Assembly: GCA_030620115.1 (NCBI GenBank)
Contig: JAUXFG010000035.1
Coordinates: 1 to 30,702 of the forward strand
Direction: 5' to 3'
DNA from: Candidatus Fermentibacterota bacterium
GTDB taxonomy: Bacteria > JAFGKV01
Length of the DNA stretch: 30,702 nt
Within the stretch, counting starts at the first letter, position 1. Every line of letters begins with the position of its first letter. This document shows, one piece after another, positions 1-30,702 of this stretch. The notes below the pieces were generated by a model. The model had not been told where the DNA came from. It saw only the letters and a program-made list of their open reading frames with translations, and made no database searches. A program made the translations under genes and the position numbers.

Positions 1-214
1 CCCCCTGGTCTTCCAACTCCACCACCACATGTTCCAGGTCATAGAAGTCGAGCATATCATTGATCGATTGGCGGATGAAGCCGCCGTACATGCTCTCGAC
101 CTTGCTTTTTATGTCGAGATGACGGCCGCCTTCGTCCGAGGAAGTAATGGTCACGAAACAGTCGGAGCGGACACGTGATCCCCTGGTCCCCGCGGATGCT
201 GATAGGGCGCTCAT
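1..214 (-). CDS. citD: Citrate lyase acyl carrier protein (gamma subunit), N-terminal part
   Basis: The gene enters from the window edge and its 3' end is missing; 71 codons are visible. The ATG at 214-212 overlaps the TGA of the LeuD-type gene (ATGA), so translation is probably coupled. The protein starts MSALSASAGTRGSRVRSDCF and continues with FVTITSSDEGG, then SKVESMYGG, then an LDFYDLEHVVVELEDQG strand. This matches my memory of CitD proteins: an AGT...S...VTI N-terminus carrying the serine for the phosphoribosyl-dephospho-CoA group, followed by a 'V.v.DkGA' segment. CitD is the acyl carrier of citrate lyase and also of citramalate lyase, which cleave citrate or citramalate to acetate plus oxaloacetate or pyruvate. 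The CitE and CitF partners would be expected beyond the left edge. Family assignment is good; citrate versus citramalate cannot be decided from this part. Confidence 0.8.
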   Translation of the reverse strand, partial: MSALSASAGTRGSRVRSDCFVTITSSDEGGRHLDIKSKVESMYGGFIRQSINDMLDFYDLEHVVVELEDQG

Positions 215-705
215 TCCCCCGCGCTCCGTGCTTCCAGGAGCTTGAATGTATACGGCAGAAGGCCGCCGGCATTCCTGATGGCCAGGATCCGTTCCGGCAG
301 CTCCGGGAACGAAAATGTGCGGTCCCCCACACGGATGGTTCCTCTCTCTGCTTCCAGCTCCACCGTGTCCCCCTCCTGATAAGCATCCACCGCCTTTGGA
401 CATTCCACAAGCAGAAGCCCTTGGTTTGTGGCCGCACGATAGAATATCCTGGAGAAACTCTTGGCCACCACGGCGGCGATACCCACTGCCTTGAGGCCAA
501 GCGCCGGTTGCTCCCGGGAGCTCCCGCAGCCGAAGTTCTTGCCAACAAAGAGGAAGTCACCTGCGTGCACGTTTTTGGCGAATTCCGGATCGAGATCTTC
601 CATAAGATGAGGGAGGATCTCATCTGTGGTGGCGCATGTATACGTGTACTTCCCGGGGAAGAGCATATCAGTATTGATGTCGTCGCCGTACTTCCATACA
701 CTCAT
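211..705 (-). CDS. LeuD-type hydro-lyase small subunit (swivel domain)
   Basis: This 164-residue protein is the small (swivel) subunit of a two-subunit aconitase-superfamily hydro-lyase. Its length fits the short archaeal/Thermotoga-type LeuD. It shows the DDINTD motif (residues 8-13) and the FGCGSSREQ active-site motif, whose second serine is the expected catalytic base. Substrate choice in this family is governed by the loop after the NTD motif. Isopropylmalate isomerases usually have YLRT there, whereas this protein has YTYT (residues 20-23). The substrate is therefore probably not isopropylmalate; mesaconate/citramalate or a dimethylmalate-like acid is possible. The start overlaps the stop of the LeuC-type gene and the stop overlaps the start of citD, both as ATGA, so the three are one translational unit. 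No leuA or leuB is nearby, which also argues against leucine synthesis. Confidence 0.88.
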   Translation of the reverse strand: MSVWKYGDDINTDMLFPGKYTYTCATTDEILPHLMEDLDPEFAKNVHAGDFLFVGKNFGCGSSREQPALGLKAVGIAAVVAKSFSRIFYRAATNQGLLLVECPKAVDAYQEGDTVELEAERGTIRVGDRTFSFPELPERILAIRNAGGLLPYTFKLLEARSAGE

Positions 706-1970
706 GATATCGCTCCCTGGCGCGGATCGGTAATGACTCCGGTGAGCGCGCTGGCAGCCACGGTGGCGGGGCTGGCCAGCACGATTTCAGCTTCCTTGCA
801 GCCCATGCGGCCCTTGAAGTTCCTGTTGGCAGTACTGATGCACCGTTCACCAGGAGCCAACACACCCTGATGCGCTCCCAAGCATGGGCCGCATCCCACT
901 GGCAGGAGGACGGCGCCCGCCGCGACCAAATCCGAGGCAATACCCGCGGCCATGGCCTCCTGAAGGATTTCGTTGGAGGCAGGGAGCACCAGCAGCCGAA
1001 CTCCCGGGGCGACCTTCTTCCCCTTCAGGATCTCGGCCGCGGCCCGGAGGTCGGAGAGGCGCCCGTTGGTGCAAGTGCCGATAAGACACTGATGGACCTG
1101 CTGACCCACTGCTTCACCCACGGGATGGACATTGTCGACCTTGTGGGGAAGGGCCACCACGGGTTCGATCTCCGAGAGGTCGACCTCGAGCTCCTTCTCG
1201 TACGTGGCCGCCACATCAGCCCAGATCGGCTCATAGGAATCCGGCCCGAAGCCGCGGCCCGAGAGCCATTCACGGGTGAGCCGGTCCACGGGGAAGACAA
1301 AGATCTTCGCACCCATCTCCACACCCATGTTGGCGATGGTCATGCGGTCCTCCATGGAGAGCGTGGCCACCGCTCCGTGGAATTCTACGGCACGGTAATC
1401 CGCCCCGTCGGCCCGCATCCTGCCGATAAGCGTCAAGATAAGGTCTTTTGCGCTGGCCGGGGATTGGAGCTTCCCCTTGAGCGTGATCTTGTAGCTCTTG
1501 GGAACTTTGAACCACGTTTCACCCGTGAGAAGCAACGCCGCGGCCTCGGTCCGGTCGATGCCTGTAGCGAAGGCGCCAAGGGCGCCATATGAGCAGGTAT
1601 GGGAGTCCGAGCCCACCAGGAGCTTCCCCGGGAGCGCAAATCCTTCTTCCATGACCACCTGGTGACAGATGCCGCGGCCCACATCGAAGAAGTGCGGGAT
1701 GTTGTGACGCTGCACATAGGCTCTGATCTTCTTGTGGTTCGCGGCCGACTTCTCGTTGGCCGCGGGAACGACGTGGTCGAGCACGATGATATGCATGTCG
1801 GGCCTCTCCACGCCATACTGTTCGAGCTGCGCCGCCACCTTGGTGATGATGGCGGCGGTATTGTCGTGGGTGAGCATGTAGTCCGGCTTGGCGGTCACAA
1901 TCTCGCCCGGCGCTACATGCTCTCGTCGTGCCTTGTGAGCGAGGATTTTCTCCGCGAATGTATTGGGCAT
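702..1970 (-). CDS. LeuC-type hydro-lyase large subunit (4Fe-4S)
   Basis: A 422-residue large subunit of the LeuC/HacA type, binding a 4Fe-4S cluster and catalysing dehydration/rehydration of a hydroxy-acid. Visible motifs are DSHTC (residues 122-126) and the three cluster cysteines: C300 in GTCTNGR, and C360 and C363 in GCGPCLGAHQG. The length is that of the short, archaeal-like family (about 420 residues), not the 466-residue E. coli LeuC, and fits the short partner encoded next. The start ATG (1970-1968) follows the stop of the aconitase gene by 15 bases, so the two are co-transcribed. Position in front of citD suggests a catabolic acid pathway, for example mesaconate to citramalate, rather than leucine synthesis. 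Known LeuC-family annotation would be '3-isopropylmalate dehydratase large subunit'; specificity is inferred. Confidence 0.9.
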   Translation of the reverse strand: MPNTFAEKILAHKARREHVAPGEIVTAKPDYMLTHDNTAAIITKVAAQLEQYGVERPDMHIIVLDHVVPAANEKSAANHKKIRAYVQRHNIPHFFDVGRGICHQVVMEEGFALPGKLLVGSDSHTCSYGALGAFATGIDRTEAAALLLTGETWFKVPKSYKITLKGKLQSPASAKDLILTLIGRMRADGADYRAVEFHGAVATLSMEDRMTIANMGVEMGAKIFVFPVDRLTREWLSGRGFGPDSYEPIWADVAATYEKELEVDLSEIEPVVALPHKVDNVHPVGEAVGQQVHQCLIGTCTNGRLSDLRAAAEILKGKKVAPGVRLLVLPASNEILQEAMAAGIASDLVAAGAVLLPVGCGPCLGAHQGVLAPGERCISTANRNFKGRMGCKEAEIVLASPATVAASALTGVITDPRQGAIS

Positions 1971-1985
1971 AATGTGAACCCCTGC

Positions 1986-3794
1986 CTAAAGCAGTCCACC
2001 TCGAAGGTAGATCTCTTTCTGGACATCGGTGAACGGTGTGATCCGCCAGATCTTGTTATCTGACAGCCGCGTGATCTCGCCTTTCAATAGGTCGACCTTG
2101 ATGGTCTCACCATCCTGAAGGCCGCCCTGGAGCAGGTCGCCCACGAGTATGGGGAACCCGGCATTTATGGCGTTCCTTTCGTAGATGGCGCCAAATGAGG
2201 TGGCGATGAGGATACTGACCCCAAGGCTCTTGAAGCAGTCTACCGCTTGCTGTCGTGAGCTGCCGCAGCCGAAATTCCCCCCAGTAATAACGATATCGCC
2301 CGGCGCGACCTTATGGGGGAAGTCCGCGTAGCCGGGGAGATTGCCGAAAGTATGGCCGCCCATCTCGGCGATGTCGGTGATGGCCAGGTGCCGGTTGTGA
2401 AAAATCATGTCGGTATCGATGTTGTCCTTGGGCACCAACAGGGCCCGGCCTTGGAGCACCAAAGGCTTCTCTTCGGCGGCCAATGCTGTTTTCGGCGGCG
2501 AAGCGGGTTCCTCAACTACCTCGCGCGTATGACAAATGGTGAGAGGACCTTGGAGGAGCCTCTGTGCCGAGGTGATACAGCCGGCCACGGCGCTGGCGGC
2601 CACTGTGGCCGGGCTTGCGAGGTAGACCTCGCCTTTCCCCTGCTTGCCGGGGAAGTTACGGTTGCCGGTACTGATGGTGATCTCACCCGGGCCGTTCTGG
2701 CCGATCTGCCCGGCAGCGCAGCCTGCGCACCCGGCATTGCCCACCAATGCACCAGCCTTCTTGAAGGTCTCGATGATTCCTTCTTCCATACATCTGTTCC
2801 AGATCTCGTCGGTGGCGGGAACGATCTTCAGAACAATACCCGATGCCGCTTTTCGTTCCTTCAAGATCGCGGCGGCGGCGCGCATATCCTCCATACGGCC
2901 GTTCGTGCACGAACCGATAAATCCCGAGTCGATGGGCTGACCCTCGACCTCGTCAATGATCACCGTGTCGTCGGGGTGCCCGGGGCGGGCCGCCATGGGG
3001 CCAAGGCCCTGTACATCGATTTCCCACACCTTGGCGTATGTGGCATCAGAGTCTGGGTATACGCCTTCAAAGGGAGTTCCCGCGGCCTTGGACATATACT
3101 CCAATACGTCATGGTTCGGGGGGATGAGCACGATGATGGCGCCCATCTCGGTGCCCATTGATGCCACGGTGATGCGTCCATCCAGCGAGAGGCTGTCGAT
3201 TACCTCACCGTAGAACTCCGCGGCACATCCCAGAAGGCCGCTTGCCCCGGTCTCCTGCAGGATCCTCAACACAAGATCCTTGGGGGTTGCCCATGGCCCC
3301 GGTGTGCCGGTGAACACCATCTTTACCGTAGGGGGCACCTTGAACCAAACCGCGCCATTGGCCCAGGCGTACGCGATATCGCGATCTCCCATGCCCTGGC
3401 CGAATGCGCCGATGGAACCGAGGATGTTTGCGTGCGAGTCGGTGGATATGAAAGTGCCACCGGGCCCCACCATGCCCTTGTCCATGGCCAGATGCGTGCC
3501 GATCCCGGCGTTGATATCGTAAAGGTTGACTCCTGTCTGCCGCGCGAAGATCCGGCAGATCTGCTGATTGGTGGCGTACTTCTGATCGGATCCGGTGGGA
3601 TTGCAGTCAAAGGTGAAGAACGTCTTGCCGGGATTCTCGATGCTGAGCCCGTGCTCTCTCAGGTTCTTGACGACATTCGCCCCGCCGAAGTCCCTGGCGA
3701 CCCTGGCATCAATGGCGACATCGACGATGTCGCCGGGTTTGACTTCCCGTCCTGCGTGAAATCCTAGGATCTTCTCGACGATCGTATTCCCCAT
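1986..3794 (-). CDS. Aconitate hydratase, single-chain LeuC-LeuD fusion type
   Basis: This 602-residue protein joins a large-subunit region (about 1-410) and a swivel region (about 440-602) in one chain, as in the Aquifex-type or 'putative' aconitases of about 640 residues. The first region has DSH at 119-121 and cluster cysteines C296 (SCTNGR), C356 and C359 (GCAGCAAGQ). The swivel has NIDTDMI (458-464) and NFGCGSSRQQ (507-516). The reaction is citrate/isocitrate interconversion via cis-aconitate, in the cytoplasm. A start at 3824 is possible, but the ATG at 3794-3792 has AGGAGG seven bases upstream and gives the usual MGNTIVEKIL beginning, so I chose it. It is the first gene of the operon that continues into the LeuC/LeuD-type genes and citD. 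Related homoaconitase or methyl-substituted substrates cannot be excluded. Confidence 0.9.
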   Translation of the reverse strand: MGNTIVEKILGFHAGREVKPGDIVDVAIDARVARDFGGANVVKNLREHGLSIENPGKTFFTFDCNPTGSDQKYATNQQICRIFARQTGVNLYDINAGIGTHLAMDKGMVGPGGTFISTDSHANILGSIGAFGQGMGDRDIAYAWANGAVWFKVPPTVKMVFTGTPGPWATPKDLVLRILQETGASGLLGCAAEFYGEVIDSLSLDGRITVASMGTEMGAIIVLIPPNHDVLEYMSKAAGTPFEGVYPDSDATYAKVWEIDVQGLGPMAARPGHPDDTVIIDEVEGQPIDSGFIGSCTNGRMEDMRAAAAILKERKAASGIVLKIVPATDEIWNRCMEEGIIETFKKAGALVGNAGCAGCAAGQIGQNGPGEITISTGNRNFPGKQGKGEVYLASPATVAASAVAGCITSAQRLLQGPLTICHTREVVEEPASPPKTALAAEEKPLVLQGRALLVPKDNIDTDMIFHNRHLAITDIAEMGGHTFGNLPGYADFPHKVAPGDIVITGGNFGCGSSRQQAVDCFKSLGVSILIATSFGAIYERNAINAGFPILVGDLLQGGLQDGETIKVDLLKGEITRLSDNKIWRITPFTDVQKEIYLRGGLL

Positions 3795-3880
3795 GTGGCC
3801 CTCCTTCAACCATGCGGAAGCCAATGCATAACGCGGCTCGGAGTCGCATGTAGAGAAGAGTGAGACGGTGGAGCGGGGTC

Positions 3881-3934
3881 AACCCGGACTTCTCACCAGC
3901 TTCCTGCTACGACAGCCGGTGAGAAGTCCAGGTT
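3881..3934. repeat. Dispersed TIR element, copy R1 (54-bp deletion form)
   Basis: The copy begins AACCCGGACTTCTCACC and ends GGTGAGAAGTCCAGGTT. Its interior (AGCTTCCTGCTACGACAGCC) is the reverse complement of the right arm of the full copy at 9925-10105, joined straight to the other terminal repeat. It is therefore an internally deleted derivative. It lies in the 305-base non-coding stretch between the aconitase gene and the histidine kinase, where I see no complete gene. Confidence 0.85.
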
Positions 3935-4043
3935 ACGGAAGGTATTCCTCCTGCCCGCTATTGACGAAATAGGTGTTTCCTTGATTGAAACCGAAGCTGT
4001 CCGCGACCCTCAGAGTGGGTTCTCCATAATAAGCCTCGGGAGT
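3933..4043 (-). pseudogene. Possible C-terminal gene remnant (36 codons)
   Basis: On the minus strand an open stretch runs from a stop codon at its 5' side to a TAA at 3935-3933. It reads TPEAYYGEPTLRVADSFGFN, then QGNTYFVNSGQEEYLP. The composition looks protein-like, but there is no start codon or ribosome site and no extension upstream. Its TAA is made of bases at the end of repeat R1. It could be the surviving tail of a gene deleted when repeats moved in, or simply chance. I recognise no family. Confidence 0.3.
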
Positions 4044-4099
4044 TTAGCTGGCGGCGTGAAGGGGGGCAACAGTTGGCAGCGGCCTGCCTTGGGTCCGGG

Positions 4100-6676
4100 C
4101 TAAGCCCGATCAGGTGGGATGCAGGGATTTCCGGGGGGTGCGCGGAGGATCTGGGTTACCATGCGGAGCAGCTCTGCCATGCGGTACGGTTTCTGGAGGA
4201 ATCGATAGCCCTTTTCCTTGATCTCGGACACCTTCGAGCGCTCGTCCGCATACCCGCTACTCAGGAGCACCCGGAGGTCGGGTCTCCGTGCCACAAGGTC
4301 GTCAACGAGCTCCACACCACTCTTCCCCGGCATCACGACGTCGCTGATCACGAGATGGAAATCACCCTTTTCCTGCTCGAATGCATGGATTGCTTCCTCT
4401 GCATTGCCGGCCGCGACCACGGTATAGCCGTTTTCGCGGAGAATCTCGGTGATGGATTCCCGAACCACATCCTCGTCCTCCACGACCAGGATGCGCTGCC
4501 CGCTTCCTTTTTCGAATTCGATGATCGTTGGTTCGTCAGGCGCAGCATCCCCATGGTCCCCCGCGGCGGAGAGGTAGACCTCGAAGGTTGAACCCTTCCC
4601 TTGTTCGCTGTATACGCTGATCCACCCGGCGTGCTGTCTCACCACGCCGTAGACCACCGAAAGGCCGAGCCCTGTCCCTTCACCGGCGCCTTTTGTAGTA
4701 TAGAAGGGCTCGAAGATATGCGTGAGTACGTCGGTAGCCATTCCGACACCGGAGTCCTGGATCACCAAGCGGACAAATCGGCCGGGGCGAGCATCGGGGA
4801 TGTGGCGGCAATCGGTTTCGCTGAGTACGATGTTTTCAGTCCTCAAGTATACCGTACCGCCTTGGGGCATGGCATCTCGCGCGTTGACCACAAGATTCAT
4901 GATGACCTGCTCAATGGTTCCTTTGTCGGCACGGACCGACCAGAGAGAGGGGTCGAGTTCTACATCGATCATCACGTCTTCACCGATGAGGCGATTCAGC
5001 ATCCTGAGCATGCTTCCCACCACCATGTTGAGCCCAATGGTGGTGAATTCCATGGGCTGTTTCCGGCTCAAAAGGAGCAGTTGGCGGGTGAGGCTCGAGG
5101 CCAGCGTTGAGGCATGATGGATTCCCCTGAGATCGCGGTGCAAGGGTTGTGAGTCGTCCACCTTGAAAAGCGCCATGTCGACATAGCCACGGATGGCGGT
5201 GAGCAGGTTATTGAAGTCATGCGCGACTCCCCCGGCCAAGCGGCCGATGGCCTCGAGTTTCTGTGACTGCAGGAGCAAGGCCTGCATCTGTTCCTTCTCC
5301 TCTTCCGCGCATTTCAGCTCGGTGATGTCGCGTACCGTGGCAATGATGCCCACAAAGCTTCCCTCATCCGTGATGAGGGAGGAGTGGAGCAAGGCGGGAA
5401 ACGAGCTGCCGTCGCGGCGAAGTTGGAGGAGTTCTCCGAAGAATTCGCCCGTTTCCATGACCTCCCGATTGGCAGCTTCAGCAAGAGGCAACTGCTCTGC
5501 GGCATACAGAGTGGAGAAATGCGTACCCACAAGCTCGCCTGGGGCAGAGCCAAACATCCGTGCGAATGCGTTGTTCACGAACACATAGTGCCCATCTATA
5601 TCGAGCACGGCCATGCCCTCCGTACTCTGTTCCACGGCAGAGGAGAGCAGGCGCAACTGCTCCTGGCTTTCAAGAAGCTCCCTGGTTCGGGCGCCCACCT
5701 CGTGATGCAGGATCCGATTCCAGCGGCCCGCAATGGTGAGAGCCGCCAGCACGGAGCCCGCCATGGCGGTTATTCCAACCAACATGGCCAGTTTCCATGC
5801 ATTGGAGGCGTCGGTGATGGCTTCGCAAGTGGCGGCTGACACCTCCAGATCCAATGCCTTGGCCAGATGAAGAGAACCAAGATGACCGGTGGCAGCGATA
5901 AAGCCCATCAATACCACCCCACCGCCGATGATGGCGGAGGAGAAGCGCTTCAGCGATACCTGTGCACGGGGGGGGACGATGAAGAAGCGCGCTTTGACGC
6001 GCTCCATGAGCCGCCCAAAGAGCAGGATCACAGGCGCGTTCAGAATCACTGCCTGCAAGAATGCCCCCACCCACCAGCCCTGCCAGATGGCGAAGGTCTT
6101 GAGAGCCGAGAGATCGCGAGTGTGGCTCCATATGAAAGATCCGGTGGAGCCGGCATAGGCGCCGATGAGGGAGACTCCGCAGAAAAAGAGGATCCTCCCC
6201 AGGCTGCGAAGATCGGGAGAGATAGGAATACTCCAGTATGCCAGCGCGTACACCACCAACCCCAGCGGGTCCGCCAAAGCAAACAGCAGGGCCCAGTGAA
6301 ACGGCATCCCCGAGTAGAGCGATCCGATGAAGGTTGCCAGGTACGCGGGGATGAATGCCCATTCAAACCCAAGCCATATTGCGAGCCAGGTACAGATCAC
6401 CAACGGCGGATAGATGGTGAGGAAGAAGTGGATGGGGCCCGCGTGGATAGGTATGCCGCTCCAGTCGTATGCCACCACGGCTACTGCTGAGCCGACACAG
6501 ATGGCGGTCAGCATCAACCAGATCAATAGGAGCCAGATGACACGGCGGTCCTTGAAGCCGTGCTGTCGTATCAGGTATACTAAGGGAAGGGGGCGCCAAA
6601 GAGACCATGTATCAGAAGGAGAGCCGGAGCGCTCTTGCGCCTTCATGGGACGGTGGCTTTCCCGGGATGTTGACAT
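4100..6676 (-). CDS. Membrane hybrid sensor histidine kinase with PAS and receiver domains
   Basis: An 858-residue hybrid kinase. The N-terminal half (about 45-315) has roughly eight hydrophobic segments and resembles MASE1-type integral sensor regions. It is followed by a PAS domain (about 345-453), a HisKA domain with the phospho-accepting His in GGVAHDFNN (about 486), a HATPase domain (NLVVNARDAM, DSGVGM, GTGLGLS) and a C-terminal receiver (about 728-845) with the acceptor Asp in ISDVVMPG (about 779) and the conserved Lys in LQKPY. It should sense a membrane or intracellular cue and phosphorylate its own receiver, then pass phosphate to a partner encoded elsewhere. The ATG at 6676-6674 follows GGAG by seven bases; an in-frame ATG at 6757 lacks such a site. 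No response regulator lies beside it. The stop overlaps a short GC-rich inverted repeat. Confidence 0.9.
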   Translation of the reverse strand: MSTSRESHRPMKAQERSGSPSDTWSLWRPLPLVYLIRQHGFKDRRVIWLLLIWLMLTAICVGSAVAVVAYDWSGIPIHAGPIHFFLTIYPPLVICTWLAIWLGFEWAFIPAYLATFIGSLYSGMPFHWALLFALADPLGLVVYALAYWSIPISPDLRSLGRILFFCGVSLIGAYAGSTGSFIWSHTRDLSALKTFAIWQGWWVGAFLQAVILNAPVILLFGRLMERVKARFFIVPPRAQVSLKRFSSAIIGGGVVLMGFIAATGHLGSLHLAKALDLEVSAATCEAITDASNAWKLAMLVGITAMAGSVLAALTIAGRWNRILHHEVGARTRELLESQEQLRLLSSAVEQSTEGMAVLDIDGHYVFVNNAFARMFGSAPGELVGTHFSTLYAAEQLPLAEAANREVMETGEFFGELLQLRRDGSSFPALLHSSLITDEGSFVGIIATVRDITELKCAEEEKEQMQALLLQSQKLEAIGRLAGGVAHDFNNLLTAIRGYVDMALFKVDDSQPLHRDLRGIHHASTLASSLTRQLLLLSRKQPMEFTTIGLNMVVGSMLRMLNRLIGEDVMIDVELDPSLWSVRADKGTIEQVIMNLVVNARDAMPQGGTVYLRTENIVLSETDCRHIPDARPGRFVRLVIQDSGVGMATDVLTHIFEPFYTTKGAGEGTGLGLSVVYGVVRQHAGWISVYSEQGKGSTFEVYLSAAGDHGDAAPDEPTIIEFEKGSGQRILVVEDEDVVRESITEILRENGYTVVAAGNAEEAIHAFEQEKGDFHLVISDVVMPGKSGVELVDDLVARRPDLRVLLSSGYADERSKVSEIKEKGYRFLQKPYRMAELLRMVTQILRAPPGNPCIPPDRA

Positions 6677-6809
6677 GGTCACTCTCCGACGGATCGTCTT
6701 GTCTCTTGTACCATGCCGGCCATGCCACATACCCTGCACTGGAGCAATATGCGCCATGAAATGCCCGAGGCAAGTCCTTGCCGCGTTTTCTCGGAAGGGG
6801 GACTGAAGG

Positions 6810-6847
6810 GAAATCTCTAGTAAATCTATGGATTTACTAGAGATTTC
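6810..6847. other. Perfect 17-bp inverted repeat with 4-base loop
   Basis: GAAATCTCTAGTAAATC is followed by TATG and the exact reverse complement. It lies in the 419-base spacer between the last efflux permease (ends 7096) and the kinase start (6676). No run of T follows on either strand, so it is not a classical intrinsic terminator. It may be an operator, a transcript-end stabiliser or part of the AATCT-word repeats found at 6880-6920. The rest of this spacer holds such words and one TCATTCTGAGCGA-type repeat. Confidence 0.7.
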
Positions 6848-6928
6848 GGAAAACCCAGAAAGCTCGTAATGAAGAGGAATGTGGAATCTATAAATCTTGA
6901 ATTTCTAATCTGAAATCTGGGGAACAGG

Positions 6929-6966
6929 GAGAGATTCTTCGCTCCTGTGAGTCGCTCAGAATGACA
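6929..6966 (-). repeat. TCATTCTGAGCGA-type dispersed repeat, copy 1
   Basis: Read on the minus strand this is TGTCATTCTGAGCGAC, four variable bases, then GGAGCGAAGAATCTCTC. Close relatives occur at 16858-16897, 27402-27437 and 27467-27505. The four copies are all intergenic. I have seen this word in spacers of many environmental bacterial genomes; its function is unknown to me. Confidence 0.75.
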
Positions 6967-7095
6967 GTGATACATCCTTCTGCGCAGCACCCTCCTTAGT
7001 CTCAATCCGTTATTTCACCGAAGGGTGATCTGCGTGAGAATCCGGCTCTATCCCCGCATTCTCGCAATCAAGCATTCCAGCAATCCCCATTCTCC

Positions 7096-8337
7096 CTATT
7101 CCTGCCTGAGTGCATCAACCGGGTGCAGCCGTGCGGCTTTGAGTGCGGGGAAAAGACCGGCGGTGACGCCCACCGCTATAGAGAAAAGGAAGGCCATGGG
7201 AAGTGACCAACCGATGACACGGGCGGGAATGGGTGTGGCGCCGCGGACCAGGGCCGCCAAGCCCGCACCGAGTAGGAGCCCGAGGACTCCTCCCACGGAA
7301 GACAACCCCGCCGCCTCGGAGATGAACTGGAGCATGAGATGCATCCGGCACGCCCCCACGGCCTTGCGAAGACCGATCTCCCGGGTTCGTTCGGTCACCG
7401 TTACCAGCATGATGTTCATGATGCCGATCCCACCAACGAGAAGGCTGATTCCCGCCACGCCGATCATCACTGCATAGATCGCCCCGGTCATCTGCTCATA
7501 GCTGGTAATCATGGCTTCTTGGGTGATGATGAAGAAGTTGTTCTCATCGGCGGTTCGTAGTCCCCGTCTTCGTCTGAGAATCCCTATGGCATCATCGATT
7601 GCCGCGGGAACGGCGTTGGCATCATTGGCCTGGACGATGAGGACAGCGTGGAATCCGCGGCCGAATGCTTTGCGGTAACTCCCGTGGGGAATCAGCACAA
7701 AACTGTCGAGATCTTGCCCGAACATTTTGCCACGCTCTGCCATGACGCCAACGACGCGGAAACGGTGACGATCGATGGAAAGGAAGCGGTTCAGGGGATC
7801 GAGGCCCGGGAAAAGCTCCTTCGCCACGGAGGGCCCGATGATGCAGACATTCTTCCGCCGCACATTCTCCTGATCGGTGAATACCCGTCCCCGGGCCAAC
7901 TCCATCTGGGTGATTTCGGCGAAGGTCGAGGAGAGCCCCTTCACTGGTACATTGTCGGCCTCCAGCCTACCTGCGTGTATCTCGTGTACAGTAGTGACGC
8001 TGGCGGAAGCTTCCTTGATCCAGGAGGAGCTTCGACTCAGCTCCATGGCATCATCTTCCGTGATGTCGGGATAGCGGCGCTGCTTCAGGTACTCTGCCGT
8101 GGAAAGATTCCCCATGGCGAATTTCGAGATCAGGAAGCTCCCGGTTCCCATCTCTTCGATCATCCCTGCCACGCTGGCATTCATGCCCTGCACCACCGCC
8201 AGCATACCCACCACGGTAGTCACTCCCACAATGACGCCGAGAATGGTGAGCCCGGAACGCAGCTTATTCGCCAGCACACCTGCCAGGGCCATACGGAGGC
8301 TCTCTGCCACGATGGTGACTTTTCCGGTACTACTCAT
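7096..8337 (-). CDS. ABC transporter permease, MacB/FtsX type (second permease)
   Basis: 413 residues with the layout of MacB-type permeases: one membrane helix near residues 22-50 (NKLRSGLTILGVIVGVTTVV), a large periplasmic MacB_PCD domain (about 55-280), and three C-terminal helices with the conserved stretch VGGIGIMNIMLVTVTERTRE, then GLRKAVGA. No ATPase domain is fused to it; the separate ATPase is encoded at 10111-10794. With the adaptor and TolC-like protein upstream, it should form a tripartite efflux pump moving a substrate from inner membrane or periplasm to the outside. The start ATG (8337-8335) has no good ribosome site because repeat sequence lies directly upstream; a start a few codons inside (GTG or ATG near residues 7-16) is possible. 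It is last in the operon and is separated from the other permease by 372 bases of repeats. Confidence 0.9.
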   Translation of the reverse strand: MSSTGKVTIVAESLRMALAGVLANKLRSGLTILGVIVGVTTVVGMLAVVQGMNASVAGMIEEMGTGSFLISKFAMGNLSTAEYLKQRRYPDITEDDAMELSRSSSWIKEASASVTTVHEIHAGRLEADNVPVKGLSSTFAEITQMELARGRVFTDQENVRRKNVCIIGPSVAKELFPGLDPLNRFLSIDRHRFRVVGVMAERGKMFGQDLDSFVLIPHGSYRKAFGRGFHAVLIVQANDANAVPAAIDDAIGILRRRRGLRTADENNFFIITQEAMITSYEQMTGAIYAVMIGVAGISLLVGGIGIMNIMLVTVTERTREIGLRKAVGACRMHLMLQFISEAAGLSSVGGVLGLLLGAGLAALVRGATPIPARVIGWSLPMAFLFSIAVGVTAGLFPALKAARLHPVDALRQE

Positions 8338-8342
8338 ATGTG

Positions 8343-8380
8343 TAGAGGTTCAAGGTTCAGAGGTTCTGGGTTCAGGGTTG
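8343..8380. repeat. GGTTCAG-word array, left arm
   Basis: A short array of variants of AGGTTCAG in about 8-base steps. The inverted counterpart is at 8669-8708, so the two bracket the 372-base spacer between the permease genes. No gene is visible in the spacer. Confidence 0.7.
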
Positions 8381-8483
8381 GCTTTCTTCCGTTGCCTTGG
8401 CGAGTACCTCTCGGGCCAACAACCATGCCTGAATGGCAACCAATCCACCGCTTCTCTGGTGGTGAGAATTGAGAAGGCTCTAT

Positions 8484-8513
8484 GCTTCTTCCGAGGCTTC
8501 GCTCGGAAGAAGC
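8484..8513. other. Perfect 12-bp hairpin between permease genes
   Basis: GCTTCTTCCGAG, loop GCTTCG, then CTCGGAAGAAGC. The stem is GC-rich enough to form in RNA on the minus-strand transcript between the two permeases. No T-run follows, so a role in mRNA stability or partial attenuation is as likely as termination. Confidence 0.6.
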
Positions 8514-8520
8514 AACGCCG

Positions 8521-8604
8521 AACATCGAACATCCAACGCTCAACGTCGAAGTAGGGCTCTTCGTTCGATGTTCGATGTTGCGCGTTGAATGTTGGACGTT
8601 TTGC
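8521..8604. repeat. TTCGATG-type heptad array, inverted pair
   Basis: The left half is a run of AACATCGAACATCCAACGCT-like words and the right half is the inverted run TTCGATGTTCGATGTTGCGC followed by TTGAATG and TTGGACG. The units are near 7-base repeats of TTSRAYG. Related arrays lie at 25791-25827 and 27578-27610. The two halves could form a long imperfect hairpin. Confidence 0.75.
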
Positions 8605-8668
8605 AGGATTATGTGCATTGAATCTGGGCTAAACGCTTGAAATCTATCCTTCGGATTTCCGTGGAATC

Positions 8669-8708
8669 TCTGAACCTCTGAACCCGCGAACCCCTGAACC
8701 CCTGAACG
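8669..8708. repeat. CTGAACC octad array, right arm
   Basis: Five units of about eight bases (TCTGAACC, TCTGAACC, CGCGAACC, CCTGAACC, CCTGAACG) end two bases before the stop codon of the upstream permease gene. It is the inverted partner of the array at 8343-8380. Confidence 0.8.
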
Positions 8709-8709
8709 G

Positions 8710-9933
8710 TTACTCATATCGCAGCGCATCGATGGGATTCAGCTTTGCCGCTCGGATTGCGGGAAATGCGCCGAAGATCAAGCCCACGGCCGATGAGAAA
8801 CCGAGCCCAAGGAGCACCGTGCCCAGCGAGGCTGCAGCCGGTACGGGGCTTATTCTCGCCGTCAGGAAGGCGAGCCCGAGGCCCAGGGCAACCCCCAGAA
8901 CCCCCCCGGCAAGACAGAGAAGGACAGCCTCGGTAAGGAACTGATCTCGGATCTCCCGCCTCGTGGCTCCCAATGCCTTGCGAATGCCGATCTCCCTGGT
9001 TCGTTCGGTCACCGATACCAGCATGATGTTCATGATGCCGATGCCGCCCACCAGGAGGGAGAGGCCGCCAATGCCCACCATGGCGGCGAAGACGATGCCG
9101 GTGAACTGCTTGAACTGGACCATGAGCTGCTGGGCACTATTCAGGGCGAAGTCGTCCGGTTCCCCCGGGGCCACACGGCGCCGCTTCCGGAGGACCAGGC
9201 GAATCTCCTCCTTGGCGACATCCACGTGGGCCTTGTCAATGGGAAGCACGGAGATGTTCACGGATCGGTACTTCCCGAATTTCTTCTCAAAGGTCGTTGC
9301 CGGGATGGCGATGAGCTCATCCTGGTTTTCGCCGAAGATGGCGCCCTTCTTCGCCAGGATGCCCACCACATCATATGCCCGATTACCAATACGGATCTTC
9401 TTGTACAGGGGTTGCTCATGCCCGAAAAGTTGTTGGGCGATATCATGGCCAAGCACCGCGACATGCCGGCTCCGTGATACATCCGTGTCCGTAAGGAATC
9501 GCCCCGCGCCGGGCGGGTAGTTCTCGATAACAACGAATGGATTTGTGGTGCCGACGATTTGAATCGCGGGACGAGAGACCGACCGGTAGCGTACCTGCTG
9601 GCGCGTATAGAGCGTAGGGGCCACCGTCGCCACAGAGGGACACAGACGGGCGATGGCATCCGTATCCTCCATAGTGAGCCGTTTCCTGGGTTTTCTTCTC
9701 CTTGGCCCAATGTGCATCCCCCACTCATAGAGGTTCACGCTTATCATGTCGGCGCCTAAGGATTTGAACTGGGTTTCCACCGTTCGATTGAGGCCGTTAA
9801 CCAGAGATTGCAGGGCAATAACCGTGGTGATACCGATGATGATTCCAAGGATAGTGAGAATGGAACGCGTTCGGTGTTGATGAAGAGAGTCGTACGCGCT
9901 CCGGAATCGTTCCGGCACCGCCCTAACCCACAC
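8710..9933 (-). CDS. ABC transporter permease, MacB/FtsX type (first permease)
   Basis: 407 residues, homologous in plan to the permease at 7096-8337: an N-terminal helix (HQHRTRSILTILGIIIGITT), a periplasmic domain and three C-terminal helices with VGGIGIMNIMLVSVTERTRE. The pair would make a heterodimeric membrane core. The first codon taken here is GTG at 9933-9931, which lies inside the terminal repeat of element R2; the residues MWVR come from repeat sequence. A GTG five codons further in (9918-9916) is an equally possible start. The natural leader has evidently been replaced by the repeat, which separates this gene from its ATPase by 177 bases in an otherwise overlapping operon. The stop TAA directly follows the octad array. 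Confidence 0.9.
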   Translation of the reverse strand: MWVRAVPERFRSAYDSLHQHRTRSILTILGIIIGITTVIALQSLVNGLNRTVETQFKSLGADMISVNLYEWGMHIGPRRRKPRKRLTMEDTDAIARLCPSVATVAPTLYTRQQVRYRSVSRPAIQIVGTTNPFVVIENYPPGAGRFLTDTDVSRSRHVAVLGHDIAQQLFGHEQPLYKKIRIGNRAYDVVGILAKKGAIFGENQDELIAIPATTFEKKFGKYRSVNISVLPIDKAHVDVAKEEIRLVLRKRRRVAPGEPDDFALNSAQQLMVQFKQFTGIVFAAMVGIGGLSLLVGGIGIMNIMLVSVTERTREIGIRKALGATRREIRDQFLTEAVLLCLAGGVLGVALGLGLAFLTARISPVPAAASLGTVLLGLGFSSAVGLIFGAFPAIRAAKLNPIDALRYE

Positions 9934-10105
9934 TTCTCACCGGCTTTCGTCGCGAGACGGGAGAAATGGTTGTGGCTGCAAGGCTTGCGACCGAGGCTCC
10001 CGCAGGCGTATCCTCTGCGATACGGTGAGGAAGCCGACGGAGCGTAACGCAGCAGACAGAGCCATATCGGCTGTCGTAGCAGGAAGCTGGTGAGAAGTGC
10101 GGGTT
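9925..10105. repeat. Dispersed TIR element, copy R2 (full length, 181 bp)
   Basis: Ends are AACCCACACTTCTCACC and GGTGAGAAGTGCGGGTT. The left arm contains GGCTTTCGTCGCGAGACGGG and the centre GTATCCTCTGCGATACGG. The right arm contains CGTAACGCAGCAGACAGAGC and TAGCAGGAAGCTGG. The copy at 19645-19833 is the same sequence in the opposite orientation with scattered changes. No open reading frame of note is inside it, so it is non-autonomous. It fills the space between the ABC ATPase and the first permease. Confidence 0.9.
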
Positions 10106-10110
10106 GAAGA

Positions 10111-10794
10111 TCATGCGGTATCCTTTGCCACAGTCCCGTCCACGAGCTGAACCACCCGATTTGCTCGATCAGCTACCGCAGGATCATGGGTAACCGTGAT
10201 CAGGGTGTTTCCCGCTTCGTTGAGCTCCTGGAGGAGCGCCATGATCTCCTTGCCCGTTTTTGTATCGAGATTCCCCGTTGGTTCGTCGGCGAGGATCACA
10301 CTGGGCTCGTTGACCAGGGCACGGGCCACGGCCACCCGCTGTCTCTGGCCCCCCGAGAGCTGGGCGGGCTTGTGGTGCATACGATCCCCCAAGCCGACCA
10401 GCTCCAAAACCTGGGCGGCCCTTCTCTTGCGCTGGCGAGCCGGCATGCCGGCATAGATCAGCGGCACCTCCACATTGGATAGTGCCGTGGCGCGCGGAAG
10501 CAGATTGAACGTCTGGAATACAAAACCAATCTTCCCATTTCGAATGGCGGCAAGCTGATCATCGTTGAGATGAGAGACGTCCTTCTCCTCCAGCATGTAG
10601 CTGCCGTTGGTCGGCACATCGAGGCAACCGATGATGTTCATCAGTGTGGACTTCCCCGAGCCGGAAGGCCCCATGATTGCCACGTAGTCCTTGTAGTCGA
10701 TCTGGAGGCTCAGGCCGCGCAGTGCGTGCACTGGTATCTGGCCTACCATATAGGTCTTTTCAATATCCTTCAGATTTATGAGCGCGTCGCTCAT
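10111..10794 (-). CDS. ABC transporter ATP-binding protein, MacB/LolD type
   Basis: 227 residues, the normal length for a stand-alone MacB/LolD-like ATPase. Walker A is GPSGSGKST (about 42-50), the Q-loop is in FQTFNLLPR, the signature is [15 protein letters not shown], and Walker B is [12 protein letters not shown], followed by the switch His in VTHD. It hydrolyses ATP on the cytoplasmic face to power the two permeases. Its ATG (10794-10792) overlaps the TGA of the adaptor gene (ATGA), showing translational coupling. The TGA stop lies just beyond repeat R2. Confidence 0.95.
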
Positions 10795-12002
10795 GGTTCC
10801 TCCGAATGCTCGATCTTGACCTTTGTGCCGGCCCGGAGATCTCGCAGCGTCTCAAAGGGGCCGATGATGACCTCTTGGTCCTCTTCGAGGCCCTTCAAGA
10901 CCTCGACATAGTGCTCCCCGGAGATGCCGGTATGCAGGGGCCTGAAGCTGCTCTTGTGTTCCACCACCACATAGACCCCTTCTTTCTCTGGGGGCCTCCT
11001 GTCAGGCTTGATTTCAGGCTCCTCTTCGTCCTTCTCCTTGCGGGCCTCCCGCTCCGGATCCCTGACCACGAGGCTCGAGATGGGAACCGACAGCACGCTC
11101 TCCTTCCTAGCGGTTTCGATTCGTACCGTGGCAGTCATCCCCGGCCGAACCCCCCCGAGCAGCTCCTCCAGGACCACTACCACCGGGAAGTTGGTCACTT
11201 CCTGCTGGGTACCTTTGTTCTTTACCTCGGCGCTGGAACTCACTTCCACCACCGTGGCCAGGAGAGAAGTATCTGGAAACGCGTCGAGCTCGACCTTTGC
11301 CGGTTGGCCAATCACGATGTCCACGACCTCGGTCTCGTCGATCTCCACTTCCGCCTCCATGCGATCCATAGCAGCAATCTCCAGGAGCACCGTACCAGGA
11401 TTGTTCATAGTCCCGGTGACGGCCATCTCGCCCTCTTCCACGTTCACCTTGGAGACAGTACCATTGATGGGAGAATCAAAGGTGGTCCTTGCAAGCTGAT
11501 CTTGAGCGCCTTGGAGCACGGCTTCTGCCCGTTCCACACTTCTCCGGGCCGCCATCTCCTGGGCCTGGATAACATCGACTTCTGTTTCCTGGCGTTCCAG
11601 CGCTTCCTGGGATACGAGTTCCTTGGCCGCCAGGGCCTTCATGCGACGGAGCTCATCGCGTGCCTGGCGGAGCTGGGCTTGATACTGGCCCCGCGTGGCC
11701 AACGCCTGCCGGTGCTCCGCTTCGGCACGACGAACCAGGGCATGGTACTGGACGGGGTCCAACTGGAGCAGGAACTGCCCTTTCTCTACTCTGTCCCCTT
11801 CGTGTACCGCGATCTCCATGACCCGGCCCATGGCATCCGCGCTGATCTTGACCATGGTGGATGGACGTACTCGTGCAGGGCCTGACACCTCTGCCACGAG
11901 CTCTCTCTTTGCGGATTTTTCGACACGTATGGTCATTTTCTTGCCCCCACCGCACCCGGAGAGAAGGAGCACCGAACCGAGAAGAAGCGCTGCCGCTCTC
12001 AC
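10791..12002 (-). CDS. Periplasmic adaptor (MacA/HlyD-type membrane fusion) lipoprotein
   Basis: 403 residues starting with a lipoprotein signal ([17 protein letters not shown]; Cys17 is the predicted lipid site). A barrel-sandwich half-motif ([20 protein letters not shown]) and [18 protein letters not shown] are followed by an alpha-helical hairpin rich in Arg/Glu/Gln (about 75-165) and the second half-motif ([19 protein letters not shown]). Beta-barrel and membrane-proximal domains follow. Residues about 310-345 form an unusually charged insert ([20 protein letters not shown]). The protein should bridge the inner-membrane ABC permeases and the TolC-like channel. GTG start at 12002-12000 overlaps the TGA of the TolC-like gene (GTGA); the stop overlaps the ATPase start. 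Confidence 0.92.
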
Positions 12003-13294
12003 CAGAGATCTCCCAACTCGCCGGTGGCCTCATCCAAGGTGGATCGTGCCACGTTCACCGAGTTCTTGGCTTCCACTTGGTCCACTTTCGCCCGTTGCAG
12101 CGCGAGCTTGGAGTCGGAAAGCTCCAGGAACGAGAGCGAGCCCATGCCATAACGTTCCTCGGCCAACCGGTACTCCTCATTTGCGAGCGCCAATGCGGCA
12201 TCCGCAGTCTCTGATTGCGCCTTGGCTTCCAGAAGCCGCCGATGACTGTCCTCCACGGTATGGCGTTGCGAGAGCTGCATCTCACGCAGGGTGAGCTCCG
12301 CATCTCTTGCCGACGCCTTTGCCCGCTGTACCGCCCCTTTGGTCTCCAGTCCATCGAAAAGGTACATGCTGAGGGTTAAGCCGACAGACCACGAGTCTGC
12401 ATCCTTGAACCGGTCGACATCATCGGGAATCTCCACATCGCTCCAGCCGTAGCTCGCGCTCCCAGTGAGGGACGGATAGCGCCCCGCAGCCGCCATGGTC
12501 ACGCTCTTGTGCGTACTGGTGAGCTGTTCGACATAGGCCAGAATCGACGGATGTTGCTGCCCCTTGGCCATACACTCCTCTAGTGGCGGCACGTCGATTC
12601 CTTGTTCCGCGGGAGGAACCAAGATGTATTCAGTTCCCGGCTCCTTGCCCAAAAGCAGCAGCAAGGAACTCTTGGCCGTGGCTAGTTCATTCTCCTGGCG
12701 CATTTTGGCCAGCATGTCACGGTGGAGCTCGACTTTGGCCTTGAGCACTTCCTGCCTCGAGGCGGCGCCCATTCGATGCCGTTCTTCCGCCCGTTCCAAC
12801 TGCCGCCTCGCCAAGAGCTCCGCCTCCCTTGCCACGTCAGCCAAGGCCTCTGCCCGGAGTACGCTGTAGAAGGTTTCCGCCACATTGAGAGCAAGCTGTG
12901 CCTTGGTGGCCTGACAGCTCTGCTCTGCGGCCCGTAGCGACGCCTTGGCCGAGGAGAGTTGCGCCCAGGAAGAGCCCCCATTGAAGAAGGTTTGGTTGAG
13001 CCTCAGTCCCGCGGAGTAACGATTCTTGGATGTCCTGACCGAATCCTGGACGAAGCTCATCTGCTCACTGGAGTATCGTGTGGCGTCGGTATAGGCGGAG
13101 ATGTGGGGGAGGATGCCACTCCATGAGGATGTGCATGATCCCCTGGATGAGGCCACATCGGCATCAGCCTTCTTCAGGGTAAGGCTGTGAGCCTTGGTGA
13201 TCTGTAGACAGTGCTCCAGGGTCCATGTCTCCTGCCCCAGGGCGGGAAAGGCCAACAAGACCAGAATACAACACACGGTTGCTCTAGCGATCAT
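11999..13294 (-). CDS. TolC-family outer membrane efflux protein
   Basis: 431 residues with an N-terminal signal peptide (MIARATVCCILVLLAFPALG, cleavage near QETW). The body shows the two long, Ala/Glu/Leu-rich coiled-coil repeats of OEP proteins, each with an alpha-helical barrel and a beta region (YSAGLRLNQTFFNGGSSWAQ in the first, SVGLTLSMYLFDGLETKGAV in the second). It should be the trimeric outer-membrane channel of this pump, which implies a cell with an outer membrane. The ATG at 13294-13292 follows AGGAGGTGGACTC, a strong ribosome site. The start lies 11 bases inside the end of the MBL gene and the stop overlaps the adaptor start. Confidence 0.92.
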   Translation of the reverse strand: MIARATVCCILVLLAFPALGQETWTLEHCLQITKAHSLTLKKADADVASSRGSCTSSWSGILPHISAYTDATRYSSEQMSFVQDSVRTSKNRYSAGLRLNQTFFNGGSSWAQLSSAKASLRAAEQSCQATKAQLALNVAETFYSVLRAEALADVAREAELLARRQLERAEERHRMGAASRQEVLKAKVELHRDMLAKMRQENELATAKSSLLLLLGKEPGTEYILVPPAEQGIDVPPLEECMAKGQQHPSILAYVEQLTSTHKSVTMAAAGRYPSLTGSASYGWSDVEIPDDVDRFKDADSWSVGLTLSMYLFDGLETKGAVQRAKASARDAELTLREMQLSQRHTVEDSHRRLLEAKAQSETADAALALANEEYRLAEERYGMGSLSFLELSDSKLALQRAKVDQVEAKNSVNVARSTLDEATGELGDLW

Positions 13295-14162
13295 GAGTCC
13301 ACCTCCTGATTCTTTCTGCCATTTCTTTTTCCCTCCGCTGCCCGTGGACCGGGCCGGACCGGGAGACTATACGTATACCATTCTCTTCAAAGGAGAGAAC
13401 CACTGTACCGTCTTCCCTAGTATCAAGAAGACGGATGACTCGTGCTTTGAGTTCGGTAAGGGTGTGTGGAACCGGGAGCTCCCAGGGGTTCGGCCCTACC
13501 GAAAGAAGACCCCACTGGGGAGAGACCGCCTCAAGGAACTCGGGGGCAAGGAGGTCGCCGTGGTGGGGCAAGACCAGAATATCGGCTGCCAGGGAATCCC
13601 CATACCTCCTGACCAGGGAACGTTGTGTCGCGGGATCTATGTCTGAAGGGATCAACACAGAGTATCTCCCCATTTTGATGGACACCACCAGGCTCGACTG
13701 GTTGAGATTTTTGGTGAGTGTATCAGGATGGAAGACAAAGAGCTCAAGATCCCCCACAGACAAAAGGTCCCCGGGTCGAAGACGCCGGTAACCAAGGCGT
13801 CGACGCGCCAGCGCATTCCAGAAGCTCGATGCATAGCTGGCATGGCCGTGGTCTACGTTGCCAAGCACCTCTCCCACAGCCCAGCCACGATCGAGAAGCC
13901 ACGTGAGCCCCTCCAGATGGTCGCCATGCCCATGGGAGGCGATCATCAAAGCCAGGCTTTCCACGCCTGCGTGCTGGAGTTCAGCCTCCAGGAGGCCGGC
14001 TTCCTCTCTGTAGCCGCCATCTATTAGTATCGTTTGGTCCTGGTCCTGAAAGAGAAGCGCTGTTCCGTAGCCCACGTCGACCATACGGAGTGTGAACTCC
14101 TGGTCTGAGGAGCATGAGAGGAGGAAGAGCAGCCCGATCTTCCATAAACAACGAGGTTGCAT
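13284..14162 (-). CDS. MBL-fold (ComEC C-terminal-like) hydrolase, putative lipoprotein
   Basis: 292 residues. The start MQPRCLWKIGLLFLLSCSSD gives a lipobox with Cys17, so it is probably anchored in the periplasm. The body is a metallo-beta-lactamase fold resembling the C-terminal domain of ComEC: MVDVGYGTALLFQDQDQTIL, then IDGG, HGHGDHLEG (metal ligands), a later FHPD, IPSDID and LPHHG. There are no ComEC membrane helices, so it is a stand-alone secreted form. Such proteins may be nucleases or phosphodiesterases; the substrate here is unknown. It is first in the efflux operon and overlaps the TolC-like gene by 11 bases, so a link to export is implied but not shown. The ATG has AAGG six bases upstream. 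Confidence 0.82.
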   Translation of the reverse strand: MQPRCLWKIGLLFLLSCSSDQEFTLRMVDVGYGTALLFQDQDQTILIDGGYREEAGLLEAELQHAGVESLALMIASHGHGDHLEGLTWLLDRGWAVGEVLGNVDHGHASYASSFWNALARRRLGYRRLRPGDLLSVGDLELFVFHPDTLTKNLNQSSLVVSIKMGRYSVLIPSDIDPATQRSLVRRYGDSLAADILVLPHHGDLLAPEFLEAVSPQWGLLSVGPNPWELPVPHTLTELKARVIRLLDTREDGTVVLSFEENGIRIVSRSGPVHGQRREKEMAERIRRWTHDR

Positions 14163-14297
14163 TTGGGACCTTCGTGTGATTACTGTCTCAAGAGATGTAA
14201 GAATACCGAATGTGGGGACTCAAGATCGCCGCCACGGTGAGTCTGCTTACGCAACACTATACCCTGCATATAGTCAAATGATTCATGGAGTACGAGG

Positions 14298-15041
14298 ATG
14301 AACAACGCGGGACAAGGAAGAATGCGACTGAATCGCTTCCTGGCCTCCAGTGGGCTTGGATCACGGAGGGCATGCGAAGAGTTGATTAGAGAGGGCGTGA
14401 TCACCGTGAACGGCGTCGTGACTCGTGCGCTCCACGAAACGGTCATGCCGGCAAAGGATACCGTCAGAGTGAGGGGGAAGACGGTTCGTCCGGTGGGGCA
14501 ACATGTGTACCTCATGATGTACAAGCCGAAAGGCTATCTCACCACCATGAAAGACCCACAGGAGCGAAAGAACGTGGTCTCTCTTCTTCCCAAGGCGGGA
14601 GTCCGGCTTTTTCCGGTAGGCAGGCTGGATAGAGACAGCGAGGGCCTTCTCCTCTTCACTTCCGATGGGGAAATCGCGCATCGAATGGCGCATCCCCGGT
14701 ATACAGTTTCCCGGTACTACCGGGTGGACCTTGCCACCCCGTTTCCCCGTGAGTTGCTCCCGAGGCTGGAGAGCGGGGTCATGGCGCGCGGTGAACGGCT
14801 TCGAGCGCACAAGGCCTGGCTACGGGGCGAGAAACGTCATGGGCACCAGGTGCAGCTGGTGCTTCGTACTGGTCGAAAGCGGGAAATCCGCCGACTCCTG
14901 GCCGCCCTGGGGTTTGAGGTGATCAGGATTCTGCGCTATGGCTTTGGTCCTTTGCGTTTGGGCTCGCTTGAGCTTGGAAACACGCGACGGCTTACCGCCC
15001 AGGAAATCAAGGAGCTTCACGGGTTGATGGGCGGGGCATGA
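14298..15041 (+). CDS. Pseudouridine synthase, RsuA/RluB family
   Basis: 247 residues. An S4 RNA-binding domain (MRLNRFLASSGLGSRRACEE, then LIREGVITVNG) precedes the catalytic domain with MMYKPKGYLTT and GRLDRDSEGLLLFTSDGE, where the Asp of RLD is the nucleophile. It should isomerise a specific uridine in 23S rRNA (RluB/RluE-like) or 16S rRNA (RsuA-like). The 247-residue length and single S4 domain fit RluB-type enzymes without the long C-terminal tail. The ATG at 14298 follows GGAG with a seven-base gap. The gene is divergent from the MBL/efflux operon across 135 bases and overlaps the next gene by ATGA. Confidence 0.92.
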   Translation: MNNAGQGRMRLNRFLASSGLGSRRACEELIREGVITVNGVVTRALHETVMPAKDTVRVRGKTVRPVGQHVYLMMYKPKGYLTTMKDPQERKNVVSLLPKAGVRLFPVGRLDRDSEGLLLFTSDGEIAHRMAHPRYTVSRYYRVDLATPFPRELLPRLESGVMARGERLRAHKAWLRGEKRHGHQVQLVLRTGRKREIRRLLAALGFEVIRILRYGFGPLRLGSLELGNTRRLTAQEIKELHGLMGGA

Positions 15042-16747
15042 GGAAGATAACGATTCCCGGCGCGGTAAATCCGCGCACCATGGTCTTTCTCTTGCTTTTT
15101 GCCGCCTGGGCTGTCGTGGTGGCGCTCATTGACCCCAGAGGCGAGTTTCCTTTGAACGACGACTGGTTGTATGCCCGGGTGGTGGAGCAGTTCTCTCATA
15201 CACATATTCTCATCCAGCCGCAGCTCGCCGCGGTGAGTCTCGTGTTCCAGACCCTCTGGGGAAGCGGATTCGCCGCCATCTTCGGCCTGTCATTTACCGT
15301 GCTCCGGCTCTCCAATCTCGTGCTCCACTTAGCCGCAGTGTTGGCCGTGGGCGCCCTGGCGTTGGAGCTCGGGGCAGCAGTATCGGCCGCACTGCTGCTA
15401 GGGCTCACCGTCCTTGTCTCGCCCGTGGCGCTTGCCTCGGCGTTCTCGTTCATGCCTGAGTCCGCTCTGTTGGCCACCGTATCTCTGGCGCTGCTCTCCG
15501 CGGTCCAGTGGGAGCGCGGTAGGACCAGAGCAGCGGGTCTGGGTTTCCTCGTATTTGGCATCTTCGGCTATCTGGTGCATCCCATGGCACTGATCCTGCC
15601 CCTCTGGTTCCTCGTACGATGGTGGAAGAAGGAACGTCGTCGGAGAGGCTTGATGTGGCCTGCTATCCTGACGGTGCTGTCGAGTATCCCTTTCCTGGTC
15701 TGGTATATGAGGCCGGAAGGCGCCTCGGGCATGACCGGCTTCTGGCTTTCAAGGAGTTGGGGTATGGACGCGCCATTGCGACTCTTCACTCGGCTCCCAG
15801 CCACCCTGATCACCATGGGCCTGTTTCTGCTCCCCGTGGGTTTGGCTTTGGTTCGGCGGCGCGCCCTTGCACTGCCGGCGCTCCTATTCGTCTGGAGCTG
15901 GGGCCAGGCGATCTGGTGTGGTGGGACCTTGCCGCTCCCGTTGCCCAGTCTCGAGAATGTCATTCATCGCGCGGGAATCGGCTATGTGGGCCTCCAGGGC
16001 ACACCGCCATTCCTTAATCCATGGTTCTGGCGGGCAATCTCTATGCTTTCCATGGTCTCGCTGCTTGGGCTGCTTGGCAGGCTCTTCGAGCACAGTCGAT
16101 CACGAATGCTGCTGGCCGTCGGTCTTGCCAAGCTGCCGTGGGCCGGGCGGCTGGTGTTGGGCGGCTCGCTGCTCAGGGCATCGGTGACCGGCCTTGTAGG
16201 TCTGGCGGCATGGATTCTTTTCATGTGGCCGCGACTGCGGCTTTCGTTTGGTGCAGGCCTGGTCCTGGTCTGGCTTGGCGTATTGCTCCTGGCGCCGCCT
16301 TCCTATGATCGCTACTTGATACCGGTCCTGCCGTTGGTGCTTCTGGTAGTCCTTGCCCACATGGGCCCGCCGCGCATGATTGCCTGGATCGGCGCCGGTG
16401 TCCTAACTGTCTCCGCGGTGATTGGCGTGCACGACTATCTCGCGTGGAACCGAACGCGATGGGATGTGCTCCAGGAACTCACCGAACGCCATGAGATAGC
16501 GGAGCAACATATCGATGGTGGGTACGAATGGGCTGGATGGCATTTCGCCTGGAAGGGGGTACCCGAGCATGAGCCTTCCGCGATCTCCCGGGCGCTGCCC
16601 TGGTGGATCCGGCTCTGGGCCCCACAGATCGATCCCTGTTTCGTGATCTCCCTCTCACCATTGCCGGGATACACGGTTCTCACCACACAGCGCTGTGCCA
16701 CCTGGCTCCCCGGATGGCGTATCTACCTTCTCGAACGAAGCCCCTAA
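15038..16747 (+). CDS. Polytopic membrane protein, GT-C (ArnT/PMT-like) glycosyltransferase-like
   Basis: 569 residues with about a dozen hydrophobic segments across the whole length. After the first helix (TMVFLLLFAAWAVVVALI) comes an acidic loop FPLNDDWLYARVVEQF, the DD-motif position typical of GT-C lipid-sugar-dependent glycosyltransferases (ArnT, PMT, DUF families). It probably transfers a sugar from a polyprenyl carrier on the periplasmic side, but acceptor and sugar cannot be told. The ATG overlaps the stop of the pseudouridine synthase (ATGA), although the functions look unrelated. The TAA stop (16745-16747) is formed by the first three bases of repeat R3. Confidence 0.78.
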   Translation: MRKITIPGAVNPRTMVFLLLFAAWAVVVALIDPRGEFPLNDDWLYARVVEQFSHTHILIQPQLAAVSLVFQTLWGSGFAAIFGLSFTVLRLSNLVLHLAAVLAVGALALELGAAVSAALLLGLTVLVSPVALASAFSFMPESALLATVSLALLSAVQWERGRTRAAGLGFLVFGIFGYLVHPMALILPLWFLVRWWKKERRRRGLMWPAILTVLSSIPFLVWYMRPEGASGMTGFWLSRSWGMDAPLRLFTRLPATLITMGLFLLPVGLALVRRRALALPALLFVWSWGQAIWCGGTLPLPLPSLENVIHRAGIGYVGLQGTPPFLNPWFWRAISMLSMVSLLGLLGRLFEHSRSRMLLAVGLAKLPWAGRLVLGGSLLRASVTGLVGLAAWILFMWPRLRLSFGAGLVLVWLGVLLLAPPSYDRYLIPVLPLVLLVVLAHMGPPRMIAWIGAGVLTVSAVIGVHDYLAWNRTRWDVLQELTERHEIAEQHIDGGYEWAGWHFAWKGVPEHEPSAISRALPWWIRLWAPQIDPCFVISLSPLPGYTVLTTQRCATWLPGWRIYLLERSP

Positions 16748-16809
16748 CCCGGACTTCTCACCGGCTTTCGTCGCGAAACCGTCGAGAGTTGGTGAGAAGT
16801 TCGGGCTAA
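16745..16809. repeat. Dispersed TIR element, copy R3 (65-bp deletion form)
   Basis: Ends are TAACCCGGACTTCTCACC and GGTGAGAAGTTCGGGCTAA. The left arm GGCTTTCGTCGCGAAACCGT is kept and the centre and right arm are lost. Its first TAA is the stop codon of the membrane glycosyltransferase-like gene. The 301-base spacer up to 17048 otherwise holds one TCATTCTGAGCGA-type repeat (16858-16897) and the toxin-antitoxin promoter. Confidence 0.9.
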
Positions 16810-16857
16810 CCCTCGATAACACCGCTTCTCTCTCCCTCAGAAAAGCACTCAGTTCCG

Positions 16858-16897
16858 CATCATCCTGAGCGACCACAAGGAGCGAAGAATCGCTCTC
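16858..16897 (+). repeat. TCATTCTGAGCGA-type dispersed repeat, copy 2
   Basis: GCATCATCCTGAGCGACCAC followed by AAGGAGCGAAGAATCGCTCTC. Same family as 6929-6966 and the pair near 27402-27505. Confidence 0.75.
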
Positions 16898-16962
16898 CCT
16901 CTGTTCAAGATCCCCTTCCCTTGTGTCCATGATCGAATCAGCAAGGACGTATGACGCTCTTG

Positions 16963-16991
16963 TTGACTAAGTCATGGACTTAGTCTATATT
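16963..16991 (+). promoter_or_regulatory. Sigma-70-like promoter with operator palindrome in the spacer (toxin-antitoxin)
   Basis: A -35 box TTGACT (16963-16968) and a -10 box TATATT (16986-16991) are 17 bases apart. A perfect inverted repeat, GACTAAGTC / ATG / GACTTAGTC (16965-16985), covers the end of the -35 box and fills the spacer. This is the arrangement expected for autorepression by a Phd-type antitoxin or its complex. The antitoxin start is about 58 bases downstream of the -10 box. Confidence 0.75.
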
Positions 16992-17048
16992 CATGATCTA
17001 TGTTGCCACGATAATGATCAAGGATTTCATCCCGAGGGAGGAGAGGGA

Positions 17049-17282
17049 ATGATTCAGGTGAATGTCCATGAGGCGAAGACTCATTTCTCTCGGCTTCTGA
17101 TGCGTGTATCTGCGGGGGAACAGGTGGTGATTGCAAAAGCCGGGAAGCCGGTGGCGCGCCTTTTGCCTTGGCGGGAGGTGACGGAGGATCGGATTCCCGG
17201 CCTAGACCGGGGGTTGCTGGTCATTCCCGAGGATTTCGATGAACCTTTGCCGTCCCACATAGCGAAAGCGTTCGAATCATGA
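17049..17282 (+). CDS. Antitoxin, Phd/YefM family
   Basis: 77 residues: MIQVNVHEAKTHFSRLLMRV, then SAGEQVVIAKAGKPVARLLP. This is the classical Phd/YefM N-terminal fold, with a DNA-binding N-terminus and a toxin-neutralising tail (RGLLVIPEDFDEPLP). The ATG at 17049 is preceded by the purine-rich GGGAGGAGAGGGA, so I prefer it to an in-frame ATG at 16974 that sits inside the operator. It should bind and inhibit the PIN ribonuclease encoded next and repress its own promoter through the palindrome at 16965-16985. The stop overlaps the toxin start (ATGA). Confidence 0.9.
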   Translation: MIQVNVHEAKTHFSRLLMRVSAGEQVVIAKAGKPVARLLPWREVTEDRIPGLDRGLLVIPEDFDEPLPSHIAKAFES

Positions 17283-17674
17283 GGATTCTGCTCGATACGC
17301 ATTGCTGGCTCTGGTGGATTGCCAAACCGAGAAGGCTCGGAGACGAGCCGCGACGATTGATCGGGGACAAGCGAAACACAATCCTCCTGTCCGCCGCGAG
17401 TTCATGGGAGATCGCGATCAAGTATTCGATCGGTAAGTTGGTCCTGCCCGAACCGCCTGAGGAATTTGTGCCGAAAAGACTGGCCAGGGACGCGATATCG
17501 CCTTTGCCCGTTGAGCATTTCCATGCTCTTCACGTCGCGTACCTGCCGCGGCATCACAATGATCCATTTGACCGTCTCCTTATCGCGCAAGCCCAGCTGG
17601 AGCGCATTCCCATCATGACAATCGATGGGATGTTCGAACCCTACGATGTTGAAATCATCTGGGCAGATAGGTAA
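17279..17674 (+). CDS. Toxin, PIN-domain ribonuclease (VapC-like, COG3744 type)
   Basis: 131 residues. The start MRILLDTHCWLWW places the first catalytic Asp (D6). SSWEIAIK supplies the conserved Glu, and HNDPFDRLLIAQA supplies the later Asp pair; TIDGMFEPYDVEIIW is the usual end. PIN toxins of this group cleave RNA in a metal-dependent way and are held inactive by a Phd-type antitoxin. Translation is coupled to the antitoxin by ATGA. All expected acidic residues are present, so the toxin looks intact. Confidence 0.92.
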   Translation: MRILLDTHCWLWWIAKPRRLGDEPRRLIGDKRNTILLSAASSWEIAIKYSIGKLVLPEPPEEFVPKRLARDAISPLPVEHFHALHVAYLPRHHNDPFDRLLIAQAQLERIPIMTIDGMFEPYDVEIIWADR

Positions 17675-17700
17675 TCATTCTCGACTAATGATTCCTCTTC

Positions 17701-17784
17701 GCCCGGACTTCTCACCGGCTTTCGTCGCGAAACCGTCGAGATGGTTCTGGCTGCGAGGCTTGCGACTGAGGAGATTGAGAAGTG
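17701..17784. repeat. Dispersed TIR element, copy R4 (left arm only)
   Basis: Begins GCCCGGACTTCTCACCGGCT and continues through the internal part (GGTTCTGGCTGCGAGGCTTG, then CGACTGAGG) like R2, then breaks off. It lies between the toxin gene and the membrane phosphatase-superfamily gene and abuts the palindrome at 17788-17807. Confidence 0.85.
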
Positions 17785-17787
17785 TAG

Positions 17788-17807
17788 GGGCACGGCATGC
17801 CGTGCCC
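17788..17807. repeat. 20-bp perfect palindrome GGGCACGGCATGCCGTGCCC, copy 1
   Basis: The palindrome and its flanks (TGTAG before, ACGGGAG after) recur in the opposite orientation at 27219-27238. Together the two copies share about 32 identical bases. It lies 16 bases beyond the stop of the minus-strand gene ending at 17823 and could form a strong hairpin there, but no T-run follows. Confidence 0.8.
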
Positions 17808-17822
17808 ACGGGAGAATGTCTC

Positions 17823-19628
17823 CTACTCCAGATAACCGAGGCTTCTGAGCTGCCGGACCATGGCGGGGGTGAGCTGCGTGCTGGAAAACGCGCGCGGCGA
17901 TTCTTGCTGATGTGCTCTGAGTAGACGTTGTAGAGTGGCGGCCATCTCAGGCTGAGCATCAGAAAGATTGTGGGTTTCACCGGGGTCATTCCTGAGATCG
18001 TACAACTCCGACCCAAGGACCAAAGCACGAGCCTCCGCCGGGGAAGAGAAGCCATGGTGATGGTGGTTCACCGCCCGTCGTTCAATGAGCTTCCATGGCC
18101 CCAGACGAACTGCAGCGCCTCTGAATCCCCACATATCTGTTTCCGCGAACAAAGCTCGATCGTGAGTCTCATCTCCTTCGATAATCGGCATGAGGGAAAC
18201 ACCATCCATCTCCCCGTCAAAGCGCGGTAGATCAAGGAGATCGAACAGGGTTGGCGCGAGATCGACCAGGCTCACGGGCTTGGTGATTACCATGCCACGA
18301 GCCTCGGGATGGAGCGAAGAAACGATGAGGAAAAGAACTGATATCTGCTCCTCGTACAAGAGAATAGAATGCCCGCGGTATGAGCGTTCGCCGATGGATT
18401 CGCCATGATCTGAGATCACCGCCAGTACTGTCCTGTCCGCAAGATCGCGCGCCCTCAGCCATGACCAAAGCCTTCCCAGTTCCCAGTCAGCATAAGAAAC
18501 CTCACCATCATAGCCGTCGACCCATCGGCTGATCTGCTCGTAGGAGAATCCGCTGGAACGCAGTGGTGATTGAATCCCGCGGCGCCTGGCTGTGGTGGTT
18601 TCGGGCGGCGCATAGGGGTAGTGTGGATCCCATAGATGCAGCCAGAGAAAAAACGGCTCATCGGCAACGCCGTCCAACCAAGACACGGCTCGATCGACGC
18701 TGGTTGCGGCACGGCAGGCATATGACAAGGGCGCGAAGCGATTGAGAATCCGCAAGAGACGCAGACCAGAGTAAGGGAAAAGGCGATCCAATGTACCCTG
18801 GTCATGGAACCAGTCGAATCCCCCTCCCCATCCGTAGGCCGAAGAAAGATGGGCCACGCTGACTGCCGCGCCAGTAGCGTACCGCGCATGACGGAGGTGG
18901 TACGCCAGCGTGGGCACCTCTTTCGTCAGAGACCATCCATTCCGTCGCACGCCATGGCCGGATGGGTAGAGACCGGTCATGATGGTGGCCATGGATGGCG
19001 CGGTGGCGGGCATTGAGGCATAGGCCTGTCTGAAAACGATACCCTCGCTGGCCAAAGAGTCGAGGCCGGGAGAGGTTCCTCTCTCGTAGCCCCCCAAGCC
19101 GAGATGGTCGGGCCGCAATGTGTCGATAGTCACCAAGATGAGGTTCGGATGCGCGGCTCGCGAGACGTCGTTGTCTCCTCCGAGCCCCTGGGAGCTCGAA
19201 GCTCCAAGCAACAATGGAAGCGGCACAATGAGGAGCGGCAACCATACCAACGCGGAAGGAAGCCGCCGATCAAGCATACGAGACGCCACCGCCGCGCCGC
19301 CGATCCCCAGCCCTACGGCCATGGCGCCTCTGAAAGAAAGATGCGGCCCCTGGGCGAGAAGCGGACCCGTGAGTGCAAGGTACAGAGGAGGGAAAAGCGC
19401 TGCCCACCAGAGGAATCGGCTTGAAAGACCGAGAAAAATCGCCGCTGCCGCCACAAAAGCGCCAGCAACTGCATACAAACCAAGAACCGCGGCAACGATA
19501 GGCTCTCCTGCATACTCGACCCACGGCGGCGAAAGCAATCGCCATTGGAAATAGAGCTCAACAAGCGCAGCCAAGACCCAGAAAGCAGCCCCGGTGAGTA
19601 CCCACCGCATGCCAGAAGCCCTACTCAT
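17823..19628 (-). CDS. Membrane alkaline-phosphatase-superfamily enzyme (sulfatase-like, Thr nucleophile)
   Basis: About 601 residues. Five hydrophobic segments fill the first ~160 residues, followed by a sulfatase-fold domain on the periplasmic side. Metal-site motifs are visible: VTIDTLRPDHLG (first Asp), SDHGESIGE (Asp-His) and the His in YRGHSILLYEE. Where sulfatases have Cys/Ser-x-Pro-Ser-Arg, this protein has MPATAPSMATIMTGLYPS, so the nucleophile position is Thr and the Arg is absent. It should not be a formylglycine sulfatase; a phosphoglycerol/phosphoethanolamine transferase-like or phosphatase role is more likely. The tail LRSLGYLE is typical of one sulfatase-like group. ATG at 19628 has GGGGAG four bases upstream; the ATG at 19640 is the alternative. 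Repeat R5 begins just outside the start. Confidence 0.85.
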   Translation of the reverse strand: MSRASGMRWVLTGAAFWVLAALVELYFQWRLLSPPWVEYAGEPIVAAVLGLYAVAGAFVAAAAIFLGLSSRFLWWAALFPPLYLALTGPLLAQGPHLSFRGAMAVGLGIGGAAVASRMLDRRLPSALVWLPLLIVPLPLLLGASSSQGLGGDNDVSRAAHPNLILVTIDTLRPDHLGLGGYERGTSPGLDSLASEGIVFRQAYASMPATAPSMATIMTGLYPSGHGVRRNGWSLTKEVPTLAYHLRHARYATGAAVSVAHLSSAYGWGGGFDWFHDQGTLDRLFPYSGLRLLRILNRFAPLSYACRAATSVDRAVSWLDGVADEPFFLWLHLWDPHYPYAPPETTTARRRGIQSPLRSSGFSYEQISRWVDGYDGEVSYADWELGRLWSWLRARDLADRTVLAVISDHGESIGERSYRGHSILLYEEQISVLFLIVSSLHPEARGMVITKPVSLVDLAPTLFDLLDLPRFDGEMDGVSLMPIIEGDETHDRALFAETDMWGFRGAAVRLGPWKLIERRAVNHHHHGFSSPAEARALVLGSELYDLRNDPGETHNLSDAQPEMAATLQRLLRAHQQESPRAFSSTQLTPAMVRQLRSLGYLE

Positions 19629-19644
19629 CTTTCTCCCCATGTTG

Positions 19645-19833
19645 GCCCAAACTTCTCACCAGCTTCCTGCCCCGCTGGAAGCGGGGCCAATATGGCTCTG
19701 TCTGCTGCGTTACGCTTGGTCGGCTTCCTCGACGTATCACAGAGGATACGCCTACGGGAGCCTCGATCGCAAGCCTTGCAGACACAATCATTTCTTCTGT
19801 CTCGCCACGAAAGCCGGTAAGAAGTCCGGGCTA
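19645..19833. repeat. Dispersed TIR element, copy R5 (full length, 189 bp, inverted)
   Basis: Its reverse complement follows copy R2 from end to end, including AAGGCTTGCGATCGAGGCTC, GCGTATCCTCTGTGATACG and CGTAACGCAGCAGACAGAGC. A local replacement (CCCCGCTTCCAGCGGGG) forms a small hairpin where R2 has CGGCTGTCGTAG. It lies directly upstream of the membrane phosphatase-superfamily gene and 3' of the adenosine-kinase gene. The 19850-19918 remainder holds AATCT-type words only. Confidence 0.9.
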
Positions 19834-19918
19834 GTCGTTAGTTGATCAGTTCACCGTCATCATTCTTATCAGTCTTACCAAATTCTAGATTCTAGATTTC
19901 AGATTCTGTATTCCACCC

Positions 19919-20401
19919 CTACGGCTTGTATCCTATGTCTTTCAGGAGGCGATGGCGCTGCTCCCTATGGCCGGGTTCTTCCACACCCAGAGGGGAACCG
20001 CCGTCGATCACTCCCAGAATGGCACGTCCATGATCAGAAGTCGTGGTGATAACCTCAACGGGATTGGCAGTGGCACAGAAGATAGCGCAGACCTCCTGTA
20101 CATTCTTCAGCGCGGGCATCACATTGATCGGATACGCATTCTTCAGCAATATGACAAATGCATGGCCTGCCCCGATGGCCATCGCGTTCCTCACCGCTGT
20201 TTCTTCAAGAGCGCGATCATTTCCATCATGCAGGATGAGGCGATCTTGACTCGCTTCATTGAATGCAATGCCGAATCTTATTCCGGGAACGGCACCGGAA
20301 AGAGCTTCGAATATATCATCAACTGTCTTTATGAAATGAGCTTGCCCGAGAATGATATTAGACTCCTCGGGGATCTCCAGCTTTGTGAGTTCGAGCTGCA
20401 T
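19919..20401 (-). CDS. Adenosine-specific kinase (COG1839 family)
   Basis: 160 residues, the normal length of this small family found mainly in archaea and thermophilic bacteria. Recognisable blocks are NIILGQAHFIKTVDDIFEAL, FGIAFNEASQDRLILHDGND, AFVILLKNAYPINVMPALKN, VCAIFCATANPVEVI and GVIDGGSPLGVE. Family members are annotated as adenosine-specific kinases (AMP-forming) on structural and limited biochemical grounds. AGGAGG lies nine bases before the ATG at 20401. It follows the AI-2E-type gene by four bases, so it is the last gene of the ugd operon, though no functional link is obvious. Confidence 0.88.
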   Translation of the reverse strand: MQLELTKLEIPEESNIILGQAHFIKTVDDIFEALSGAVPGIRFGIAFNEASQDRLILHDGNDRALEETAVRNAMAIGAGHAFVILLKNAYPINVMPALKNVQEVCAIFCATANPVEVITTTSDHGRAILGVIDGGSPLGVEEPGHREQRHRLLKDIGYKP

Positions 20402-20405
20402 AATA

Positions 20406-21620
20406 TCAGTCCTCCTCTCTGTCTTTTGATGCCTCGTTAGTCGTATAGAACTCCATGTTCTTATATACGGAAATCATCTCCGAACTGCCATATCGCAATA
20501 ATGAGACTGTGGGAATTGCTATAAGCACGCCGACTGCTCCGAAGAGATATGCGAAGACTATGACAGAAAATATCACGATTGCTGGATGCAATCCCATTCT
20601 TGAACTCATTATCTGGGCTGATATTACAAGATTATCGAGTATCTGCACTACTGCAAAGACAATACCAATCTTGAGAAGATAGCTGAGTGGCGCCGCCACC
20701 GTAGGAGTGAGCACCACGGCCACACCAAGACTGATGATGAGCCCAATAGTCGGAATAATATTCAGAACTCCTGCGATGAGGCCAATGAATGCAGCATAGG
20801 GGGTGGAGAGAATGGTAAGGCCGGCGGTGGTAAGAATGCCAACCACCAACGCAATCGTGAGCTGTCCCCGGAACCAACTCCCTATGATGCTGTCTATCTC
20901 CCGGAAGACGCGTGCCACACGGTTGCGAGATGCTCGTGGAATAAGGGAATCAGCCCAGGCAAGGAGACGGTTCATCTCCACCAGGAGATAGAAGCTCACC
21001 ACCACCACGAGCAGCAGATTGATGATGGTTCCCACGGCGGAAGTCACTGCTTTCGTCACATCAAGGGCGCCATGGGCCAATCGTTCAAGCAGTGTGTCGG
21101 TATCGAGTACCCGTTCTCGAACACCCGCAATGTCCACCGTGCCCGGCGGCACACCAAATCGTTCGAGGCGTTGCTCCAGCGTGGCGATAAACTCCGAGAT
21201 CGTATTCGCCAACGCCGGCAGATGAGATATGATCTCTTTGATCTGAGATGCCACGGTGGGGAGAAAAAGCAGACTCAAAGCGATCACGATTCCCAGGAGC
21301 ACCAGCACGAGCACAATGGCCGCCAGAAGCCGGGGAAACCCGATCCGCTCAAACTTGTCTACCAGCGGGCCCAGCAGGTATGCAATCACCGCGCCTGCCA
21401 CAAAGGGCCCCACCACGGGCCAAATCCGGCTCAGGAGCCAGAGTACGAAAAAGACGCTGGCCGCACACAAGATGCGTCGCGCCCATGCCGCCTCTCGCAG
21501 CGGGAAGAGGAAGAACCAGACCAGAAAGAGGAGGAGGAGCGGAGTCAATACTGGTGCGACACTATAGAGAAACAACCCAAACGCCGCGATGCCAAGAATC
21601 GCGGGGATGCTAGCCCGCAT
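20406..21620 (-). CDS. AI-2E family transporter (PerM/TqsA-like)
   Basis: About 404 residues with the typical plan: two hydrophobic segments at the start (IPAILGIAAFGLFLYSVAPV), a soluble helical middle (LPALANTISEFIATLEQRLE), and a C-terminal set of helices with GVLNIIPTIGLIISLGVAVV and FAYLFGAVGVLIAIP. The family exports small molecules or solutes, possibly ion-coupled; AI-2 itself is proven only for a few. The ATG at 21620 is inside repeat R6. An open frame runs to 21743, but that part overlaps the preceding glycosyltransferase gene and is not membrane-like. Only a weak GGGA lies before the start. Confidence 0.88.
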   Translation of the reverse strand: MRASIPAILGIAAFGLFLYSVAPVLTPLLLLFLVWFFLFPLREAAWARRILCAASVFFVLWLLSRIWPVVGPFVAGAVIAYLLGPLVDKFERIGFPRLLAAIVLVLVLLGIVIALSLLFLPTVASQIKEIISHLPALANTISEFIATLEQRLERFGVPPGTVDIAGVRERVLDTDTLLERLAHGALDVTKAVTSAVGTIINLLLVVVVSFYLLVEMNRLLAWADSLIPRASRNRVARVFREIDSIIGSWFRGQLTIALVVGILTTAGLTILSTPYAAFIGLIAGVLNIIPTIGLIISLGVAVVLTPTVAAPLSYLLKIGIVFAVVQILDNLVISAQIMSSRMGLHPAIVIFSVIVFAYLFGAVGVLIAIPTVSLLRYGSSEMISVYKNMEFYTTNEASKDREED

Positions 21621-21686
21621 GTCCCATCGGCTTTCGTCGCGAAGTGGTCTCACGCAGACGCGGGATCGGCGAGAGATGCGGGCTAT
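21611..21686. repeat. Dispersed TIR element, copy R6 (diverged, 76 bp)
   Basis: Begins TAGCCCGCATGTCCCATCGG and ends GGCGAGAGATGCGGGCTA; the core CGGCTTTCGTCGCGAAG matches the left arm of other copies. Its right-end TAG, read on the minus strand, is the stop codon of the GT2 gene, and its left end contains the likely ATG of the AI-2E-type gene. It is the whole spacer between those genes. Confidence 0.75.
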
Positions 21687-22411
21687 ACACGGAACAACCC
21701 ATACTTGACTATGCACCAAAGGGCACGCACCCCATCTTGCCACCCGATCTTCTTGCCCTCCAAATAATCCCTCCCCGAATACGAAACACCCACTTCGTAT
21801 ACCCGCACGCCAAGATGGGCAACCTTGGCCGTGATCTCCGGTTCAAATCCGAATCGACTCTCCTTAAGATCGATTCGGGCGATCACTTCCTTGCGAAAGG
21901 CCTTGTAGCAGGTCTCCATATCAGTGAGATTCAGATTGGTCACCATATTGGAGAACAGGGTGAGCATCTTGTTTCCCACGGAATGCCAGAAGAAGAGGAC
22001 CCGATGGGATTCTCCCCCGGCAAATCGGGAACCGTAGACCACATCCGCCTTCCCTTGCAGAATAGGCGCGAGCAGTTTGATGTAGTCCTGGGGGTCATAC
22101 TCGAGATCGGCATCCTGAACCAAAACGATGTCTCCCTGGGCAACCTCGAACCCCGTGCGCAATGCCGCGCCCTTCCCCTGGTTGTGGCTATGACGTCTGA
22201 TCACGAATCCGGGGCGACCGACAAATTCCTTCAGCGTCTCCCATGTGCCATCGGTGGATGCATCGTCAATCAAGATGATCTCTTTCCCAAATCCTATATC
22301 AACAGCCTGCACCCGCTCTATGATCTCTCGCACTGTCCCCTGTTCATTGTACACAGGTATGACCACCGACAGGAGCCTCGGTTTGGCATCACGGGGGATC
22401 TCAAGAGGCAT
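21683..22411 (-). CDS. GT2-family glycosyltransferase (dolichyl-phosphate-mannose-synthase-like)
   Basis: 242 residues, GT-A fold. [20 protein letters not shown] opens the nucleotide-sugar domain, [15 protein letters not shown] follows, [20 protein letters not shown] precedes the metal-binding [10 protein letters not shown]. The later [40 protein letters not shown] pattern is typical of the DPM1-like bacterial group. There are no C-terminal membrane helices. It probably makes a polyprenyl-phosphate sugar or adds a sugar to a lipid carrier in envelope polysaccharide synthesis. It starts four bases after ugd. The stop TAG comes from repeat R6. Confidence 0.92.
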
Positions 22412-22415
22412 CCGC

Positions 22416-23756
22416 TCAGTGCCGACCCATGCCCACGTACTCGAATCCTTGCGCTCTTACGGCGTTCGGGTCGAGCATATTCCGGGCATCGAGAATAATG
22501 GGATAGTTCATGGCCTCTTTGACCCTTGCCAAATCCAATGTCCGAAACTCCTCCCACTCGGTCATGAAGAGCAGCGTGTCGGCATCACAGGCCACCTCAT
22601 ATGCATCCTTGCAGAACTCCACCCCCTGGAGCAGCTCCTCCGCCTCGGGAATCGCCTGGGGGTCATATGCCTTGATCTTCGCCCCTTCGGCCTGCAGAGC
22701 CTTGATGACATCAACCGCGGGAGCTTCGCGCATATCATCGGTATCCGGTTTGAATGACAAGCCAAGCACTCCAATGGTCTTCTCGCGCACGATCCATAGC
22801 GTCTTCTTGATCTTGGACACGACCAGCTCTCGTTGGGCTTGATTGATCCTGCTTACCTCCTCGAGGAGCCGAAAATCATAGCCGAGGTCGCCGGAGATCT
22901 TCTTGAATGCGGCCACATCCTTTGGAAAACAGCTACCCCCGTATCCAGCGCCCGCATGAAGGAAAGATTTCCCGATCCGGTGATCCAATCCAATCCCCTT
23001 GGCAACAAGGGTGATATCCGCACCTGACAACTCACACACATTGGCCACGGCATTGATGAAGCTGATCTTCGTTGCCAGGAAGCTGTTGGAGGCATGCTTG
23101 ATCAGCTCAGCGCTTTTTACATCGGTCACAAGTAAAGGAACGGGCCCGACCTCGTCGAGCAATACATTGCAGCCTGGAAAATTCCTCTCTATGATCGGCT
23201 GATAGAGTTCCCTCATTATCTCCGCCGCCCGGTCACTGCCGGATCCGACCACGATACGGTCAGGGTACATGAAGTCGAAGATGGCGGCACCCTCTCGTAG
23301 GAACTCGGGATTGCTCACCACGTCGAACTCGACCTTGTGCCGATTGTTCAAACGAATAGTGCGATCGACCCATTCGCCGGTCTTGACGGGGACAGTGCTC
23401 TTTTCGCTGATGACGCGGTAGCCATCCATGTGGAGAGCTACCTCACGGGCCACCATTTCAATGTAGCTTAGATCCGCCTCGCCATCTGTCTTGGGCGGTG
23501 TCCCCACGGCGATAAAGATCACCAGCGCATGGTTGACACCCTCCTCCATGGACGTGGTGACACGGAGTGCCCCTTTCTTCATGTTTTTGCCTACCAACTC
23601 GGGGAGGCCTGGTTCATAGATAGGCATTACCCCCGCATCGATTTGTTCGATCTTTTGCTTGTCGTTATCAACGCAGATCACGTCGTTGCCGACTTCTGCA
23701 AGGCATGCGCCCGTGACCAGACCCACATGGCCGGCTCCCACAATGGTTACTTTCAT
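22416..23756 (-). CDS. ugd: UDP-glucose 6-dehydrogenase
   Basis: 446 residues, the usual length. It oxidises UDP-glucose to UDP-glucuronate with two NAD+. The start [20 protein letters not shown] is the Rossmann NAD-binding motif; [12 protein letters not shown] carries the catalytic Cys (GxxCxxKD); [20 protein letters not shown] marks the UDP-binding domain. The open frame extends to 23858, but the ATG at 23756-23754 follows AAGGAG by six bases and is the natural start. As first gene before a GT2 enzyme, it likely feeds an acidic envelope polysaccharide. It diverges from the parS/parAB locus. Confidence 0.95.
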
Positions 23757-24020
23757 TGGTGCTCCTTTAAGGATCGATGCGTAATGGCACATTTGAACCG
23801 GGATAATACGTGGCTTGGTCACGTTTCGCAATTGGTCCCTCGTATTGGGATTCCCCACTACGCGCTGTCATCTTTCTTCTTGAATGGGGATTTCAAATAG
23901 CTGCTATCAGCTCGCATTTCATCCCCAGATTCCCGAATTATGAATTCCCCCTTCTTTTCATCCCATTCTCCAGATTGATAGATTTCAGATTCCAAGATTG
24001 CTGATTCTTCCCACCCCCCC

Positions 24021-24040
24021 ATTGTTTCACGTGAAACAAT
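24021..24040. promoter_or_regulatory. parS centromere site
   Basis: ATTGTTTCACGTGAAACAAT is a 20-bp perfect palindrome containing TGTTTCACGTGAAACA, an exact match to the bacterial chromosomal parS consensus bound by ParB. It lies 80 bases upstream of the parA start, so ParB may load here and also repress parAB. The 363-base spacer between ugd and parA otherwise holds AATCT/AATTC-type words at 23930-24005. Confidence 0.93.
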
Positions 24041-24119
24041 CGTGGAGAGGCTGGACATAGGCGGCACGGAACTGTATCCTGCGGGCATCATTCTCTCACA
24101 TCTCTCCTTGGAGAAGCCA

Positions 24120-24881
24120 TTGGCACGAATCCTTACCATCGCAAATCAGAAGGGCGGCGTAGGAAAAACAACCACCGCCGTCAATCTTGGAGCATGCTTG
24201 GCCGTCATCGGGGAACGGGTACTTCTCGTGGATGTGGATCCTCAGGCCAACGCCACCAGTGGGGTCGGGCACAAGATCAATCCCGGGCAGCCGACGGTCT
24301 ACGAATGTCTCTTTGGGGGTGAAGAAGCCGCCGCCTGTCTCCTCGCGACCAAGGTTCCCAGGCTCCATGTTCTTCCTTCGCATCACCGGCTTGTGGGGGC
24401 GGAGATAGAGCTTGTGGAGGCGGTTGACCGCGAGCGCAGGCTCTCACGTCTCCTTCGGCCGCTGAGGAGTTCCTACGACTACATCATCGTTGATTGCCCC
24501 CCGTCTCTGGGGCTCATTACGCTCAACGCCTTGGTCGCCGCCCACTCTGTGTTGGTACCGATTCAATGTGAGTACTATGCCCTGGAAGGCGTCAGCCATC
24601 TGTTGGAGACAATCAACCTCGTGCAGGAAGGGATGAATCCTGATCTCGATATCTTCGGCGTCGTGCTCACGATGTACGACAGACGTGTGCGTCTCACCGC
24701 GCGCGTGGAGGAGGAGATTCGAGCCTTTTTTGAAGGACTGGTCTTTGGCACCACCATCCCTAGAAACGTTCGGCTGAGCGAGGCGCCCAGCTTCGGCCAA
24801 CCTATTGTGCTCTACGATATTCTCTCAAAGGGGGCGGAAAGCTACATGGCCCTCGCCAGGGAGGTGATACGACGTGCCTAA
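24120..24881 (+). CDS. parA: Chromosome partitioning ATPase ParA (Soj)
   Basis: 253 residues from the TTG at 24120, the usual Soj length. ARILTIANQKGGVGKTTTAV contains the deviant Walker A (KGGVGKTT); LLVDVDPQANATSG and YDYIIVDCPPSLGLITLNAL are the Walker A' and B regions. ParA binds DNA non-specifically when ATP-bound and moves ParB-parS complexes. The TTG is preceded by GGAG at six bases; an in-frame GTG at 24042 would add 26 residues of unusual sequence right after parS and has no ribosome site, so I prefer TTG. The stop overlaps the parB start by eight bases. Confidence 0.93.
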   Translation: MARILTIANQKGGVGKTTTAVNLGACLAVIGERVLLVDVDPQANATSGVGHKINPGQPTVYECLFGGEEAAACLLATKVPRLHVLPSHHRLVGAEIELVEAVDRERRLSRLLRPLRSSYDYIIVDCPPSLGLITLNALVAAHSVLVPIQCEYYALEGVSHLLETINLVQEGMNPDLDIFGVVLTMYDRRVRLTARVEEEIRAFFEGLVFGTTIPRNVRLSEAPSFGQPIVLYDILSKGAESYMALAREVIRRA

Positions 24882-25722
24882 GAAAGTACTTGGACAGGGA
24901 CTCCGAGCCCTCATCCCCGACGACTCTCAGCTTCACAAAGCGCGGGGCATTTCACACGGCCTCAGGCTCATCCCAATCGAGCAGATTAATGCGAATCCCC
25001 TGCAGCCAAGGAAGCGGTTCGATGAGAACACCATAGAAGAACTGGCCGAGTCGATAAGGCAGCAGGGAATGCTCCAACCACTGGTGGTCAGAAGATCGGG
25101 CGGCGAGTATGAGATCGTGGTGGGAGAACGAAGATTCCGCGCGGCTGTCCTGGCGGGCATGAAGGAGATCCCCGCCATAGTCCGGGACGGTCTTGATGAT
25201 GATCAACTCCTTGAGCTCGCCCTGGTGGAGAATATCCAACGAGAAGACCTCGACCCCATTGATGAGGCGCGCGCATTCAAAGACCTCATGGGTCGTGCCA
25301 AGCTCACCCAGCAGAACCTCGCGGCCAAGATCGGCAAGAGCCGAGAGGCGGTGGCCAACGCACTTCGTTTGCTAAAGCTTCCTCCAAAACTTCAGGAACT
25401 CGTGGCTAACGGCGCCCTCTCTTCCGGACATGGTCGTGCGCTCTTGATGATTCATCCTCCTGAGCGCCAGAAGCAGCTTGCAGGGCTAGCAGTTGCCAAA
25501 GGACTCTCTGTCCGAGAACTGGAACGGTTGGCGACAAGAAAGGAAAAGAAAAAGGCCTCTGAACTCAGGCGCGACCCTGACGTAGAGGCCTTGGAGCTTC
25601 GTCTTGAGGAACGACTGGCGGCCAGAGTCCGACTAAAACACCGTGGCCAACGAGGTCACCTCGAGATCTATTTCGAGTCGTTGGAGGAGCTGGACAGAAT
25701 CATCGCCCTTCTGGGCGGATAG
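24874..25722 (+). CDS. parB: Chromosome partitioning protein ParB (Spo0J)
   Basis: 282 residues with GTG start. The N-terminal KKVLGQGLRALIP is the ParA-stimulating basic segment. The CTPase/ParB domain has NPLQPRKRFDENTIEELAES and GERRFRAA (CTP-binding) and ENIQREDLDPIDEARAF. The helix-turn-helix LTQQNLAAKIGKSREAVANA recognises parS. The C-terminal LEIYFESLEELDRIIALL is the dimerisation domain. It should load on the parS at 24021-24040. ParA-ParB loci of this type are usually near the replication origin, but no gidA, rnpA or dnaA is visible here. Confidence 0.95.
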   Translation: MPKKVLGQGLRALIPDDSQLHKARGISHGLRLIPIEQINANPLQPRKRFDENTIEELAESIRQQGMLQPLVVRRSGGEYEIVVGERRFRAAVLAGMKEIPAIVRDGLDDDQLLELALVENIQREDLDPIDEARAFKDLMGRAKLTQQNLAAKIGKSREAVANALRLLKLPPKLQELVANGALSSGHGRALLMIHPPERQKQLAGLAVAKGLSVRELERLATRKEKKKASELRRDPDVEALELRLEERLAARVRLKHRGQRGHLEIYFESLEELDRIIALLGG

Positions 25723-25790
25723 ATCCCCTATCCCTAATTCCTTAACAGCTTCCCCATACCCAGACAATCTGCCGGCCGGTTGAGGCCCCT

Positions 25791-25827
25791 ACTTCGATGT
25801 TGGACGTTCGATGTTCGATGTTTGACC
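25791..25827 (+). repeat. TTCGATG-type heptad array, second site
   Basis: Five near-perfect 7-base units: TTCGATG, TTGGACG, TTCGATG, TTCGATG, TTTGACC. It lies between the convergent parB and superoxide reductase genes. No terminator with a T-run is visible there. Confidence 0.8.
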
Positions 25828-25900
25828 GCGACGATGGGCCGGGCCGCGGTGCCAAGACGCCTCTATTGCCACGCGGAGTCGCAGGAATAACAAAGATTCT

Positions 25901-26278
25901 TTATTCCGCTTTCCACAACCCATGCAGATTGCAGTATTCACGGGCCGAAACCTCCTGCGTATCCACCAAAAAGACGGCCTCGGGATTTTCGCCGGGGTTC
26001 AGAAACTGCCGGTACGCCTTGCCATCTGCCAAAAGCTCAATCCACTCGATATAGTGGTTCTCCATCATGGGATGGGGAACGCTGCCGACAGTGACTTTGT
26101 AGCCACCGTCGATCTTCTCGATGATGGGGACATGCTTCTCGGTGGTGGCATCAGCTGTTTTCTCATTGAAAAGCACCATGGGCGCGCCGCAACAAACAAG
26201 CGTTCCGGCCCCCCCATGAAGAACCTCTACGATATTCCCGCACTTCTCGCATTTATAGACTTGTAGCTTCTCCGCCAT
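25901..26278 (-). CDS. dfx: Desulfoferrodoxin (superoxide reductase, class with N-terminal desulforedoxin domain)
   Basis: 125 residues, the family's usual length. Center I Fe ligands are C10, C13, C29 and C30 (YKCEKCGN...LVCCGAPM). Center II ligands are H49 (EKHVP), H69 and H75 ([16 protein letters not shown]), C116 and H119 (YCNLHGLW). The conserved Glu/Lys near the active site are E47 and K48. It reduces superoxide to peroxide without making oxygen, in the cytoplasm. An upstream start at 26326 exists, but AAGGAG six bases before the ATG at 26278 settles the start. It follows the peroxiredoxin gene by 145 bases, a fitting partner for the peroxide formed. Confidence 0.95.
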
Positions 26279-26386
26279 GACAATCTCCTTGATTTCGGCG
26301 CGGCCCCCAGGCCGCGCCCAGTCCATTCCGGATCTTCCCGTTTGCCAGCTCTCTTCCCCATTCAGAATTGGGAATCAAGAATTCGC

Positions 26387-26423
26387 GATTGCGGCGCTCA
26401 CGTCCCTCGCGAGCGCCGCAATC
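26387..26423 (-). other. Perfect 13-bp hairpin after the peroxiredoxin stop
   Basis: GATTGCGGCGCTC and GAGCGCCGCAATC flank an 11-base loop and begin directly at the stop codon of the peroxiredoxin gene (26424). On the minus-strand transcript it would be a stable stem without a following U-run. It may limit read-through to the superoxide reductase gene or protect the upstream message. Confidence 0.6.
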
Positions 26424-27098
26424 TCAGATTTTCTTATGGCAGAACCACCAATCGAAGCAGTCGTACTCCTTGACCCTCTCCTCGGCAGTCTTCACATCCG
26501 TAGCGGGGGGAATGATGACGCCTTCGCCTACGAGCTCATTATTGGGCCAGTTGGCCGGCATTGCGACCTCATTCTCGTCAGCCACTTGAAGCCCCTTCAC
26601 CATGCGCAGGATTTCGTCCATGTTCCGGCCAAGCTCCTGCGGATAGTACAGGATGGCGCGGACTATACCGGTAGGATCGACGATGAAGACGGCACGAACC
26701 GTGTTCGTACCCTTGCCCGGATGAATGAGGCCCAATAGATCGGCGATCTCTCCTGTGCTGTCCGCAATGACCGGGAACTCGATCTCGATCTTGAGATTCG
26801 CTTTGATCCACTCCAGCCATTTGATGTGGGAGAATACCTGATCAATGCTCAGCCCCACGAGATCGCAGTTGAGCTTCCTGAAGTCTTCGTAGCGCTTCTG
26901 AAAGGCAACGAATTCCGTGGTGCAGACAGGCGTAAAATCGGCCGGATGGCTGAAGAGCACAAACCACTTTCCCTCATAGTCATCTGGGAGTGTGATCTCG
27001 CCGAGAGTGGTCTGCACCTCTACACACGGAAATTCGTCTCCTATGAGGGGCATGCCCTCTTCAAGATCATCATCAATAAAAACGTCCTGTTCACACAT
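26424..27098 (-). CDS. Peroxiredoxin, Prx6 (archaeal-type, 1-Cys/2-Cys) subfamily
   Basis: 224 residues. The peroxidatic Cys is C59 in [10 protein letters not shown]. The long C-terminal arm ends with CFDWWFC (C214 and C220), the pair known from archaeal Prx6-type enzymes where one acts as resolving Cys. It reduces hydrogen peroxide and organic peroxides. The ATG at 27098 follows AGGAGG; a frame up to 27143 has no such site. It is separated from rubrerythrin by 533 bases of repeats, so it probably has its own promoter, and is followed by dfx. Confidence 0.93.
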
Positions 27099-27218
27099 TC
27101 TTCTCTCCTCCTTTGGGCGGTTCGGACAAGAATCTCTTCGCATCCGAGCCGACGTTGTTTCTCCTTAGGGCTCGCGCAGAACGCGGGACTCGGGCAATGC
27201 TTAGACTACGCCTCCCGT

Positions 27219-27238
27219 GGGCACGGCATGCCGTGCCC
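27219..27238. repeat. 20-bp perfect palindrome GGGCACGGCATGCCGTGCCC, copy 2
   Basis: Identical to 17788-17807 and extended by shared flanks (CTCCCGT on the left, CTACA on the right, inverted). It lies in the 533-base spacer 5' of the peroxiredoxin gene, which holds only repeats and no convincing gene. Confidence 0.8.
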
Positions 27239-27401
27239 CTACATGCGGCAGACCCAATCTGCGGCATATCTGTGCGCCATAACTGCGAACCCTTAGCTTG
27301 TTTGCCGCACGCGGCGAAACTAGATCTCGCTATCCGAACATCAAGTGTCAACTCCCTCGAGCCATGAGCTGCAAGACTATCCTCTTCCCCGCCCTTCCCC
27401 C

Positions 27402-27437
27402 AGATTCTTCGGTCGCTCCGCTTCCTCAGAATGACAC
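27402..27437 (-). repeat. TCATTCTGAGCGA-type dispersed repeat, copy 3 (variant)
   Basis: On the minus strand it reads TGTCATTCTGAGGAAGCGGA, then GCGACCGAAGAATCT. It is inverted relative to the neighbouring copy at 27467-27505, and the two could pair as an imperfect stem. Confidence 0.65.
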
Positions 27438-27466
27438 GTCTCTTCACGTCCAATGCCAGCCACCCC

Positions 27467-27505
27467 TGTCATTCTGAGCGACCCCAAGGAGCGAAGAATC
27501 TCTCC
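27467..27505 (+). repeat. TCATTCTGAGCGA-type dispersed repeat, copy 4
   Basis: TGTCATTCTGAGCGACCCCA followed by AGGAGCGAAGAATCTCTCC. It is the closest match to copy 1 at 6929-6966. Confidence 0.75.
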
Positions 27506-27577
27506 TTCCCCCTTGCTCCTTCATCTGAACGCCAAACGCTGAACGCTCTCTTCTTCCCGTCCCCTCCCCTCCCCCCC

Positions 27578-27610
27578 TTTCGACGTTGGATGTTGAATGT
27601 TCGATGTTCA
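27578..27610 (+). repeat. TTCGATG-type heptad array, third site
   Basis: Units TTCGACG, TTGGATG, TTGAATG, TTCGATG, TTCA. It lies just downstream of rubrerythrin, next to AACGCTGAACGCT words at 27535-27548. Confidence 0.75.
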
Positions 27611-27631
27611 TTCCCCCTTCCCCTTCCCTTG

Positions 27632-28207
27632 CTACCAGTTCTCTCCAAGCAGCTCGAAATGTGCCTGCGGATGGGCGCATGCCGGGCACATGGTGGGTGC
27701 GTCGGTACCATCGTGGATATAGCCGCAGTTGCGGCAGCGCCATACGACCTTTCCCTGGCGTTTGAAGACACGACCTGTCTCGATATTGCAGGCCAGATCT
27801 ACATAGCGCTTCTCATGCTGCTTCTCTGCCACTGCAATGGCATGAAAGACGGCCGCAATCTCATTGAAGCCTTCTTCTTCGGCAGTCTTGGCGAAGGATG
27901 GATACATCTCTGTGTGCTCGTATTTCTCGCCCGCTACGGCTGCCTTGAGATTCTCCAGCGTGGTGCCGATAATGCCGGCTGGGAAGGCCGCGCTGATTTC
28001 AACTTCCCCGCCTTCGAGGAACTTGAAGAGCCGCTTGGCGTGCTCCTTCTCTTGGTCTGCCGTCTCGGTAAAGATAGCGGATATCTGGACATAGCCTTCC
28101 TTCTTTGCCTTTGACGCCGCATAGTTGTATCGGTTTCGAGCCTGTGATTCGCCCGCAAACGCGGTCAATAGATTACGCTCGGTCTTCGTCCCTCTCAATT
28201 GAGACAT
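27632..28207 (-). CDS. rbr: Rubrerythrin
   Basis: 191 residues. The ferritin-like domain carries diiron ligands in [50 protein letters not shown]-like repeats later as [20 protein letters not shown] and [11 protein letters not shown]-terminal rubredoxin-type site ([10 protein letters not shown] and CPACAHPQ) binds one iron. It reduces hydrogen peroxide with electrons from rubredoxin-like donors and is typical of anaerobes. The ATG at 28207 follows AAGGAGG by five bases and lies 35 bases inside the perR gene, so the two form one operon under PerR control. Confidence 0.95.
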
Positions 28208-28649
28208 GCGTCCCTCCTTGTGCAGCTAAAGAGAAGTGCTCCGGTGCAGCATCAACTCCTTGCTTCTTCAGTCGGCATCGCGGACAGAGTCCATAGAATT
28301 CCAACCGGTATCCCATGAGGTCATATCCTGAGGCGCCATCATCTGATAGATCCTGAACTTCGACTCTTTGATGCTTCAGATCGTCAACGCGATTGCAATC
28401 AATGCATCGCACATGATAATGTGGCGAAAGATCGGCATCGAATCGTGATGGCGGGCCACCAACATCGATCTTTCGGATGAGTCCTTGGCCAGAGAGGATC
28501 TCCAGGTTCCGGTACACCGTGGCTAAACTGATCCGCGGAAGCTTGGCTCTGACCGCATTAAACAACGCATCCGCAGTCGGATGAGTTCCCAATAGCTGGA
28601 GCTGCTCCAGAATGACTCTTCGTTGACGTGTCTGTCTCAACTGACTCAC
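28173..28649 (-). CDS. perR: Peroxide-responsive repressor PerR (Fur family)
   Basis: 158 residues. The winged-helix region ([20 protein letters not shown], then [20 protein letters not shown]) is followed by the metal domain [20 protein letters not shown] with the first zinc CxxC. A second CxxC follows in [12 protein letters not shown]. The RFD...HYHVRC...VDD and RLE.YG.C patterns resemble Bacillus PerR closely; the His/Asp set that senses peroxide is present. It should repress its own operon and rubrerythrin until peroxide oxidises it. GTG start with AAGGAG 11 bases upstream, a slightly long gap. Fur cannot be ruled out, but gene content favours PerR. Confidence 0.9.
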
Positions 28650-28671
28650 CGCTGATGGCTCTCCTTATCAA

Positions 28672-28686
28672 GAATGATAATCATTC
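28672..28686. promoter_or_regulatory. PerR/Fur box (perfect 7-1-7 palindrome)
   Basis: GAATGATAATCATTC is a perfect 7-1-7 inverted repeat of the Fur/PerR type. It lies 23 bases upstream of the perR start, just downstream of the -10 box, so binding would block transcription. Autoregulation is inferred. Confidence 0.85.
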
Positions 28687-28687
28687 C

Positions 28688-28715
28688 AATTTAGACACAA
28701 TTATCAGCTTGTCAA
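28688..28715 (-). promoter_or_regulatory. Promoter of perR-rbr
   Basis: On the minus strand TTGACA (28715-28710) and TAAATT (28693-28688) are 16 bases apart. The -10 is weak, but the -35 is consensus and the PerR box abuts it. The other strand of the 303-base region up to 28952 holds only AATCT-type words at 28775-28820 and the leader of the next gene. Confidence 0.65.
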
Positions 28716-28952
28716 CTCGCGGGCAGACGGATGAGAGATTATGATGCTGACTTCGTCGAACTCCCTCTCTTCTTCCCTCAGATTGTACTTTGTAGATTGT
28801 ACAGATTCAAGATTCCCTTCATCTCCATCTGCTTGCGAATTCGGCCCGTTCAGCATGAATTAGACGGAAAGCCGAAAGTCATGAGTCAGTTGCCATGTCA
28901 AAGGCCAGGCGACGGGAGGGGTTTCGCCCCGGGAATTAGGGAGGAGGAAGGA

Positions 28953-29927
28953 TTGGGACACAAGAGCGAAAAGGGAGAATCGGCGAAGACCCCCCTTCCT
29001 GAGGCATTCCTTTGGGGATCCCCTTGGATACGGATCGACAGATTCAAGAATAAGCCATGGAGTTTCTCCATTCGGATCATCCTGGGTTTTGTGCTCGGGC
29101 TTCTGCTGGGGCGGGTTTTGGGAAGCATAGAGGGGCTTTTCGGGCAGTGGGTCTTTGACGGTCTCGATCGTCTCACTGCGGGAGGTGTGGACAGTACACT
29201 GGGTCGAGTCGTGTACTGGTTCGCCCGCATCATCGGTACGGTGCTCCGGCCACTGCTCAGTGGAAGCCCACTGGCTGACAGCCTTGCCGAGGCACAGGCT
29301 TCCACATCGGGTTCCTTCGCACTCCTTTTCCTGGGGCAGGTACACGGAACGGTCAATGGGCTGTACCAAGGCCTCCGGCCCGGTCTCGGCAGCGCCACAT
29401 GCGCCATCATCGAGAAGATTATACTACCGTGGGGCACGCTCTGGCATCTCTGTACAAAACCCGTTCGGATGCTGCTCTCACGTCGCATTCTGCGTGATGA
29501 CATACAATCTCTGCTCGCCGACCCTCAACAAGAGGGCGCCACGAAGAGACTCCGACACCTGTTCCACTCCGGAAGGCTGCCGATACCCCAAGAAAGCGAA
29601 TTATGGACTGCGCGGGAAGCAGTGCAGGCCTACCCAGGGAAGCCCCCTCCAGAGAAACGCGAGGCTCTTTGGTGGCACGGGACGTCCTTCCGTTCCGAGA
29701 TCTACAAGTGGATAGAAAAGGAAAAGGAGCTTCGAGCATTGCCGCTTCTGCTCCACGGACTCTACGATCCTGACCGTGGCGCCCGGAGAAAGGCCGTCCT
29801 CGCTCTCGCCTCATTGGAGACGCCGGCGGCTCTCAACCTCATCGACCTCTTGGACGATGATGACGCCGAGGTAAGAGAGGCCGCAGTCGCCGGCCTGAAG
29901 GCCTATGGGAGGAAATTGGGAATCTGA
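28953..29927 (+). CDS. Unknown membrane protein with C-terminal HEAT-like repeats
   Basis: 324 residues from a TTG at 28953 preceded by AGGAGG at five bases, the best ribosome site in the region; in-frame ATGs at 28731 and 28881 have none. Hydrophobic stretches near residues 40-60 (IRIILGFVLGLLLGRVLG) and around 85-105 (RVVYWFARIIGTVLRPLL) suggest membrane attachment. The middle is not recognised. The last ~65 residues (ELRALPLLLHGLYDPDRGAR, AVLALASLETPAALNLIDLL, DDDDAEVREAAVAGLKAYGR) form two HEAT/PBS-lyase-like repeats, which usually bind proteins. It diverges from perR and nothing follows it for 550 bases, so context gives no function. Confidence 0.7.
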   Translation: MGHKSEKGESAKTPLPEAFLWGSPWIRIDRFKNKPWSFSIRIILGFVLGLLLGRVLGSIEGLFGQWVFDGLDRLTAGGVDSTLGRVVYWFARIIGTVLRPLLSGSPLADSLAEAQASTSGSFALLFLGQVHGTVNGLYQGLRPGLGSATCAIIEKIILPWGTLWHLCTKPVRMLLSRRILRDDIQSLLADPQQEGATKRLRHLFHSGRLPIPQESELWTAREAVQAYPGKPPPEKREALWWHGTSFRSEIYKWIEKEKELRALPLLLHGLYDPDRGARRKAVLALASLETPAALNLIDLLDDDDAEVREAAVAGLKAYGRKLGI

Positions 29928-29967
29928 CAATAGAGCCAGACATGATTTCGCCGTTGCAGGTTGTGCA

Positions 29968-30038
29968 AGTGCTCAGCGTTCAGAGCTCAGGAAAAAGCCT
30001 GGTCCATGGCAGCTGTTTCCCCCTGAACGCTGAACACT
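29968..30038. repeat. GTTCAG-word inverted pair
   Basis: AGTGCTCAGCGTTCAGAGCT on the left (29968) and CCTGAACGCTGAACACT on the right (to 30038) are near inverted repeats around about 28 bases. The words are those of the 8343-8708 arrays. The long spacer 29928-30481 otherwise shows no gene I can support. Confidence 0.65.
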
Positions 30039-30481
30039 CAACTCCCGCAACGCCTATACCTTGCAATGCCCAATCGAACTTGTTTGACTCATTCACTCAA
30101 ACAATCGAAATGCATTCGCCACTTGGAAAGTCTACCACCCTGAGCCCCGATTCTTGATATCAGAACTATTTAAGTATATGCGCAGAAACTTAATCAGTTT
30201 GATAGGCTGTGGTTAGCTGATCATGACAGATTGGGGATGCAAGAAAAGGGAGTGCCGCCGGGTTTCTTGCTTCTCGGCGACTATCTGACAGGAGTTGATT
30301 GGGCTCCAACTCATGGATGCATGCCGATTATTCACTATACCAGACAAGACAGACACCCACCGCTGTGACCTTGCGTGGCTCCGATTCCTGATATGTGGTA
30401 TCGCCGAGCACACTTGCGAGATTTCCAGCGCAGAGGATCGAGCATCAGAGCCCCCACTGAGCGGAGGATTTGATTCGAAGT

Positions 30482-30643
30482 ATGGGAGGGAGGTCGCAAG
30501 TACCACAGGAGTTGATGTTGTCTCAAATCCTGCCCAATCCATTTGAGGGAGCCACGACTATTAGTTTTCAGCTGCCGCAGGCAACGCAGGCGTCATTGTG
30601 CGTGTATGACATACATAGGAGAAAAGTTACTAAGGAGGCGTAA
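30482..30643 (+). pseudogene. Remnant of FlgD/Por-type C-terminal sorting domain
   Basis: A 53-codon frame reads MGGRSQVPQELMLSQILPNP, then FEGATTISFQLPQATQASLC, then VYDIHRRKVTKEA and stops. The pattern LSQ.LPNPF...TTISF.LP......VYD..GR.V matches the FlgD-Ig-like/secretion-sorting domains at the C-termini of large surface proteins in FCB-type phyla. A full domain would continue for about 40 residues and be preceded by hundreds more. Here a stop lies seven codons upstream of the ATG and the sequence ends early, so it is a gene fragment. No ribosome site precedes the ATG. Pieces of other frames upstream may be further debris. Confidence 0.6.
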
Positions 30644-30667
30644 AAGAATAACTCAGCGATTTATGGC

Positions 30668-30695
30668 TTGACATATCGGCCTGCCGAGCTATTAT
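30668..30695 (+). promoter_or_regulatory. Near-consensus promoter reading off the right edge
   Basis: TTGACA (30668-30673) and TATTAT (30690-30695) are 16 bases apart. The spacer holds the inverted repeat TCGGC-CT-GCCGA (30676-30687), a possible operator. The controlled gene would start beyond the window. Confidence 0.6.
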
Positions 30696-30702
30696 GGCCG
30701 CA

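Follow-up and report, generated by a model that had tools for sequence, protein, structure and literature searches.

The window analysed here, a stretch of 30,702 nucleotides from a Candidatus Fermentibacterota bacterium, is an entire contig (C294) of a 4.1 Mb genome that is 98.3% complete, and its nearest relatives are Candidatus Eisenbacteria MAGs (LeuC identity 73-74%). An operon of four genes, all on the minus strand, occupies one end of it. The most upstream gene encodes a 602-aa aconitase-superfamily protein, hereafter AC600 (1986..3794; ATG at 3794, stop at 1988-1986, AGGAGG immediately 5' of the ATG), whose large and small domains, matching PF00330 and PF00694, lie in one fused chain. 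After a gap of 15 bases (1971-1985) follow a LeuC-like large subunit of 422 aa (702..1970) and a LeuD-like small subunit of 164 aa (211..705), both assigned by family matches, and the N-terminal 71 aa of a CitD domain of citrate lyase (1..214); ATGA overlaps join LeuC to LeuD and LeuD to CitD. These four genes, the gap and the two overlaps had been described in a preceding sequence-only reading and were all confirmed in the sequence. The two PF00330 matches in the window (5.6e-81 and 2.9e-105) are far beyond chance, as are those to TIGR02087 (2.6e-49) and to the citrate lyase gamma model PRK13253 (2e-10). A membrane sensor histidine kinase that carries PAS and receiver domains is encoded immediately upstream (4100-6757), on the operon's strand. 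Two MacB-like permeases, an ABC ATPase, a membrane-fusion protein and a TolC-like protein, encoded on the minus strand at 7096-13294, resemble a complete tripartite efflux system.

The CitD gene is incomplete because the contig ends within it, and relatives indicate how it may continue. CitD-like stretches 33-51% identical to that of the window occur at more than 20 relatives' loci in proteins of ~405 aa, encoded beside LeuD and/or CitF. At one such locus (L087) CitD (residues 15-92) is fused to CitE (114-395) and followed by CitF, and 30 CitD-CitE fusions were gathered in all. The gene at the contig end is thus most likely the start of such a fusion. The sequence-only reading had placed a lyase carrier protein here: a citrate-lyase-type gene is indeed present, but a stand-alone CitD was rejected, since the orthologs are CitD-CitE fusions. 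No further CitE or CitF turned up anywhere in the genome assembly, from which the remainder of the fusion and CitF are most likely missing. The complete CitD, CitE and CitF set is present in relatives, where the CitF orthologs are ~36-44% identical to E. coli CitF and both CitE and CitF score under the NCBI equivalog cut-offs. The CitD and CitE domains are common to these proteins and to E. coli citrate lyase CitDEF (b0615-b0617), from which the system described here differs in the fusion of CitD to CitE and in the isocitrate dehydrogenase (IDH) and aconitase genes alongside. A further difference concerns a serine that does not vary among the fused CitD domains (L087:11756-12979 and others) and aligns one residue after Ser14 of E. 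coli CitD, the prosthetic-group site; given this offset, the attachment site may be shifted in the fused proteins.

Eighty loci with LeuC relatives (58-74% identity) were fetched, and as they were picked by LeuC similarity, counts of AC600-LeuC adjacency among them are inflated. The fullest gene order, IDH, HD-domain protein, AC600, LeuC, LeuD, CitDE, CitF, is conserved as an operon across many uncultured phyla. A citrate-cleavage gene lies nearby at 45 of the 69 distinct fused AC600 loci, and at least one of the IDH, HD, LeuC and cleavage genes at 64 of them. Three cleavage modules stand beside the cluster: CitDE with CitF; citryl-CoA lyase (CCL) with SucC/SucD-like proteins, or ATP-citrate-lyase-like (ACL-like) proteins; and CitF with CCL. 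Thus CCL with SucC-like and SucD-like proteins replaces citrate lyase at L074, longer CCL/ACL-like proteins of ~715 aa do so at L188 and L256, and the order in Thermoplasmata is HD, CitF, CCL, AC600, with LeuCD encoded elsewhere. Because three different citrate-cleaving systems keep the same company, the substrate is very likely citrate and not citramalate. The IDH gene is preceded by KorAB (2-oxoacid:ferredoxin oxidoreductase) at L042, L088 and L100, while the L101 and L060 clusters include a malic enzyme/Pta protein.

The window's own genome encodes only two PF00330 proteins, both in this operon. No HMGL-like (PF00682) protein was found in the whole genome, and it therefore has no LeuA and no homocitrate, citramalate or Re-citrate synthase; a search for citrate synthase of either the Si- or the Re-type was likewise negative. 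There is no LeuB besides one IDH-like protein, the single member of the IDH/IPMDH family in the genome, which matches the operon IDH at 71%, lies on contig C229 and is followed by an HD gene (L121:2934-3497), in the order seen in relatives. The lack of leuA and leuB noted in the sequence-only reading thus extends to the whole genome. The methylaspartate ammonia-lyase it had suggested looking for was not found there; a 441-aa frame gave a partial cross-hit of enolase-family type that scored 20.7 bits, below the cut-off of 27, and relatives yielded short partial matches only. An IDH-HD pair and two PF00330 proteins in a genome without HMGL-like protein, citrate synthase or methylaspartate ammonia-lyase would fit part of a TCA cycle that runs reductively or reversibly and uses citrate lyase.

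When AC600 and LeuC were compared column by column, invariant differences appeared at catalytic positions. In porcine mAcn numbering, which was confirmed via a PRK07229 aconitase aligned to 1aco, Q72, H101, H147, N258 and R452 correspond in the AC600 of the window to R34, C64, T100, S212 and K384, so that the plain aconitase of the sequence-only reading no longer describes this protein. In a residue survey of 90 AC600-clade sequences, fused and split, from Bacteria and Archaea, Q72 is replaced by R, Q148 by H, N258 by S and R452 by K, H101 by C or T (Y in two) and H147 by T or S (Q in two). The same sequences keep D100, D165, S166, H167, E262, N446 and R447, and the [4Fe-4S] cysteines (C296, C356 and C359 in the window) with the single exception of a C358S; S512-S513-R514, which holds the base serine and arginine of domain 4, is invariant or nearly so. 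The canonical set was kept in 90 of 90 LeuC-clade sequences, with His at Q72 as in other LeuC, and in all six PRK07229 controls. AC600 therefore has in common with mitochondrial and PRK07229-type aconitases the superfamily, the Fe-S cysteines, the base serine and the Arg447 equivalents, and departs from them at Q72, H101, H147, N258 and R452. According to PMC8184944, the active-site residues do not vary among aconitases other than AcnX, and an R-to-K exchange in aconitases, at a different position, can alter substrate use (PMC3556520).

In a quick tree the AC600, LeuC-clade and PRK07229 groups formed separate clades with SH-aLRT support of 100, 98 and 100. The structure predicted for AC600 (mean pLDDT 79.6, low near the cluster-binding loops) matches the large and small subunits of the M. 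jannaschii isomerase. By sequence and fold, the solved structures closest to AC600 are the same as those closest to LeuCD, namely the M. jannaschii isopropylmalate/citramalate isomerase (4kp1/4nqy with 3vba) and homoaconitase (4kp2 with 2pkp), from which AC600 differs in being fused and in lacking the catalytic histidines. Identity with aconitase X was rejected in view of the PF00330/PF00694 layout, the lack of any match between the AcnX profile and AC600 at E 0.01, and a structural match to AcnX that is weak in the predicted fold. The fusion is not universal, since a Chloroflexota locus (L115:8176-11779) has distinct genes for the large and small parts of AC600 adjoining LeuC and LeuD, together with SucC/SucD-like, CCL, HD and IDH genes. 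The loci of split AC600 relatives (L149, L194-L208) have no metabolic neighbours bearing on substrate, and a search of plasmids for named cultured carriers of AC600 found none, the best match being 37%. Judged from these alignments, AC600 is a separate, widespread aconitase relative in which the catalytic histidines are replaced. The clade has apparently not been reported before: the literature searched, which covered few subscription journals, contained no description of the clade or of the operon and no assay of any AC600- or LeuCD-clade enzyme.

The LeuC-like subunit, on the other hand, holds the canonical aconitase-family catalytic residues (H35, D65-H66, H103, N214 and R388). The recognition loop of the LeuD-like subunit, which we take to be the specificity-setting site as in methanogen enzymes, reads GKYTYTC and is near-invariant in orthologs, its first T being V, C or I in a few; its YTYT stands against YLVY in the M. 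jannaschii isopropylmalate isomerase (3vba) and YLRT in HacB (2pkp). The closest family matches of the pair are the LeuC/HacA and LeuD/DmdB subfamilies. The LeuC and LeuD equivalog cut-offs were not reached, and scores against the HacA and HacB equivalogs were 429/550 and 134/230 bits. We consider LeuCD to be probably an aconitase-type enzyme of this citrate route.

Textbook aconitase is a single enzyme whose nearly invariant active site serves both half-reactions. Our preferred, still tentative, explanation of the whole is that the operon would supply the isocitrate, citrate and citrate-cleavage steps at one end of a TCA cycle that lacks citrate synthase and runs reductively or reversibly, two aconitase-family enzymes splitting the reaction between them. 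The evidence is drawn from sequence throughout: gene content, co-occurrence, clade structure and residue replacement are observed, and the enzyme roles are deduced from them. Isocitrate dehydrogenase would link 2-oxoglutarate to isocitrate in either direction, the aconitase-family pair would interconvert isocitrate, cis-aconitate and citrate, and CitDE with CitF would split citrate into acetate and oxaloacetate, or form citrate in reverse. LeuCD, in which the whole canonical active site is kept, would act between isocitrate and cis-aconitate, leaving the step between cis-aconitate and citrate to AC600, whose active site is remodelled. Such a division, possible if rather doubtful, is suggested by co-occurrence, by split operons and by a fungal precedent. 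In nine genomes, the window's and eight others, including one that is 100% complete (G353), AC600 and one LeuC-type protein are the sole PF00330 members. AC600 is present in 26 of 33 LeuC-clade genomes, most of them picked for having no AC600 next to LeuC, and was not found in G001, G002, G399 and G416. Conversely, in an AC600-based sample, a LeuC-clade partner is encoded in nine of 12 other close AC600 genomes; canonical-length aconitases take its place in G358 and G132, and G269 was placed in neither class. Where the operon is split (G353, L185/L258; L044; G398, L252/L037), AC600 accompanies CitDE-CitF and LeuCD accompanies IDH, and in Thermoplasmata AC600 lies behind CitF-CCL, apart from LeuCD. 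There are exceptions: LeuCD adjoins CitDE-CitF at L060 with AC600 elsewhere, and at L196 LeuC lies with IDH and cleavage genes, apart from AC600. Several Thermoplasmata encode a third aconitase of canonical length (31% identical), so that AC600 and LeuCD are not their only option. In the fungal lysine pathway, and in Thermus, two aconitase-family enzymes likewise share the one isomerisation of homocitrate, with virtually all canonical residues kept (PMC3556520); here the substrate would be citrate and one of the enzymes is remodelled. In its strongest form, the proposal would make AC600 a new superfamily enzyme class that works without the His101/His147 acid-base set on citrate/cis-aconitate only, with LeuCD acting on cis-aconitate/isocitrate only, a two-enzyme aconitase of citrate-cleaving bacteria and archaea; so far-reaching a version we regard as unlikely.

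The most serious competitor, less likely than the preferred explanation, is that LeuCD alone is a complete aconitase and AC600 has some other citrate-linked role, as a sensor of citrate or iron state, a partner subunit without activity of its own, or a hydratase of another substrate. LeuCD does keep every mapped canonical catalytic residue, AC600 lacks His101, the residue that protonates the hydroxyl (PMC8184944), and G001 and G002 have LeuCD without AC600 or citrate synthase. However, the AC600 replacements are near-invariant (n=90) and the protein has retained its Fe-S cysteines, base serine and substrate arginines, a pattern that speaks for selection on a catalytic function, and AC600 accompanies citrate-cleavage genes even where LeuCD is elsewhere. 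The converse, that AC600 is a complete aconitase with new catalytic residues and LeuCD acts on, for example, a methylated or longer tricarboxylate, is improbable. It draws on IDH-HD-AC600-CitDE-CitF or HD-AC600-CitDE-CitF operons that lack LeuCD (L184, L186, L211), but such genomes encode, at another locus, a LeuCD whose loop is the same (L259, L262) or canonical-length aconitases (G358), and five canonical active-site residues are lost in AC600.

Two readings that take LeuCD out of citrate metabolism fare much worse. The route put forward in the sequence-only reading would make LeuCD an iron-sulfur mesaconase that supplies a citramalate lyase while glutamate is fermented through the methylaspartate pathway. 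In its favour, CitDEF-type lyases include citramalate lyases, and the CitE and CitF orthologs score under the citrate-lyase equivalog cut-offs. The missing methylaspartate ammonia-lyase, with only short partial matches in relatives, and the partnership with IDH and three citrate-cleaving systems make that route very improbable. Slighter still is the chance, suggested by its best family matches, that LeuCD works in amino-acid synthesis as an isopropylmalate isomerase or homoaconitase and only happens to be encoded in this operon. A role in leucine biosynthesis was rejected because the genome has neither LeuA nor a separate LeuB, and one in homoaconitate biosynthesis because it has no homocitrate synthase and the HacA and HacB scores fall below the equivalog cut-offs, as do those for LeuC and LeuD; the loop, too, differs from those of both enzymes. 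Annotating the pair as leucine-biosynthesis genes would be a mistake, as the sequence-only reading had anticipated, and genomes with the LeuCD cluster are at risk of it. The role of the cluster is most likely the conversion of isocitrate to citrate and the splitting of citrate, rather than glutamate fermentation or leucine synthesis.

A histidine-replaced clade found across bacterial and archaeal phyla near citrate-cleavage and IDH genes would be either another means of performing the aconitase chemistry or a new reaction of central carbon metabolism. Citrate-cleaving TCA variants that use an ordinary citrate lyase are, moreover, probably undercounted, a survey having stated that regular citrate lyase was left out (PMC9802188).

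Two further features of the neighbourhoods deserve mention. In Thermoplasmata (L241, L242, L244, L247-L251) CitF stands immediately before citryl-CoA lyase, and both CitD and CitE are absent; citrate may be cleaved there by a CoA-transferase acting with a lyase. Most operons with IDH, AC600 or cleavage genes, in Bacteria and Thermoplasmata alike, also encode a small HD-domain protein of ~190 aa (PF01966, with no NCBIfam name), exemplified by L087:7015-7602.
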